Positions 1 through 56,130 of a stretch of DNA of 56,130 nt are shown here, one piece after another (position 1 is the stretch's first letter; each line of letters begins with the position of its first letter). Source of the stretch: Acidimicrobiia bacterium (GTDB lineage: Bacteria > Actinomycetota > Acidimicrobiia > UBA2766). A program made the translations under genes and the position numbers. Location: positions 1 to 56,130 of the forward strand of contig JAIBAC010000004.1 in NCBI GenBank assembly GCA_019695375.1, given 5' to 3'. The notes under the pieces are model-generated. The model was not told the DNA's origin, did not search any database, and saw nothing but the letters and a program-made list of their open reading frames with translations.

Positions 1-2
1 AC

Positions 3-296
3 GGCCGCAACGACACCGAGGCCGTCGCCACGGTCGCGGACGCCGAGTTCACCCACGACGTCACGGTCACCGTCGACGACGACGGCGCGCTCAGTGCCAT
101 CACGTTCCCACGCTGGGGCAATCCCGTCGGCGGCAGCTACGCCGAGCACCCCTTCGGTGTCGAACTGAGCGCCGAACGCGCCTTCGCGGGCTACCGGATC
201 CCGACCCGCATGTCCGCGGGATGGTGGCACGGAACCGATCGCTGGGACGAAGGTGTGTTCTTCAGAGCCACGATCGACGAGGTCGAGCTCCTCTGA
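3..296 (+). CDS. DUF6544-like protein, C-terminal part (5' end outside window)
   Basis: This is an open frame of 97 codons entering from the left edge and ending at TGA 294-296, so only the C-terminal part of the protein is visible. It contains the segment FPRWGNPVGG, then HPFGVE, an aromatic stretch with GWWHGTDRW, and a final FFRATI. That order matches my memory of the DUF6544 family, in which a short beta-rich tail carries PRWGNP and GT(D/E)R motifs. The biochemical role of the family is unknown to me. It ends 34 bp before the stop of the converging Excalibur gene, and no terminator hairpin is obvious between them. Family assignment is moderately confident; the reading frame itself is clear. 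Confidence 0.65.
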   Translation, partial: GRNDTEAVATVADAEFTHDVTVTVDDDGALSAITFPRWGNPVGGSYAEHPFGVELSAERAFAGYRIPTRMSAGWWHGTDRWDEGVFFRATIDEVELL

Positions 297-329
297 GCCG
301 CACCACGGACCGGACCGCGGCGGCGAACT

Positions 330-1310
330 TCACTCGCCGAGCATGTCCCAGAAGCCGCGGACCTCCACCGCCGAGTACACCGTCTCGCACGGGATCCCGT
401 TGTGGTCGGCGTCCATGCGGTCGGGATAGCCGTCGGCGATCCAGTAGTCGACCGCCGAGGCGTAGTCGAGGCCGCGGTCGTGGAGGTCCCTGCACAAGAG
501 GCCCGAGGGCAACCCGAGCGTCGACCCTGAACGGACCGTTCCCCAGTAGGCCTGCACGGACGAGGCGCTGTAGACCGTTTCGCACGGGATCCCGTTCCCG
601 TCGGCGTCCATGCGGTCGGGATAGCCCTCGCGTTTGTAGTACCGGACGGCATCGGCGTAGCTGAGACCGCGGGCCTCGAGATCGCGGCAGTAGAGGCCGC
701 TCGGGATCGCGGAGGAACTCGGCGCCGTCTCTGGTGGTGGGGACGCGACCGTGGCCGTCGGCGCCGTCGTCACGGGCGTCGTGCTCGCCGGCTGCGTGGT
801 CGACGACGTCGTGGACGAAGACGCGGACGTGGCAGGGAGGGTTTCCGACGTCGTGGTGTCAGAACCCCGCAGGAGCAGCACCACAGCCACCACGGCGCCG
901 ATGACCACGATCGTGCCGAGTATCGCCAGCGCGATCCACAGACCGCGGTTCGAGGGAGCGGCGCCGGGTGGTGGTCCCTGGTAACCCGGGGCCGCGACGG
1001 CGGGTATCGGCCCCGTCGTACCCGGGGCCGGGTACGGCGCTTGGGCCGGGGGCGCGCCAGGTATGCCCACGCCTGGCGCACCGACTGCAGCGGCGCCCGG
1101 CGCCGCGGCCTGGGTCGGGTCGCCCGGCGTCGGAGCGGGTACGCCCATGGGCTGCGGTGGCGGTGGCGGCGTAGGTGGCGCAGCGGCCGGCTGCGCGACC
1201 GTGGGGCTGTCGGCGGCCGTGGTCGCAGGCTGAGGCGCGGGAGGCTCGGTCGGGCTCGAGCGGCCCTCTCCGTCCCATCCCATCCCTGCGTTGTCGTCCG
1301 CGTTGCTCAT
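330..1310 (-). CDS. Proline-rich single-pass membrane protein with two Excalibur-like calcium-binding domains
   Basis: The protein is 326 aa from ATG 1310, chosen because a GAGG lies just upstream and the sequence before it (possible starts to 1508) looks non-coding. Residues 1-125 are disordered and rich in Pro, Ala and Gly, with a poly-Pro run. One hydrophobic helix (ALAILGTIVVIGAVVAVVLLL) follows, then a Ser/Thr linker typical of an exported stalk. The C-terminal half holds two tandem repeats of about 65 aa, each starting Y/LCRDL and ending in DRMDAD-NGIPCETVY plus an aromatic tail. The Asp-rich DxDxxGxxCE loop is the Excalibur signature, so calcium binding outside the cell is likely. The two copies are closely similar, suggesting recent internal duplication. 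It is divergent from ald, with 188 bp between the starts. Confidence 0.75.
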   Translation of the reverse strand: MSNADDNAGMGWDGEGRSSPTEPPAPQPATTAADSPTVAQPAAAPPTPPPPPQPMGVPAPTPGDPTQAAAPGAAAVGAPGVGIPGAPPAQAPYPAPGTTGPIPAVAAPGYQGPPPGAAPSNRGLWIALAILGTIVVIGAVVAVVLLLRGSDTTTSETLPATSASSSTTSSTTQPASTTPVTTAPTATVASPPPETAPSSSAIPSGLYCRDLEARGLSYADAVRYYKREGYPDRMDADGNGIPCETVYSASSVQAYWGTVRSGSTLGLPSGLLCRDLHDRGLDYASAVDYWIADGYPDRMDADHNGIPCETVYSAVEVRGFWDMLGE

Positions 1311-1498
1311 GGATCGCCTCGAGACGGTGTGCCGTAGGCGCGATGTTACGCGTGCGCCGGACATGCAAGTGCCCTGCTGGCGGTGTTCGTCCCGGTCTGT
1401 CCATGATGCACGAGTCGACGGATTCGTCCGCTGATACGCTCGCCTCGAGACTGAACCACGTTGTGACAGCGGCCGATGGTGGGTGGGGGTCACATCTG

Positions 1499-2635
1499 AT
1501 GACAGCACAGCGGACCGTGGGGGTCCCGACCGAGATCAAGGAGTCCGAGTACCGCGTCGCAGTGACGCCCGACGGTGTGCGCGAGCTCGTCGCTCACGGC
1601 GTTGCGGTCCTCGTGCAAAAGGGCGCCGGGGACGGTGCCGCCTTCTCCGACTCCGAGTACGCGGACGCCGGCGCCGAGCTCGTCGACGACCGGGCCGACG
1701 TGTGGGCACGGGCCACGACAGTCGTCAAGGTGAAGGAGCCACAAGAGCAGGAGCTCGAGCTGCTCCGACCCGGCCTCGAGCTCGTCACGTTCCTCCACCT
1801 CGCTGCGTATCCGCGCGTCGCGGCGGCACTCGTCGATGCGCGGGTCACAGCCGTCGCATACGAGACCGTGCAGCTGACGCACGGGGAGCTGCCGCTGCTG
1901 GCACCGATGAGCGAGGTCGCCGGACGCATGTCGATCCAGGTCGGAGCGCGGTTGCTCGAGCGCCATCACGACGGCCGCGGGGTCCTCCTCGGCGGGGTCG
2001 CGGGTGTCGCCCCCGCTCAGGTCGTGGTCCTCGGCGGCGGCACAGTCGGCTGGAACGCGGCGCGCATCGCGGCCGGAATGGAAGCCGAGGTGCGCGTGCT
2101 CGACCGCGACCTCGACCGCCTCCGCCACCTCGACCAGGTGAAGGTCGGACGTGTGACCACCCTGGCTGCCAACCGCGGATCTGTGGAACGGGCAGTGCTC
2201 GACGCGGACCTCGTGATCGGCGCCGTGCTCGTCGCCGGTGACCGCGCCCCGACCCTCGTCACCGAGGACGTCGTCGCACGCATGAAGCGCGGCGCGGTGG
2301 TCATCGACATCGCGATCGACCAGGGCGGCTGCATCGAGACGTCGCACGAGACGACGCACGAGCACCCGACGTTCGTCGTACACGACGTGGTCCACTACGC
2401 CGTCGGCAACATGCCCGGCGCCGTGCCCCACACCGCCACCCACGCGCTCACAAACGCCACCCTGCCCTACGTGACCGCGATCGCGACGGCCGGTGTGCGC
2501 GAGGCGGCACACGTCGACCCGGCGCTCGCGCTCGGTGTCAACACGATGTCGGGCCTGGTGGTCAACGCCGCGGTCGCTCACGCACTCCCAGACCTGCCGT
2601 CGGCGCCGTTCAACTCAGAGCTCATCGGCCTCTGA
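1499..2635 (+). CDS. ald: Alanine dehydrogenase
   Basis: NAD-dependent alanine dehydrogenase (L-alanine to pyruvate plus ammonia). From ATG 1499 it is 378 aa, close to the usual 370-378. The N-terminal AlaDh/PNT domain opens with [18 protein letters not shown] at residues 7-24. The substrate lysine lies in KVKEP (77-81) and the conserved His in FLHLAA (98-103). The NAD-binding Rossmann loop is [10 protein letters not shown] at about 175-184, and [10 protein letters not shown] carries the conserved acidic residue. Upstream in-frame codons back to 1175 overlap the divergent gene and are not convincing, so the ATG matching the family start was chosen. The downstream phosphoesterase has its own -10 box in the 25-bp gap, so the two are probably transcribed separately. 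Confidence 0.93.
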
Positions 2636-2644
2636 ACGCTCAGG

Positions 2645-2650
2645 TACGCT
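2645..2650 (+). promoter_or_regulatory. -10 box TACGCT of a probable leaderless promoter (metallophosphoesterase)
   Basis: TACGCT ends 10 bases before ATG 2661 and no Shine-Dalgarno sequence is present, so the transcript probably begins at or just before the start codon. No clear -35 box is seen. Confidence 0.5.
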
Positions 2651-2660
2651 GCGTCCCACC

Positions 2661-4499
2661 ATGGGCGGGCTCAACAGGCGTCGGTTCCTGCAGGCGAGCA
2701 CGGCGGTCGCGCTCGCCTGGGGTCTGCCGGTCGACGTCGTCGCACGGTCCCTGGCACAGGAGCCCGACCCCGCCGACGTGACCTCGACACTGGTCGCCAC
2801 GATCCGCAAGGAGAGCGGCGGCGGGCCGTACAAGCGCCTCGTGCGACGGGCGGGCGACCCCTTCGTCGTGCGCGAGGACCTCCTGGGTGAGCCGCCCGCG
2901 CCGGGCCGGACGGCCGTGAGACGCAGCCTCGTCTACCTCGCCCAGTTCAGCGACGTCCACATCGTGGACGCCCAGTCCCCGGCACGGCTCGAGCCGTCGC
3001 AGCAGGCGGTGCGCAACGTGGGCACCGCCGGCGCCTTCCGCCCCCAGGAGACGCTGACCGTGCACGTCCTCGACCAGATGGTGCGTGCGGTCAACGACGC
3101 CGCGTCGAGCCCGGTCACCGGCGCCGCCCTCGCAGCGGCGGTCGTGACCGGTGACTCGGCCGACAGCCAGGCGTACGACGAGCTGCGCTGGTACATCGAC
3201 ACGCTCGACGGCGCCCCGGTGCGGCCCGACAGCGGAACCCCCGGTGTTTACGAGGGCGTGCAGGTCTGGGGTGAGGCCGCCTACGCCTATCACCCCGACG
3301 ACGCTGCATCGGACCTCTACGGCCGGTGGGGCTATCCCGACTACCCGGGCCTGCTCGAGGCAGCTGTCTCCACCGATGTGCACACCGCCGGGCTGCGCGT
3401 GCCCTGGTATGCCCTGTACGGCAACCACGACGCCACCCTCCTCGGTTTCCTGCCGGTGTCGTGGATGGCCGCGCAAGTGGCGCGCGGTGACACGAAGGCC
3501 TCGCTCGCGGCCGCGATGATGGGCGCGATCACGACTGGAGGCGCGTCGGCGGACGTGGCCGCCCGCCAGCTCTGGTCGCTCGGGTGGGGCAGTGCCCGCG
3601 GTGTTCGCGGGGTGCGCTCGGTGTCGAGCGACGAGCGCCGCCGCATCTTCGAACGCCTCGAGTTCGTCGACGCCCACTTCGACACGCCCGAGGTGCCCGG
3701 CCCGGTGGGCCACGGCTTCACGCCCGCCAACGTCGCCGCGGGAACGACGTGGTGGGCCCACGACATCGCGCCGCGGGTCCGCCTCATCGGCCTCGACACG
3801 TGCAACGTGACGACCGGTGCCAACGGCTGCCTGTCCCGGTCCCAGTGGGACTGGCTCGAAGCCGAACTGCGGTCGGCATCGTCGCGCTACCTCGACGATG
3901 CCGGCACGGTGGTCTCACACGACGCAGTGGACAAGATCGTGATCGTCGCCAGCCACCACACGAGCTGGACGATGGACAACAACGCCCAGCCCGCCCTCGG
4001 CCCGCACGAGCTGCTGCACACCGGCGACGAGGTCGTCGCCATGTTCCTGCGCTTCCCCAACGTCGTGGCGTGGCTCAACGGCCACACCCACTACAACCGC
4101 ATCGTCGCCCACCCGGCCGCTACCGGCGGGGGAGCGGGGTTCTGGGAGATCAACACGGCGTCGTGCATCGACTACGGCCAGCAGCAGCGTCTCGTCGAGG
4201 TCGTCGACAACCGTGACGGGACGCTGTCGCTGTTCACGATCTCGCTCGATCACCTGGGCCGTACGCGTCCGGTGCCGGGCGACACGTCGGTGGAGAACCT
4301 TGCCGGTATCAGCCGCGAGCTGTCGGCCAACCACTGGTTCGTCCAACCCGACATCCGCATCGGGTCGCGCAACGACCGGAACACTGAGCTGCTCGTGCGG
4401 GCGCCGTTCGACCTCTCGGTCCTCGGTGACGCCGAGATCGAGGCCGCGCAGATGGCGAACCGGGCGCGTCTGCTCGCTCGTGGCGGTGGTGCCGAGTGA
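2661..4499 (+). CDS. Tat-exported metallophosphoesterase, PPA1498-type (TIGR03767-like)
   Basis: The protein is 612 aa. The N-terminus NRRRFLQ followed by a hydrophobic stretch ([13 protein letters not shown]) is a twin-arginine signal, and export in folded form fits a metal enzyme. Calcineurin-like metal motifs are spread far apart by inserts: FSDVH (D98, H100), GNHD (254-257), SHHTSW near the middle, and NGHTH (GHTH 474-477). A TIGR family of actinobacterial phosphoesterases named after PPA1498 of Propionibacterium acnes has exactly this arrangement of Tat signal plus long inserts between pfam00149 motifs. The substrate is unknown. The start is fixed by the RR motif and by a -10 box 10 bases upstream. 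Its stop overlaps the start of the next gene (GTGA), so the lipoprotein downstream is probably translationally coupled. Confidence 0.82.
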
Positions 4500-4855
4500 G
4501 GGTGGGGCCGGGCTTGGCAGCAGTGGCGGTGACCGTGGCCTTGGGGCTCGGTGGCTGCAGCTACCTGCAGACCAGGGACGTGGGTGACGAGTACGTCCAG
4601 GGCGCGCGCGTCGCGATCGTCGAGGTGCTCGCCGGCGCCGGCCAGCAGACACGCACCGGCCCCGACTGCGTCGTCGACGACGGCGCCACGGCGCTCGACT
4701 GCACGGGAACCACGACGACGGGAAGCTCCGTCGAGGCGCATGCGTCGGGTGGGTCGTCGAACGACCTCGACGCCGCCGAGCTGACCGTCACCGTCGACGG
4801 CAGCCGCATCTACGAGGGCTCGATCGCCGCGGTCCTCGCCCGCGAGAACGAGTGA
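4496..4855 (+). CDS. Small lipoprotein, unknown function (DUF4333-like layout)
   Basis: The protein is 119 aa from GTG 4496, overlapping the phosphoesterase stop by 4 bp. The N-terminus is a short basic region, a hydrophobic core ([12 protein letters not shown]) and a lipobox LGGC, so Cys about 20 should be lipidated and the protein anchored outside the membrane. The mature part is about 100 aa with two further cysteines (DCVVDD and ALDCTG) that could form a disulfide, followed by beta-strand-like repeats ending in [15 protein letters not shown]. Small actinobacterial lipoproteins of the DUF4333 type have a similar Cys-rich plan, but I cannot confirm membership. Its place between a secreted phosphoesterase and a membrane protein suggests one envelope-related unit. 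Confidence 0.7.
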
Positions 4856-4862
4856 GGTCGCC

Positions 4863-5495
4863 GTGCTTTGGTCAGGCCTGAAGGCTCTCGTGCGCAACGC
4901 CGGCGTGTTCGCGCTGTTCCTCGGGGCCGACGTCGGCGGGCAGGCCCTGCTCGTGTGGATCGTTCCGATCGAGTCCGCGAGCCGGGTGCTGTGGACGTCG
5001 AGTCTCGTGCTGTCGCTGCTGTGGCACGTCCTGTGTGGTTGCTACCTCCTCTTCGCCGCCGTGCGGTCGGGGGGCCAAGACGGCGTGCGCGCGGGCCTGC
5101 GGGATGTGTGGGTGGGCACGAGCACGCGGCTGTTCCCGATCGCGGGGACGCTCGTGCTCGTCGGCGCCGCGACGGTCACGGGCCTCGTGGTCTTCACGTG
5201 GCTCGGCGTCGCCGTGTTGCTCGCGTTGGGCCTTGTGCCCCTCGCCGCTGCTGCGGGTGAACCGAACCCGCTGCGGTCGGGCCTTGCCGCCCTCGCCCGC
5301 CACGCACTGGGCTACGTGTGGGTGGTCGCAGTCGGCGTCCTCGTGCTCGCGCTCGTGTCCGTCGCGGCCGGCCTCGTCGCCCTGTACTGGCCGACGCCGC
5401 TGGCCCAGGTCGTGGCGATGACGTCGGAGGGCGTCGTGGTGCTCTGGCTTGCGTGCTCGCTCGCCCCGACGGTGGTCGCGGGGGCGGGGCGCTAG
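4863..5495 (+). CDS. Polytopic membrane protein, unknown
   Basis: The protein is 210 aa from GTG 4863, starting 7 bp after the lipoprotein stop, so very likely in the same operon. It has about six hydrophobic segments, at roughly residues 14-36, 44-68, 93-111, 112-134, 147-175 and 185-205, with short Arg-containing loops between them. It has no catalytic or binding motif that I recognise. It could be a transporter-like or scaffold protein for the upstream lipoprotein and phosphoesterase, but nothing in the sequence shows this. Codon use and GC at third positions match the neighbours. Confidence 0.7.
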   Translation: MLWSGLKALVRNAGVFALFLGADVGGQALLVWIVPIESASRVLWTSSLVLSLLWHVLCGCYLLFAAVRSGGQDGVRAGLRDVWVGTSTRLFPIAGTLVLVGAATVTGLVVFTWLGVAVLLALGLVPLAAAAGEPNPLRSGLAALARHALGYVWVVAVGVLVLALVSVAAGLVALYWPTPLAQVVAMTSEGVVVLWLACSLAPTVVAGAGR

Positions 5496-5498
5496 CGT
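5493..5498 (+). promoter_or_regulatory. -10 box TAGCGT of a probable leaderless promoter (yajQ)
   Basis: TAGCGT overlaps the stop codon of the membrane protein gene and ends 8 bases before ATG 5507, with no ribosome binding site between. Confidence 0.45.
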
Positions 5499-5506
5499 TT
5501 CGTGTC

Positions 5507-5995
5507 ATGCCCAGCTTCGACGTCGTCAGCGAACTGAACATGCACGAGGTCACCAACGCCGTCGACCAGGCGGCGCGGGAGATCGCCACGCGTTTCGACT
5601 TCAAGAACACGGGGTCGACGATCGAGCTCGGCGACGGCGAGGTGCGCCTCGCGTCGAAGAACGAGGACCGCCTCGGTGCCGCCCGCGAGGTGCTCAAGGA
5701 GAAGTTCGTGCGCCGCAAGGTGTCGCTGAAGTCGCTCGAGTTCGGCAAGGTCGAGGAGGCCTCGGGCGCCACGGTGCGCCAGGTCGTCGCGCTCAAGGCC
5801 GGCATCGACTCGGACAAGGCCCGCGAGCTGAACAAGTTCGTCAAGGGTCTCGGGCTCAAGGGCGTGCAGTCCCAGACCCAGGGCGAACAGCTCCGCATCA
5901 CCTCGAAAAAGCGCGACGACCTCCAGAAGGTCATGTCCGCCCTGCGCGAGGGCGACTTCGGCATACCCCTCCAGTTCACCAACCGCCGCGACTGA
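5507..5995 (+). CDS. yajQ: YajQ family nucleotide-binding protein (DUF520)
   Basis: The protein is 162 aa, the normal length for the family. It starts with MPSFDVVSELNMHEVTNAVDQ and contains the signature TRFDFKNTGSTIEL near residue 30-45, then LKSLEFGKVEEASG and a C-terminal FGIPLQFTNRRD. YajQ proteins have two ferredoxin-like half-domains. They bind nucleic acids or nucleotides, and some bind cyclic di-GMP (established for a Xanthomonas member). The longer frame that begins at 5318 overlaps the membrane protein and lacks family similarity, so ATG 5507 was chosen; a -10 box lies 8 bases ahead of it. The gene converges on ettA, with a 62-bp repeat array filling the space between. Confidence 0.92.
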   Translation: MPSFDVVSELNMHEVTNAVDQAAREIATRFDFKNTGSTIELGDGEVRLASKNEDRLGAAREVLKEKFVRRKVSLKSLEFGKVEEASGATVRQVVALKAGIDSDKARELNKFVKGLGLKGVQSQTQGEQLRITSKKRDDLQKVMSALREGDFGIPLQFTNRRD

Positions 5996-6008
5996 CCCAC
6001 GACGGGGC

Positions 6009-6194
6009 GTGAATCGCACGTGGGGACGTGAAGTGCGCTGTGAGCGCGTTCTGCGTCCCCACGTCGGGGGGTGAATCGCACGTGGGGACGTGAAGTGCGC
6101 TGTGAGCGCGTTCTGCGTCCCCACGTCGGGGGGTGAATCGCACGTGGGGACGTGAAGTGCGCTGTGAGCGCGTTCTGCGTCCCCACGTCGGGGA
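6009..6194. repeat. Tandem array, three identical 62-bp units with nested hairpins (family A, locus 1)
   Basis: Three units start at 6009, 6071 and 6133 and are identical base for base. A degenerate fourth edge (CCCACGACGGGGC) precedes them at about 5997. Each unit contains GACGTGGGGACG and, 25 bases on, its exact reverse complement CGTCCCCACGTC, giving a 12-bp stem. Within the loop GCGCT-GTG-AGCGC forms a second hairpin. The array fills the whole space between the converging yajQ and ettA and ends at the base before the ettA stop codon. The same 62-bp period and core recur at 23641-23907 and 55757-55880. It is not a CRISPR: there are no unique spacers. It could act as a bidirectional terminator. 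Confidence 0.93.
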
Positions 6195-7898
<1,704 letters not shown>

Positions 7899-7906
7899 GC
7901 GCGGCC

Positions 7907-7912
7907 ACGTTA
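7907..7912 (-). promoter_or_regulatory. -10 box TAACGT of a probable leaderless promoter (ettA)
   Basis: On the minus strand TAACGT ends 8 bases before the ettA ATG, with no Shine-Dalgarno sequence. It lies back to back with the promoter of the divergent ATPase gene. Confidence 0.45.
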
Positions 7913-7974
7913 CCGGTCGCCTCAACCCGGCGACGACTCCCGGTGCTGCTGGCCGATCGGCGCCGGGCGACGAA

Positions 7975-7980
7975 TACCCT
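7975..7980 (+). promoter_or_regulatory. -10 box TACCCT of a probable leaderless promoter (P-type ATPase)
   Basis: TACCCT ends 8 bases before GTG 7989. No ribosome binding site is present, which supports this GTG as the true start. Confidence 0.45.
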
Positions 7981-7988
7981 GTGCGAAC

Positions 7989-10727
7989 GTGACGACAGAA
8001 CCCACCGACCCCGCGCTCCCCGGTTCGCGCGCCCAGCGGGACTACCACACGCTCGACGTGGACCAAGTGGCGGCAGCCCTCGGTGTAGTCCTCGACCGCG
8101 GCCTCGACGACGGCGAGGCCGCCGGACGCCTCGCCGATGTGGGTCCGAACCGCCTCGACGAGGCTCCGCCGCGTTCGAAGCTGCTGGTATTCGTGGACCA
8201 GTTCCGCAGCCTGCTGATCGTGGTCCTCGCAGCAGCCGCAGCCGTCGCGGCACTGATCGGCCACGTGACCGACGCTCTCATCGTCCTGTTCGTGCTGCTT
8301 CTCAACGCCGTCCTCGGCTACATCCAGGAGAACCGCGCGGCGTCGAGCATGGAGACCCTGCGGCGCATGCTGGCGTGGCACACACGCGTGCGCCGTGACG
8401 GCGCGGTGCGCGAGATCGACACGACCGACGTGGTGCCCGGTGACGTCGTGCTGCTCGACGCGGGTGACAAGGTTCCTGCCGACGGGCGCCTCGTGTCGGC
8501 GACGAACCTCGCCGTCGACGAGTCGACGCTCACCGGCGAGTCCGAGCCCGTGGACAAGTCCGCGGATGCGGTGTCGGGGCCGGAGGCCGCACTCGGCGAC
8601 CGCACGTCGATGGTCCACATGAACACCGTGGTAACCCGTGGCCGTGGCGAGATGGTCGTGACCGCCACGGGGATGGACACCGAGATGGGCGCGATCGCGG
8701 GGATGCTGTCGTCGGTGGAGCCCGAGAGCACGCCGTTGCAACGCCAGCTCGACCACCTCGGCCGCCGTCTGGCCGCGGTTGCGGGCATCGCCGTGGTCGT
8801 CGTCATGGGTTTGAGCCTCGCGCTCGGCGACACCATCGGCAACGCCATGATCGACGCGATCGCCCTCGCCATCGCCGCGGTACCCGAAGGCCTGCCGGCC
8901 GTCGTGACCGTGACCCTTGCTGTCGGCGTCTCCCAGATGGCGAAGCGACGCGCGATCCTGCGGCGCCTCGCGTCGGTCGAGACGCTCGGTGCGACGACCG
9001 TCATCTGCAGCGACAAGACCGGCACGCTCACCATGAACCAGATGACGGCGGTGCACGTGTGGCGCAACGGGCTCGACGTGACCGTCACAGGAGCCGGTTA
9101 TTCGTCAGCCGGCGAACTGCTGGCCGGCGGCGCCCCCCTCGAGTCGGGGACCCTGGACCCGGTGCTCGTGCCGCTCGCCCTGTGCTCCGAAGCGGTCGTT
9201 CGCGACGGCGAGCTCGTCGGCGAACCCACCGACGGGGCCCTCGTCACCCTCGCGGCGAAGGGCGGGGTCGACGTCGACGCAGTGCGAAGCGAGTACCGAC
9301 GCATCGCCGAGATCCCCTTCGAATCGGCCGCGAAGTACATGGCGACGTTCACTCAGGACGACGGCGGCGCAGTTCTCGTCGCTGCAAAGGGTGCGCCCGA
9401 CGTGCTCGTCGAGCGCTGCGATCTGGAACCGCCCGCGCTGCAGGCGGCTCTGGCGCACACCGAAGCCCTCGCCGGTGATGGCCTGCGGGTGCTCGCGGTC
9501 GCGACGCAGTCGGTCGATCAGGCCACCTTCGACACCGCGCTGGCAGCCGGCGACCTCGGCTCGCTCGTGCGCGGCTTGCACCTCGAGGCGCTCGTCGGAG
9601 TCGTCGATCCACCACGGCCGGAGGTCCGTGACGCCATCCGTCTGTGCCGCAGCGCCGGGATCGACGTGAAGATGATCACCGGCGACCACGCGCTGACCGC
9701 CGCCGCGATCGCGGCGGATCTCGACATCCGCGGCAGCGTCGTCACCGGCGCCGAGTTGGATGCCCTCGACGATGCCGAACTGGAGGCCGCGATCCCCGGG
9801 ATCGGGGTCTGCGCCCGTGTGCGTCCCCAGCACAAGGTGCGGTTGGTGCGAGCCCTCAAGGACAGGGGAGAGGTCGTCGCGATGACCGGCGACGGCGTCA
9901 ACGACGCGCCGGCGCTCAAGGCGGCCGACATCGGCGTCGCGATGGGGATCACGGGCACCGAGGTCACCAAAGAGGCCGCCGACATGGTCCTCGCCGACGA
10001 CGACTTCGCGACGATCGTCGGTGCCGTCAAGCGTGGACGCACGATCTACGACAACATCCTCACGTTCGTGCGGTTCCAGCTCGCGACCAACTTCGGCGCG
10101 ATCGGGACCATCCTGCTGGCGCGGCTGCTACGCATGCCGACGCCGCTCGAACCGATCCAGATCCTCCTCGTGAACCTGATCATGGACGGCCCCCCCGCGA
10201 TCGCGCTGGGTGTCGACCCGCCGCGGCCCAACGCGATGTCGCTCCCCCCGCGCGACCCGCAGGCGGCGATCCTCGACGCGCCGCGGATCACCAGGCTGCT
10301 GTGGGTCGGGTTCGTGATGATGGTGGGGACCGTATCGATGTTCGCCTGGGGACGCAGCGACGGCAACGAGGAGCAGGGCGTGACGCTCGCGTTCGCGACG
10401 TTCGTGCTCTTCCAGGTGGCCAACGCCCTGCTGTCCCGCACCGAGCGACGCAGCGTCTTCGGAAGGCACACGCTCACGAACCGCTACCTGTGGATCGCGC
10501 TGGCGGCCGTGATCGCGCTGCTGGTCGTGGTCGTGAGCGTTCCCGCTCTGCACGGGCTCTTCAAGACCACCTCCCTCTCGGCACCGCAATGGGCCGCAGC
10601 GGTGCTCACCGCGTCGACGCTCGTCTGGCTCGAGGAGCTGCGCAAGCTGTGGCTGCGGGCCGTCGACGCCGCCGCGACACGCAAGAGCGCGTCGGCAGCG
10701 GACGCAGTCGCCGAGATCGACGGCTGA
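7989..10727 (+). CDS. P2-type cation-transporting ATPase (calcium-ATPase-like)
   Basis: The protein is 912 aa, an integral membrane cation pump. An N-terminal cation-ATPase domain is followed by TM1-2, the actuator loop TGES (182-185), TM3-4 with PEGLPA, the phosphorylated Asp342 in CSDKTGTLT, the nucleotide-binding domain with KGAPD, the hinge TGDGVNDAPALK, and six C-terminal TM helices. PEGLPAVVT in TM4 and NLIMDGPPAIALG in TM6 are the ion-site motifs of SERCA/PMA1-type pumps. In TM6 the SERCA Thr799 position is Met here, so calcium is likely but manganese or another ion is possible. Start GTG 7989 gives the expected N-terminus and sits 8 bases after a -10 box. It converges on the SDR gene with only 5 bp between the stops. 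Confidence 0.9.
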   Translation: MTTEPTDPALPGSRAQRDYHTLDVDQVAAALGVVLDRGLDDGEAAGRLADVGPNRLDEAPPRSKLLVFVDQFRSLLIVVLAAAAAVAALIGHVTDALIVLFVLLLNAVLGYIQENRAASSMETLRRMLAWHTRVRRDGAVREIDTTDVVPGDVVLLDAGDKVPADGRLVSATNLAVDESTLTGESEPVDKSADAVSGPEAALGDRTSMVHMNTVVTRGRGEMVVTATGMDTEMGAIAGMLSSVEPESTPLQRQLDHLGRRLAAVAGIAVVVVMGLSLALGDTIGNAMIDAIALAIAAVPEGLPAVVTVTLAVGVSQMAKRRAILRRLASVETLGATTVICSDKTGTLTMNQMTAVHVWRNGLDVTVTGAGYSSAGELLAGGAPLESGTLDPVLVPLALCSEAVVRDGELVGEPTDGALVTLAAKGGVDVDAVRSEYRRIAEIPFESAAKYMATFTQDDGGAVLVAAKGAPDVLVERCDLEPPALQAALAHTEALAGDGLRVLAVATQSVDQATFDTALAAGDLGSLVRGLHLEALVGVVDPPRPEVRDAIRLCRSAGIDVKMITGDHALTAAAIAADLDIRGSVVTGAELDALDDAELEAAIPGIGVCARVRPQHKVRLVRALKDRGEVVAMTGDGVNDAPALKAADIGVAMGITGTEVTKEAADMVLADDDFATIVGAVKRGRTIYDNILTFVRFQLATNFGAIGTILLARLLRMPTPLEPIQILLVNLIMDGPPAIALGVDPPRPNAMSLPPRDPQAAILDAPRITRLLWVGFVMMVGTVSMFAWGRSDGNEEQGVTLAFATFVLFQVANALLSRTERRSVFGRHTLTNRYLWIALAAVIALLVVVVSVPALHGLFKTTSLSAPQWAAAVLTASTLVWLEELRKLWLRAVDAAATRKSASAADAVAEIDG

Positions 10728-10732
10728 AGTGA

Positions 10733-11527
10733 TCAACGGGGAAACGTCGCCTTGGCAACCGTGATCATGGCGGCGACGAAGCCGTCGACGTCGGCGGCCT
10801 TGCCGTCGGCGACCACCCGCATGTCGTCGGGGACGTAGAACTCGAACCCGTCGGCCTCTATGGCGTCGACGATGCCGGCCGCGCAGTCGGACGCCGGCAC
10901 GAACGGGCCCGCGAAGGCTCCCGGGAGCTCGCCGGGGCGCACCTGCCAGATCTCGGTGTCGATCGGCCCCGGGTTCACGAGCTTGACCCGCAGCGGGGAG
11001 TCGGCCTCGCCGAGATCGATCGCGGCGGCCTCCGCCCACAGGCACATCGCCCCCTTGGCTGCGCAGTACGCGCTCTCGTGCACGATGCCGAGGCGTCCCC
11101 CGGTGGAGGAGATCATCACGATCTCGCCCCTGCCCCGCTCACGCATGCGGGCGAGCGCCGCCAGCGCGATGCGCACCGGTGACAGGAAGTTGAGACCCAT
11201 GACGTCCTCGTACTCACCGTATGTCATGTCCTCGAGGTGCTTGCGCTTGCTGGTGGCCGCGTTGTTGACGACGACGTCCAGATGCCCGAGGGAGTCCCAC
11301 GCGTCGGAGACGACCTCCTCGGCTGCCTCCACGTCCGCGAGGTCGACGACCCACGACCTCGATCCCGGCGAGTGCCGGCGGCACCGCTGGAGAACCTCGC
11401 CGAGTTGCTCCGCGCGACGCGCCACGATCCCGACGGTGGCCCCGCGCTCGGCGAGCAGCTCTGCGAGCGCGGCACCGATTCCCGAAGACGCGCCGGTAAC
11501 CAGCACGTTCGCTCCACGGACATCCAC
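10733..11527 (-). CDS. Short-chain dehydrogenase/reductase
   Basis: The protein is 264 aa, a classical SDR. The cofactor loop TGASSGIG is at residues 11-18 and the VARR that follows beta-2 favours NADP. VVNNAA is near residue 87, and the catalytic triad is formed by the Ser in MISSTGG and Tyr/Lys in ESAYCAAKGA (YxxxK). NPGPIDTEI follows as the usual PG motif. Start GTG 11527 is supported by AGGAGG 6-7 bases upstream, one of the strongest ribosome binding sites in the window. The substrate cannot be told from sequence. It is divergent from the thiolase, and a shared role in fatty acid or acyl-CoA chemistry is possible but only inferred from position. Confidence 0.88.
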   Translation of the reverse strand: MDVRGANVLVTGASSGIGAALAELLAERGATVGIVARRAEQLGEVLQRCRRHSPGSRSWVVDLADVEAAEEVVSDAWDSLGHLDVVVNNAATSKRKHLEDMTYGEYEDVMGLNFLSPVRIALAALARMRERGRGEIVMISSTGGRLGIVHESAYCAAKGAMCLWAEAAAIDLGEADSPLRVKLVNPGPIDTEIWQVRPGELPGAFAGPFVPASDCAAGIVDAIEADGFEFYVPDDMRVVADGKAADVDGFVAAMITVAKATFPR

Positions 11528-11614
11528 GCGGTACCTCCTCGCTCGCGAAAACCTACGCCGGCGCGGTTGTGGCGGCCACGCTGCAGTCGACGTGACCGGC
11601 GACCGCGGGTGACA

Positions 11615-11620
11615 TACGCT
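11615..11620 (+). promoter_or_regulatory. Candidate -10 box TACGCT for the thiolase gene
   Basis: TACGCT lies 47 bases before ATG 11668. Unlike the leaderless cases, the leader carries an AGGAG ribosome binding site. Confidence 0.35.
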
Positions 11621-11667
11621 TCCCGGGACCCGACCCGCCGCCCACGGGCGCAGTGCAGGAGTGTGAC

Positions 11668-12879
11668 ATGGCAGAACCGGTGATCGTCGCCACCGCGAGG
11701 AGCCCGATCGGTCGGGCCTTCAAGGGGTCGCTGGCGCAGATGCGCTCCGACGACGCGGCCGCGCAGATGGTCCGAGCCGCGCTCGCCAAGGTGCCTGCAC
11801 TCGACCCGGCCGAGGTCGAGGACCTCCTGCTCGGCTGTGGGCTGCCCGGCGGCGAGCAGGGCTACAACATGGCAAGGGTCGTCGCGATCCTGTCGGGCCT
11901 CGACGACGTCCCTGGGACGACAGTCACCCGCTACTGCGCGTCTTCGGTGCAGACCATGCGCATGGCCGCCCACGCGATCAAGGCCGGCGAGGGAGACGTC
12001 TTCGTCGCCGCCGGCACCGAATTCGTGTCGCGCTTCGTCAAGGGTTCGAGCGACGGTCTGCCCGCCACGATGAACCCCGCCTTCGACGACGCGCAGGCGG
12101 TCTCTGCGAAACGTGCAGAGGGCGGTGCCGGCGTCTGGGCGCCTCCGGAAGGGTTGCCGGACGTCTACATCGCGATGGGCCAGACCGCCGAGAACGTCGC
12201 GCAGCTCGAGAAGGTCTCCCGCGAGGAGCAGGACGAGTACGCGTGCCGGTCCCAGAACCGCACCGAGGAGGCGATCGGACGCGGCTTCTTCGAGCAGGAC
12301 ATAACGCCGCTCGAGCTGCCCGACGGCACGACGGTGAGCACCGACGACGGCCCCCGAGCGGGTACGACGGTCGAGAAGCTGGCGACACTCGCCCCTGCCT
12401 TCCGCCCCGACGGCACCGTTACGGCCGGGAACGCGTGCCCGCTGAACGACGGTGCCGCTGCCGTCGTGATCATGAGCGACACCCGTGCCGCCGACCTCGG
12501 CATCGAGCCGATAGCGCGCATAGTCGCCACGGGTGTCAGCGGCCTGAACCCCGAGATCATGGGGCTCGGTCCGATCGAGGCGAGCCGCCAGGCACTGGCC
12601 CGCGCGGGGATGACGATCGCCGACGTCGATCTCGTCGAGATCAACGAGGCCTTCGCGGCGCAGGTCCTCCCGTCCGCGCGTGCTCTCGACATCGACCTCG
12701 ACAAGCTCAACGTCAACGGTGGCGCCATCGCGCTCGGCCACCCATTCGGCATGACCGGTGCCCGCATCATGTCCACCCTCCTCAACGGGCTCGCCGACGC
12801 CGGCAAGTCGGTCGGCCTCGAGACCATGTGCGTCGGTGGTGGCCAGGGCATGGCGATCATCGTCGAGCGTCTCAACTGA
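11668..12879 (+). CDS. Acetyl-CoA acyltransferase / thiolase
   Basis: The protein is 403 aa. Thiolase N- and C-terminal domains are both complete. The nucleophile is Cys90 in TRYCASSVQTM, the second active-site region NEAFAAQ is near residue 329, and the His and second Cys are His358 (GHPFGMTGAR) and Cys388 (CVGGGQGMA). The reaction is either cleavage of 3-ketoacyl-CoA in beta-oxidation or condensation of two acetyl-CoA; sequence alone does not decide, so no gene symbol is given. ATG 11668 was preferred to the in-frame ATG at 11653 because AGGAG lies 8 bases upstream and the protein then starts MAEPVIVATARSPIGR as in the family. No beta-oxidation partner genes are adjacent except the divergent SDR. 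Confidence 0.92.
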   Translation: MAEPVIVATARSPIGRAFKGSLAQMRSDDAAAQMVRAALAKVPALDPAEVEDLLLGCGLPGGEQGYNMARVVAILSGLDDVPGTTVTRYCASSVQTMRMAAHAIKAGEGDVFVAAGTEFVSRFVKGSSDGLPATMNPAFDDAQAVSAKRAEGGAGVWAPPEGLPDVYIAMGQTAENVAQLEKVSREEQDEYACRSQNRTEEAIGRGFFEQDITPLELPDGTTVSTDDGPRAGTTVEKLATLAPAFRPDGTVTAGNACPLNDGAAAVVIMSDTRAADLGIEPIARIVATGVSGLNPEIMGLGPIEASRQALARAGMTIADVDLVEINEAFAAQVLPSARALDIDLDKLNVNGGAIALGHPFGMTGARIMSTLLNGLADAGKSVGLETMCVGGGQGMAIIVERLN

Positions 12880-12899
12880 GCAGGACCGCCGGCGTGGGC

Positions 12900-13235
12900 A
12901 TGAGGACCGACTGCCGTCACTACTCACGCCGTTCGAGCGCGTCTGGCGAGGTCGCCGAGAGCTGTGAGCTCGGCGTGGCACCCGATGCTCCGCTGCGCTG
13001 CCCCGAGGACTGTCCGCACTTCGAGGCGCGCCGGTTGTCGACGCTCGGTTTCGACCGCGGCGATCTCGGCGCGTCGCCTGCAGCTGCGCCCGACACCGAC
13101 GGCGTCGACGCCCTCTTCGCAGAGCTGCGCGACGTGGTCGACGACGTCGCCGGTGACGTCGTCGCCGCCGAGGCCGAGCGCAGGAAGGCAGATGCTGTGC
13201 GTGCCAGACGCAAGGCACGCAAGCGCATCCGGTGA
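12900..13235 (+). CDS. Small Cys-containing protein, unknown
   Basis: The protein is 111 aa from ATG 12900 (GTG 12894 is an alternative), 20 bp after the thiolase stop. The N-terminal 45 residues carry four cysteines (C5, one in SCELG, and CPEDCPHF), a spacing that could bind a metal. The C-terminal half is charged and probably helical, with a long Glu/Asp-Val segment ending in a very basic tail (RRKADAVRARRKARKRIR). It does not match a family I can name. Frame, codon use and position between two real genes on the same strand support it as coding. The basic tail suggests nucleic acid contact, which is inference only. Confidence 0.65.
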   Translation: MRTDCRHYSRRSSASGEVAESCELGVAPDAPLRCPEDCPHFEARRLSTLGFDRGDLGASPAAAPDTDGVDALFAELRDVVDDVAGDVVAAEAERRKADAVRARRKARKRIR

Positions 13236-13259
13236 CGAGCACCGGAGCGCGCACGCCAC

Positions 13260-13265
13260 TACCTT
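13260..13265 (+). promoter_or_regulatory. -10 box TACCTT of a probable leaderless promoter (NYN-LOTUS gene)
   Basis: TACCTT ends 6 bases before ATG 13272 and there is no Shine-Dalgarno sequence, so the transcript would begin at the A of the start codon. Confidence 0.45.
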
Positions 13266-13271
13266 CGCCCG

Positions 13272-14378
13272 ATGAGCACCGACGAGGACCGCATCGCCCT
13301 CTTCATGGACTACGAGAACCTCGCGATCGGTGCTCGTGATGCGCTCGGGACCAAGTCGCTCGACATCGGCCCGATCAACGACGCTCTCGCCGAACGCGGG
13401 CGCGTGGTCGTGCGCCGCGCCTATGCGGACTGGTCGTTCTTCGACTCCGACCGCCGCGACCTGACCCGCTTCCAGGTCGAGCTCATCGAGATGCCCCAGC
13501 GCATGGGGGGGCGCAAGAACGCCGCCGACATCAAGATGGTCGTCGATGCGCTCGAGCTCGCGTTCGAACGCGACTACCTGACGACGTTCTGCATCTGCAC
13601 CGGTGACAGCGATTTCACACCCCTGGTGCACAAGCTGCGTGAGCTCGACAAGCGCGTGATCGGCATCGGGGTCAAGGCGTCGACGTCGGGGCTCCTCCCT
13701 CCGGCCTGTGACGAGTTCCTGTTCTACGAGCGCCTCGACGGCGTCAACCTCCCGGCGGGCACCTCCCGCCGCCGGCGTGGCGGCAACGGCCGGTCGCCGG
13801 CGTCGGGGCGCACCGAGGACAAGGGTGCAGCGGCCTCGGCTCCGCCCAACGGTGACGAGGTCGCCCAGGAGGGCCCGCGCAGCCCCGCCGATCTCGACCG
13901 CCAGATCGGCCAGACCCTGGCGGGGCTGGGTCAGACACAGGGCGGCGCCGTGCGGGCGTCCGCGCTCAAGCGTGCGCTGTTGCGCAAGGACCCGACGTTC
14001 AGCGAGGCCGACTTCGGCTTCCGCAGCTTCGGTGAGCTTCTCGGCTACCTCGAGGACCGCGGCATCGTGACGCTCGAGACCGACGCGACCGGCGACCCCC
14101 AGGTCGAGTTCGCGACCGGCCGTGGGGAGACCAAGGCGTTCGAGCTCCTGCGAACCGTGGCCGAGGCACATCAGCGCCGCAGCGGACCGCCGCAGCTGTC
14201 GGGCCTGAAGAACAAGGTGCGCAAGCGTGACCCCGACTTCAGTGAGAAGCCGTTCGGCTTCGGAGGCTTCCTGCAGTTCTGCAAGGCGGCCGCCACCCGC
14301 GGCTACGTCGAGCTCGACTGGGACGACGACGCCGGCGACTACGTGGTGAGCGTGCCCGAGCGCGCTGCGGGGAGCTGA
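13272..14378 (+). CDS. NYN-domain RNase with two OST-HTH/LOTUS domains
   Basis: The protein is 368 aa. Residues 5-160 form a NYN (PIN-like) nuclease domain of the LabA/DUF88 type: FMDYENLA near the N-terminus, KNAADIKMVVDALEL in the middle, and TGDSDFTPLV carry the conserved acidic metal-binding residues. A disordered linker (about 165-215) leads to two OST-HTH/LOTUS repeats at roughly 217-285 and 295-362, each with the pattern (A/K)-(L/V)-R-DP-FSE--FGF--F---L. NYN-LOTUS fusions are known RNA-associated proteins, and bacterial LOTUS domains have been reported to bind structured RNA. It therefore probably cuts or processes a structured RNA. It converges on the SnoaL/TetR pair. Confidence 0.88.
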   Translation: MSTDEDRIALFMDYENLAIGARDALGTKSLDIGPINDALAERGRVVVRRAYADWSFFDSDRRDLTRFQVELIEMPQRMGGRKNAADIKMVVDALELAFERDYLTTFCICTGDSDFTPLVHKLRELDKRVIGIGVKASTSGLLPPACDEFLFYERLDGVNLPAGTSRRRRGGNGRSPASGRTEDKGAAASAPPNGDEVAQEGPRSPADLDRQIGQTLAGLGQTQGGAVRASALKRALLRKDPTFSEADFGFRSFGELLGYLEDRGIVTLETDATGDPQVEFATGRGETKAFELLRTVAEAHQRRSGPPQLSGLKNKVRKRDPDFSEKPFGFGGFLQFCKAAATRGYVELDWDDDAGDYVVSVPERAAGS

Positions 14379-14440
14379 AGCGCGCCGGCGGACAGCGGGC
14401 GGTGCACGGCCCTCGTGGTTGACCCGATGGTGGAGTGGGC

Positions 14441-14836
14441 TCAGGCTGTGACGAGGGTGTTGTGGAAGGCGATGGCCCGCCACTGGTCGCCTTCTGCGGT
14501 GAGGACGGCGGTGCTGAGGGCGTGGTGAACTCCGGTGAGGGGGCCCGCGGGCGCGTCGAGCGTCGCTCGGCCGTTGGCGAGGATGACGTCGCTTCCGACC
14601 ATGCGGGCACGCTCGAGGTCGTACCGGATGACGCTCCCCTTGTAGATGGAGTCGAAGATCCCTTGATGGTCCGCGCCGATCTCGTCGGGGCCGCCGCGGT
14701 GTCGGATGCCACGAACATCGACGAACTCGGTGTCAGCGCCGAATGCTGCACCGTAGGCGCGGCCGTCGCCACGGTTCCAGGCATCCTCGATCGTCGCGTA
14801 GAAGGCGCGGGCGATATCGGTCGGGTCGTTGGTCAT
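14441..14836 (-). CDS. SnoaL-like / SgcJ-type NTF2-fold protein
   Basis: The protein is 131 aa, the length of a single NTF2-fold domain. It begins DIARAFYATIEDAWNRGDGRAYGAAFGADTEFVDVRG, with the alternating helix-then-strand pattern of the SgcJ/EcaC family of uncharacterised NTF2-like proteins, and ends WRAIAFHNTLVTA. No catalytic residue set can be assigned. Its start codon overlaps the stop of the upstream TetR gene (ATGA at 14833-14836), so the regulator and this protein are translated as a coupled pair. It is the most likely target of that regulator through autoregulation of the two-gene operon. Confidence 0.83.
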   Translation of the reverse strand: MTNDPTDIARAFYATIEDAWNRGDGRAYGAAFGADTEFVDVRGIRHRGGPDEIGADHQGIFDSIYKGSVIRYDLERARMVGSDVILANGRATLDAPAGPLTGVHHALSTAVLTAEGDQWRAIAFHNTLVTA

Positions 14837-15447
14837 GGGGCGCCTCCTTTGGCGGCGGTGGTTGTGTTGGTCAACGGTCGGAGCATCGAGTTCTCGATCA
14901 CGAATCGGAGGCGATCGCGGAGCTGGGTGAGACTCCAGCTCCGCTCCTCGGTCAGATCAGAGGTGAACGCCGCCGTCATGAGCGCGCTGATGAAGTCGGT
15001 GGCCTCGTCGACCGTCCAGTTCCCGTCGAGGTGTCCTTCGGCTGCCAGGCGGCTCATCACGTGGCGGGTGATCTGTCGACGTCCCTGGGGTCGCTGTTCG
15101 AACTTCCGGGATAGCTCCGGATCCCTTCGCCGCTGGGCTTCGAGGGCCAGCGCGGGTCGGAGGATTCTGGGCGTGAAGGTGATGTGGAAGTCGAGGAGGG
15201 CGCCCAACGCGTCTCGTGCGGTGGCGGCCCCGTACACCGGTGCGGCGAGGTCGTCGGCGCCGAGCAGGTGCCGGGCGTGGTCGACGGCGGCGATGAGCAA
15301 CTCGGTGCGGTCCGGGAACTGCGAATAGAGGGTCTGGCGCGCCACTCCGGCGTGGCGGGCGAGGCCTTCGTAGGTGAAGTCGCCATGGCCCTCGTCGAGG
15401 AGCTCCAGCGTCGTGTCGAGGATCGCGTGCCGGGTGTTCTTGGCCAC
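14833..15447 (-). CDS. TetR family transcriptional regulator
   Basis: The protein is 204 aa from GTG 15447. The N-terminal helix-turn-helix is TLELLDEGHGDFTYEGLARHAGVARQTLYSQFPDRTELL (residues about 13-51 in all), with the typical V-A-R-QTLYSQF recognition helix. The C-terminal half is helical and variable, with a possible ligand pocket; the ligand is unknown. Two near-identical AT-rich half-palindromic sites lie 24-56 bp upstream (15471-15503), so it probably represses its own operon with the SnoaL-like gene. No good Shine-Dalgarno sequence precedes the GTG. The nearest leftward gene beyond the SnoaL partner is on the other strand, so the regulon visible here is just these two genes. Confidence 0.9.
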   Translation of the reverse strand: MAKNTRHAILDTTLELLDEGHGDFTYEGLARHAGVARQTLYSQFPDRTELLIAAVDHARHLLGADDLAAPVYGAATARDALGALLDFHITFTPRILRPALALEAQRRRDPELSRKFEQRPQGRRQITRHVMSRLAAEGHLDGNWTVDEATDFISALMTAAFTSDLTEERSWSLTQLRDRLRFVIENSMLRPLTNTTTAAKGGAP

Positions 15448-15470
15448 GGGACGACTCTAGCCGGAAAGCA

Positions 15471-15503
15471 GACACTATGTCTATAGCATCTAGACACTAT
15501 GTC
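15471..15503. promoter_or_regulatory. Paired operator, two copies of GACACTATGTC (probable TetR sites)
   Basis: GACACTATGTC occurs at 15471-15481 and again at 15493-15503. Each copy is a GACA-CTA-TGTC near-palindrome, and the 22-bp repeat distance puts them on the same helix face two turns apart. They are unusually AT-rich for this DNA and sit just ahead of the tetR start. On the minus strand the block also contains promoter-like TGGACA and TATAGA hexamers, so bound repressor would cover the promoter. Confidence 0.65.
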
Positions 15504-15535
15504 CATATATCGGCAACGTTCTGTCCGTGCCTGTT

Positions 15536-15580
15536 GGGCCTCGCTCCGGTCAGGCCCTTTGTGATCCCCGTCACCGACGG
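15536..15580 (-). terminator. Two hairpins downstream of def (weak terminator candidate)
   Basis: GGGCCT (15536-15541) pairs with AGGCCC (15552-15557), and CCGTC (15568-15572) with GACGG (15576-15580). Both lie just beyond the def stop, which ends the minus-strand greA-ACT-def group. There is no T-run on the minus strand, so factor-independent termination is uncertain. Confidence 0.3.
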
Positions 15581-15593
15581 AGCCAGCGGTCTG

Positions 15594-16091
15594 TCACCTG
15601 TAGGTCTTGCGCCTGAAGACGCGGCGTGCGCTCACCACCTCGTCGAGGAAGACCTTGCCGTCGAGGTGTGCGATCTCGTGCTGGAGTGCTCGTGCCTCGA
15701 ACGCGTTCGCCTCGACGACACGCACCTCTCCCGTGGGCGCCGTTCCGCGCACCACCACGGTCGACGCCCGTGACACGTCACCGGTGAGGTCGGGAACGCT
15801 CATGCAGCCCTCACGTCCGATCACCGGGTCTGAAGCGGTGAGCACGACGGGGTTGACGAGAACTATCTCGCCGTGGCACGAGTCGGCCTTCGGATGACCG
15901 GTCACGTCGACGCAGAACGCTCGAAGCGCGACTCCGATCTGCGGTGCCGCCACGCCGACGGAATGGCCGGCCGCGCGCATCGTGTCGACGAGGTCGCGGC
16001 AGACGTCGAGCACCTCTCCGTCGATGCCGGTGACCGGTGACGCGGGGGAGTGCAGCGTGGTGTGTGGGATCGTGAGCACCTCGCGCCGCAT
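15594..16091 (-). CDS. def: Peptide deformylase
   Basis: The protein is 165 aa and removes the N-formyl group from nascent proteins. All three metal/active-site motifs are present: motif I GVAAPQIG (46-53), motif II EGCMSVP with metal ligand Cys96, and motif III HEIAH with ligands His138 and His142 and catalytic Glu139. Motif III reads HEIAHLDG instead of the commoner HEIDHLDG, a tolerated change. The C-terminus ends soon after motif III, as in short actinobacterial forms. It starts 10 bp after the double-ACT gene, so the two are probably cotranscribed. Downstream hairpins may end the unit. Confidence 0.92.
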   Translation of the reverse strand: MRREVLTIPHTTLHSPASPVTGIDGEVLDVCRDLVDTMRAAGHSVGVAAPQIGVALRAFCVDVTGHPKADSCHGEIVLVNPVVLTASDPVIGREGCMSVPDLTGDVSRASTVVVRGTAPTGEVRVVEANAFEARALQHEIAHLDGKVFLDEVVSARRVFRRKTYR

Positions 16092-16101
16092 CGCGTCGGG
16101 C

Positions 16102-16650
16102 TCAGAGGATGTCGGCCTGCGAAGCGTGCAAGCTCGTGTCCACGCCGATCTCGCCAGACAGGACCTCGAGATCGGCGGCGAGGCTCGCGGGATCGAGTCC
16201 CGGCGGGAGCGCGACGTCGAGGGTCATCGCATAGACAGGCGCGGTGGCGGGACCGATCACACGGGTGTTGAGGTCGACGATGTTCACGCCTGCGTCGGCG
16301 AGCAGGCGCGCGACGGCATGGACGATTCCGGGATGGTCGGCGCCGTAGACCGCAACCGTCCAACCGGCGGATACGGCTCCAGGGCCCGCATCCGCATCCG
16401 TGCCGGCGGGAACGGCCCGCACCGACACAGCCAGGTCGAACTCGCGAGCTGCCGCGTCGAGAGCGCCGGTGATCGACGCTTCCGTCGCGGGTACGGGGGC
16501 GGTGAGCACGAGCAGGATCGCGAACTGCCCGCCCAGGATCGTCATCGAGGAGTCCTCGAGGTTGCAGCCCGCGCCGACGAGGGCCGCGCTGACCGCCGCC
16601 ACGATCCCGGGCCTGTCCGCACCGACGGCGGCTACGGTGAAACGGGCCAC
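16102..16650 (-). CDS. Double-ACT-domain protein (GcvR-like)
   Basis: The protein is 182 aa from GTG 16650. Two ACT domains sit in tandem: residues 1-80 start FTVAAVGADRPGIVAAVSAALVGAGCNLEDSSM, and residues 95-172 start WTVAVYGADHPGIVHAVARLLADAGVNIVDLNT. The (A/G)-DxPGI-(V/H)-AV motif in each copy is the amino-acid-binding turn. This is the plan of GcvR, the accessory repressor of the glycine cleavage system, and of related ACT-ACT regulators. No glycine cleavage genes are near, so the exact target is unknown and the symbol is withheld. It is followed closely by def and preceded 20 bp upstream by greA, all on the minus strand. Confidence 0.8.
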   Translation of the reverse strand: MARFTVAAVGADRPGIVAAVSAALVGAGCNLEDSSMTILGGQFAILLVLTAPVPATEASITGALDAAAREFDLAVSVRAVPAGTDADAGPGAVSAGWTVAVYGADHPGIVHAVARLLADAGVNIVDLNTRVIGPATAPVYAMTLDVALPPGLDPASLAADLEVLSGEIGVDTSLHASQADIL

Positions 16651-16670
16651 GCCTGCCGGCCCCCTGTCGC

Positions 16671-17141
16671 TCAGAACACCTCGATCGCGGTCACCTCGAC
16701 CGTGAACGTGCCGCCGGGAGCCTCGTAGGTGACCTTGTCGCCCACGGACCTGCCCTCGAGCGCGGCCCCCAGTGCCGATTCCGGCGACACGACGGGGAGG
16801 TCGGTGTCGGGCTTGTTGTGGGTCGAGGTGAACACGTACGTGTCGACGTCCCCGTCCTCGTCGCGCAGAGACACCTTGGTCCCGTGGGTCACCTTGGACG
16901 TGTCGTCGACGGCTTCGAGGATCTCCGCCTCGTCGAGCATCCGGCGCAGCTCGATGATGCGGCCCTCGAGGAACCCCTGGTCCTCCTTGGCCTGCTGGTA
17001 CTCGGCGTTCTCGCGCAGATCGCCGAGCTCGCGAGCCTGGAGGATTCGCTGCTGGATCGCCGCCCGCCCGCCTGTCTCGAGCTCGGCGAGCTCGGCCTGC
17101 AGGCGGTCGAAGGCTTCTTGTGTGAGGTGCGTGGTGGCCAT
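16671..17141 (-). CDS. greA: Transcription elongation factor GreA
   Basis: The protein is 156 aa. The N-terminal coiled coil carries the catalytic tip GDLRENAEY (Asp41, Glu44), which reaches into the RNA polymerase secondary channel and stimulates cleavage of backtracked RNA. The C-terminal FKBP-like domain includes VSPESALGAALEGRSVGDKVTYEAPGG. Length and motif spacing match actinobacterial GreA. The start ATG 17141 matches the family N-terminus (MATTHLTQEAFDRL). It leads a three-gene minus-strand group with the double-ACT protein and def, the gaps being 20 and 10 bp. It is divergent from the PilZ gene, with 146 bp between the starts. Confidence 0.94.
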   Translation of the reverse strand: MATTHLTQEAFDRLQAELAELETGGRAAIQQRILQARELGDLRENAEYQQAKEDQGFLEGRIIELRRMLDEAEILEAVDDTSKVTHGTKVSLRDEDGDVDTYVFTSTHNKPDTDLPVVSPESALGAALEGRSVGDKVTYEAPGGTFTVEVTAIEVF

Positions 17142-17287
17142 CGTGCTCCGTGGCGGTTCTGGTCGGGAACCTCGCCGGCTTGCGGGTGTCGCAGCCGCCG
17201 AACCCGGAACGTTACCGCGGTCGGTGGGCTGTCGCGACAGGGGGATGTCTCGCTCAACCCTGCCCCTTCACGGTCCGAAAAGACCAC

Positions 17288-17911
17288 ATGGACGAGGCGA
17301 AGGCACCACCGCCCGGTTGCACGGTCCTTGTGACGCTGCTCGACGGAACGGTGATGGAGGCACGCAACCGCGGTATGGAGGGCGGCGAGCTCGTGCTGAC
17401 CACCCGCGACGCGGCGCCGGTGCCGGATGCCACGGTCGTGTTGCGGTGGGACCACGCCGGTGAGGCCTACGAGGCAGCCGGGGTCGTCTCCACGTCGTCC
17501 CGATCGGATGCCACCGCACCTGCGCCCTGGGGCGTGAAGGTGACCCAGGGGCCGGAGAACGCCAGATGCCGGCGCCATCCGCGGATCCTGGTGACGCTTC
17601 CGGTTCAGATCCTCGGCCGCGTGTCCGGCACAGGCAGGATCGCCGAGGGCGTGGCGACCGACATCAGCGTCGGTGGCATGCGGGTGAACCTGACACGACC
17701 GGCGCCGCTCGTCCGCGGCGACCAGGTCGAGGTCCTGCTCGTCGTGGACGGCACTGTCGTGCGCTGCCCGGCGCGTGTCGCCCACACCGCCGAGGACCGC
17801 GGCGACAGCGCGGTGGCCGAGTACGGGCTCGTGTTCGTCGGTCTCACGCCTGCCGCCGTCGATGCCGTCGCGTCCCTCGTGGACGCGACGCTCGTCACAC
17901 GCGTTACCTGA
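17288..17911 (+). CDS. PilZ-domain protein (probable cyclic di-GMP receptor)
   Basis: The protein is 207 aa from ATG 17288. The N-terminal 85 residues are beta-rich and resemble the YcgR-N/PilZN-like domain that often precedes PilZ. The PilZ domain follows, with RRHPR at residues 95-99 (RxxxR) and DISVGG at 125-130 (D/N-x-S-x-x-G), the two motifs that contact cyclic di-GMP. No membrane segment is present. No intact GGDEF or EAL protein is encoded in this window; the kinase at the far right has only a degenerate GGDEF-like tail. Its 3' end overlaps the converging PhyH gene by 8 bp. The output it controls cannot be read from context. Confidence 0.85.
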   Translation: MDEAKAPPPGCTVLVTLLDGTVMEARNRGMEGGELVLTTRDAAPVPDATVVLRWDHAGEAYEAAGVVSTSSRSDATAPAPWGVKVTQGPENARCRRHPRILVTLPVQILGRVSGTGRIAEGVATDISVGGMRVNLTRPAPLVRGDQVEVLLVVDGTVVRCPARVAHTAEDRGDSAVAEYGLVFVGLTPAAVDAVASLVDATLVTRVT

Positions 17912-18722
17912 GGGAATCCCAGACCATCGCGGCCCGCTCCGTCGACGACGCAGCCAGGAGGTCGCGGGGATCGCGCTTGTCGATGTGGCCGACGAGGCCG
18001 TTGTAGACGCCGTACCCGACGAGACGCTGCAGCCGTTTCGGGAAGCGTGCGACCGTTTCCGGTGGAACGCCGAGCTGCTGGTTCTCCTGCTGGCGAACCC
18101 ACCCAGCGCAGTAGTTCATGGCGATGCCGACACGGCGCGCATCGCTCGTGTTGGCACCACCGCAGTGCCACAGGCTCCCGTTCCACACGAGGACGCTGCC
18201 GGCGGCCATCTCGGCGACGACGTGGTCGTAGTCGCCGAACGGCTCGGGGAAGGCGGCGTCGCGGTGGCTGCCCTCGACGAGACGGGTAGCGCCGTTGGCG
18301 CCGGTGAAGTCGGTGATCGCCCACATGGTGTTGCACACGATCGGCACGTGCGGCCGCGGCAGCGGGATGAGCTGGTCGTCGGCGTGCCAGGGCTGAGCCT
18401 TCTCGCCCGGCTCGATCGAGATCGACGACAGCGAGGACACGAGGCAGCCCGGGTCGAGGACCGCGTCGACGACCGGCAGCACCGCCGCGTGAACCGGGAT
18501 GCGGGCGTAGACGTCACCGTGGGCGAGCAGGTTGTAGACCCGCAGCGTCCCACGGCCCTCGAAGCGGTTCTGGGCGGGGACCGTGCCCAGACGCGCCTCC
18601 AACGAGCGGAGGTCGTCGGCGAGCTCACGGATGAGGTCGTCCTCGATCACGCCTTCGAGGATCGTCCAGCCACGCTCCCCGATCTCGCGGGCAGCGACCG
18701 CAGCGTCGGTGTCTCCGGCCAT
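17904..18722 (-). CDS. Phytanoyl-CoA dioxygenase (PhyH) family protein
   Basis: The protein is 272 aa, a cytosolic Fe(II)/2-oxoglutarate dioxygenase fold. The metal triad is visible as HxD in PWHADDQ (about residues 113-117) and a distal His in LWHCGGANTS. The Arg in DARRVGIAMNYC shortly after is the expected 2-oxoglutarate ligand. The family hydroxylates diverse small molecules, so the substrate is open. ATG 18722 is preceded by a TAGCCT -10 box 6 bases away and no ribosome binding site, so the transcript is probably leaderless. The 3' end overlaps the PilZ gene tail to tail by 8 bp. Confidence 0.85.
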   Translation of the reverse strand: MAGDTDAAVAAREIGERGWTILEGVIEDDLIRELADDLRSLEARLGTVPAQNRFEGRGTLRVYNLLAHGDVYARIPVHAAVLPVVDAVLDPGCLVSSLSSISIEPGEKAQPWHADDQLIPLPRPHVPIVCNTMWAITDFTGANGATRLVEGSHRDAAFPEPFGDYDHVVAEMAAGSVLVWNGSLWHCGGANTSDARRVGIAMNYCAGWVRQQENQQLGVPPETVARFPKRLQRLVGYGVYNGLVGHIDKRDPRDLLAASSTERAAMVWDSLR

Positions 18723-19006
18723 CCGCGCAGGCTAACCCGCGCACGGCGGGTCTGAGGCGCCACGTCCGTTCCGCTCAAGTCCACGACCGCGATGCCGATG
18801 GTGCGCCCAAGGATGACGGCACCCACCTCGTCCTGCACTATGCTCCTTGACGAGCGCTGCGGCGCTCACCACGATGCACCGCCCGCTGAACGGCCGGTCG
18901 GACCCGACTTCGAACCTCGGTCCGGCGGCATCCTTCCTCCCGACGTGCGGGATCCGGCTGGCGGCACTCGTCGAACCATGCCAACGCAAGAACGGAACCG
19001 CACCTC
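18723..19006. other. Intergenic region between divergent PhyH and DEAD-box genes
   Basis: This stretch of 284 bp has no convincing gene. The left end carries the PhyH -10 box (18729-18734). A CACTATGCT segment near 18836 could be a -10 for a long leader on the helicase mRNA. Small frames on both strands do not look coding. Confidence 0.4.
18729..18734 (-). promoter_or_regulatory. -10 box TAGCCT of a probable leaderless promoter (PhyH gene)
   Basis: On the minus strand TAGCCT ends 6 bases before the ATG, with no ribosome binding site. Confidence 0.4.
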
Positions 19007-20206
19007 GTGACAGACACCTCTCCTCGCTTCGCCGCGCTCGGACTCAGTGCCGACCTCTGCGAGGCCCTCGACACCGCCGGGTTCGACAGGGCGTTCCCGA
19101 TCCAGGCGGCTTCCATCCCCGAGATCCTCACCGGCCGTGACGTCTGCGGCAAAGCCAAGACCGGCCAGGGCAAGACGCTCGCGTTCGGGACGCCGATCCT
19201 CGACCGCTGCGCGGCCTCCGGCGCGGCGAGGCCCGGGGCACCACGTGCGCTCGTGCTCGTGCCGACCCGCGAGCTCGCCAAGCAGGTCTGCGAGGTGCTC
19301 GAGCCCCTCGGCGCGGCCCTCGACCGCAGCGTGATCTCCGTCTACGGCGGCGCTCCGATGGAGCGTCAGGTCGATCAGCTGGGTCGTGGTGCCGACGTCG
19401 TCATCGCCACACCCGGTCGCATGATCGCCCACCTCCAGGACGGCACCGTCACGCTGTCGGATCTCGAGGTCGTGGTCCTCGACGAGGCCGACCGCATGGT
19501 CGACATGGGCTTCCTGCCCCAGGTCGAGTGGATCCTGCGCCACCTTCCCGAGGGTCGTGTGCAGACGCTGCTGTTCTCGGCGACGCTCGACGGGCAGATC
19601 GCCCACATCGCGAAGCGCTACCTCGACGACCCCGCGTTCTGCGAGATCGAGTCCCTCGACCCCACGGTCGAGGAGATGGCGCACCGCTTCCTGCAGGTGC
19701 ACCACATGGACAAGGTTCGCGTCGTGGCGGCCATCTCGGGCGGGGTCAACAAGACCCTCGTGTTCGTGAACACCAAGCGCGCGGCCGACAGGATGGTCCG
19801 CAACCTGCGGGACGAGGGGGTGCGGGCAGCCGCGATCCACGGCGACCGCTCCCAGCGCGACCGTGAGCGGGCCCTCGAGGGCTTCGCCGCCGGGCGAACT
19901 CCCGTGCTGGTGGCGACCGACGTCGCAGCACGCGGCCTCGACATCGACGGTGTCGACTGCGTGATCCAGGCCGACCTGCCCGAGGACCACAAGGCCTACC
20001 TGCATCGTGCCGGCCGCACCGCACGTGCCGGCAACGACGGGGTAGCCGTCCTGCTCGTCGAGTGGAACCAGGGGATCCACGTCAAAGTCCTGCAGCGGCG
20101 CCTGAAGATCTCCGAACCGGTCGTGGAGGTGTTCAGCACCGATCCCCGGCTCGCCGACCTGGTCGCGTTCGACGCCGACGTGGTCGACGAGGCGGCCTCG
20201 GCCTGA
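19007..20206 (+). CDS. DEAD-box ATP-dependent RNA helicase
   Basis: The protein is 399 aa from GTG 19007, a compact DEAD-box helicase of two RecA-like domains with almost no C-terminal extension. Motifs in order are the Q motif (FPIQAASIPEIL), I AKTGQGKT, Ia PTRELA, GG, TPGR, II DEAD, III SAT, IV LVFVNTK, V ATDVAARGLD and VI HRAGRTARAG. The usual A(Q/E)TGSGKT is AKTGQGKT here. Likely roles are ribosome assembly or unfolding of mRNA structure. The C-terminus is acidic rather than the basic tail of CsdA-type helicases, so RNA specificity may come from partners. It converges on the PIG-L gene with 15 bp between the stops. Confidence 0.92.
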   Translation: MTDTSPRFAALGLSADLCEALDTAGFDRAFPIQAASIPEILTGRDVCGKAKTGQGKTLAFGTPILDRCAASGAARPGAPRALVLVPTRELAKQVCEVLEPLGAALDRSVISVYGGAPMERQVDQLGRGADVVIATPGRMIAHLQDGTVTLSDLEVVVLDEADRMVDMGFLPQVEWILRHLPEGRVQTLLFSATLDGQIAHIAKRYLDDPAFCEIESLDPTVEEMAHRFLQVHHMDKVRVVAAISGGVNKTLVFVNTKRAADRMVRNLRDEGVRAAAIHGDRSQRDRERALEGFAAGRTPVLVATDVAARGLDIDGVDCVIQADLPEDHKAYLHRAGRTARAGNDGVAVLLVEWNQGIHVKVLQRRLKISEPVVEVFSTDPRLADLVAFDADVVDEAASA

Positions 20207-20221
20207 ACACCGCGACCGGCT

Positions 20222-21001
20222 TCACCACAGCGACGTCTCGAGCGGAGCGCCGGGATCGGCACCGCGCCGGATGTACCACTCGGTCCCGAACGCGAGTGTG
20301 AACACCGGCAACGGGAGTTGCAGGAACCACGAGTCGGCGCCGATCTGGCTCGCGTGGGCGGCCATCGCGGCTCTCTTGGCGTCGATCTCGGAGGTCACGT
20401 CGACAGCGGTCGTGATCGCGCTCTGAGGCGAGCCGAAGGACTCGAGCTGCTCCACGGGTGCCTCGCTGAGATCGAGGGCGGTGCTGCTCTCGATCATCAG
20501 GCGGACGTGGTCGCGGTTCTGGGTCGACTCGTAGACGGCGGGAGTGGCGGCCATCTCGGCGGCTCGCACTCCCACCGTGTGCACCTTGATGTGATCGGGG
20601 TGGCCGTAGGTGCCGTGGTCGTCGTAGACGGTGAGGACGTCCGCCTGCTCCTCGGCGAGGATCTCGGCCAGGCGACGCGCTGCGTCGTCGACGGGTGTGC
20701 TCCAGAACGAGCCTGACGCGTCGTTGGTGGGTTCGCCCATCATCCCGCTGTCGGTGAACCCGAGGAAGGCCACCCGCGACACACCGAGGATGTCGGCCGC
20801 AGCGTGTGTCTCGTGGCGGCGCCGTTCCAGGAGCGTCTCGCCGTCGGCGAGCAGTCCGTCGTCGACCTTGCCGTGCTCGCCGCCGGTAGCGACGACGAGC
20901 ACCACCCGATGCCCTGCGGCGGCCGCCAGCGCCATCGTGCCGCCCGTCGCGATCGCCTCGTCGTCGGGATGGGCGTGGAAGGTCACGAGCGTCAACGCCA
21001 T
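20222..21001 (-). CDS. PIG-L family deacetylase (MshB/Mca-like)
   Basis: The protein is 259 aa from ATG 21001. The zinc motif AHPDDE is at residues 10-15 and the second metal/catalytic region is YDDHGTYGHPDHIKVH. This is the LmbE/PIG-L fold that removes N-acetyl groups from GlcNAc-type sugars. In Actinobacteria the well-known members are MshB (mycothiol synthesis) and Mca (mycothiol conjugate amidase), both somewhat longer than this protein. A mycoredoxin gene about 3 kb to the right shows that mycothiol is probably made here, but which of the two roles this protein has cannot be decided. A TAAGCT box 8 bases before the ATG suggests a leaderless transcript. Confidence 0.83.
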   Translation of the reverse strand: MALTLVTFHAHPDDEAIATGGTMALAAAAGHRVVLVVATGGEHGKVDDGLLADGETLLERRRHETHAAADILGVSRVAFLGFTDSGMMGEPTNDASGSFWSTPVDDAARRLAEILAEEQADVLTVYDDHGTYGHPDHIKVHTVGVRAAEMAATPAVYESTQNRDHVRLMIESSTALDLSEAPVEQLESFGSPQSAITTAVDVTSEIDAKRAAMAAHASQIGADSWFLQLPLPVFTLAFGTEWYIRRGADPGAPLETSLW

Positions 21002-21009
21002 GACGGCAG

Positions 21010-21015
21010 AGCTTA
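21010..21015 (-). promoter_or_regulatory. -10 box TAAGCT of a probable leaderless promoter (PIG-L gene)
   Basis: On the minus strand TAAGCT ends 8 bases before ATG 21001. The tRNA-Leu gene lies directly upstream, so the pair might also be cotranscribed. Confidence 0.4.
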
Positions 21016-21054
21016 CGCCTGCGAGCGGAGGTGTGCCGGTGCGCCGGCACGGAG

Positions 21055-21136
21055 TGCGAGAGGTGGGACTCGAACCCACACGCCCGAAGGCACCGGCTCC
21101 TAAGGCCGGCGCGTCTGCCAGTTCCGCCACTCTCGC
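21055..21136 (-). tRNA. tRNA-Leu (anticodon TAG)
   Basis: An 82-nt cloverleaf with a long variable arm. The acceptor arm GCGAGAG pairs with CTCTCGC. The anticodon stem CCGGC-loop-GCCGG holds TAG, and GGTTCGAGTCCC forms the T loop. The variable hairpin TGCC-TTCG-GGCG is typical of class II tRNAs. CCA is not encoded. Confidence 0.93.
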
Positions 21137-21189
21137 GTGGGCCCGCGCGAGGCCCCGGTGGGCAGTGACGCGGGACTCGTCGAATTCGG

Positions 21190-21262
21190 TGGGCCGCGTA
21201 GGAATCGAACCTACAACCTTGGGCTTAAGAGGCCCCTGCTCTGCCAATTGAGCTAGCGACCC
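21190..21262 (-). tRNA. tRNA-Lys (anticodon CTT)
   Basis: A 73-nt tRNA. Acceptor GGGTCGC pairs with GCGGCCC, the anticodon loop CTCTTAA carries CTT, and the T arm is GTAGGTTCGATTCCTAC. Discriminator A; CCA is not encoded. It lies 53 bp upstream of tRNA-Leu on the same strand. Confidence 0.93.
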
Positions 21263-21385
21263 GCGCGGGCAGGAGCGTAGCGGAACGGATCCCGCCCGCG
21301 GCATCCGGGAAGACGGCGGCGCGCGACAGAAATCGGGCCCTGCGCGCCGATGGTCGTGGTGGTGGAGATACGGAGCGGAGTCGCC

Positions 21386-21868
21386 GTGCGTTGCCCCAGA
21401 TGCCAGAACCACGAACCGGCCGGGAGCACGACGTGTCGCATGTGCTTCTCCCCGCTCGACCCGGGTCCGACCGATCCCGAGGTCCTGAGGCGCCGCGCCG
21501 CCGCCACGACCGCGGTGCGCAGCCGCGCCGGCGCCGACGTGGACCGGTTCGCGCCGGCTGCGATCTGGCCTACCTCCGACGCGCGGCACGCGACGGCAGC
21601 CGGCCGCTCTCCGCGGCCGCCGAACAACACGTCGATTCCGGCGCTGAGGCGTCGCAACGACCCAGTAGCGGTTGCAGCGCTGGTGAGCGGGCTCCTCGCA
21701 TTGGGGCCGATCGCGATGCTGCTGGGGGTCTGGGGACGCCGCCGCGTGCACGCCCGTCCCGCACGGGGCGGATATGCGCTCGCGTCCATCGGGTTGTGGC
21801 TCGGCCTCGCCGCCTCACTGGTGTACCTGTGGATGTTGCTCGAGTCCGGTGGGGCCGGCACCGTCTGA
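21386..21868 (+). CDS. Zinc-ribbon membrane protein (DUF4190-like)
   Basis: The protein is 160 aa from GTG 21386, chosen because AGCGGAG sits 5-6 bases upstream and the next residues are RCPRC. ATG 21350 would add 12 poorly supported residues. The N-terminus is a zinc ribbon, CPRCQ...CRMC, followed by a disordered Pro/Arg-rich region. Two C-terminal TM helices follow (VAVAALVSGLLALGPIAMLLGVWG and YALASIGLWLGLAASLVYLWMLL) around a short basic loop. This zinc-ribbon plus two-helix plan is common in actinobacterial DUF4190-type proteins of unknown function. It is divergent from the tRNA-Lys gene. Confidence 0.72.
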   Translation: MRCPRCQNHEPAGSTTCRMCFSPLDPGPTDPEVLRRRAAATTAVRSRAGADVDRFAPAAIWPTSDARHATAAGRSPRPPNNTSIPALRRRNDPVAVAALVSGLLALGPIAMLLGVWGRRRVHARPARGGYALASIGLWLGLAASLVYLWMLLESGGAGTV

Positions 21869-21947
21869 AGCGGACCGGCGAGACCACCCGGCGCCCTTGC
21901 CTCGAACCGCCCGAGCACAGGTGGTCGCGCCCACCTCAGGGGAGCGG

Positions 21948-21953
21948 TACGCT
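21948..21953 (+). promoter_or_regulatory. -10 box TACGCT of a probable leaderless promoter (SCP2-like gene)
   Basis: TACGCT ends 6 bases before GTG 21960. This supports that GTG over in-frame starts further upstream. Confidence 0.45.
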
Positions 21954-21959
21954 GCGGCG

Positions 21960-22355
21960 GTGCACTTCCTGTCGGACGAATGGCGACTCGAGGCCCTCAG
22001 CCGTCTCCGGGCCGATTCGGCGTTCGCGGCGCAGGCGAGACGGATCGGCAACCTCCGCGTCTGGATCGTCTCGGACCCGCGTCCCGCATGGGCCGAGAAC
22101 ATCACGATCGTGATCCGCGACGCTGTCGTCGATGCCTTGGAGGGTGAGGACGGCCAGCCCGACGGGATGGCGCGAGCCTCCTACGACACCTGGCTGCGGC
22201 TCTTCCGCGGGCAGCTCTCCCCGAAGCGGGCGGCGATGACGCGCAAGTTGCGCGGCAAAGGCCTGCCTGTCCTGCTCCGGAACATGGGTCTGCTCAACGC
22301 ACTTCTCGACGTCGTGCGTGTGATTCCACTCGACGACCCCGAGTCCCAAGACTGA
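21960..22355 (+). CDS. SCP2 sterol-transfer-like protein
   Basis: The protein is 131 aa from GTG 21960. It begins HFLSDEWRLEALSRL, has a central beta-rich part (NLRVWIVSDP...ITIVIRDAVVDALEG), and then SYDTWLRLFRGQLSPKRAAMTRKLRGKG. The last segment matches the SCP2 pattern in which a Tyr/Thr-containing helix is followed by (R/K)G-(E/Q)LS...-M--(K/R)L-(V/G)-G. SCP2-like domains bind lipids or acyl chains in a tunnel. The first half is weaker than in typical members, so the call is tentative. It lies between a zinc-ribbon membrane protein and tRNA-His, with no operon partner. Confidence 0.6.
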   Translation: MHFLSDEWRLEALSRLRADSAFAAQARRIGNLRVWIVSDPRPAWAENITIVIRDAVVDALEGEDGQPDGMARASYDTWLRLFRGQLSPKRAAMTRKLRGKGLPVLLRNMGLLNALLDVVRVIPLDDPESQD

Positions 22356-22399
22356 GCGGCGCTTCGATGCCCGCACGGGTGCACGGCAGGCGCGTCTGG

Positions 22400-22474
22400 G
22401 GTGACTGAGGGGACTCGAACCCCCGACCTCCGGGACCACAACCCGGCGCTCTAACCGACTGAGCTACAGCCACC
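22400..22474 (-). tRNA. tRNA-His (anticodon GTG)
   Basis: The tRNA has the extra 5' G(-1) opposite discriminator C that marks tRNA-His. Acceptor GTGGCTG pairs with CAGTCAC, the anticodon stem CCGGG-CCCGG holds TTGTGGT with GTG, and the T arm is GGGGGTTCGAGTCCCC. CCA is encoded at 22397-22399. Confidence 0.93.
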
Positions 22475-22552
22475 ACGCGGCGGGGCAGGCCCCGGCAGCG
22501 GCCGCCAAGCGTACCAACCGAGCCGGTGACGTCCCGTGTGGAGGGCGGAACC

Positions 22553-22870
22553 TCAGCGCCGTGCCAGAGGCGCGGGAACTGCGTCGGGTTGGGGTGCGCG
22601 GAGCATGGTGGCCGCGACGCCGAACACCACGAGCGACGCAGCCACAGCCAGGGCAGCAGCCACTGCCAGCAGCCCCAGGGGAGCGCCGAAGGCCTGCTCG
22701 GCGAGCTGGGGGTGCAGTGCGGTGGTGTGGCGGCCGGGCGGGACCATGGACCACACGATCACCGGAATCAGCGTCGCCGTCACGCCGAGGAAGAGAGCGA
22801 TGGTGCCCATCATCGACCATGCGGCGACGTGAAGCCCACGCTCGATCGACGGCGGTCGGCTCGCCCGCAT
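22553..22870 (-). CDS. Small two-helix membrane protein, unknown
   Basis: The protein is 105 aa from ATG 22870, which has GAGGGG about 8 bases upstream. Two hydrophobic helices (about residues 16-42, SMMGTIALFLGVTATLIPVIVW, and 62-88, APLGLLAVAAALAVAASLVVFGVAATML) flank a short polar loop with PPGRHTTALHPQL. The C-terminus is short and ends PLARR. There are no enzyme motifs. Small proteins of this plan are common in Actinobacteria, but I cannot name a family. It lies alone between two tRNA genes. Confidence 0.6.
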   Translation of the reverse strand: MRASRPPSIERGLHVAAWSMMGTIALFLGVTATLIPVIVWSMVPPGRHTTALHPQLAEQAFGAPLGLLAVAAALAVAASLVVFGVAATMLRAPQPDAVPAPLARR

Positions 22871-23004
22871 GTTGTGCCCCTCTTCTCGACGTCACCGCCG
22901 CGAGGGCGGGACGGGACTCCGCCGGCAACGGTATCACTGGTCTGCTTCGGCACTCCCGTCGAGAACCTGTTCCCGCCGGCGTTCGAGGGTACGGGGAGCG
23001 GCGG

Positions 23005-23010
23005 TACCAT
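23005..23010 (+). promoter_or_regulatory. -10 box TACCAT of the tRNA-Arg promoter
   Basis: TACCAT ends 12 bases before the mature 5' end of tRNA-Arg, a suitable distance for a short 5' trailer. The same hexamer precedes the structured leader at 28859. Confidence 0.4.
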
Positions 23011-23022
23011 CACAGCGTCCGA

Positions 23023-23097
23023 GCGCCCGTAGCTCAGTCAGGACAGAGCAGGTGGTTTCTACCCACCCGGTCGGGAGTTCGAATCTCTCCGGGCGTG
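23023..23097 (+). tRNA. tRNA-Arg (anticodon TCT)
   Basis: A 75-nt tRNA. Acceptor GCGCCCG pairs with CGGGCGT including one G-U. The anticodon arm GGTGG-TTTCTAC-CCACC holds TCT, and the T arm is CGGGAGTTCGAATCTCTCC. CCA is not encoded. It is the only plus-strand tRNA of the six here. Confidence 0.92.
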
Positions 23098-23107
23098 CCG
23101 ATTCCGA

Positions 23108-23497
23108 TCAGCTCGGTTGGTCTCCGGGCTGTGTGAGCTGAGACGTGAAGCTCGCGAGGTCGAAGTAGTCGCGCCACAAGGTGATCTGGCCGTCCGTCAC
23201 CTCGAAGATCCCGGCGACGGGGATCTCGATCCAGCGGCCGTCCACGTGGAAGCGATCCGTTCGCTCGTTCATGACGGTCGTCGCGTCACCCACCTGTCGG
23301 TGCACAACCCATTCGACCTCGTCGGCGCCGGCGATCAACGCGTCGAGCAGGGACCGAGCCGCGTCACGGCCCTCCACGGCGGCCATCGGCACGATGTCGT
23401 CGACGACGTCGGGGGCGAGGTGGTCACATGCGCTCTCGACATCGCGTGCGCAGATCAGTTCGATGAAGGCATCCACGGTCTCGACGGCTGTCGCCAT
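23108..23497 (-). CDS. Limonene-1,2-epoxide hydrolase-like NTF2-fold protein
   Basis: The protein is 129 aa from ATG 23497, with GGAGG about 10 bases upstream. It is a single NTF2-like domain: VDAFIELICARDVESACDHLAPDVV at the start, then VEWVVHRQVGDATTVMNERTDRF, and WIEIPVAGIFEVTDGQITLWRDYFDLASF near the end. The DGxIxxWRDYFD motif and the Arg/Asp residues around it are those of the limonene epoxide hydrolase (LEH) family, whose Asp-Arg-Asp set opens epoxides with water. Many LEH-like proteins have other substrates, so only the family is claimed. It lies between tRNA-Arg and tRNA-Gly. Confidence 0.82.
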   Translation of the reverse strand: MATAVETVDAFIELICARDVESACDHLAPDVVDDIVPMAAVEGRDAARSLLDALIAGADEVEWVVHRQVGDATTVMNERTDRFHVDGRWIEIPVAGIFEVTDGQITLWRDYFDLASFTSQLTQPGDQPS

Positions 23498-23551
23498 GTT
23501 CCGGTCGCCTCCTCGCGATCGGATGGGATTGGATCGGATCCGGCTGGCTGG

Positions 23552-23622
23552 AGCGGGTGACGGGAATCGAACCCGCATCACCAGCTTGGAAGGCTGGGGC
23601 TCTGCCATTGAGCTACACCCGC
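23552..23622 (-). tRNA. tRNA-Gly (anticodon TCC)
   Basis: A 71-nt tRNA. Acceptor GCGGGTG pairs with CACCCGC, anticodon arm CCAGC-CTTCCAA-GCTGG carries TCC, and the T arm is GCGGGTTCGATTCCCGT. CCA is encoded (23549-23551). The 62-bp repeat array starts about 20 bp upstream of its 5' end. Confidence 0.93.
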
Positions 23623-23640
23623 GGGGATCGCCGAGCCTAC

Positions 23641-23907
23641 CCGGAGCCCCACGTAGGGGTGGGTGCTGGGACGTGGGGACGCAGATCGTGCTGTGACGCC
23701 GTTTCGCGTCCCCACGTGGGGTGGGTGCTGGGACGTGGGGACGCAGATCGTGCTGTGACGCCGTTTCGCGTCCCCACGTGGGGTGGGTGCTGGGACGTGG
23801 GGACGCAGATCGTGCTGTGACGCCGTTTCGCGTCCCCACGTGGGGTGGGTGCTGGGACGTGGGGACGCAGATCGCGTTGTGACGCCGTTTCGCGTCCCCA
23901 CGTGGAG
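23641..23907. repeat. Tandem array, four 62-bp units (family A, locus 2) between tRNA-Gly and tRNA-Pro
   Basis: Units begin (GCTGGGACG) at 23665, 23727, 23789 and 23851, exactly 62 bp apart, after a partial unit at the left edge. The first three are identical; the fourth differs in the loop (ATCGCGTTG instead of ATCGTGCTG). Each has ACGTGGGGACGC and its reverse complement GCGTCCCCACGT about 23 bases apart. The loop differs from locus 1 but keeps CTGTGA and GTT. The array ends within a base or two of the tRNA-Pro 3' end and lies upstream of tRNA-Gly, so transcripts of the tRNA pair would pass through it. Confidence 0.92.
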
Positions 23908-23981
23908 TCGGGCAGGCCGGATTTGAACCGGCGACCCCCACGTCCCAAACGTGGTGCGCTGCCAAACTGCGCCACTGCCCG
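23908..23981 (-). tRNA. tRNA-Pro (anticodon TGG)
   Basis: A 74-nt tRNA. Acceptor CGGGCAG pairs with CTGCCCG, the anticodon arm CCACG-TTTGGGA-CGTGG holds TGG, and the T arm is GCCGGTTCAAATCCGGC. Discriminator A; CCA is not encoded. The repeat array abuts its 3' end. Confidence 0.93.
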
Positions 23982-24008
23982 TCGGATCGAAAGGATAGGC
24001 GGGTGCGC

Positions 24009-24263
24009 TCAGCGGCCCAGGTACGTGAGCACCTCGGCGGCGGTCGGGTTCACCAGGTAGTCGTCGCCGATCCTGAGTGTGGGAACGGTGCGGAACCCGC
24101 CGGTGAGTCCTTCGATGATCGGGCCGAACTCGGGCGTCTGCTCGATGTCGACCTCTTCGACGACGACGCCGTGGCCGGCGAGGGCGCGCTTGAGCCTGCG
24201 GCAGTAGCCGCACCAGGACGTCGTGTACATGGTCACTTCGATGACGGGGGCCGCGTCGGTCAC
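24009..24263 (-). CDS. Mycoredoxin (glutaredoxin-like, CGYC active site)
   Basis: The protein is 84 aa from GTG 24263, the usual size of Mrx1. It is a single glutaredoxin fold with active site CGYC in YTTSWCGYCRRLKRAL. The cis-Pro segment is TVPTLRIGDDYLVNPTA, and helix alpha-1 follows directly. Mycoredoxins reduce mixed disulfides with mycothiol, which fits the PIG-L deacetylase nearby and the actinobacterial setting. An AGGA lies upstream of the GTG; an in-frame ATG at MYTTSW is too close to the active site to be the start. It is divergent from trigger factor, with 157 bp between the starts. Confidence 0.88.
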   Translation of the reverse strand: MTDAAPVIEVTMYTTSWCGYCRRLKRALAGHGVVVEEVDIEQTPEFGPIIEGLTGGFRTVPTLRIGDDYLVNPTAAEVLTYLGR

Positions 24264-24355
24264 TGCAGTCCTGGCCGGGATCGCCACATCTCGATTCGGG
24301 CCTGGCCGGGGTTCGTGAGAGCCAGCTGCCCTGGGGGCGATCGGGACCGTGAAGG

Positions 24356-24361
24356 TACACT
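24356..24361 (+). promoter_or_regulatory. -10 box TACACT, candidate tig promoter
   Basis: TACACT lies 59 bases before the TTG start of tig. The intervening leader carries a GGAG ribosome binding site. Confidence 0.4.
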
Positions 24362-24420
24362 CTCGCATCCCGTAGGCGCATTCCTGCCGCACCCCCGACG
24401 CAGATCCCCCGGAGCCCTCG

Positions 24421-25845
24421 TTGAAGACCACAGTCACTTCCCTGCCCGGCAACCAGGTCCGGGTGGAAGTCGAGGTGTCCGAGGACGAGCTCTCGCCGGC
24501 GCTCGAGCGTGCAGCGCGTGAGATCGGTCGCAAGGTCAAGCTCAAGGGATTCCGTCCCGGCCGTATCCCGCGCAAGGTGCTGGAACGTCATGTCGGCCGT
24601 CGCGCGATCCTCGACGAGGCCGTGCCTGTGGCAGTGCCCGCGTTCCTCGCCGACGCCGTCGATGCGGAGGAGATCGACTGGGTCGGGCGGCCGACCGTCG
24701 ACGAGGTCGACGGCGGCCTCGACGCTCCACTGAGCTTCGTCGCGACCCTCGACCTGCGCCCGCAGGTGAGCATCGGCGACGTCGACGACATCGTCGTGAC
24801 CCTCGACGGTCCGGTGGCGCCGACGGAGGACGAGATCGAGTCCGAGATCGACGCCATCCGCGGCCGCTACGCGACGCTCGAGACGGTCACGCGGCCGGCA
24901 GCCGAAGGCGACCACGTCCTCATCAACCTCGAAGCCCACCGCAACACCGACAGCATCGAGGAGCTCACCCGCAACGACCTCCTCTACGAGCTCGGATCGG
25001 GGAACCTCGTCGAGGAGCTCGACACCGAGCTCAGCGGCGCCACCGCCGGCTCGATCCTGAAGTTCAACGCCACGCTGCCGGAGACGGCACCGTTCCACGC
25101 CGGCGAGGAGGTGAGCTTCGGTGTCCTCGTCAAGGAGGTCAAGCAACGTGTGCTGCCCGAGCTCACCGACGACTGGGTCGACGAGAACAGCGAGTTCGAC
25201 ACCGTCGACGCGATGCGGGCCGAGCTCATCGACCACCTGACGGCGAGCAAGCTCAACTACATGCGCCAGATGGCGCAGTCCAAGGCCGTCGACGCGCTCG
25301 TGGAACGTGCGGGAGTTCTCGTCCCCGAGTCGGTCGTCGAGCTCGAGCTCGACTCGCGCATCAACGAGCTCGTCCGCCAGTTGGCGAGCCAGGGCATCGA
25401 TCTCGGCGGCTATCTCGACGCCACCGGCGAGACCCTCGACTCGCTGCGCGACCGGTTCCGCCCCGAAGCCGAGAAGACACGGGCGGCGGACTTCGCGCTC
25501 AGTGCCTACGCGGAGGAGGCCGGCGTGTCGGTCTCGGATACGGACCTCGAACGCCTCGTCACCGTCCTGGCCGCGCAGGCGGGCAAGCACCCCAAGCAGA
25601 TGCGAAAGGAGCTCGAACGCTCCGGCCGCCTCGAATCCCTGAAGGAGTCGTTCACGCGCCAGAAGGCGCTCGGGACCCTGCTCGAGTCCGTCAAGGTCGT
25701 CGACGACGCCGGTGAGGCCGTGGACCTCTCCTTCCCGGAGGCCGACGACGACGAATCGGTGGCCGAGGCCGCCATCGCCGAGGCCGCAGACGACGACGAG
25801 CTCGCCGCGGACGACGACGAACCGTCTGCGTCCGGTGACGACTGA
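24421..25845 (+). CDS. tig: Trigger factor (ribosome-associated chaperone, prolyl isomerase)
   Basis: The protein is 474 aa. TTG 24421 is the start: it gives MKTTVTSLPGNQVRVEVEV, the family N-terminus, and GGAG lies 7-8 bases upstream with no ATG or GTG nearby. The N-terminal ribosome-binding domain carries GFRPGRIPRKVLE, which docks to ribosomal protein L23. A PPIase domain (about 155-240) and the helical chaperone domain follow. The C-terminus ends in a long acidic tail of about 35 residues made of Asp, Glu and Ala, longer than in E. coli. It leads the conserved tig-clpP-clpX order in which chaperone and protease genes are neighbours. The use of TTG may keep translation modest. Confidence 0.95.
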   Translation: MKTTVTSLPGNQVRVEVEVSEDELSPALERAAREIGRKVKLKGFRPGRIPRKVLERHVGRRAILDEAVPVAVPAFLADAVDAEEIDWVGRPTVDEVDGGLDAPLSFVATLDLRPQVSIGDVDDIVVTLDGPVAPTEDEIESEIDAIRGRYATLETVTRPAAEGDHVLINLEAHRNTDSIEELTRNDLLYELGSGNLVEELDTELSGATAGSILKFNATLPETAPFHAGEEVSFGVLVKEVKQRVLPELTDDWVDENSEFDTVDAMRAELIDHLTASKLNYMRQMAQSKAVDALVERAGVLVPESVVELELDSRINELVRQLASQGIDLGGYLDATGETLDSLRDRFRPEAEKTRAADFALSAYAEEAGVSVSDTDLERLVTVLAAQAGKHPKQMRKELERSGRLESLKESFTRQKALGTLLESVKVVDDAGEAVDLSFPEADDDESVAEAAIAEAADDDELAADDDEPSASGDD

Positions 25846-26004
25846 CCAGGTCAGAGGCCGCATGCGCAACACGGACGCGTCCCCCTCGGATTCGCAGTAA
25901 GGTGGGCGACAACGCCGGCGCCCCAGTGGCCTTTCCCTGCCGGCCAGTCGGTCAACCAGAGCAACGGCGATTACGTCTTCCAGGCCAAGCCCCAGAGGAT
26001 CCGG

Positions 26005-26610
26005 ATGCAGAACCTGATCATCCCGACCGTCATCGAGCAGACCCCCCGTGGTGAGCGGCACTCCGACATCTACTCGCGGCTGCTGCACGACCGGATCATC
26101 TTCGTCGGCACCCCGATCGACGGACAGGTGTCGAACCTCGTGATGGCCCAGCTCCTGTTCCTCGAGAGCGAGGACCCCGACAAGGACATCGCCATCTACA
26201 TCAACAGCCCCGGCGGTGAGATCGACGGGCTCATGGCGATGTACGACACGATCCAGTTCATCAAGCCACAGGTCTCGACGGTGTGCATGGGCCTCGCCGC
26301 CAGCGCCGCGGCCGTCCTCCTCGCCGCCGGCGCACCGGGCAAGCGCTTCGCCCTCCCGAACGCACGCGTGCTCATCCACCAGCCACACGGTGGCGCCCAG
26401 GGCCAGGCGGTCGACATCGAGATCCAGGCCAAAGAGATCATCCGCATGCGCGACACCCTCAACGAGATCCTCGCCGAGCACACCGGCCAGCCCCTGGAGC
26501 GTGTGGCTCGCGACACCGACCGCGACTACATCATGAGCGCCCAAGAGGCCAAGGACTACGGCATGATCGACGAGGTCTTCGTGTCGCGCAAGCTCAAGGC
26601 CGCAAGCTGA
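26005..26610 (+). CDS. clpP: ATP-dependent Clp protease proteolytic subunit
   Basis: The protein is 201 aa. The catalytic triad is Ser100 (GLAASAAA), His125 (LIHQPHGG) and Asp174 ([10 protein letters not shown]), the same spacing as in E. coli ClpP. The [12 protein letters not shown] form of the serine motif is that of actinobacterial ClpP2 rather than the AASMGA of ClpP1. The N-terminus [27 protein letters not shown] is typical, with a short propeptide. It forms the degradation chamber used by ClpX, whose gene follows 61 bp downstream. Most Actinobacteria have clpP1 and clpP2 side by side at this place; here there is just one. The 159-bp gap from tig has no obvious gene. Confidence 0.95.
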
Positions 26611-26671
26611 CCTAAGCGAGACGGTGCTGTGAGCGGACCAGGTCCGGTCACAGGACTCGGGGAGTGAGCAA

Positions 26672-27964
26672 ATGGCGAAGTTCGGCGATGGGGGTGAGCT
26701 CCTCAAGTGCAGCTTCTGCGGCAAGTCCCAGAAGCAGGTCAAGAAGCTGATCGCGGGTCCCGGCGTCTACATCTGCGACGAGTGCATCGAGCTCTGCAAC
26801 GAGATCATCGAGGAGGAGCTCTCCGAGACCACCGAGCTCGGCCTCGAGGAGCTGCCCAAGCCGAAGGAGATCTACGAGTTCCTGAACGAGTACATCATCG
26901 GTCAGGACGAGTCGAAGCGCTCCCTCGCGGTGGCGGTCTACAACCACTACAAGCGGGTCCAGGTCGGTGCCCAGGGTGAGGGCGAGGTCGAGCTCGCGAA
27001 GTCGAACATCGTCCTGCTCGGCCCGACCGGCTGTGGCAAGACCCTCCTCGCGCAGACGCTCGCCAAGATGCTGAACGTCCCGTTCGCGATCGCCGACGCG
27101 ACCGCGCTCACCGAAGCCGGCTACGTCGGCGAGGATGTCGAGAACATCCTCCTCAAGCTGATCCAGGCCGCCGACTACGACGTGAAGAAGGCCGAGACCG
27201 GGATCATCTACATCGACGAGGTCGACAAGATCGCACGCAAGAGCGAGAACCCGTCGATCACCCGTGATGTCTCCGGCGAGGGCGTGCAGCAGGCGCTCCT
27301 CAAGATCCTCGAGGGCACGCAGGCGTCGGTGCCACCCCAGGGCGGGCGCAAGCACCCGCACCAGGAGTTCATCCAGATCGACACGACCAACATCCTGTTC
27401 ATCTGCGGCGGCGCCTTCGCCGGGCTCGACAAGATCATCGAGCGACGCATCGGCAACAAGGGCGTCGGCTTCGGCGCCGACGTGCGTTCGATGTCCCAGA
27501 AGGACGTCGGCGAGGTCTACTCCAAGGTCCTGCCCGAGGACCTGATGAAGTTCGGGCTCATCCCCGAGTTCATCGGACGCCTCCCGGTCATGAGCGCAGT
27601 GCACAGCCTCGACAACGAGGCGCTCGTGCGCATCCTCGTCGAGCCGCGCAACGCCCTTGTCAAGCAGTACAAGAAGTTCTTCGAGTTCGACGGCGTCGAT
27701 CTGCAGTTCACCGACGACGCCCTCGAGGCCATCGCCGATCAGGCGATCGAACGCGGCACCGGCGCCCGCGGCCTGCGTGCGATCCTCGAGGAGGTCCTCC
27801 TCGACGTCATGTACGACATCCCGTCGCGGCGCGACATCACCCAGTGCGTGATCACCAAGGAGGTCGTCGTCGACCGGGTGCCGCCGACCCTGGTGCCACG
27901 TGTCGACCGCGCCGAGCGCTCCTCCAAGGACGTCGACGACCGCGGCGAAGAGGCGACCGCCTGA
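26672..27964 (+). CDS. clpX: ATP-dependent Clp protease ATP-binding subunit ClpX
   Basis: The protein is 430 aa. The N-terminal zinc-binding domain has CSFCGKSQ and CDECIELC. The AAA+ module has Walker [13 protein letters not shown], pore loop GYVGEDVE, Walker [12 protein letters not shown] and the arginine/sensor region [14 protein letters not shown]. The ClpP-docking loop is in [17 protein letters not shown], where the canonical IGF tripeptide appears as VGF. ClpX unfolds tagged substrates and feeds them to ClpP encoded just upstream. GGGGAG lies 8-9 bases before the ATG. The valS gene that follows clpX in Streptomyces is absent; an unknown antisense gene and a secreted alpha-toroid gene lie there. 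Confidence 0.96.
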
Positions 27965-28017
27965 GCCATCGGCCAGGTCAGCAGACGCCCGGTGCCCGAT
28001 CGTGCCCGTCGCCGGTC

Positions 28018-28794
28018 TCAGGGCTGCATCACGACACATGGGACGGTCGCGGTCGCCCGCACTCTCGTGGTCCGTGTGAACGTGTTCGCCGTCGAGCAGT
28101 GCCAGCGCATGACGAGGCCGTTGACCGAGATGCCCAGCTCGCGCAGGCGACGCGGGGTCGGGTGGTCAGGTCGGCGGGCGCTCAGGTGGAAGCCGAAGCC
28201 GGCGACACCGAGCGGTCGTAGGGTCTGCGGACCGATGGTCGACGCGAGCGGCTGCTGGTGCGGCTCGAAGCCGCCGCGGCGCAGGCCCTCGGACTTCGGG
28301 GTGTGGACCTCGAGGCGGTCGGCCGGCACTGCGAGGACGAGCAGCGTCATCGACGCCTCGAGCTCGGGATCGCGCCGCGACCCGACGGAGACGCCGGCAT
28401 TGGTGCGGCCCTCCGCTCCCGGCACCCCGACGAAGGCCGACAGCTCGGACACACCGGCGATCGGCCGGTCGCCGAGGTCGATCTCGAAGCCGGCGAGAAC
28501 AGCCACGAGCCGCGTTCCCTCCGGCTCGCTGCCGAGGTCGAAGGGCCACTCCACGAGCCCGCTGCCGCGGCGACGGCTGAGCCGGACCTCGCCGACGGTG
28601 TGAACGCCGTAGGCGACGGGGTCGTGCCAGCGCGCCTCGGCGAAGACCGTCTCGGCGACGCCGTCACCGAGATCAACACCGAGAGTGGCGGAATCGGGGT
28701 CGAGGGCGAGGCGCTGCAACCCGTGGGGACGCTTGCGGCACCGGTAGCGAAAGTGCCAGAGCGCGTCGACGAGGGGGGCCTCCATCCTGGACAT
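28018..28794 (-). CDS. Hypothetical protein between clpX and the alpha-toroid gene
   Basis: The protein is 258 aa from ATG 28794. I do not recognise the family. It is beta-rich with regular alternation of charged and hydrophobic residues (LGVDLGDGVAETVFAEARWHDPVAYGVHTVGEVRLSR is one stretch in the first third), an acidic middle and a basic C-terminus with two late cysteines. It has no signal peptide or membrane segment. A TACGCT box exactly 8 bases before the ATG and no ribosome binding site match the leaderless pattern seen at other real genes here, which is the best evidence that it is expressed. The opposite-strand frame over the same DNA looks like a shadow. Confidence 0.58.
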   Translation of the reverse strand: MSRMEAPLVDALWHFRYRCRKRPHGLQRLALDPDSATLGVDLGDGVAETVFAEARWHDPVAYGVHTVGEVRLSRRRGSGLVEWPFDLGSEPEGTRLVAVLAGFEIDLGDRPIAGVSELSAFVGVPGAEGRTNAGVSVGSRRDPELEASMTLLVLAVPADRLEVHTPKSEGLRRGGFEPHQQPLASTIGPQTLRPLGVAGFGFHLSARRPDHPTPRRLRELGISVNGLVMRWHCSTANTFTRTTRVRATATVPCVVMQP

Positions 28795-28802
28795 GTGAAG
28801 GG

Positions 28803-28808
28803 AGCGTA
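28803..28808 (-). promoter_or_regulatory. -10 box TACGCT of a probable leaderless promoter (hypothetical gene)
   Basis: On the minus strand TACGCT ends 8 bases before ATG 28794. It lies back to back with the promoter of the alpha-toroid leader. Confidence 0.45.
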
Positions 28809-28858
28809 GGCGCAGGTTGGGGTACTTGCCTGCGCTGGCGACGCGAAGGAGTGCGGGG

Positions 28859-28864
28859 TACCAT
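28859..28864 (+). promoter_or_regulatory. -10 box TACCAT, start of the structured leader
   Basis: TACCAT is the only good -10 candidate between the divergent gene and the alpha-toroid start. It would place transcription start near 28871, giving a leader of about 170 nt. Confidence 0.4.
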
Positions 28865-28869
28865 CGCCC

Positions 28870-29041
28870 CCGTCTCCTCACGAGACCGCGCAGAGTGGAG
28901 CGGGTGTGCACCGTGGGTGATCTCGAGGAGGAGTCGGCGGGCCAGGGAGCGAAAGCTCCCGAAGGGGCGGAGCTCCGGGTGCGTCGAGCAAGGTGGCAGG
29001 ACGCCGACGAGAGCCGCCGAGTGGAGCAGGGGAAAGTGGCA
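28870..29041 (+). ncRNA. Structured 5' leader, candidate cis-regulatory RNA (no known class)
   Basis: A closing stem can form between GTCGGCG (28933-28939) and CGCCGAC (29002-29008). Inside it GGGAGC-GAAA-GCTCCC (28945-28960) is a perfect 6-bp hairpin with a GAAA tetraloop. The self-complementary CGGAGCTCCG (28968-28977) follows. The enclosing segment is about 75 nt, the size of a riboswitch aptamer. I compared it by eye with cobalamin, cyclic di-AMP, cyclic di-GMP-I, glycine, TPP and SAM classes and found no diagnostic core. Open frame exists through here in phase with the downstream gene, but its translation does not look like protein. Confidence 0.45.
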
Positions 29042-30586
29042 ATGGGTCTCCCGGGTGGAAATCGGATGAGAAGGGGATCGGTCGTGGCCGACAATCGCGT
29101 CGCCGGCCCGGTGCGCAAGCGGAGAGGGTGGACGCGTCGCACGCGTGTGGGTGCGGTGGTCGCAGCGGCGGCCCTCGGCCTCGGCGTCGTGGCGTTGCCT
29201 TCCGCCGACGCCCAGATCGACTGGGCCAAGCGCGACACCGACATCCAGCTCCACCGCGGCCAGTACAACGCGGTGATCAACTGCAACATCGGCGGCAACC
29301 AGCTCAACCTCCCCGCGTGGAGCTGCTGGGCCGGAAACAGCCACTACTTCGGCTGGTGGCTGGTCCCGAACTACCTGAAGCCGACGAACACGGTGCAGCA
29401 CCCCGAGCAGGTCATCAAGATCGGAGAGGACGGCGCCTTCAACGCCGACCTCGACGCAACCCTCGCTGCACTGCTCGCCGTGGCGACGCGTGCCCAGGCC
29501 GCGAACATCCCGCAGTCGCAGTGGAACCAGACGAACGCGGGCCAGGCCGTCAAGGACGCCGCCAACCCGACGTCGGGCACCAGCGCCACCGACTACGTCA
29601 AGAACGCCATCTCGGGCGGCTGCCCGGCATCGCTCGAACTGACCGCACGTGCGGGGTACTACCTCTTCCTCGTGGGTGAGTCGGCGTCGCAGGGCAGCTG
29701 CAACGTCTACGACACGATCCACGCCAGCTACAACGGCAGCGGCCAGTTCGGCGCCGGCCTGCGCGACACGATCTGGTCGTGGTACGCGGTGGCGTCGTTC
29801 GCGAGCCAGGACCCCGTCGCAGCCGCGTTCCGCGACGAGATCAGCGGTGCCGTCGCTACCTACATCAAGAGCCAGCAGAAGGCCGACGGGAGCTGGGGAG
29901 ACGCCCCGATCATCGACTTCCGCACGACCGCCGAAGCGGTCATGGCGCTGCTCTCCAACGGTGGCACTCCTCAGGACCCCGAGATCGTGAACGCGATAAA
30001 CGTGCTCGCCGGCCACCAGAACGACGACGGCGGCTTCGGCTACATGGACCAGAGCGCCGAGGAGCCGGTGAGGCTCACCAACACCCGCGACACGTCCTAC
30101 GTCGCGATGATGGCCAACTCCGTCGTCAAGGGCGCGCAGGACCAGCAGACGATGTTCGCCTTCACGCAGGGACCGCCGTGGGTCAACAACCAGGCCGTCC
30201 ACCACACCGGCTACCAGGCCCTCCTCGAGATCCTGAGCGACTACCTGCTGCGCCAGCCGGGATGTGACCCCGAGGACCCGAACGTGTGCACCGGTCCCGG
30301 CCTCCGCTACGACCCCGACACCCAAGACGGCGAGGGACGTTTCCGGGCGACGGTCGGCGACATCGACGACGACCCGCTCACCCCGGCCGACACCCCCGAG
30401 CAGATCCAGGACACGCGCCACTCCTCCGACGCGGTGTTCGGGTTGATCTGGTACCACCCGATCGTGGGGGTCGTGAAGGGCGACGGCGGCAACGTCAACC
30501 CCACCGACGTCTGCACCACCAACCCCGAGGACCCGTCCTGCACGGCCGTGTCCCCGGTGACGGCGCAGCCGAACGTGACAGGCTGA
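29042..30586 (+). CDS. Secreted alpha-toroid protein (prenyltransferase/squalene-cyclase-like repeats)
   Basis: The protein is 514 aa from ATG 29042 (AGGGGAAAG upstream); ATG 29066 is a possible alternative giving 506 aa. A basic n-region, a hydrophobic core at about 36-52 and a cleavage site near ADA-Q (57) form a Sec signal. The body has repeated helical hairpins with QxxDGSWG (SQQKADGSWG) and GHQNDDGGFG motifs, as in the alpha/alpha toroid of squalene cyclases, prenyltransferases and vitamin B12-binding proteins. The DxDD catalytic motif of cyclases is not seen. Several Cys pairs, including PGCDPEDPNVC at the C-terminus, suit an extracellular protein. Ligand binding rather than catalysis is my guess. 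A structured leader precedes it. Confidence 0.75.
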   Translation: MGLPGGNRMRRGSVVADNRVAGPVRKRRGWTRRTRVGAVVAAAALGLGVVALPSADAQIDWAKRDTDIQLHRGQYNAVINCNIGGNQLNLPAWSCWAGNSHYFGWWLVPNYLKPTNTVQHPEQVIKIGEDGAFNADLDATLAALLAVATRAQAANIPQSQWNQTNAGQAVKDAANPTSGTSATDYVKNAISGGCPASLELTARAGYYLFLVGESASQGSCNVYDTIHASYNGSGQFGAGLRDTIWSWYAVASFASQDPVAAAFRDEISGAVATYIKSQQKADGSWGDAPIIDFRTTAEAVMALLSNGGTPQDPEIVNAINVLAGHQNDDGGFGYMDQSAEEPVRLTNTRDTSYVAMMANSVVKGAQDQQTMFAFTQGPPWVNNQAVHHTGYQALLEILSDYLLRQPGCDPEDPNVCTGPGLRYDPDTQDGEGRFRATVGDIDDDPLTPADTPEQIQDTRHSSDAVFGLIWYHPIVGVVKGDGGNVNPTDVCTTNPEDPSCTAVSPVTAQPNVTG

Positions 30587-30648
30587 GTCGCCGCAGCGTC
30601 CCGGCGGCCGCCGGCGGGCCGGGCCGCGGCGGAGCGGGGAGCTGGGGC

Positions 30649-30654
30649 TACGGT
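30649..30654 (+). promoter_or_regulatory. -10 box TACGGT of a probable leaderless promoter (folC)
   Basis: TACGGT ends 6 bases before GTG 30661 and no ribosome binding site is present. Confidence 0.4.
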
Positions 30655-30660
30655 GGGTCG

Positions 30661-31947
30661 GTGACCTATCCCGAAGCCCTCGCATACCTCGACTCGCTGC
30701 TCCAACGCGGGATCGCGCCCGGCCTCGACCGCATGCGCGCGGCCATGGACCTGCTTGCAGAGCCGCAGGCGAGCTACGACGTCGTGCACGTGACGGGAAC
30801 CAACGGGAAGACGTCGGTCGCGCGGATGGTGTCGGCGATCCTCGTGGCCGCCGGCTTGCGCTGCGGGCTCTACACGTCCCCGCACCTCGAGTCGGTGACC
30901 GAGCGCGTCGTGGTCAACGGCGACGCGATCGGACACGACGAGCTCGCCGAGGCCGTGACCTACCTGCAGCCGATCCTCGCCGCCGTCGAGGAGACCTGCG
31001 CGAGCGCCCCCACCTACTTCGAGGCGGTCACGATCCTGGCGTTGCAGCACTTCGCCGCCGAGGCGTGTGCCGCCGCCGTGCTCGAAGTCGGCCTCGGCGG
31101 CACCTACGACGCCACCAACGTCGCAGACGGCGTCGTCGCAGTGGTGACCAACGTGGCCGTCGACCACGTCGAGTTCCTCGGGCCCGACCCCCTCGGGATC
31201 GCAGTGGAGAAGGCCGGTGTCATCAAAGACGGCGCCGTGGCCGTCACAGGCGTCGACTCACCCGAGCTGCTCAGCGTCCTCGACCGCCGTTGCCGCGAGG
31301 TCGGTGCCGCAGCGCTCTGGCGTCTCGGTCACGAGGTGCGGGTCGAGGCCGTGACGCCCGCTCTCGGAGGCCTCGTCGTCGACGTGGCCACACCGAGCGG
31401 CACCCACTCAGGCGTGGAGGTGCCGCTGCTCGGAGCGTTCCAAGCCACCAACGCGGCTCTTGCGATTGCGGCCGCGGAGGCGTTCATGGGCCGCCGCCTC
31501 GACGGCGCGGTGCTGGCCGAAGCGATGGCGGGCCTGACCGTGCCGGGGCGGCTCGAGGTGGTCGCACAGCGTCCCCTGACCGTGCTCGACGGGGCGCACA
31601 ACCCGGCGGGTGTCGCGGCGCTGATGGCGACACTGCGCGAGGTGTTCCACTTCGACGACCTGCTCGTCGTGTGCGGTGTGCTCGGTGACAAGGACGTCGG
31701 TGGCGTCGTCGGCCCGCTGGCTGCGGCCGCGGACAGGTTCTACGCCACCTCGCCCGACTCGGAGCGTGCAGCGGATCTCGTCGCCGTCGCGGATGCGGCC
31801 GAGGCGGCCGGGGCGGAGGTCTTCGAGGAGCCGGGCGTCGCGGCGGCGCTGCAGGTCGCGAGAGACGATGCCGGGCCCCATGACATGGTCCTCGTCACCG
31901 GGTCGCTCACGACGGTCGCCGAAGCCCGTTCCGCGCTCTCCCTCTGA
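30661..31947 (+). CDS. folC: Folylpolyglutamate synthase / dihydrofolate synthase
   Basis: The protein is 428 aa from GTG 30661. It belongs to the Mur ligase superfamily and adds glutamate to dihydropteroate or folates. The ATP loop is GTNGKTS (46-52). YTSPHLESVTERVVVNG is the FolC folate-contact motif, EVGLGGTYDATN carries the Mg-binding Glu, and VDHVEFLG plus a central LxGxFQ-TN (LLGAFQATNAALA) lead to the C-terminal domain with LDGAHNPAG. The order and spacing are complete. Frames extending upstream to 30286 overlap the alpha-toroid gene and are not used. In Streptomyces and relatives folC lies between valS and ndk; here the ndk side is conserved. Confidence 0.93.
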   Translation: MTYPEALAYLDSLLQRGIAPGLDRMRAAMDLLAEPQASYDVVHVTGTNGKTSVARMVSAILVAAGLRCGLYTSPHLESVTERVVVNGDAIGHDELAEAVTYLQPILAAVEETCASAPTYFEAVTILALQHFAAEACAAAVLEVGLGGTYDATNVADGVVAVVTNVAVDHVEFLGPDPLGIAVEKAGVIKDGAVAVTGVDSPELLSVLDRRCREVGAAALWRLGHEVRVEAVTPALGGLVVDVATPSGTHSGVEVPLLGAFQATNAALAIAAAEAFMGRRLDGAVLAEAMAGLTVPGRLEVVAQRPLTVLDGAHNPAGVAALMATLREVFHFDDLLVVCGVLGDKDVGGVVGPLAAAADRFYATSPDSERAADLVAVADAAEAAGAEVFEEPGVAAALQVARDDAGPHDMVLVTGSLTTVAEARSALSL

Positions 31948-31970
31948 CGCGCGGGGCAGGGATTTCGCGG

Positions 31971-32249
31971 TCAGTCGGTGTCGTCGAGGCCGATGTCGCG
32001 CAGGATCTCGTCGGGCAGGCGCACCGAACCGATGCTGGACTCGTACTCGGCGACGTGCTTGGCGAGCGCCCGGGTCAGGACCCAAGCGTGATGGGGGCTC
32101 ATGCGCACCGTGGCCACGTTCTTCTGCTCGCCGGGCGACTCCGTCGACAAGCCGAAGTCGAGGACGAACGAGTAGGGGGTCACTGAGATTCGCACCGAAT
32201 CGGTGTAGTACTCCGGGACCGCGCTGCCCTCGAGATGCGATGTGTCCAT
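31971..32249 (-). CDS. DUF3467-like small protein
   Basis: The protein is 92 aa from ATG 32249. The sequence EYYTDSVRISVTPYSFVLDFGLST followed by NVATVRMSPHHAWVLTRALAKHVAEYES is that of the DUF3467 family: a short beta-hairpin-helix protein with the motif SP-HA--L---L. Function is unknown. It is antisense between folC and ndk. A TACGCT box 6 bases before the ATG and no ribosome binding site indicate a leaderless transcript, and this favours 32249 over an upstream in-frame ATG at 32294. Confidence 0.8.
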   Translation of the reverse strand: MDTSHLEGSAVPEYYTDSVRISVTPYSFVLDFGLSTESPGEQKNVATVRMSPHHAWVLTRALAKHVAEYESSIGSVRLPDEILRDIGLDDTD

Positions 32250-32255
32250 GTCGGG

Positions 32256-32261
32256 AGCGTA
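32256..32261 (-). promoter_or_regulatory. -10 box TACGCT of a probable leaderless promoter (DUF3467 gene)
   Basis: On the minus strand TACGCT ends 6 bases before ATG 32249. Confidence 0.45.
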
Positions 32262-32355
32262 CAAGTCGCCTCGCACCTCGCGCTTGCACGCCACTACCTT
32301 GCGCCACTGACCCGAGCCGACGCGGCGCGAGCGCCGACCAGCCTAGGAGTGTGGA

Positions 32356-32766
32356 GTGGAGCGAACCCTGGTCCTCATCAAGCCCGACGGCGTCAGGCGC
32401 AAGCTCGTCGGCGAGATCATCGCCAGGTTCGAGCGCAAGGGCCTCACGATCGTCGCCGGCGAGGTCCGCTCCCTCGACGTCGACACGGCGCAGCGCCACT
32501 ACGCCGAGCACGCGGACAAGCCGTTCTTCGGTGAGCTCGTCGAGTTCATCACCGGCGGTCCGCTCGCCGCCCTGGTGCTCGAAGGCCCCGACGCCGTGAA
32601 GGTCGTGCGCACGCTGATGGGCACGACCAACCCCGTCGAGTCCGCGCCGGGCACGATCAGGGGTGACTTCGGGATCCTCCTGACCGAGAACCTCGTCCAC
32701 GGCTCCGACTCTCCCGAGTCCGCCGCGCGTGAGATCGCGTTGTTCTTCCCGCGCTTGGCCGGCTGA
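32356..32766 (+). CDS. ndk: Nucleoside diphosphate kinase
   Basis: The protein is 136 aa from GTG 32356, with AGGAG 8 bases upstream. It transfers the gamma phosphate between nucleoside di- and triphosphates. The phosphorylated residue is His115 in [12 protein letters not shown], the first strand is [12 protein letters not shown], and the Kpn-loop region is [24 protein letters not shown]. Length and motifs are those of the hexameric bacterial enzyme. It lies between folC and mreB as in other Actinobacteria. The 148-bp gap to mreB suggests that the elongation operon has its own promoter. Confidence 0.95.
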
Positions 32767-32914
32767 TCCGGCGTAGTGCGACCGCGTCGCGTATCGTCGG
32801 GGAGGCATCGCCCGAGCGTCGCATTGGCCGTACCCGGCAAGTGTCTCTAGGATCGGCAACTCCATTGGCCTGAGCCGGCGTTCCAGCCCCCGCGACGAAC
32901 CTCGGAGTCCCACT
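32767..32914 (+). promoter_or_regulatory. Leader region upstream of mreB
   Basis: This 148-bp gap has no gene. A GTGTCTCTAGGATCGG segment near 32840 could include a promoter (CTAGGAT). No strong ribosome binding site is visible before ATG 32915. Confidence 0.3.
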
Positions 32915-33946
32915 ATGGCGACCTTCAGCCAGGTGTTCGGGCGAGACATGGCTGTCGACCTGGGCACAGCCAACACCCTCGTCTACGTCCGTGGCCGCGG
33001 CATCGTCCTCAACGAACCGTCCGTCGTGGCGATCAACACGCGCACGAACCAGCCGCTCGCGGTGGGAGCGGACGCGAAGCGCATGATCGGGCGCACACCC
33101 AGCCACATCCAGGCGATCCGCCCCCTGCGCGACGGCGTCATCGCCGACTTCGCGATTACCGAGAAGATGCTGCGCTACTTCATCCAGAAGGTGCAGCAGC
33201 GGCGCTGGCAGAAGCCGCGCATAGTCATCTGCGTTCCCTCCGGCATCACCCAGGTGGAGCAGCGCGCGGTCGAGGAGTCCGCGATCCAGGCCGGCGCCCG
33301 TGCCGCGTACATCATCGAGGAGCCGATGGCAGCGGCGATCGGTTCCGGACTGCCGGTGCACGAGCCGACCGGCAACATGGTCGTCGACATCGGTGGTGGG
33401 ACGACAGAGGTCGCCGTCATCTCCCTCGGCGGCATCGTCACGTCCGAGTCGGTCCGCATCGGCGGCGACGAGCTCGACGAGTCGATCATCAACTACGTGA
33501 AGAAGGAGTACAACCTCGCCCTCGGCGAGCGCACGGCTGAGGAGATCAAGATCGCGATCGGCTCTGCGTTCCCGCTCGAGGACGAGCCGCGGGCGGAGAT
33601 CCGCGGACGCGACCTCGTCACCGGGCTCCCGAAGACGATCATCGTGACCACCGAGGAGATCCGCGAGGCGCTCGAGGAGCCGGTCGCCGCGATCGTCGAC
33701 GCTGTCAAGATCACGCTCGACCGCACACCGCCGGAACTGGCGGCCGACATCATGGAGCAAGGTATCGTCTTGACAGGCGGAGGAGCCCTCCTGAAGGGTC
33801 TGGATCGCCGCCTCGGCCACGAGACCGGGATGCCGCTGCGCATCTCCGAGTCACCACTGCACTGTGTGGCTATAGGCTCCGGCCAGTGCCTCGAGGAGTT
33901 CGAGGCACTGAAGCAGGTCCTCATCTCCTCGACCTCTCAGCACTGA
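32915..33946 (+). CDS. mreB: Rod-shape-determining protein MreB (actin homologue)
   Basis: The protein is 343 aa, a full-length MreB. The phosphate-1 loop is [13 protein letters not shown] (residues 13-25), followed by VVAI and the connect segment. [15 protein letters not shown] is phosphate-2, and [15 protein letters not shown] is the adenosine loop. The N-terminal FGRD region precedes the actin fold, as in most MreBs. It polymerises on the inner membrane face and directs the lateral wall synthesis complex made of the next four gene products. Its position at the head of mreB-mreC-mreD-mrdA-rodA implies rod-shaped growth by lateral insertion, unlike the polar growth of Mycobacterium and Corynebacterium. 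Confidence 0.96.
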
Positions 33947-34020
33947 ACCCAGGTTCCCAAGGACGGCATCCGAGCGCCTGTTGCGGCGCGGGACCCGTCC
34001 GTGGAAGGCATCCAGCCCTC

Positions 34021-34857
34021 ATGGCCGCTCTCAACAAGCGAGCACCGAGTCGCCGCAAGCTCGTACTCATCGGACTGATCATCCTCTCGGTGATCCTGAT
34101 CACCGTGGACTACAGCAGCGACGCCGAGGGGTCGCCGTTGCGCAAAGGCCTGCTCGAGGTCGTGCGACCCGTCCAGAGCGCCGTCGGCGCGGTCACGCGC
34201 CCGATCGGCCGCTTCTTCAGCGGGGTCTTCTCCGCCGGTGACCTCAGCCGTGACAACGAGCGTCTGCAGGAGGAGAACGAGCGGCTGCGTGCCGAGCGCG
34301 TCGACGTGGCCAAGTACGAGCGCGAGCTCGAGGAGCTGCGCAGGCTCACGAACGTCGTGAACGCGAAGAGCTACGACTTCCTGACGGCCCGCGTCGTCGG
34401 CGAGCCGGCGACGAACTTCGACGAGACGATCACCATCGACGCCGGCACCGACGACCGCGTCTCAGACGGCAACCCGGTGCGCACGGGCCAGGGCCTCGTG
34501 GGACGGGTCCTCGACGCCACCTCCACCCAGTCCAAGGTCCTGCTCCTCACCGACCCCCTCTCCGGTGTCGGGGTGCGCGACGTCCGCAACGGCATCACGG
34601 GCAAGCTCCAAGGTCACGGGTCGGGGAAACCGCTCACGCTCGACTTCGTGGATGCGAGCGCCGACGTCGCCGTCGGAGACGAGATCGCGACGTCCGGATT
34701 CGAGGGGAGCCGGTTCCCGCCGAACCTGCCGATCGGGCGCGTGGCGACCGTCGACCTCGATCGATCCGGCCTCGTGAAGGCGATCACCGTCGAACCCTAC
34801 GCCGACGGCACCAGACGCGACTTCGTCACCGTGCTGTTGTGGACACCGTCCACATGA
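34021..34857 (+). CDS. mreC: Rod-shape-determining protein MreC
   Basis: The protein is 278 aa. A short cytoplasmic N-terminus is followed by a single TM helix (KLVLIGLIILSVILITVDY, about 13-31). A periplasmic-side coiled coil comes next (DNERLQEENERLRAERVDVAKYERELEELRRLT, about 78-110), then two beta barrels with GQGLVGRVLDATSTQSKVLLLTDP and the final VTVLLWTP. MreC links MreB inside to PBP2 outside. The coding frame from 33886 overlaps mreB, so ATG 34021 was chosen, matching the family N-terminus. Its stop overlaps the mreD start (ATGA at 34854-34857). Confidence 0.94.
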   Translation: MAALNKRAPSRRKLVLIGLIILSVILITVDYSSDAEGSPLRKGLLEVVRPVQSAVGAVTRPIGRFFSGVFSAGDLSRDNERLQEENERLRAERVDVAKYERELEELRRLTNVVNAKSYDFLTARVVGEPATNFDETITIDAGTDDRVSDGNPVRTGQGLVGRVLDATSTQSKVLLLTDPLSGVGVRDVRNGITGKLQGHGSGKPLTLDFVDASADVAVGDEIATSGFEGSRFPPNLPIGRVATVDLDRSGLVKAITVEPYADGTRRDFVTVLLWTPST

Positions 34858-35357
34858 CCCAGGCCGGGGCGTTGCAGCGCTGGGTCGGTATCCCGGTGGC
34901 GCTCGTGATTGCGATCGGTCTGCAGGCGTCGTTGTTCGCGCAGCTCCCGCTGTTCGGCGCGAAGCCCGAAGTGGTCCTCCTCGTCACCGTCGCGGTGGCG
35001 ATGCGCCTCGGGCCCGAATGGGGTGCAGGCGTCGGCTTCGTCGCAGGCCTGCTCCAGGACCTGATCGGGGGACTTCCGCTGGGGATGTCCTCGATGAGCT
35101 TCACGATCGTGGGGTACACTGTGGGCTTCGTGGCCCCCAACCTTCCACCGGGCCCGTTTCGCCAGATCGGCGTGACGTTCGTGGCCACCGTGGTTGCGGA
35201 GTCGATCGTGTTGGGTTTGGCGTGGCTGCTCGGTCAAGGCGGTCGCGGCGTCACGGTGCCGACCGTGCTCCTCTCATCGCTGTACACGGCTGCTCTGGGC
35301 ACCCTGGTCGTGCCCCTCATGGGTCGCCTGCTCACACCACCTGGAGACGTGTCCTGA
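34854..35357 (+). CDS. mreD: Rod-shape-determining protein MreD
   Basis: The protein is 167 aa from ATG 34854, overlapping the mreC stop as ATGA; GTG 34839 is an alternative giving five more residues. There are five to six hydrophobic segments. FGAKPEVVLLVTVAVAMRLGPEWGAGVGFVAGLLQDLIGG is the family core (about residues 35-75 with its flanks), where the Pro-(D/E) and the F-x-G-L-xxD motifs lie. MreD is a small membrane partner of the MreC-PBP2-RodA complex. Translation is likely coupled to mreC. Its stop overlaps the unusual mrdA start discussed below. Confidence 0.9.
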   Translation: MTQAGALQRWVGIPVALVIAIGLQASLFAQLPLFGAKPEVVLLVTVAVAMRLGPEWGAGVGFVAGLLQDLIGGLPLGMSSMSFTIVGYTVGFVAPNLPPGPFRQIGVTFVATVVAESIVLGLAWLLGQGGRGVTVPTVLLSSLYTAALGTLVVPLMGRLLTPPGDVS

Positions 35358-37510
35358 AGACGACACTCCCCAAGAACAAGCTGCCGAGACGGCTCGACGT
35401 CGACGCCAAGGCGGCCAGGCGCTTTCGCAAGCGCAAGGAGCCGATGCTGCGCATGTCGCCGCCGTGGGCGCGGCGCGCCGCGAAGGCCCGTGAATCGGCG
35501 CGAAAGCTCGAGGAGAACCCTGCGGGCGACACGCGCATGCGCCTCACGATCATCGCCGTCGTGATCGGGGCGCTGCTGCTGACGCTCGGGGTGCGGTTGT
35601 GGTACCTGCAGGTCCTCGACCACGAGGACTTCTCAGCGCGGGCGAGCGACAACCAGGTGCGCCTGATCCGCTCCGAGGCACCGCGGGGGCGCATCCTCGA
35701 CCACAACGGCAACGTCCTCGTCGACAACCGGGTCTCGTTCTCGATCGGGGTCGAGAAGGCCCAGATCAAGAGCAGCGACGACATGGACCGCATCGTGTCG
35801 CGGCTGTCGATCCTGTTGAACCAGAGCGAGGACGAGATCCGCACCAAGCTCGAGAAGCCCAAGGGCTCACCGGTCGACGCGATCCCCGTCGCCGACGACG
35901 TGTCCAAGCAGCTCCTGCTCTACATCGAGGAGCATCAGGACGAGTTCCCGGGTGTCGTGGCGGTGACGAGGCCCGTGCGCGTGCTGACCCAGCTCACCGG
36001 CTGCACGGACGAGCAGAAGAAGAAGACGCTGGCGGAGCAGACCGATCTGTCTGCCAACCGCGACGACATCCGCAAGGACCCGTGCCGCTCGATCGCGCCC
36101 CATGTGCTGGGCTACGTCGGCGAGACGACGGCGGACGATCTCGACGCGCATTCGGAGTACCGCATCGGCGACTCGATCGGGCGTGGCGGCGTCGAGGCCA
36201 GCTACGAGTCGTCACTGCGTGGGAGCCCCGGCCTGAAGAAGATCGAGGTGAACTCCCAGGGCAAGCAGGTCAGCGTGCTCGGTGAGGAGCCGCCCCAGCA
36301 GGGCAAGGACGTCGTGCTCACCCTCGATCCGGATGTGCAGACGATCGCCGAGGATGCGCTGCGCGAAGGGATCTTGCGAGCCCGCAACACGTACGACGGG
36401 GAGAAGGGCCATCCCACGCCGGCTCCGGGGGGTGCCGTGGTCGTGCTCGACACCCACACGGGTGGGGTCGTCGCGATGGCGTCGTATCCCAGCTTCAACC
36501 CTCAGGACTTCATCGGGGGGATCCCCCAGGCGACGTGGGAGAGCCTCAACGACCCTGCCAACCAGTACCCGCTCAACAACCGTGCCATCCAGGGCCAGTA
36601 CCCGGCGGCTTCGACGTTCAAGGTCGTGACCGCGATCTCTGCACTCCAGAACGGGTTCGTGACCCCCGAGACGACGATCAATGCGGGGGCCTACTACACA
36701 GCCGGCCGCGAGGGACGACGCTTCTACGACTGGAACAAGACCGGGCATGGCCGCACGGACCTCGCCAAGTCCCTCGTCGAGTCCGTCGACGTCTACTACT
36801 ACACGATCGGCGACCAGATGTATCAGCGTCGCGGTGAGGGCGGTGACTACTTGCAGAACACCGCGCGTCAACTCGGCTTCGGTGACAAGACGGGCATCGA
36901 CATCGCGAACGAGAAGGGCGGCCAGGTGCCCGACGAGAACTGGCTGCGCCGCATGAACAACGCCAACCCGGCGGCGTTCCCGCGCAACTCGTGGAATCCC
37001 GGCGACAACATCAACCTCTCGATCGGCCAGGGCGACCTGCTCGTGACCCCGCTGCAGGTCGCCAACGTGTACGCGGCCATCGCCAACGGGGGCCCGGCTT
37101 ACAAGCCCCACATCGCCCAGCAGATCCAGGCGGTCGACGGGTCGATCGACCGCCAGTTCCCGCCCGAGCCGATCATTCAACTGCCGATCCCGCCCGAGCA
37201 GATCCAGGTGATCCAGGCTGGCCTCGCCGGTGTCACGCGTGACGGAACCGCCAAGCGGGCCTTCGCGGGCTTCCCCTTCGACCAGGTGCCGGTGTCGGGC
37301 AAGACGGGAACGGCGCAGAACGGTTCGACCAAGACCGACACGTCGTGGTTCGCGAGCTACGGCGGGCCGAACAACGAGTACACGGTCGTCGCCGTGGTCG
37401 AGGAGGGTGGCGCCGGGAACGTGACCGCGGCCCCGATCGTTCGGCGCATCTACGAGGGGATCTTCGGCCTCACCCCGGGCAACATCCAAGAGGGCGACAG
37501 GACCGACTGA
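35354..37510 (+). CDS. mrdA: Penicillin-binding protein 2 (elongation transpeptidase)
   Basis: The protein is 718 aa if translation starts at CTG 35354, which has GGAG 7 bases upstream and overlaps the mreD stop as CTGA; ATG 35444 gives 688 aa but has its AGGAG too close. The 60-residue basic cytoplasmic segment is followed by one TM helix (LTIIAVVIGALLLTLGVRLWYLQVL). The PBP dimerisation domain has APRGRILDHNGNVLVDN. The transpeptidase domain has SxxK at Ser420 (AASTFK, numbered from CTG), SVD in ESVDVYYYTIG as the SxN motif, and KTG in SGKTGTAQ. It cross-links peptidoglycan during lateral growth together with RodA, whose gene overlaps by one base. Confidence 0.92.
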   Translation: MKTTLPKNKLPRRLDVDAKAARRFRKRKEPMLRMSPPWARRAAKARESARKLEENPAGDTRMRLTIIAVVIGALLLTLGVRLWYLQVLDHEDFSARASDNQVRLIRSEAPRGRILDHNGNVLVDNRVSFSIGVEKAQIKSSDDMDRIVSRLSILLNQSEDEIRTKLEKPKGSPVDAIPVADDVSKQLLLYIEEHQDEFPGVVAVTRPVRVLTQLTGCTDEQKKKTLAEQTDLSANRDDIRKDPCRSIAPHVLGYVGETTADDLDAHSEYRIGDSIGRGGVEASYESSLRGSPGLKKIEVNSQGKQVSVLGEEPPQQGKDVVLTLDPDVQTIAEDALREGILRARNTYDGEKGHPTPAPGGAVVVLDTHTGGVVAMASYPSFNPQDFIGGIPQATWESLNDPANQYPLNNRAIQGQYPAASTFKVVTAISALQNGFVTPETTINAGAYYTAGREGRRFYDWNKTGHGRTDLAKSLVESVDVYYYTIGDQMYQRRGEGGDYLQNTARQLGFGDKTGIDIANEKGGQVPDENWLRRMNNANPAAFPRNSWNPGDNINLSIGQGDLLVTPLQVANVYAAIANGGPAYKPHIAQQIQAVDGSIDRQFPPEPIIQLPIPPEQIQVIQAGLAGVTRDGTAKRAFAGFPFDQVPVSGKTGTAQNGSTKTDTSWFASYGGPNNEYTVVAVVEEGGAGNVTAAPIVRRIYEGIFGLTPGNIQEGDRTD

Positions 37511-38679
37511 TGGCCGTCGTCACTACCTCGCAGGTGGCAGCGCAGACGAAGCGCCGCCGCCATCTGGACTGGATCCTGCTCGGGTCGACCGCTGCCCTGG
37601 CTGCGTTCGGCGTCCTGATGGTGCACTCCGCGACCGCCACGCGCCTCGCGAACGCCGGCGCAGACCCCTACAGCTACCTCAAGCGCCAGCTCGTATGGCT
37701 CGTCCTCGGCGCGATAGCGATGGCCTTCACCGTCGTCGTCGACTACCACCGCTTCCAGTCGTGGGCACCCGCCCTCTACATCGGCGCAGTGGTGCTGCTC
37801 GTGCTCGTGCTCACCCCCCTCGGCAGCGAGATCAACGGCGCCAAGGGGTGGTTCGGATTCGGGGCGTTCGCGGTGCAGCCCGCCGAGCTCTTGAAACCGG
37901 TGATGGTCGTCGTGCTCGCGACCGTGGCGTCGAACGGGCGTGGACCGTTCGACCTGAAGCGCCTCGTACGCATGCTCGGCCTCGTCGCGGTGCCGTTGGG
38001 CCTGCTCGCACTCCAGCCCGACCTCGGTTCGGTGATGATCTTCTGCTTCGCCACCTTCGCGATGCTCGTCGTGGCGGGCGCCAAGGCACGCCACCTCGTG
38101 ATCGTCGGCTTGATCGGCGTGATCGGAGTGGTCGGCGCTCTCCAGCTCGGCGTCGTCAAGGACTACCAGCGTGCCCGCCTCACGTCGTTCCTCGATCCTC
38201 AGAGCAACGAACGCGCCTCTTACAACCTGCGCCAGAGCCTCACGGCGATCGGCAACGGCGGTGTCACCGGACGCGGGCTGTTCGAGGGATCGCAGACGAA
38301 CCTGTCCTACGTGCCCGAGCAGCAGAACGACTTCATCTTCACCGCGATCGGCGAGCAGCTCGGCCTGATCGGCGCGTTGAGCGTGATCATCGTCTATGGG
38401 CTCGTGCTGTGGCGAGGGGTGCGTACGGCGATGCTGTCGCGCGACTTCTTCGGCACCATCCTCGCAGCCGGTGCAACGGCGATGATCGGCTTCCAGGCGT
38501 TCCTCAACATGGGCGTCACGGTCGCGGTGATGCCGGTCACGGGCGTGACGTTGCCGCTCGTGTCGAGCGGGGGGTCCTCGATCCTCGCGACCGCGATCCT
38601 GCTCGGGATGATCGTCAACGTCCACTTGCGCCGCTTCGCACGCACACCGCTCTCGCCGTCGCTGTCGACGGGCACCTGA
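37510..38679 (+). CDS. rodA: SEDS peptidoglycan glycosyltransferase RodA
   Basis: The protein is 389 aa from ATG 37510, overlapping the mrdA stop (TGATG). About ten TM helices form a SEDS fold. The conserved regions are GAKGWFGFGAFAVQPAELLKP (the E-L-x-K motif), LALQPDLGSVMI with the putative catalytic Asp, SYVPEQQNDFIFTAIGEQLG and the late PVTGVTLPLVSSGGSS. RodA polymerises glycan strands from lipid II and works as a pair with PBP2. All the overlaps from mreC to rodA indicate one tightly coupled operon. Upstream frame from 37345 overlaps mrdA and is not used. Confidence 0.95.
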   Translation: MAVVTTSQVAAQTKRRRHLDWILLGSTAALAAFGVLMVHSATATRLANAGADPYSYLKRQLVWLVLGAIAMAFTVVVDYHRFQSWAPALYIGAVVLLVLVLTPLGSEINGAKGWFGFGAFAVQPAELLKPVMVVVLATVASNGRGPFDLKRLVRMLGLVAVPLGLLALQPDLGSVMIFCFATFAMLVVAGAKARHLVIVGLIGVIGVVGALQLGVVKDYQRARLTSFLDPQSNERASYNLRQSLTAIGNGGVTGRGLFEGSQTNLSYVPEQQNDFIFTAIGEQLGLIGALSVIIVYGLVLWRGVRTAMLSRDFFGTILAAGATAMIGFQAFLNMGVTVAVMPVTGVTLPLVSSGGSSILATAILLGMIVNVHLRRFARTPLSPSLSTGT

Positions 38680-38682
38680 GCG

Positions 38683-39381
38683 ATGCCTGCGCGCTTGGAC
38701 GCACTCGGCTTCGGTGCCGGCGATGCCGCGGACATCGACGCCGTGGTGCGCGTCGTGCTCGCGGAGACCGAGGCGGTGGAACGCCCCGACGCCGGTCTCA
38801 CCCACGTGTGCGGCACGTCGTCACGTGCGGCGCTGGTGGTGCATCAGGACCTCAGCGGCGCGGTCGCCTGCGTCACGCCGTTCCTCTCCGCACAGACGCG
38901 CACGACCGTGCGTGTCGTGGCGACGGTGCCCGACCACGAGTGCCCGCACTGTTCGGTGCTCCTCGTCGATGTGTGGGGCCCGGGCGGTGCTGTTCGCGTG
39001 CCGATGACGACTCCGCATTTCCTGCTGTGGGCCGATGCGCTCGTGGTCGGCGCCACGATCGAGGTGGGGCTCGGCGCGGTCGCCGAGTCCGTCGCCCACG
39101 TCGACGCCGCGACGCCTCCCTCCGTCGTACCCGACCTCGCGACGACGGCCGTCGGAGTGAAGGTGCCGGCGCCGATGGTCGAGCTCTGCGGAACAGTGAC
39201 GTCGCACCTGCTGCGCCACAACGAGCTCACAGGGGGCGCGTTCGAGTGGGCGAGCGTCGATTGCGGCGGCCTCATCTTCGAGGTGTGCGCGGCGCCCGGC
39301 GACCTCCGGCGCCCGTTCAAGACGGGCGACACCATCGCGGGGCGGTTCCACATCTCCGGGCCGATCTGGTCTGTCGTCTGA
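38683..39381 (+). CDS. Hypothetical protein after rodA
   Basis: The protein is 232 aa, starting 3 bp after the rodA stop, so it must be cotranscribed with the elongation operon. I do not recognise the family. It is Ala/Val-rich and beta-rich with few charged surface helices and no signal peptide or TM segment. There are several Cys: VPDHECPHCSVLL carries CPHC, a possible metal site, and HVCGTSS, VELCGTV, VDCGGL and EVCAAPG hold single ones. The C-terminus (FKTGDTIAGRFHISGPIWSVV) looks like a beta-barrel end. A cytosolic role in wall synthesis is suggested only by position. Confidence 0.65.
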   Translation: MPARLDALGFGAGDAADIDAVVRVVLAETEAVERPDAGLTHVCGTSSRAALVVHQDLSGAVACVTPFLSAQTRTTVRVVATVPDHECPHCSVLLVDVWGPGGAVRVPMTTPHFLLWADALVVGATIEVGLGAVAESVAHVDAATPPSVVPDLATTAVGVKVPAPMVELCGTVTSHLLRHNELTGGAFEWASVDCGGLIFEVCAAPGDLRRPFKTGDTIAGRFHISGPIWSVV

Positions 39382-39592
39382 GACGTGCACGGCGCAACCT
39401 CCGCCGGGCGTTTGCAACCAGCATGTCCTCCCGCACCGGCGACGTCATGCTCTGCTGGGTGGGCGCGCCCAGGAGGGGGAGCCGCCTCGGCCTGCTACGC
39501 TGGTGCGAGATTTCGTCCGTGCCCTCGGGCCCTGCCGCCGCAGCGGAGCTCGTTCCGACGCCACGGGCAGCCGCAACAGACGGGAACGTCAA
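39382..39592 (+). other. Intergenic region ahead of the radical SAM gene
   Basis: This gap of 211 bp holds no convincing gene. It contains the perfect palindrome GGGCGCGCCC near 39457 and the -10 candidate TACGCT at 39496, so the radical SAM-rne group probably has its own promoter here. Confidence 0.4.
39496..39501 (+). promoter_or_regulatory. Candidate -10 box TACGCT for the radical SAM-rne group
   Basis: TACGCT is 91 bases before GTG 39593, implying a leader of roughly 85 nt. Confidence 0.35.
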
Positions 39593-41566
39593 GTGAGCCA
39601 CACGCTGTGGCCCAGCGTCGAGCCGCTCCTACCCGGAGTCGCGAGGCCGGCGCGCTACATCGGCGGCGAAGGCAACATGATCCGCAAGGAGCCGAGCCCC
39701 GAGATGGTGCGCTGGCTCCTCGTGTTCCCCGATGCCTACGAGATCGGCCTGCCGAACCTCGGCCTGCAGATCCTGTACGAGCTCCTCAACGACCGGCCTG
39801 ACGCGCAGGCCGAACGCGCGTATGCGCCGTGGCCTGACATGGGCGCTGCCATGCGTGCGGCGGGAGTGCCGCTGTTCTCGGTCGACCGCCACGACCGTGC
39901 CGACGCCTTCGACGTCGTCGCGTTCACGTTCCCGGCAGAGCTGCTCTACACGAACCTGCTCGAGTGCCTCGATCTCGCCCGGATCCCGCTGCGCAGCGCC
40001 GACCGTGGCCCCGACTCCCCGCTCGTGGTGGCCGGCGGTCACGCCGTCATGAATCCCGAGCCCATCGCAGAGTTCGTCGACGCGGTCGTCATCGGCGACG
40101 GTGAGGACGCCGTCGTCGACATCACTGCCGCTGTCAAGCAATGGCGCAGCGGGGGAGGCACGCGCCATGAGCTGATGACGGCGCTCGCCCGCATCGACGG
40201 CGTGTACGTGCCTTCCCTCTACGACGTGTCGTACAACCGTGACGGCACCGTCGCCGCCGTCGAACCGAACCATCCCGCTGCGCCTGAGCGCGTCGACGCG
40301 CGCAAGCTCGCCGACCTCGCCGACATGCCGTACCCGCGCCGTCCCCTCGTTCCGCTCACCGAGGTGGTGCACGACCGGCTCAACGTCGAGGTGTTCCGCG
40401 GCTGCACCCGCGGCTGCCGCTTCTGCCAGGCGGGGATGATCACGCGTCCGGTGCGGGAGCGCCCGCCCGAGCAGATCCGGCGCATGGTGCGCGACGGACT
40501 CGAGTCCTCCGGCTACGAGGACGTGAGCCTGCTGTCGCTGTCGTCTGCGGACTACTCCGACGCCGAGGGCCTCGTGCGCGGGATCATGGACGACTGCGGC
40601 GACAGACGCATCTCGCTGTCACTGCCGAGCCTGCGCGTCGACGCGTTCGGCGTCGGGATCGCGTCCGAGGTCAGCCGCGTCAAGAAGACCGGGCTCACGT
40701 TCGCGCCGGAAGCCGGAACGTGGCGGATGCGCCGGGTCGTCAACAAGCTGATCTCCGAGGACGACCTCTACGCGGCGGTCGAGGCGGCCTACGCCAACGG
40801 GTGGAAACGCATGAAGCTGTACTTCATGATCGGCCTCCCGACCGAGACCGACGAGGACGTGCTCGGCATCGCCGAACTGGGCCGCAACGTCGTCGAGATC
40901 GGCAAGCGCCACGTCAAGGGCGCGTCCGCCACGATGTCGGTCGGCGGGTTCGTGCCCAAAGCGCACACACCGTTCCAGTGGTTCGGCCAGGACCAGCCCG
41001 ACGCCCTGGCGCGCAAGATCGCACTGCTGAAGGACGCCACGCGGCGTACGCGTGCCCAGCTCCGCTGGCACGATCCCTCGGCGACCACGGCCGAGGGTCT
41101 CATGAGCCGCGGGGACCGGCGTCTCGGGCCGGTCATCGAGCACGTCTGGAGGGCAGGAGGAGTCTTCCAGGAGTGGGGCGAGCATTTCTCACTCGACCTG
41201 TGGCGTGCGGGGATGCACGCCCACGGATTGGACATCGAATCGACGGTACACAGGACGCGGGACGACCAGGAGGTCTTCCCGTGGGAGCACGTGAGCGCAG
41301 GGCTGCGCCGTGAGTTCCTCTGGGACGAATGGCAGGAAGCGCTGGCGGCGAACGTGCTCGAAGATTGCCGGTGGACGCCTTGCTACGACTGCGGGGTCTG
41401 CACCGATTTCGGGATCGAGCATCTCGTCGCCTCGGCTACGCCCCCAGCGGGTGGGAGCCAGGGGACGGGCCAGCACCTACCCGGGGCCGCCTCAGGCACC
41501 GGCACTCCCGTTCGGTTGTCAGCCAAACCCACGCAGACGCACGAGGTCGCCACCGCCACGAGATGA
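39593..41566 (+). CDS. B12-binding-domain radical SAM protein (TIGR03960 type)
   Basis: The protein is 657 aa from GTG 39593. The N-terminal part (PEMVRWLLVFPDAYEIGLPNLGLQILYELLN and on to DAVVIGDGED) is a cobalamin-binding-like Rossmann domain without the usual His loop. The radical SAM cluster site is CTRGCRFC with Cys271, Cys275 and Cys278. Later motifs SLPSLRVDAF, TFAPEAGTWRMR and KRMKLYFMIGLP are those of the TIGR03960 family. A C-terminal Cys set (CRWTPCYDCGVC) may hold another metal. The reaction is not established. It is always found, as here, with a DUF2344/TIGR03936 partner and RNase E/G, which points to RNA or tRNA modification; this is inference from context. Confidence 0.9.
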   Translation: MSHTLWPSVEPLLPGVARPARYIGGEGNMIRKEPSPEMVRWLLVFPDAYEIGLPNLGLQILYELLNDRPDAQAERAYAPWPDMGAAMRAAGVPLFSVDRHDRADAFDVVAFTFPAELLYTNLLECLDLARIPLRSADRGPDSPLVVAGGHAVMNPEPIAEFVDAVVIGDGEDAVVDITAAVKQWRSGGGTRHELMTALARIDGVYVPSLYDVSYNRDGTVAAVEPNHPAAPERVDARKLADLADMPYPRRPLVPLTEVVHDRLNVEVFRGCTRGCRFCQAGMITRPVRERPPEQIRRMVRDGLESSGYEDVSLLSLSSADYSDAEGLVRGIMDDCGDRRISLSLPSLRVDAFGVGIASEVSRVKKTGLTFAPEAGTWRMRRVVNKLISEDDLYAAVEAAYANGWKRMKLYFMIGLPTETDEDVLGIAELGRNVVEIGKRHVKGASATMSVGGFVPKAHTPFQWFGQDQPDALARKIALLKDATRRTRAQLRWHDPSATTAEGLMSRGDRRLGPVIEHVWRAGGVFQEWGEHFSLDLWRAGMHAHGLDIESTVHRTRDDQEVFPWEHVSAGLRREFLWDEWQEALAANVLEDCRWTPCYDCGVCTDFGIEHLVASATPPAGGSQGTGQHLPGAASGTGTPVRLSAKPTQTHEVATATR

Positions 41567-41567
41567 G

Positions 41568-42398
41568 GTGAGTCCTCTGCGGTTGCGGTTGCGGTTCACG
41601 AAGACGGGCAGGGTGCGCTTCATCGGCCACCTCGACCTGGTGCGGGTGTGGGAGCGTGCGGTGCGACGCGCCAAGCTCCCCTTGGAGTTCACCGCCGGCT
41701 ATTCGCCGCGCCCGCGGATGCACTTCGGCCTCGCGTTGCCGACCGGCTTCGCTTCAACCGCCGAGTACCTCGACGTCGACCTGTCGGACCACGTCGACGC
41801 AGATGAGACGGCGATCGCGCTCAGCTCGGTCCTGCCGGAGGGGATCGACGTCGTGGCGGCAGCCGCGGTCGCGGCGGACTCGCAGTCGCTGCAGGCGGTC
41901 GTGGCGGCCTCCGACTACGTGGTCGCATCCGACGACGACCCGTCCGCGGCAGCGGAACGCCTCACTGCCGTGCTCGAAGCCGGCTCGATCGAGTACGAGC
42001 TCGAGCGGAAGGGCCGGACGACGACCGTGGATCTGCGCCCTGGCATCCTCGACCTCGCGGTCGCCCCCACGCGCGAGGTCCGCCTCGACGTGGGTTCCGG
42101 CGCACCGACGGTCGTGTCGGGGCGCTGCATCGTGAGGATGCGCCTCGCGGCGCAGCCGCGCTCGTACCGTCCGACCGAGGTCTGCGCGGTGACGGAACCG
42201 CCGCTCGCCGCCGTCCTCGTGCACCGGTGTGCCCAGCTCGTGGGCGGACCGGTCGAGTTCTCCGAGCCACTCCCCGTCGGATCCTCCGCGGGCGGGCCGG
42301 CTCACCGACCAGAACCCATTGAAAGGAGCGGCAATGGCTCGCTTCGTGAGGAAGCCACGCCCGACCCATCAACCACGGCGCTCGCACCACGGATCTGA
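41568..42398 (+). CDS. TIGR03936/DUF2344 family protein, partner of the radical SAM protein
   Basis: The protein is 276 aa from GTG 41568, one base after the radical SAM stop, so cotranslation is likely. The first half carries the family core: RLRFTKTGRVRFIGHLDLVRVWERAVRRAKLPLEFTAGYSPRPRMHFGLALPTG (about residues 6-59). In other bacteria this domain is fused to the C-terminus of the radical SAM protein or encoded beside it. Its role is unknown. The last 65 bp overlap the rne coding sequence in another frame, and the end of the protein (from about residue 240) is low-complexity. That tail may be of little importance, or the true stop usage may have drifted. Confidence 0.85.
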   Translation: MSPLRLRLRFTKTGRVRFIGHLDLVRVWERAVRRAKLPLEFTAGYSPRPRMHFGLALPTGFASTAEYLDVDLSDHVDADETAIALSSVLPEGIDVVAAAAVAADSQSLQAVVAASDYVVASDDDPSAAAERLTAVLEAGSIEYELERKGRTTTVDLRPGILDLAVAPTREVRLDVGSGAPTVVSGRCIVRMRLAAQPRSYRPTEVCAVTEPPLAAVLVHRCAQLVGGPVEFSEPLPVGSSAGGPAHRPEPIERSGNGSLREEATPDPSTTALAPRI

Positions 42399-44469
42399 AC
42401 AGCCGGCAGATGCCGGCACACCCGCCGAGCCCGATGCAGACGAGGGCGTGGACACCGGCGTCGGTGACCCGCCGATCGAGGGCGTGGCCGGCGAGGTGAC
42501 CGCGGCGGCGGAGGCCGCGCAAGCCGATGCGGTTGCGATTGGCCACGACACCTCCGACCGTCCCGAGGTGACCGCGGCCGGGGTCGACGGCGGGAGCGAC
42601 GCGCCCGAGGCGGTCGAGACGACCGGGTCGGCGCCTGATGCCGACCAGCCGGCGGTCAGCGTTGAGGCTGTCGCCGAGGCCGACGCCGGGGTCGCCGAGT
42701 TCGTGACGTCGTCGGAGGCCGCCGCCGGGGCGGTGCCGGCAGCAGAGGCCGAAGCAGCTGTCGAGGCGGTGGCGGAGGTCGAGATGCCCCTCAGCGACGT
42801 CGTCGCGGAGGAAGCCGCCCTCGCCGGCGGATCCGAACCGGCCGGGGACGCCCCCGGTCGCGAGCCGGAGGCCGCCGCGCAACAGGCGGAAGGTGCCGAG
42901 CCGGCCGGCGCAGATGAGACAGAGGCCGGCGACGGCGCGGCCGCGCCGATCGCGGTCGGCGAGACGACCGGCGACACCGGTGTCGACGGCGCGGAGACTG
43001 CCGACGCCGCCGATGCCGGCTCCGACCCCGACGGCACACGGCGCACGATCAAGCGCCGGCGCCGGCGACGCCGGCCTGCATCCCAGACCGATGGTGACGC
43101 CGCCGCAGAGACCGCGTCCGAAGTGGACACCGCCGCGGCCGGGAGCCCCGGCACCACACCGGCCCGCAACAAGGGCGAGGCGGCTCCTGCCCAGAGCGCT
43201 GAGGCCGACAAGGACGACAAGGACGAGCGCGGCCGCCTCCAGATGCTCATCCACGTCGAAGGTGACCGCGTCCAGGTGTCAGTGCTCGAAGGCCGGACCC
43301 TCGTCGAGCACTACGTGGCAGACCGCACCTCGCAGTCCCTCGCGGGCAACATCTACCTCGGCAAGGTCCAGAACGTGCTTCCCGGGATGGAGGCCGCGTT
43401 CGTCGACATCGGAACGCCCAAGAACGCCGTGCTCTACGCCGGTGACGTCCGATTCATCGCCGACGAGTTCGAGACGAAGTCGCCGCGGATCGAGGACATC
43501 CTCGAGGTCGGCCAGTCGGTGCTCGTCCAGGTCGTAAAGGACCCGATGGGCTCCAAGGGAGCGCGCCTCACGACCGAGATCAGCCTTCCCGGGCGCTTCC
43601 TCGTGTTGGTGCCCGAGAGCGATTCGACCGGCATCTCGCGCCGGCTCGCGGAGTCCGAGCGGGAACGGCTCCGTGATGTGCTGCGCAGGATCCGGCCCGA
43701 CGGATTCGGCGTGATCGTGCGCACGGCGGCCGAGTACACCAGCGAGGAGAAGCTGTCACTCGACATGCAACGCCTCGAGGAGCTGTGGAAGGACGTCTAC
43801 CGCGAGGCGACGCGGGCCAACCCGCCCGACCTCGTCTACGAGGAGCCTGACCTCGTGATCCGCACCGTGCGTGAGATCTTCAGCGGCGAGTTCCGCCGTC
43901 TCATCGTCGACGACAGGGAGGTCTACGACAAGATCTGCGCGTACCTCCACGACTACGAGCCCGACCTGCTGCAGCGGATCCAGCTCTACGACGATGACAT
44001 GTCGCTGTACCGCAGGTACCACGTGAGCGAGCAGCTCCGCCAGGGTCTGGCGCGCAAGGTCTGGCTCCCGTCGGGTGGTTCGCTGGTTTTCGACAGCGCC
44101 GAGGCACTCACGGTCATCGACGTGAACACGTCCAAGAACGTGGGAAAGAGCAGTCTCGAGGAGACCGTCTTCCAGAACAACCTCGAGGCCGCCGACGAGA
44201 TCGCCCGGCAGCTGCGGCTGCGTGACATCGGCGGCATCATCGTCATCGACTTCATCGACATGGAGACCGCCAAGAACCGCCAGGCGGTGCTGCGCGCGTT
44301 CCGTGAGGCAGTGGCGCGGGACAAGACCAAGACCCAGGTGTACGACATCAGCGACCTCGGGCTCGTGGAGATGACCCGCAAGAACGTGAGCGAGGGCCTC
44401 ATCTCGGCGTTCAGCCACTCGTGCCCGGACTGCAGCGGCCGCGGGATCCTGATCGACGAGGACTTCTGA
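42334..44469 (+). CDS. rne: Ribonuclease E/G with long acidic N-terminal extension
   Basis: The protein is 711 aa from ATG 42334, which has an ideal AAAGGAG 7 bases upstream even though it lies inside the preceding gene. Residues 1-300 are disordered, rich in Ala, Glu and Asp, with a basic patch KRRRRRRRP near 230. The catalytic part follows: S1 domain (IYLGKVQNVLPGMEAAFVDIG), RNase H-like and 5'-sensor regions, DNase I-like site with Asp596 (VIDVNTSKN) and Asp639 (VIDFIDM), and a Zn-link CPDC (Cys697, Cys700) that makes dimers. It has no C-terminal degradosome scaffold, so the N-terminal extension, as in other Actinobacteria, probably carries partner contacts. It initiates mRNA decay and processes rRNA. 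Confidence 0.93.
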   Translation: MARFVRKPRPTHQPRRSHHGSEQPADAGTPAEPDADEGVDTGVGDPPIEGVAGEVTAAAEAAQADAVAIGHDTSDRPEVTAAGVDGGSDAPEAVETTGSAPDADQPAVSVEAVAEADAGVAEFVTSSEAAAGAVPAAEAEAAVEAVAEVEMPLSDVVAEEAALAGGSEPAGDAPGREPEAAAQQAEGAEPAGADETEAGDGAAAPIAVGETTGDTGVDGAETADAADAGSDPDGTRRTIKRRRRRRRPASQTDGDAAAETASEVDTAAAGSPGTTPARNKGEAAPAQSAEADKDDKDERGRLQMLIHVEGDRVQVSVLEGRTLVEHYVADRTSQSLAGNIYLGKVQNVLPGMEAAFVDIGTPKNAVLYAGDVRFIADEFETKSPRIEDILEVGQSVLVQVVKDPMGSKGARLTTEISLPGRFLVLVPESDSTGISRRLAESERERLRDVLRRIRPDGFGVIVRTAAEYTSEEKLSLDMQRLEELWKDVYREATRANPPDLVYEEPDLVIRTVREIFSGEFRRLIVDDREVYDKICAYLHDYEPDLLQRIQLYDDDMSLYRRYHVSEQLRQGLARKVWLPSGGSLVFDSAEALTVIDVNTSKNVGKSSLEETVFQNNLEAADEIARQLRLRDIGGIIVIDFIDMETAKNRQAVLRAFREAVARDKTKTQVYDISDLGLVEMTRKNVSEGLISAFSHSCPDCSGRGILIDEDF

Positions 44470-44619
44470 CGCCGTCGCGCCGCAACCGCGCGGGCGGCGG
44501 CGGATCGAGGCCGCCGGCAGGGGAGCTGGCGCCGGAGGCCGAAGTCCACTGTAGATTTCCTTGCAGTGCCGCGACCCGGGCCAGACCGGGGTGGCACGAC
44601 GAACAGAAAGGACACGCCG

Positions 44620-44775
44620 ATGGGAGGCCTGGGAGCTACAGAACTCCTGATCATCCTCGCCGTCGTCGTACTGCTCTTCGGCGCGACACGGCTGCCGAAG
44701 CTGGCCCGCTCGCTGGGCGAGTCCAAGAAGGAGTTCGCCGAAGGCGCCGGCACCGGCGCCGACGACGACTCCTGA
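44620..44775 (+). CDS. tatA: Sec-independent translocase subunit TatA (orphan)
   Basis: The protein is 51 aa from ATG 44620 (AGAAAGGA upstream). One TM helix ([17 protein letters not shown]) is followed at the FG hinge by an amphipathic helix ([16 protein letters not shown]) and a short acidic tail, the TatA/E plan. TatA oligomers form the translocation path for folded proteins with RR signals, such as the phosphoesterase at 2661. There is no tatB or tatC nearby; in most Actinobacteria tatA and tatC lie together. It has 150 bp of leader after rne, so a separate promoter is likely. A second tatA copy elsewhere in the genome would not be surprising. Confidence 0.9.
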
Positions 44776-44814
44776 GCAGGCGCGGCGCCTTCGTCGCCCC
44801 CGGGACCACGCTGC

Positions 44815-44820
44815 TACCCT
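44815..44820 (+). promoter_or_regulatory. -10 box TACCCT of a probable leaderless promoter (rplU)
   Basis: TACCCT ends 9 bases before ATG 44830, and there is no ribosome binding site. Confidence 0.45.
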
Positions 44821-44829
44821 CGGGCGTCT

Positions 44830-45132
44830 ATGCACGCAGTGATAAAGACCGGCGGGAAGCAGTACAAGGTGGGCGAGGGTGACGTGCTCGACGTCGAGCG
44901 CCTCTCCGGTGCCCCCGGAGACGAGGTCGAGCTGCCGGCCGTCATGGTCTTCGACGGCGCCGACATCAAGACCGGTGACTCCGCCGGGACCGTGCGTGCA
45001 CGCCTCGTGCAGGAGCTCAAGGGACCCAAGCTCACCGTCTTCAAGTACAAGTCCAAGACGGGCTACCGCAAGAAGAACGGCCACCGCCAGATCCAGTCCC
45101 GCATCGAGATCGTCTCGATCTCCCAGGGCTGA
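44830..45132 (+). CDS. rplU: 50S ribosomal protein L21
   Basis: The protein is 100 aa, normal for L21. It starts MHAVIKTGGKQYKVGEGDVLDVERL, with the conserved KTGGKQYKV motif, and ends KKNGHRQIQSRIEIVSI, including the rRNA-contact segment YRKKNGHRQ. L21 binds 23S rRNA next to L20. A -10 box 9 bases before the ATG and no ribosome binding site indicate an essentially leaderless mRNA, unusual for a highly expressed ribosomal gene. rpmA follows 21 bp downstream. Confidence 0.97.
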   Translation: MHAVIKTGGKQYKVGEGDVLDVERLSGAPGDEVELPAVMVFDGADIKTGDSAGTVRARLVQELKGPKLTVFKYKSKTGYRKKNGHRQIQSRIEIVSISQG

Positions 45133-45153
45133 CAACGACGAGCAGGACCAGCA

Positions 45154-45411
45154 ATGTCCAAGACCAAGAGCGGCGGCTCGAGCCGAAACGGACGTGATTC
45201 GCACGCCCAGCGCCTCGGGATCAAAGCCCACACGGGCGAGCTCGTGCATGCCGGCACGATCATCGTGCGCCAGCGTGGCACCCGCTGGCACCCCGGTGAC
45301 AACGTCGGCAAAGGCAGCGACGACACGCTCTTCGCCAAGGTGCACGGCCACGTCCGCTTCCAGCAGGGCAAGCGCCGCTTCGTGCACGTCGAACCCGCCG
45401 ACCTCGCCTAG
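45154..45411 (+). CDS. rpmA: 50S ribosomal protein L27
   Basis: The protein is 85 aa. The N-terminus [26 protein letters not shown] is the flexible arm that reaches the peptidyl transferase centre; there is no cleavable propeptide like that of Firmicutes. The rest has [28 protein letters not shown] and the final strand VHFQQGK-type region. It lies between rplU and obgE as in nearly all bacteria. The gap to obgE is 195 bp and is filled by a tandem repeat array, which is unusual in this conserved trio. Confidence 0.97.
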
Positions 45412-45412
45412 C

Positions 45413-45600
45413 AGCCCCGTCCCAAACTCGGGCGGGGGTGGCCCCGTCCCAAACGCGGGCGGGGGTGGCCCCGTCCCAAACGCGGGCGGGTTGACCCGTG
45501 TGCGGGCGATTCTGCCCGCGTTTGTGGGTGGCCCCGTCCCAAACGCGGGCGGGATGACCCGTGTGCGGGCGATTCTGCCCGCGTTCGGGGGGAGAGGCAG
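45413..45600 (+). repeat. Tandem array of 27-bp and 63-bp palindromic units (family B) between rpmA and obgE
   Basis: The unit CCCCGTCCCAAACGCGGGC starts at 45442, 45469 and 45532 (a first degenerate copy with AAACTCGGGC begins near 45416). Two short 27-bp units are followed by two 63-bp units. In each long unit AAACGCGGGC and GCCCGCGTTT form a 10-bp stem around an inner CCCG-TGTG-CGGG hairpin; alternatively GCGGGC-GATTCT-GCCCGC can pair. The second long unit ends in the purine-rich RBS region of obgE. Sequence is unrelated to the 62-bp family, but size and nested design are the same. Confidence 0.9.
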
Positions 45601-45606
45601 GCGCAC

Positions 45607-46905
45607 GTGTTCGTAGACGAGGCGCAGATCAACGTCCGCGGAGGCGACGGTGGCGCCGGCTGCGCCTCCTTCCTGCGAGAGGCGCACAGGCCCAGAGGTG
45701 GCCCCGACGGTGGCGACGGTGGACGCGGCGGAGACGTGTACCTCGTCGCCGATCCCTCGGTGAGCACCCTCGTGCGCTTCACCAAGGAGATCCACTTCCG
45801 TGCGGAGTCGGGCACGCACGGCACCGGCAAGGAGCGCCACGGCCGCGGAGGCCGCGACCTCAGGGTGCTGGTCCCACCGGGCACGACGGTGCGCGACCTC
45901 GACGGCACGATCCTCGCCGACCTCGTCGGCACCGGGGATGCCTACCAGGCCGCGCACGGCGGACGTGGCGGGCGCGGCAACAAGCGGTTCCTGTCGAACC
46001 GGCACCGCGCACCGCGTTTCGCCGAGCAGGGCGAGCCGGGCGAGGAGCACTGGCTCCGCCTCGAACTGCGTCTACTGGCCGACGTCGCGATCGTGGGTTT
46101 CCCCAACGCCGGCAAGTCGACGCTGATCGCCGCTGTCAGCGCTGCCCGCCCCAAGATCGCCGACTACCCGTTCACGACCCTGACCCCGAACCTCGGCGTC
46201 GCGACCGTGGACGACCGCGACGTCGTCGTGGCCGACGTGCCAGGCCTCATCGAGGGCGCCGCCGAGGGACGCGGCCTCGGCCATCGGTTCCTACGTCACG
46301 TCGAACGTGCCCATGTCCTGCTCGTCCTGCTCGACCCGATGAACCCCGAGCACAAACCCGACGAGCAGTACAGGATCCTGCTCGACGAGCTCGGGCGCTA
46401 CCAGCCGCGCCTCGTGACGCGACCACGCGTCGTTGCGCTCTCCAAGGCGGACACCGTCGACGCCGAGACCGTCGAGCTGGTCGCGACGTCGCTCGCTCTC
46501 GGCGCCGGACGTGAGCTGCACGCCGTCTCCGCCGCCAGCCACCAAGGCCTCACACCCCTGCTGCGCAGTTGTGCGGACAGCGTCGAGAGCGCGCGATCGG
46601 CGGCGACACCGACGACCGGATACGTGGTGCACCGGCCGCGGAGCCGCGGCTTCACCGTGTACCGTGAAGGCTCCCATTGGGTCGTCGACGGTCCGGATGC
46701 CCGGCGGAGTGTCGCTCTCAACGACCTCACCGATGACCAGGCCATGGCCTACGTGCAGGAGGGCTTACGTCGATTGGGTGTCTTCGAGGCCCTGGAAGCC
46801 GCGGGCTGTCGCAGCGGTGACGAGGTGCACATAGGCGACTTCGAGTTCATGTTCGAGCCCGACAGCGAGTCCGTGGCGCCCGCGGAGGTCGAAGCCGGTG
46901 ACTGA
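45607..46905 (+). CDS. obgE: GTPase Obg/CgtA
   Basis: The protein is 432 aa from GTG 45607 (GAGAGG about 7 bases upstream). The glycine-rich Obg fold occupies residues 1-155, with repeated GGxGG and FRAESG-HGTGK segments. The GTPase domain follows: G1 GFPNAGKST from residue 164, G2 in DYPFTTLTP, G3 DVPGL, G4 a divergent LSKAD and G5 SA-ASH. The C-terminal OCT domain (about 350-420) has GFTVYREGSHWVVDGPDARR. Obg binds the 50S subunit late in assembly and links it to (p)ppGpp. The repeat array lies directly before its ribosome binding site, so it could affect obgE translation. The 3' end overlaps proB by 8 bp. Confidence 0.94.
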   Translation: MFVDEAQINVRGGDGGAGCASFLREAHRPRGGPDGGDGGRGGDVYLVADPSVSTLVRFTKEIHFRAESGTHGTGKERHGRGGRDLRVLVPPGTTVRDLDGTILADLVGTGDAYQAAHGGRGGRGNKRFLSNRHRAPRFAEQGEPGEEHWLRLELRLLADVAIVGFPNAGKSTLIAAVSAARPKIADYPFTTLTPNLGVATVDDRDVVVADVPGLIEGAAEGRGLGHRFLRHVERAHVLLVLLDPMNPEHKPDEQYRILLDELGRYQPRLVTRPRVVALSKADTVDAETVELVATSLALGAGRELHAVSAASHQGLTPLLRSCADSVESARSAATPTTGYVVHRPRSRGFTVYREGSHWVVDGPDARRSVALNDLTDDQAMAYVQEGLRRLGVFEALEAAGCRSGDEVHIGDFEFMFEPDSESVAPAEVEAGD

Positions 46906-48019
46906 GCGCGAAGCCGCTCGCGTCCTCGAGCTGGCGCCGAATCCGACACTCGTCGTCAAGATCGGCTCGAGCTCTCTCGTCGATGACGACGGTCGCGTGG
47001 ACGCCGATGCCGTGGCGCGTGTCGGTCGTCAGGTCGTCGACGCTCGCGACGCCGGAGCGCGGGTCGTCCTCGTCAGCAGCGGCGCGATCGCAGCCGGCCT
47101 GCCTGAGCTCGGCTACGACTCACGCCCTGCCGACATCGAGACCCTGCAGGCCATCGCAGCAGTCGGCCAGGTTCGGCTGATGATGGAGTACCGGGCGTGC
47201 CTCGAACCCGCCGGCGTCCGCGTGGGCCAGGTGCTCCTCACACGCTTCGACTTCGAGGAGAGAAGCCAGTACCTCCACGCACGCTCTACGTTGCGGCGCC
47301 TGCTCGAGATCGGGGTGCTCCCGATCGTGAACGAGAACGACACCGTCGCCGACGACGAGATCCGCTTCGGCGAGAACGACCGTCTCTCGGCGCTTGTCGC
47401 GCACCTGATCGCAGCGGATGCGCTCGTGCTCCTCACCGATCAACCAGGGTTGCTGTCGTCCGACCCGAGGCTGAGCGAGGACGCGACCCTCATCGACGAG
47501 GTGCACGCCGTCGACGCCGAGCTCGAGGCCGTCGCCGGTGCCGGTGGTCCGCTCGGCTCCGGCGGGATGGCATCCAAGCTCGCAGCGGCACGCATGGCGG
47601 GCTGGTCCGGTGTCGCGACCCTGATCGCCGATGCCGCGCGTGACGACGTCCTCGCTGCGCTCATGGAGGGTCGCAGCGTGGGCACGGTGGTGCGTCCCCA
47701 CGACCGCCGCCTCTCGAGTCGCAAGCTCTGGATCGCGTTCGCGCAGGCTGCAGCGGGGCGCATCTTCGTCGACGACGGAGCGGCACGAGCGCTGGAGCGG
47801 GAGGGCTCGTCGCTGCTCGCCGTCGGTGTCGTCGCAGTCAGCGGCGATTTCCACACCGGTGACGTGGTCGAGGTCTGCTCGCGGGAAGGGGCGCTCGTGG
47901 CCAAGGGCCTCACCCGCGTGGATTCGAAGGAGGTCGCCGAGATCCTGGGGAAGCGGGACGCGCCGGTGGTATGTCACCGCGACGACCTCGTCGTGTTGAC
48001 CGGGGGTCCTGGTCTGTGA
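46898..48019 (+). CDS. proB: Glutamate 5-kinase
   Basis: The protein is 373 aa from GTG 46898, inside the end of obgE. The kinase domain begins LVVKIGSSSLVDDDGRVD (about residues 14-31) and contains VSSGAIAAGL, PIVNENDTVADDEI, FGENDRLSALVA and GTGG-type LGSGGMASKLAAAR motifs. The C-terminal PUA domain lies at about 280-370. It makes glutamyl-5-phosphate, the first step of proline synthesis and the feedback-inhibited one. In many bacteria proA follows; here an unrelated unknown gene overlaps its stop (GTGA), and proA must lie elsewhere. Confidence 0.95.
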   Translation: MTEREAARVLELAPNPTLVVKIGSSSLVDDDGRVDADAVARVGRQVVDARDAGARVVLVSSGAIAAGLPELGYDSRPADIETLQAIAAVGQVRLMMEYRACLEPAGVRVGQVLLTRFDFEERSQYLHARSTLRRLLEIGVLPIVNENDTVADDEIRFGENDRLSALVAHLIAADALVLLTDQPGLLSSDPRLSEDATLIDEVHAVDAELEAVAGAGGPLGSGGMASKLAAARMAGWSGVATLIADAARDDVLAALMEGRSVGTVVRPHDRRLSSRKLWIAFAQAAAGRIFVDDGAARALEREGSSLLAVGVVAVSGDFHTGDVVEVCSREGALVAKGLTRVDSKEVAEILGKRDAPVVCHRDDLVVLTGGPGL

Positions 48020-48882
48020 CCGAGGACGAGATCGCCGGGATCATCGCCGGGATGCGGACGCTCTCACGTCAGCTCGGGCAGGCGGAGCTGAACCGGCGCC
48101 TCGACGCGTGCGGTCGCTTCGGGCAGGCTCGCTCGATCGCAGAGGATCCGCTCGGACGCGTGCTCGGGGGGCACAGGGACAAGTACGGCGTCGACTGGGT
48201 CCGCCGCAGCGTACCGATCGGCGTCGTTGCTCTCGCCGACGCCGACTCGGACCGCATTGCCGACACCATCCTCGGCGGGAACGCGTGCGTGTGGAGCGGG
48301 ATGGACGACACCGAGGTCCGCGAGGGGATCTCGCGAGCCGGTTTCCCCGACGACCTCGTGCGCAGCTTCGACGAAGTGCCCCAGGTCGAGATCGATGCGT
48401 TGTGGCGCGGCGACGGCGACATCGTCCTCGCCGAGCGCACCGGCGGCAGTCGTCACGTCTACGTCGATGCCGACGCCAACGAGCACCATGTCGCATACGT
48501 GTGCGTCAACGCGGCGAGCCATCACAGTGCAGACACGTTCGTGTTCCACACAGACTTCTCCAAGTCTGCGGCGACGGACGTTCGCAACGCGCTCGAGACG
48601 CTGGGCGAGACAGCCACGTTCGTGACGGTCGCCAACGTGGTCGAAGCAGCCGAGACGATCGACGCCCGCTCGTCCGGCGAGGTGGAGACCGTGATGACGA
48701 CGAACCTCGTGGCGCTGCGCGAGTTCTTCGGCCGCGTCGATGCCGCCGTCGTGATCGCCAACGCGTCGCCGGCGCTCGTGGAGGACAAGTTCCTCACGCG
48801 TTCGGTCCGTGACTTCACGCGGAGCCGCTGGGAGGGCTTCGGCGACGGGCAGACGCTCCCCCTCGGCCAGCTCCCGCTCTAG
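48016..48882 (+). CDS. Hypothetical protein coupled to proB
   Basis: The protein is 288 aa from GTG 48016, overlapping the proB stop by 4 bp. I do not recognise the family. It has no signal peptide, membrane helix or nucleotide-binding loop. The first 45 residues are helical (RTLSRQLGQAELNRRLDACGRFGQAR); the rest alternates short strands and helices, with a His-rich stretch (NEHHVAYVCVNAASHHSADTF) near the middle and an FVTVANVVEAAETID segment later. Codon use is like the neighbours. The coupling to proB would suggest a link with proline or glutamate metabolism, but that is inference only. Confidence 0.62.
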   Translation: MTEDEIAGIIAGMRTLSRQLGQAELNRRLDACGRFGQARSIAEDPLGRVLGGHRDKYGVDWVRRSVPIGVVALADADSDRIADTILGGNACVWSGMDDTEVREGISRAGFPDDLVRSFDEVPQVEIDALWRGDGDIVLAERTGGSRHVYVDADANEHHVAYVCVNAASHHSADTFVFHTDFSKSAATDVRNALETLGETATFVTVANVVEAAETIDARSSGEVETVMTTNLVALREFFGRVDAAVVIANASPALVEDKFLTRSVRDFTRSRWEGFGDGQTLPLGQLPL

Positions 48883-48930
48883 CGAGCTGGGCTCCCTGTT
48901 GGAGAACAGCTCGGCCATCCGGTCGGGCTC

Positions 48931-49000
48931 GGATAACGAGAGGCGCGCTTTCGCGTACCCCTGTTATCCAACCCCCCTAGCTGGCCGACCGGTTATCCAA
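48931..49000. promoter_or_regulatory. Three GTTATCC sites upstream of the MoxR/VWA operon
   Basis: GGATAAC lies at 48931-48937, and its reverse complement GTTATCC with trailing AA lies at 48963-48971 and 48992-49000. The first and second form an inverted pair about 25 bp apart; the second and third are direct copies 29 bp apart. They are AT-rich islands in GC-rich DNA. The third ends 28 bp before the -10 box TACACT, a typical position for an activator or an upstream operator. The regulator is not identified. Confidence 0.55.
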
Positions 49001-49028
49001 TCCATAGTGCCGGGTTCAGGGCGGTCGG

Positions 49029-49034
49029 TACACT
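49029..49034 (+). promoter_or_regulatory. -10 box TACACT of a probable leaderless promoter (MoxR gene)
   Basis: TACACT ends 9 bases before GTG 49044. The same hexamer is used at tig. Confidence 0.45.
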
Positions 49035-49043
49035 CGCCGCATC

Positions 49044-49958
49044 GTGACTGCACACACCCAGGATCCCACCGCTGCCGCTGTGCCGTCCGTCCCGATCTGG
49101 GCGGACATCGAAGACGTCGCCCCGCGCCTGCGCGAGACCGGCTACGTGGCGGACCGTTCGATCGCAAGCGTCGTGTTCCTCGCCGACCGCCTCGGCAAGC
49201 CCGTCCTCCTCGAGGGCCCCGCCGGCGTTGGCAAGACCGAGCTGGCGAAGGCCATCGCGTCGGCGAGTGGGCGCCGTCTCATCCGGCTGCAGTGCTACGA
49301 GGGCCTCGACGAGGCGAAGGCCCTGTACGAGTGGAACTACAAGAAGCAGCTGCTGCGCATCCAGGCCGACCAAGCCCACGACCACGCCTGGGACGAGATC
49401 GAAGAGTCCATCTTCGACGAGCCGTTCCTGCTCGAGCGGCCTCTGCTCGAGGCGATCCGCAGCGAGGAACCCGTGGTGCTGCTCGTCGACGAGGTCGACC
49501 GCGTCGAGGTCGAGACCGAGGCGCTGCTGCTGGAGATCCTGTCGGACTTCCAGGTGTCGATCCCTGAGCTGGGCACGCTGCGGGCTGCCTCACGTCCGAC
49601 GGTGCTGCTCACCTCCAACAACACGCGCGAGCTGTCCGAGGCCCTCAAGCGCCGCTGCCTCTACCTCCACATCGACTACCCCGAGCCCGAGCGCGAGCGC
49701 GAGATAGTCCAGGCGCGCGTGCCGGGGGTGGGTGCCGAGCTGGCCGATCAGGTCGCGCGCCTCGTGCGCAGCATCCGCACCATGGACCTGAAGAAGGCCC
49801 CGTCGATCGCAGAGTCCCTGGACTGGGCACGCACACTGCTCCTCCTCGGCGTGCGCCACGTCGACACCGACACCGCCAAGGCGACGCTGAACGTGCTCCT
49901 CAAGCACCAGAGCGACCTCGTCAAGGTCGCCAAGGAGCTCACCGTCGAGGACGCATGA
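49044..49958 (+). CDS. MoxR-family AAA+ ATPase
   Basis: The protein is 304 aa from GTG 49044. AAA+ motifs are Walker A GPAGVGKT (58-65), Walker B VVLLVDEVDRVEVETE and sensor 1 in TVLLTSNNTRELSEALKRRC. The segment EALLLEILSDFQVSIPELGT is the MoxR pre-sensor insert. MoxR ATPases are chaperones that, together with VWA-domain partners, insert cofactors or remodel enzyme complexes; the CoxD/CoxE pair of CO dehydrogenase is the model. The VWA gene follows with an ATGA overlap, so they form one operon. No dehydrogenase gene is near, so the client enzyme is unknown. Three GTTATCC sites lie upstream. Confidence 0.92.
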   Translation: MTAHTQDPTAAAVPSVPIWADIEDVAPRLRETGYVADRSIASVVFLADRLGKPVLLEGPAGVGKTELAKAIASASGRRLIRLQCYEGLDEAKALYEWNYKKQLLRIQADQAHDHAWDEIEESIFDEPFLLERPLLEAIRSEEPVVLLVDEVDRVEVETEALLLEILSDFQVSIPELGTLRAASRPTVLLTSNNTRELSEALKRRCLYLHIDYPEPEREREIVQARVPGVGAELADQVARLVRSIRTMDLKKAPSIAESLDWARTLLLLGVRHVDTDTAKATLNVLLKHQSDLVKVAKELTVEDA

Positions 49959-51427
49959 ACCCGGCGGCGCCGTCGTCGGCGGACGCGCTCGGGACGACAG
50001 CTGCCGGCCTCGAGGCGACCCTTCTCGCGTTCGTGACCGAGCTCCGCACCGCCGGTGTGCCGGTCTCGATCGCGGAGAGCCTCGATGCGCTCGAGGTAGT
50101 CGGTCTCGTGGGAATCGGGGACCGCCCGTCGTTCAAGGCCGCGCTCGCCGCGACGCTCGTCAAGAACCACGCCCACCACGGGGCGTTCGACACCGCCTTC
50201 GAGGTGTTCTTCGCTTCGACCCCGTTCGAACGGATCGGAGACGATCGCGACGAGCTCGCCGAGGCACTCGCCGGCGCAGAGAGTGCCGGTGGGGCCGGTG
50301 GTGCCGGCGACGGCGACGTCGACGATCTCGTCGAGGCGCTGTTCCAGGCGCTGCTCGCCGGAGACGAGGGCCGCGTCCGCGGCCTGGCCCGCCTCGCGGT
50401 CACGCGCAACGCCGGCATGGAGTCCGGCCGGCCGGTAGGCGGGACCTACTACATCTACCGGACCCTGCGTGCTGTCGAACCCGAGAAGATCATGGAGCGG
50501 CTCCTCGCGCAGATGCGTGAGGCAGCCCACGAGGAGGGTGAGAACCTGTCTGCGCTCGAGGAGCGCATGCTCCGCGAGGAGTTCGAGGCGCGCCTGGAGG
50601 CCTTCCGCGAGGAGGTGCGTTCCGAGATCCGCCGCGCGCTCGTCGACGACCGCGGAGCGGAGGCGATGGCGAAGACGCTGCGCAAGCCGCTGCTCGAAGA
50701 GGTCGATTTCATGCACGCCACCTCGGCGGAGATGAAGGAGCTGCAGCGGGCCGTGCGCCCGCTGGCACGCCGGCTCGCGGTACGGCTGCAACGCAAGCGC
50801 ATGCACCGTCGTCGTGGTCGCCTCGACGTGCGCAGGACGATGCGCGAGTCGCTGTCCTCCGGTGGCGTGCCCCTCGACCCGAAGTTCCGTCACGCACGGC
50901 CGCACAAGCCCGAGATCTTCCTGCTGTGCGACATCTCGGGCTCTGTCGCCAGCTTCGCACGCTTCACACTGCAGCTCGTGTACGCGATGCAGAGCCAGTT
51001 CAGCCAGGTGCGGTCGTTCGTGTTCATCGACGACTGCGACGAGGTGACCGACCTCTTCGACACCGACGACCTCGGTGATGCGCTCGCTCGCATCAACAGC
51101 GAGGCAAACGTCGTCTGGATCGACGGGCACTCCGACTACGGCCACGCCTTCGCGCGCTTCGACGAGCAGTACGGGGACTCGGTGTCATCGAAGACGTCGC
51201 TGATCGTCACCGGCGACGCCCGCAACAACTACCACGCGTCGGAGGCGGCCGTCATCGCCGACCTCGCCCACCGCGCGCGGCACGTCTACTGGCTGAACCC
51301 CGAGCCGATCAGCTACTGGGACACGGGTGACTCGATCGTGTCCGAGTACGGCGCCCACATCGACGGCGTGTTCGAGGTGCGGAACCTGACCCAGCTCGAA
51401 CGTTTCGTCGAGGCTCTGGTCGACTGA
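49955..51427 (+). CDS. VWA-domain protein, CoxE-like
   Basis: The protein is 490 aa from ATG 49955 (overlap with the MoxR stop). The N-terminal 300 residues are helical: EATLLAFVTELRTAGVPVSIAESLDAL opens the CoxE-like region, and a long charged segment with many Glu/Arg precedes the VWA domain. The MIDAS motif is DISGS (Asp326, Ser328, Ser330), followed by FVFIDDCDEVTDLF and a later DARNNYHASE. The pairing of MoxR and VWA is seen in CO-dehydrogenase maturation (CoxD, CoxE) and in other enzyme activation systems. It is cytosolic, with no signal peptide. The client is not visible in this window. Confidence 0.9.
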   Translation: MNPAAPSSADALGTTAAGLEATLLAFVTELRTAGVPVSIAESLDALEVVGLVGIGDRPSFKAALAATLVKNHAHHGAFDTAFEVFFASTPFERIGDDRDELAEALAGAESAGGAGGAGDGDVDDLVEALFQALLAGDEGRVRGLARLAVTRNAGMESGRPVGGTYYIYRTLRAVEPEKIMERLLAQMREAAHEEGENLSALEERMLREEFEARLEAFREEVRSEIRRALVDDRGAEAMAKTLRKPLLEEVDFMHATSAEMKELQRAVRPLARRLAVRLQRKRMHRRRGRLDVRRTMRESLSSGGVPLDPKFRHARPHKPEIFLLCDISGSVASFARFTLQLVYAMQSQFSQVRSFVFIDDCDEVTDLFDTDDLGDALARINSEANVVWIDGHSDYGHAFARFDEQYGDSVSSKTSLIVTGDARNNYHASEAAVIADLAHRARHVYWLNPEPISYWDTGDSIVSEYGAHIDGVFEVRNLTQLERFVEALVD

Positions 51428-51483
51428 GCGCCGCCGGGTTCAGGTTTGATCGCGTCGGTGCCGACACTCAGGGGGAAGACAAC

Positions 51484-52065
51484 GTGACCGAGCGCCTCGG
51501 TGTGTTCGGGGGAACCTTCGACCCGCCCCACTTCGGGCACCTGGCCGCGGCGCGTGCTGCGAGGCGGGTGGCCGCGCTGGACAGGGTCCTGTTCGTGCCC
51601 GCCGGCCGGCCCTGGCAGAAGAGCGACCGCGCGGTCAGTTCGGCGGAGGACCGCTACCGCATGACACAACTGGCCATCCGCGACGACGAACCCGCATTCG
51701 CGGTGAGCCGTGTCGAGGTCGACCGCCCGGGACCGTCCTACACCGTCGACACCCTCGAGGCCCTCGACCGTGACGGGCGCGACCTCTTCCTCGTCCTCGG
51801 TGCGGACGCGGCCGCCGGCATCGACACCTGGCACATGCCCGGGCGCGTGTGCGACCTCGCTGTGCTCGCGGTCGTGAACCGGCCCGAGAGTGCGAGTCCG
51901 CCCGCACGTCCTGGGTGCAGGACCGTCGACGTCGACATGGAGCCGGTCGCTGTGTCGGCGACAGAGGTGCGCAGACGTCTTCGTGCCGGACTGGACGTCA
52001 GCGGCCTCCTGCCGGAGCAAGTCGCTGAGTATGCGCAGCAGCGGGGTCTCTATGGCGGCCGTTGA
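51484..52065 (+). CDS. nadD: Nicotinate-nucleotide adenylyltransferase
   Basis: The protein is 193 aa from GTG 51484. It converts nicotinate mononucleotide to deamido-NAD. The nucleotidyltransferase motif GGTFDPPHFGH is at residues 9-19 and the second motif (ISSTxIR type) appears as VSATEVRRRL near 158. TDT-like PSYTVDTLEAL and FLVLGADAAAGIDTWH are the substrate-binding regions. It lies before the LCP-like gene and rsfS, the usual actinobacterial order, and overlaps the LCP-like gene by 14 bp. The 56-bp gap from the VWA gene has no clear promoter. Confidence 0.94.
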   Translation: MTERLGVFGGTFDPPHFGHLAAARAARRVAALDRVLFVPAGRPWQKSDRAVSSAEDRYRMTQLAIRDDEPAFAVSRVEVDRPGPSYTVDTLEALDRDGRDLFLVLGADAAAGIDTWHMPGRVCDLAVLAVVNRPESASPPARPGCRTVDVDMEPVAVSATEVRRRLRAGLDVSGLLPEQVAEYAQQRGLYGGR

Positions 52066-53734
52066 CAGCGACGACGTCTGGGGCCCGCTGATCGCGCCCG
52101 GCGACGACACGCGCTCTGGCGCCGTGGCGGTCGCTCGATCGTGGTCGCCCGAATACCTCGACCGCACCGTGGAGGAGTCAGCCGGGCACGCAACCGTCGA
52201 GGGCGTCCTCGGCGCCGCACCGGCGTGGGGTGCGGCACCGGCTCACACGGCGGATCCCTTCGAGCACTACGTCCCGCCGGCCTTGCTGCCCCTCGACGAC
52301 GTATCCCTCGGGCTCGCCGACGAACTCGAAGGAACCGGGTGGATCGAGGCCGGTGGTGCCAATCCCCTCGGTGGGTACATGGCCGCCGATCCCTTCGAGG
52401 TGGAGCAGTCACGCACGCTCGCCCGCGGTCGCGCCGCATTCGCGGGACTCGATCTCATGGGAGGTCCCCAGCGGGTCCAGCTCACCCGCGTCGAGCGCAA
52501 CCGGCTCGGGGCGCGCCTCACGTGGGCGCGGCGCCTGTTCGCGTTCGGCGTCCTGATCTGCATGGTGGGCGTCGTCATCGGCGCGATCCGTTCGCACGCG
52601 ACCGCGGCTCCACCGGCCGTCGCCGACGCACGTCCCGCCGAAGGCAGCGCCACCCTGTTGATCCAGAAGGACGGTGCCGCCCTCACGGCGGTCACGCTGC
52701 TCGTGTCCCAGCCCGGCGGTGGGCGGGTGATCCTGGTGCCCACCGGCGTCAGCGCCGTCGTGCCCGGTGTCGGTCCGGCAACCCTCGCTGCCGCCACCGC
52801 CGACCCGGCGATCACGACCGCTACGGTCGCCGACACGCTCGGGGTGCGCATCGACCACTGGATCCAGACGGACTCCTTCGGGCTCGAGCAGCTGTTCGGG
52901 ACCTATGGGACGCTGCCTGTCGAGGCTCCCACCGACGTCGTGGCGGTGCGATCCGCTGTGCGGCCCGGCGCCGGTGTGGACACCGAGCTGTCCTCGCGTT
53001 CGGTGTCGGTCCACGCCGGACACAACGACCTCGACGCTCACGACAGCGTGGCCTACATGAACGCGATGACGGCGGACGGTGAGCTCGCCCGCCTCGCACG
53101 TCAGGCCGACGTGTGGAAGGCCTTCCTCGGCCGGTTGCGGGACGAGCCTCAGCGCGCCGCGGCACTGTTGGGCGCCAACAGGCTGATGACCAGCGACGAC
53201 ACGGAGATGCGCGAGGTCGGTGCCGTCCTCGGCGGTCTCGCCGGCGCGAGCGCCGTCGAGTTCGGGGTTCTCCCGGTCGTCGCGACCGCCCGCGCCGCCG
53301 ATGGCACCGAGGCCTTCCGGCCCGACACCGCGGGCGTGGCACGAACCGTCGCATCGTTGCCGACCGATGTCGTCGTCGAGGGCCAGAAGCCGCGCCTCGG
53401 TCTGACAGTGAGCAACGGCGTCGGAGCGGGCACGATCGCCGGCGTGGTCCGCAGCGTCGTCCCGACCGAGTCCGACCTGGTGCTGTCCTCCGCCACCGAT
53501 GCCGCGTACGATGAGACGCTCATCGTGTACTACCGGGAGGCCCAGCGGCCTGCGGCCGAGGCGCTACGCAACCGTCTCGGGATCGGCAGGGTGGTCAAGG
53601 ACCTCCGGGATCAGGACGTAGTGGACGTGAGCGTCACACTCGGTAGCGATGCCGAGCGTGCGCACTCGGCATCGGCGACGGAGCAGCAACCTGCAGCAGG
53701 CATCGACGACATCACCAACGCCGGACCCGGCTGA
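52052..53734 (+). CDS. LytR-CpsA-Psr-like membrane protein with LytR_C domain, degenerate LCP core
   Basis: The protein is 560 aa from ATG 52052, inside the end of nadD. Residues 1-160 are cytoplasmic and acidic, followed by one TM helix (about 162-179). The extracellular part has LCP-like structure: SATLLIQKDGAALTAVTLL, then VADTLGVRIDHWIQTDSFGLEQLF, which aligns with the G-(I/V)-xxIDHYxxxDF segment of LCP proteins. The Arg/Asp residues that bind the polyprenyl pyrophosphate and metal are not in their expected places. A LytR_C domain (GLTVSNGVGAGTIAGVV ... VYYREAQRPAAEALRNRLGIGRVV) closes the protein. Active LCP enzymes attach polymers to peptidoglycan; this one may be inactive or a partner. 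Confidence 0.78.
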   Translation: MAAVDSDDVWGPLIAPGDDTRSGAVAVARSWSPEYLDRTVEESAGHATVEGVLGAAPAWGAAPAHTADPFEHYVPPALLPLDDVSLGLADELEGTGWIEAGGANPLGGYMAADPFEVEQSRTLARGRAAFAGLDLMGGPQRVQLTRVERNRLGARLTWARRLFAFGVLICMVGVVIGAIRSHATAAPPAVADARPAEGSATLLIQKDGAALTAVTLLVSQPGGGRVILVPTGVSAVVPGVGPATLAAATADPAITTATVADTLGVRIDHWIQTDSFGLEQLFGTYGTLPVEAPTDVVAVRSAVRPGAGVDTELSSRSVSVHAGHNDLDAHDSVAYMNAMTADGELARLARQADVWKAFLGRLRDEPQRAAALLGANRLMTSDDTEMREVGAVLGGLAGASAVEFGVLPVVATARAADGTEAFRPDTAGVARTVASLPTDVVVEGQKPRLGLTVSNGVGAGTIAGVVRSVVPTESDLVLSSATDAAYDETLIVYYREAQRPAAEALRNRLGIGRVVKDLRDQDVVDVSVTLGSDAERAHSASATEQQPAAGIDDITNAGPG

Positions 53735-54116
53735 CGAGACCCTGCAGGCTGCGATGGCGGCTGCCCGTGCGGCCGACGACAAGAAGGCCCTCGACGTCGT
53801 CGTGCTCGACGTGGGGGACACGATCGGGGTCGTCGACTACTTCGTGATCGCCTCGGCCAGCAACGACAGGCAGGTGCGGACGATCGTCGACACGATCGAG
53901 GAGCGTCTGCGCACCCGCGATGACGATGCCGCAGACAGCGGGGCTGCGCGGATCCCGATCGGACGTGAGGGCGTGGATGCGAGCCGTTGGGCGCTGCTCG
54001 ACTACGGCGACCTGGTCGTGCACGTGTTCCTCGACGAGGTGCGCCGCTTCTACGACCTCGAGCGTCTGTGGGCCGACGCGCCCCGCGTCGCGTGGGTCGA
54101 CGTGCCGCCGGCCTAG
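53649..54116 (+). CDS. rsfS: Ribosomal silencing factor RsfS
   Basis: The protein is 155 aa if ATG 53649 is the start; ATG 53754 would give 120 aa but would remove the first family helix (ETLQAAMAAARAADDKK), so the true start is probably between 53649 and 53710 inside the LCP-like gene. The RsfS core follows: ALDVVVLDVGDTIGVVDYFVIASASNDRQVRTIVDTIEERL, then EGVDASRWALLDYGDLVVHVFLDEVRRFYDLERLWADAP. RsfS binds L14 on the 50S subunit and blocks joining when nutrients are short. It ends the nadD-LCP-rsfS group. Its stop shares the four bases CTAG with the stop of the converging kinase gene. Confidence 0.9.
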   Translation: MPSVRTRHRRRSSNLQQASTTSPTPDPADETLQAAMAAARAADDKKALDVVVLDVGDTIGVVDYFVIASASNDRQVRTIVDTIEERLRTRDDDAADSGAARIPIGREGVDASRWALLDYGDLVVHVFLDEVRRFYDLERLWADAPRVAWVDVPPA

Positions 54117-55696
54117 AGCGAAACGCGGGGCTTGTCTGCTGCGGCGTCGGCAGGAATCCCGTCGTAGACCTCGACCGCCGGTGGCGGGAAGAGGCGCTCG
54201 AGGCCTGCGCCGATCCTGTGCGCCAGCTCGGCGGCGGACAGCTCGTGCTCGCCCGGCTGGGGCGCGACGGTGACGCTCATGATGGCCGGCTCGATGCCGG
54301 CCGACCGGAGGGATCTGCCCTGTTCCGATGCGAGCCGCACCCGCAAGCGCGCTTCGATCGCGGCGGCCCCGCCGGCGTCGCAGGCGGCGAGCACACCGAC
54401 GAGATCCGGGACGTTCACGCCGGGGAAGCCCGTCGCCACGAGGTCGCGGTCGCGTATCGCGGATCGCACGAGCCGGGTCGTGTCGTCGAGGCGTGAGGTG
54501 GGGTGGCGGGGGTCGGGTGGAGGCACCTTGATCACCACACAGCTCACCCCCTGGGGACCGTCCCCGCCAGGCTGCGCCAGCGCCGAGACCATGTGCTCGA
54601 GCGTGTAGCTCGGCAACGTGAAGTGGAACGTGGTGCCCGACCCGGCGCCGGACTCGGCCCAGATCCGGCCACCGTGCGCCTCCACCAGGCGCTTGCAGAG
54701 GTAGAGGCCGAGACCGAGTCCGCGGCGGCTCGACCGCAGTTCGTCCACGGACTGGCGAAGTGGATCGAACAAGGCGGCCGCGATCGCAGGATCGATGCCG
54801 GGTCCGTCGTCGCGAACGGAGACGGTCACCACCGACCGCGTCTGGTTCGTGCTCGCCGACAGGTGCACGTCGGAGCCCTCGGGCGAGAACTTGACGGCGT
54901 TGTCGACGAGGTGATCGATGATCTTGCGTGCTCGGGCAGGGTCGGCGAGCACGTCAGGCAGGTTGTCGGCGACCTCGACGACGAGGTGCGAGCCGCGTTC
55001 GCCGGCCTTCGTGACCGCGTCGGCGATCGCGTCGCGCAGCAGCTCGGTGGGATCTGTGCGCTCGGGATCGACGCGGGTGCGTCCCCGATCGGCGCTCGCG
55101 GCGTCGAGGAGGTCGTCGACCATCCGGCGCAGCTGCGCGCAGTTGCGCAACGCTATCTCGAGGCATTCTTTGAGCGGGAGGGGGAGGTCGTCGTAGAGCT
55201 GTTCGGTCAGGATCTCCAGCGTGCCGTAGACCGCGGTGAGAGGTGTGCGCAGCTCGTGCGAGACGTGCCCGAGGAAGTTCTCGCGCCGTGCCGACACCTC
55301 GTCCGCGAGGCTCAGCACGCGACCCTGGCCGGCTTTGAGCTGGCGCCAGATCACGGCCGCCTGGGTGGCGACCGAGTCCATGCCACCAGTGCCGCCATCA
55401 TGCGTGTCGGGTACCACGAGGACGGCGTGAACGCCGGCAGGGGCGGCGTCGGCTGCCGCGGCGTGGGAGGTGGCGACGACGACGCTCCCACACACCTGGC
55501 GCGCCGCGACCCAGGCGGCATCGAACAGATCGGCAGGCGCGACGACGACGTCGGTGGTCCCGCACGCGGCCTCGGCGTCGAGCATGGACGCGACCCGCCG
55601 GACCTCGACGCCGGAGACGTGACCGGCTATTGCGTCGGCGAGGTCTCGGGGTGCGCGGTGGCCTTCGTCGACGACCAGCACACGCAGGTGTTCCAT
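54113..55696 (-). CDS. Hybrid-like sensor histidine kinase with degenerate receiver-like head and GGDEF-like tail
   Basis: The protein is 527 aa from ATG 55696; GTG 55726 is an alternative. Residues 1-110 are receiver-like (EHLRVLVVDE), but the phosphoacceptor Asp is not in place. HisKA follows with His147 (FLGHVSHELRTPLT). The ATPase domain has N box DNAVKFS, DDGPGID and GLGLGLYLCKRL. After the catalytic domain a 130-residue tail (from about 395) has a pattern like GGDEF proteins: LVRSAIRDRDLVATGFPG...DLVGVLAACDAGGAAAIEARLRVRL, with no GG(D/E)EF. It has no TM segment, so it is a soluble kinase. The partner response regulator is not in the window. A 62-bp repeat array lies upstream. Confidence 0.83.
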   Translation of the reverse strand: MEHLRVLVVDEGHRAPRDLADAIAGHVSGVEVRRVASMLDAEAACGTTDVVVAPADLFDAAWVAARQVCGSVVVATSHAAAADAAPAGVHAVLVVPDTHDGGTGGMDSVATQAAVIWRQLKAGQGRVLSLADEVSARRENFLGHVSHELRTPLTAVYGTLEILTEQLYDDLPLPLKECLEIALRNCAQLRRMVDDLLDAASADRGRTRVDPERTDPTELLRDAIADAVTKAGERGSHLVVEVADNLPDVLADPARARKIIDHLVDNAVKFSPEGSDVHLSASTNQTRSVVTVSVRDDGPGIDPAIAAALFDPLRQSVDELRSSRRGLGLGLYLCKRLVEAHGGRIWAESGAGSGTTFHFTLPSYTLEHMVSALAQPGGDGPQGVSCVVIKVPPPDPRHPTSRLDDTTRLVRSAIRDRDLVATGFPGVNVPDLVGVLAACDAGGAAAIEARLRVRLASEQGRSLRSAGIEPAIMSVTVAPQPGEHELSAAELAHRIGAGLERLFPPPAVEVYDGIPADAAADKPRVSL

Positions 55697-55756
55697 CCTC
55701 AAGGCATCGGTCGATTCGGTCAACACGTGAGGAATTCGCCCCGGCAGGTCGGCAGG

Positions 55757-55880
55757 CGGTGGGTGGCTGGGACGTGGGGACGTAGATCGCGCTGTGAGGT
55801 CGTTTTGCGTCCCCACGTGGGTGGGTGGCTGGGACGTGGGGACGTAGATCGCGTTGTGAGGTCGTTTTGCGTCCCCACGT
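55757..55880. repeat. Tandem array, two 62-bp units (family A, locus 3)
   Basis: Units begin (GGCTGGGACG) at 55765 and 55827. The core ACGTGGGGACG pairs with CGTCCCCACGT 25 bases on, and the loop keeps TCGCGCTGTGA, or TCGCGTTGTGA in the second unit. The right end (CCCCACGTGTGGGG) runs directly into the 94-bp repeat. The array lies upstream of the histidine kinase start. Confidence 0.9.
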
Positions 55881-56130
55881 GTGGGGTGGCATGCCGAGGT
55901 GCTTCCTCTCTGGACGTCCGCGAGTGGTGGTGTGTGGTTCGCAGGGTCCGTAGGAGGAAGCGCCGAGCGCCTCTGTGGGGTGGCAGGCCGAGGTGCTTCC
56001 TCTCTGGACGTCCGCGAGTGGTGGTGTGTGGTTCGCAGGGTCCGTAGGAGGAAGCGCCGAGCGCCTTTGTGGGGTGGCAGGCCGAGGTGCTTCCTCTCTG
56101 GACGTCCGCGAGTGGTGGTGTGTGGTTCGC
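55881..56130. repeat. Tandem array of 94-bp units (family C), running off the window
   Basis: Units beginning GTGGGGTGGC start at 55881, 55975 and 56069, exactly 94 bp apart; the third is cut by the window edge. Copies differ by only a few bases (ATGCCG or AGGCCG; CCTCTG or CCTTTG). Each can fold: GCTTCCTC pairs with GAGGAAGC near the other end, GGAC with GTCC inside that, and GCGA with TCGC innermost. The array length outside the window is unknown. Confidence 0.88.

What the first reader, a model, noticed from the sequence alone, without database searches (positions are those of the whole stretch)
6009..6194. A 62-bp imperfect-palindrome repeat family recurs at three separate intergenic sites
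Arrays with exactly the same 62-bp period and the shared core ACGTGGGGACG / CGTCCCCACGT plus CTGTGA and GTT in the loop occur at 6009 (3 units), 23665 (4 units) and 55765 (2 units). Units within an array are nearly identical while arrays differ in their loops, so copies within an array are being homogenised or were made recently, but the family is older. This looks like a dispersed, self-similar element (REP- or BIME-like), not a random repeat. I do not know a published name for it.
Basis: partly seen in the sequence, partly recalled or inferred. Interest (0 to 1): 0.8.

Follow-up and report, generated by a model that had tools for sequence, protein, structure and literature searches.

The report
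REP-like hairpins duplicated at fixed length
The three repeat arrays belong to a large family of 49-bp hairpin DNA elements scattered in well over 40 places of this bacterium's genome, mostly just behind gene ends, that look like known bacterial 'REP' repeats but lack the usual REP transposase and appear to multiply on the spot by duplicating a window of almost constant length (62 or 72 bp) together with a little neighbouring DNA.

Summary
The unit is a 49-bp imperfect palindrome, GACGTGGGGACG-N25-CGTCCCCACGTC. The host draft genome holds 138 exact-stem copies (164 with up to 3 mismatches; reversed-pattern control 8). The 50 array loci read have 125 units, all with a 25-nt loop; period 62 (66 of 75), 72 (6), 63 (2) or 61 (1). 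Stems are nearly invariant (1.25% between arrays) while loops differ by 31%. Arrays are enriched between convergent genes (22/41 against 34/238), median 7 nt from a gene 3' end, like REPs. Two species of a sister genus carry homologous elements (ACGTGGG-N33-CCCACGT, same 47-bp geometry, different inner stem); other class members show 0-2 chance hits. No Y1/RAYT transposase model hits this genome or either sister.

New point: spacers inside an array are local flank, not element sequence. They combine the start of the right flank and the end of the left flank (exact match 7.1 of 13 nt; control 2.1, maximum 2.7), repeated independently in the sister genus (6.1; control 1.6, maximum 3.4). So arrays arise in situ by homology-independent tandem duplication of a near-constant 61-63 or 71-72 bp window. 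A REP-like element without RAYT and with a length-constrained amplification step: a new variant of a known kind.

The parts
5996..6193 (+). Array A1: 3 head-to-tail 62-bp periods; 49-bp units at 6017-6065, 6079-6127, 6141-6189
   Evidence: TRF; unit scan; lies between yajQ stop (5995) and ettA stop (6195), convergent
23647..23905 (+). Array A2: 4 periods; units at 23670-23718, 23732-23780, 23794-23842, 23856-23904
   Evidence: TRF; ends 2-3 nt from the 3' end of tRNA-Pro (23907-23981, minus strand)
55758..55881 (+). Array A3: 2 periods; units at 55771-55819, 55833-55881
   Evidence: TRF; spacer identical to the 13 nt of left flank
6066..6078 (+). Spacer of array A1 (GGGGGGTGAATCG): matches left flank (8-nt suffix) plus right flank (4-nt prefix)
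23719..23731 (+). Spacer of array A2 (GGGTGGGTGCTGG): identical to the 13 nt of left flank
55820..55832 (+). Spacer of array A3 (GGTGGGTGGCTGG): identical to the 13 nt of left flank
5507..5995 (+). yajQ, gene upstream of array A1
   Evidence: NCBIfam NF003819, 198.9 bits
6195..7898 (-). ettA (ABC-F), convergent gene downstream of array A1
   Evidence: NCBIfam NF008775, 904 bits
23907..23981 (-). tRNA-Pro(TGG), whose 3' end abuts array A2
   Evidence: ARAGORN; Rfam RF00005

Best explanation
The repeats are a RAYT-less, REP-like family of small mobile hairpin elements. SHOWN: a 49-bp palindromic unit with a nearly invariant 12-bp stem and a length-fixed 25-nt semi-palindromic loop is dispersed at dozens of loci, mainly just behind gene 3' ends, and many arrays consist of one unit tandemly duplicated together with 13 (or 23) bp of the local flank, so that total length is almost constant (61-63 or 71-72 bp) while the share taken from left and right flank varies. 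INFERRED: single units are copied to new sites by an unidentified trans-acting system that recognises the stem, and survive where no promoter or ribosome-binding site is hit. At the new site two staggered nicks on opposite strands about 62 or 72 nt apart, spanning the extruded hairpin or a bound complex, are filled in and joined. This gives a homology-independent tandem duplication of that length; the 10-bp step between the two classes suggests a ruler on helical DNA. Whether the hairpins then also serve the cell (3'-end protection, termination) is open.
For: Dispersal: 138 exact, 164 near copies against 8 control, 50 array loci, loop 25 nt in 125/125. Sequence-specific constraint: stem divergence 1.25% against loop 31% between arrays, with only one-base stem departures in the units read. 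Placement: 22 of 41 arrays convergent against 34 of 238 gaps, p = 1.5e-7; median 7 nt to the nearest 3' end; residual convergent gap 19.5 bp, matching the 23-bp median of convergent gaps in the sample. Mobility: four orthologous gene 3' ends visible in the sister genomes carry no element. In-situ duplication: spacer = right-flank prefix + left-flank suffix, 7.09 nt against control 2.08 (maximum of 200 shuffles 2.66); repeated in the sister genus, 6.12 against 1.64 (maximum of 500 shuffles 3.40) with spacers 14-15 or 24-25. No microhomology needed: prefix+suffix exceeds spacer length by at most 1 nt in 21 resolved arrays. Periods cluster at 61-63 and 71-72 in three species. The one array found inside a gene (dnaX) has the 72-bp period, which keeps the reading frame where 62 would not. 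De novo short tandem duplications without pre-existing repeats occur in E. coli topA mutants, for which adjacent nicks are one proposed cause (PMC6954433).
Against: No mobilising enzyme was found; only Y1_Tnp was tested. No empty-site/filled-site pair for the same intergenic region could be shown. About half of the arrays have flanks that no longer match the spacer well. The near-constant period could instead be a selected property. Insertions leave no visible target-site duplication at the few single-unit loci, so the insertion chemistry is unknown. Staggered nicking is not observed directly, and the E. coli duplications cited were only 2-19 bp.
Confidence: 0.58

Rival explanations
1. Sequence-specific binding-site arrays: the palindrome is a double-stranded site for a chromosome-organising or regulatory protein, and the 61-63/71-72 bp spacing is selected so that sites lie on one face of the helix.
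For: Stem sequence, not only pairing, is conserved, with almost no compensatory changes; invariant 47-bp span of the half-sites in three species with diverged inner stem; period classes 10 bp apart; unit orientation independent of gene direction.
Against: Spacers copied from local flanks show that the duplication itself delivers the length without microhomology; helical selection alone predicts 51-52 and 82-83 bp classes, which are absent; positions are not conserved between sister genera at the few sites seen.
Confidence: 0.2
2. Functional 3' hairpins: tandem bidirectional terminators or mRNA 3'-end barriers kept because they help the flanking genes.
For: Median 7 nt from gene 3' ends, convergent enrichment, one array abutting a tRNA 3' end; stable RNA hairpins on both strands, -21 to -36 kcal/mol.
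Against: No U-tract follows the hairpins in the sequence; only a small minority of convergent gaps carry an element, most being short (median 23 bp) with none; the placement is equally expected from insertion plus purging at promoters. RNA function would allow compensatory stem changes, which are hardly seen.
Confidence: 0.15
3. A classical REP/BIME family mobilised by a RAYT.
For: Dispersed palindromic repeats at 3' ends with REP-like distribution (PMC3733652).
Against: PF01797 has no match at E<=1 in the host (91% complete) or in two sister genomes (98%, 87%), while the control search works in 10 of 14 genomes; no unpaired GTAG/CGTC tag; 25-nt loop.
Confidence: 0.05
4. Ordinary minisatellites: replication slippage expands any hairpin, and a common period only reflects descent of pre-formed arrays that were dispersed as arrays.
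For: Within-array homogeneity and variable copy number (1-4) are typical of VNTRs; MIRU-like loci exist in actinobacteria (own knowledge).
Against: Spacers match their own local flanks, so arrays formed after dispersal at each locus; no microhomology; the same length classes arise independently in another genus.
Confidence: 0.05

Closest known systems
REP elements, GTAG- and CGTC-tagged superfamilies (Di Nocera 2013, PMC3733652)
   Same: Short extragenic palindromes in high copy; between convergent or unidirectional genes, under 20 bp from 3' ends; several families per genome; CGTC type likewise without a dedicated transposase; occasionally inside DNA-replication genes
   Different: REPs are 20-40 bp with stems of 6-13 bp, mostly short (2-5 nt) loops and an unpaired tag; mainly HH/TT dimers, HT absent or rare; flanking segments in tandem clusters of variable length; the phyla named there do not include Actinobacteria. 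Here 47-50 bp, 11-12 bp stem, 25-28 nt loop, head-to-tail arrays, near-constant 62/72-bp duplication
REPINs and their tandem clusters (Bertels and Rainey 2011, PMC3116915)
   Same: Ordered clusters are tandem repeats of nearly identical elements including flanking sequence; the authors infer a second mechanism for cluster formation
   Different: REPINs are doublets of two REPs linked to RAYTs; no near-constant duplication length independent of flank is described in the passages I read
BIME-2 arrays of enterobacteria
   Same: Tandem arrays of intergenic palindromic units (own knowledge)
   Different: Mosaic of alternating REP units, RAYT-bearing hosts (own knowledge); not compared here in sequence
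MIRU/VNTR loci of mycobacteria
   Same: Dispersed intergenic tandem arrays of about 50-100 bp in actinobacteria (own knowledge)
   Different: Not known to me as near-perfect hairpins or as flank-copying; not tested here

Membership tests
REP element | Extragenic, palindromic, high-copy, highly similar | tested here: met
REP element | Located close (<20 bp) to gene 3' ends, convergent or unidirectional gaps | tested here: met
   criterion from PMC3733652
REP element | 20-40 bp with short loop | tested here: not met
   49 bp, loop 25 nt in 125/125 units
REP element | Unpaired GTAG or CGTC tag at one end | tested here: not met
   Unit ends are paired GAC/GTC; no GTAG; CGTC occurs only inside the paired stem and is absent from the sister-genome stems
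REP element (GTAG type) / REPIN | RAYT (Y1 transposase) in the genome | tested here: not met
   PF01797: no match in host or two sisters; genomes are drafts, host 91% complete
REPIN | Two inverted REPs as the mobile unit | tested here: not met
   Units are single hairpins in direct orientation within each array
MITE | Target-site duplication at insertions | tested here: inconclusive
   No consistent duplication at 7 single-unit loci, two of which are cut by contig ends
CRISPR | Unique spacers between identical repeats | tested here: not met
   Spacers are (nearly) identical within each array
Known Rfam RNA | Match above gathering score | tested here: not met
   Only tRNAs in the window
Intrinsic terminator | U-tract after the hairpin | tested here: not met
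   Right sides are G-rich, left sides local flank without a T-run

The most novel reading that the evidence does not exclude
A dedicated or recruited nicking activity measures about 62 or 72 bp (six or seven helical turns) around a sequence-specific hairpin and duplicates exactly that window by fill-in and end joining, so bacterial palindromic repeats can spread locally by a fixed-length, homology-independent 'copy-in-place' mechanism distinct from RAYT transposition and from slippage.
Probability: 0.25. Interest if true: 0.82.

Novelty: new variant of a known kind. Interest (0 to 1): 0.6.

Why it matters
How REP-type repeats without a transposase multiply is an open question (stated for CGTC REPs in PMC3733652), and the REPIN authors inferred an unexplained second mechanism for tandem clusters (PMC3116915). 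Here the spacer/flank signature records the duplication event itself, in two genera, and gives testable numbers: length 62 or 72, no microhomology, variable split. It turns the origin of palindromic arrays into a measurable reaction, and shows that a species-specific stem can change while the 47-bp geometry stays.

Tried and rejected
RAYT/Y1 transposase: none. Rfam: only tRNAs. The exact stem in 84,980 named genomes: 7 unrelated chance hits; in viral contigs: 0. A first own-genome pattern with wrong spacing gave 0 and was corrected. RNA-structure selection in the loop: covariation is absent, indeed conserved mismatches dominate, so an RNA model was not pursued. Orientation against gene direction: no correlation (7 same, 10 opposite). 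Genes lying between units at L069, L070 and L074 (ferredoxin reductase, ABC transporter, leuCD and others) are ordinary, no transposase. Conserved position at yajQ could not be tested: no yajQ match in G002/G003. Transposon-like target duplication as the source of the spacers: rejected because spacers combine both flanks. Literature searches on Acidimicrobiia palindromic repeats and on actinobacterial tandem hairpins found nothing relevant.

Full report
OBSERVATION. The three arrays are real: 62-bp period, 3.2, 4.2 and 2.2 copies, 95-98% matches. The 11-bp cores are found nowhere else in the window. Folded as RNA, single units reach -21 to -36 kcal/mol on either strand, z -3.5 to -6.0.

GENOME-WIDE FAMILY. 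In the window's own draft genome (3.48 Mb, 332 contigs, 91% complete) the stem pair occurs 138 times exactly, with 0 for the reversed control, and 164 times with up to three mismatches against 8 for the control. I fetched the loci and read 50 arrays or single units with 125 units in all: loop length 25 throughout; period 62 in 66 of 75 intervals, 72 in 6, 63 in 2, 61 in 1. Between arrays the stem differs by 1.25% per site and the loop by 31%; within arrays loops differ by 5%. A scan of 84,980 named genomes gives seven unrelated chance hits (records very near the window's genome may have been left out by the tool). Viral contigs: none.

RELATIVES. The outer half of the stem with the same geometry, ACGTGGG-N33-CCCACGT, is abundant in two other species of the same family (59 and 37-39 copies), absent in a third genus of the family and at 0-2 copies elsewhere in the class. 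Inner stem and loop are species-specific (GACG here, CGTA in G002, YGGAT in G003). The host carries further hairpin families of similar build: B, CCAAACGCGGG-N28-CCCGCGTTTGG, 101 copies of its core and present as a family only in this genome among 395; C, GTCTCGGCGCG-N24; F, a 94-bp unit with 50 BLAST matches.

CONTEXT. With a home-made codon-usage gene caller, 22 of 41 A arrays with both neighbours lie between convergent genes, 17 between co-directional, 2 between divergent genes; all gaps in the sampled genome: 34 convergent of 238 (Fisher p = 1.5e-7). The median distance to the nearest 3' end is 7 nt. Array A2 ends 2-3 nt from the 3' end of a tRNA-Pro gene. Convergent gaps with an array have a residual 19.5 bp, close to the 23-bp median of convergent gaps in the sample, so the placement fits insertion into existing short gaps and purging elsewhere. 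Orientation does not follow gene direction. Four orthologous gene 3' ends visible in the sister genomes have no element. This is the distribution described for REPs (PMC3733652). One array sits in frame inside dnaX, with the 72-bp period, i.e. 24 codons.

STRUCTURE. In 89 distinct units the stem pairs hardly vary; paired loop positions 13-15/35-37 are mostly T.G, G.T, G.T or their reverse complements, and central pairs are G.G, C.C or T.T: mismatches are conserved and Watson-Crick pairing is below the independence expectation. So the unit has a polarity, and the constraint on it is on sequence, not on RNA pairing.

DUPLICATION SIGNATURE. If arrays were dispersed as arrays, spacers would be element sequence. 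Instead each spacer tends to begin like the array's own right flank and end like its own left flank: exact prefix plus suffix 7.09 nt on average against 2.08 when flanks are exchanged between arrays (maximum of 200 shuffles 2.66); best-split identity 0.70 against 0.49. In 21 resolved arrays the sum never exceeds the spacer by more than 1 nt, so there is no microhomology, and the right-hand share ranges from 0 to 10 nt. In the sister genus 17 arrays show the same: 6.12 against 1.64, maximum of 500 shuffles 3.40; spacers 14-15 or 24-25 nt, periods 61-62 or 71-72. So, in many arrays, one unit and 13 or 23 bp of local flank were tandemly duplicated in place, with near-constant total length.

MECHANISM. 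Shown: in-situ, homology-independent, near-fixed-length duplication; dispersal; stem constraint. Inferred: staggered nicks 62/72 nt apart, fill-in and joining. De novo tandem duplications without pre-existing repeats are known from E. coli topA mutants, and adjacent single-strand breaks are one proposed route (PMC6954433), but those are shorter (2-19 bp). Alternatively random duplications occur and selection keeps the helically spaced ones; the lack of other classes speaks mildly against this.

COMPARISON. By placement and copy number this works like a REP family; by length, loop, tag, dimer type and lack of RAYT it is not a member of the described GTAG/CGTC superfamilies. REPIN tandem clusters that include flanks (PMC3116915), and REP clusters with flanking DNA of variable length (PMC3733652), are the nearest precedents; the near-constant length is the difference. 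Verdict: real, new variant of a known kind, interest 0.6.

Noticed in passing
window 45414-45588: Array of a second hairpin family (CCAAACGCGGG-N28-CCCGCGTTTGG, 50 bp, period 63) preceded by 26-27-bp repeats that look like isolated left arms; 101 core copies in this genome, none as a family in the other class genomes searched.
   Followed up: partly
window 55880-56130: A 94-bp tandem hairpin family directly abuts array A3 and runs to the window's end, where the contig may break in the repeat; 50 BLAST matches genome-wide, also next to A units at L048 and L084.
   Followed up: partly
L062:1769-3367 (array 2931-3123): A three-unit A array with 72-bp period lies in frame inside dnaX (DNA polymerase III gamma/tau), giving three 24-residue repeats in the region after the conserved N-terminal part.
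   Followed up: partly
L099:5070-5115, 10029-10074; L104:1767-1812, 2409-2454: Third hairpin family GTCTCGGCGCG-N24-CGCGCCGAGAC (46 bp), with further single arms of the same sequence on either side.
   Followed up: no
89 distinct A units, loop positions 13-15/35-37 and 17/33, 21/29, 22/28: Mismatched pairs are conserved as mismatches (T.G, G.T, T.T, G.G and their reverse complements) and Watson-Crick pairs are rarer than expected from the columns; gives the unit a polarity whose role is unknown.
   Followed up: partly
window 23656-23680 and 55760-55780: Spacer plus stem start form runs such as GGGGTGGGTGCTGGGACGTGGGG, which fit the G-quadruplex motif on the plus strand.
   Followed up: no
G002 and G003 genomes (L129, L131-L133, L176, L177, L211-L230): Sister-genus elements with the same 47-bp geometry; G002 units often form nearly complete 20-bp arm palindromes with a 7-nt loop, unlike the mismatched host units.
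   Followed up: partly
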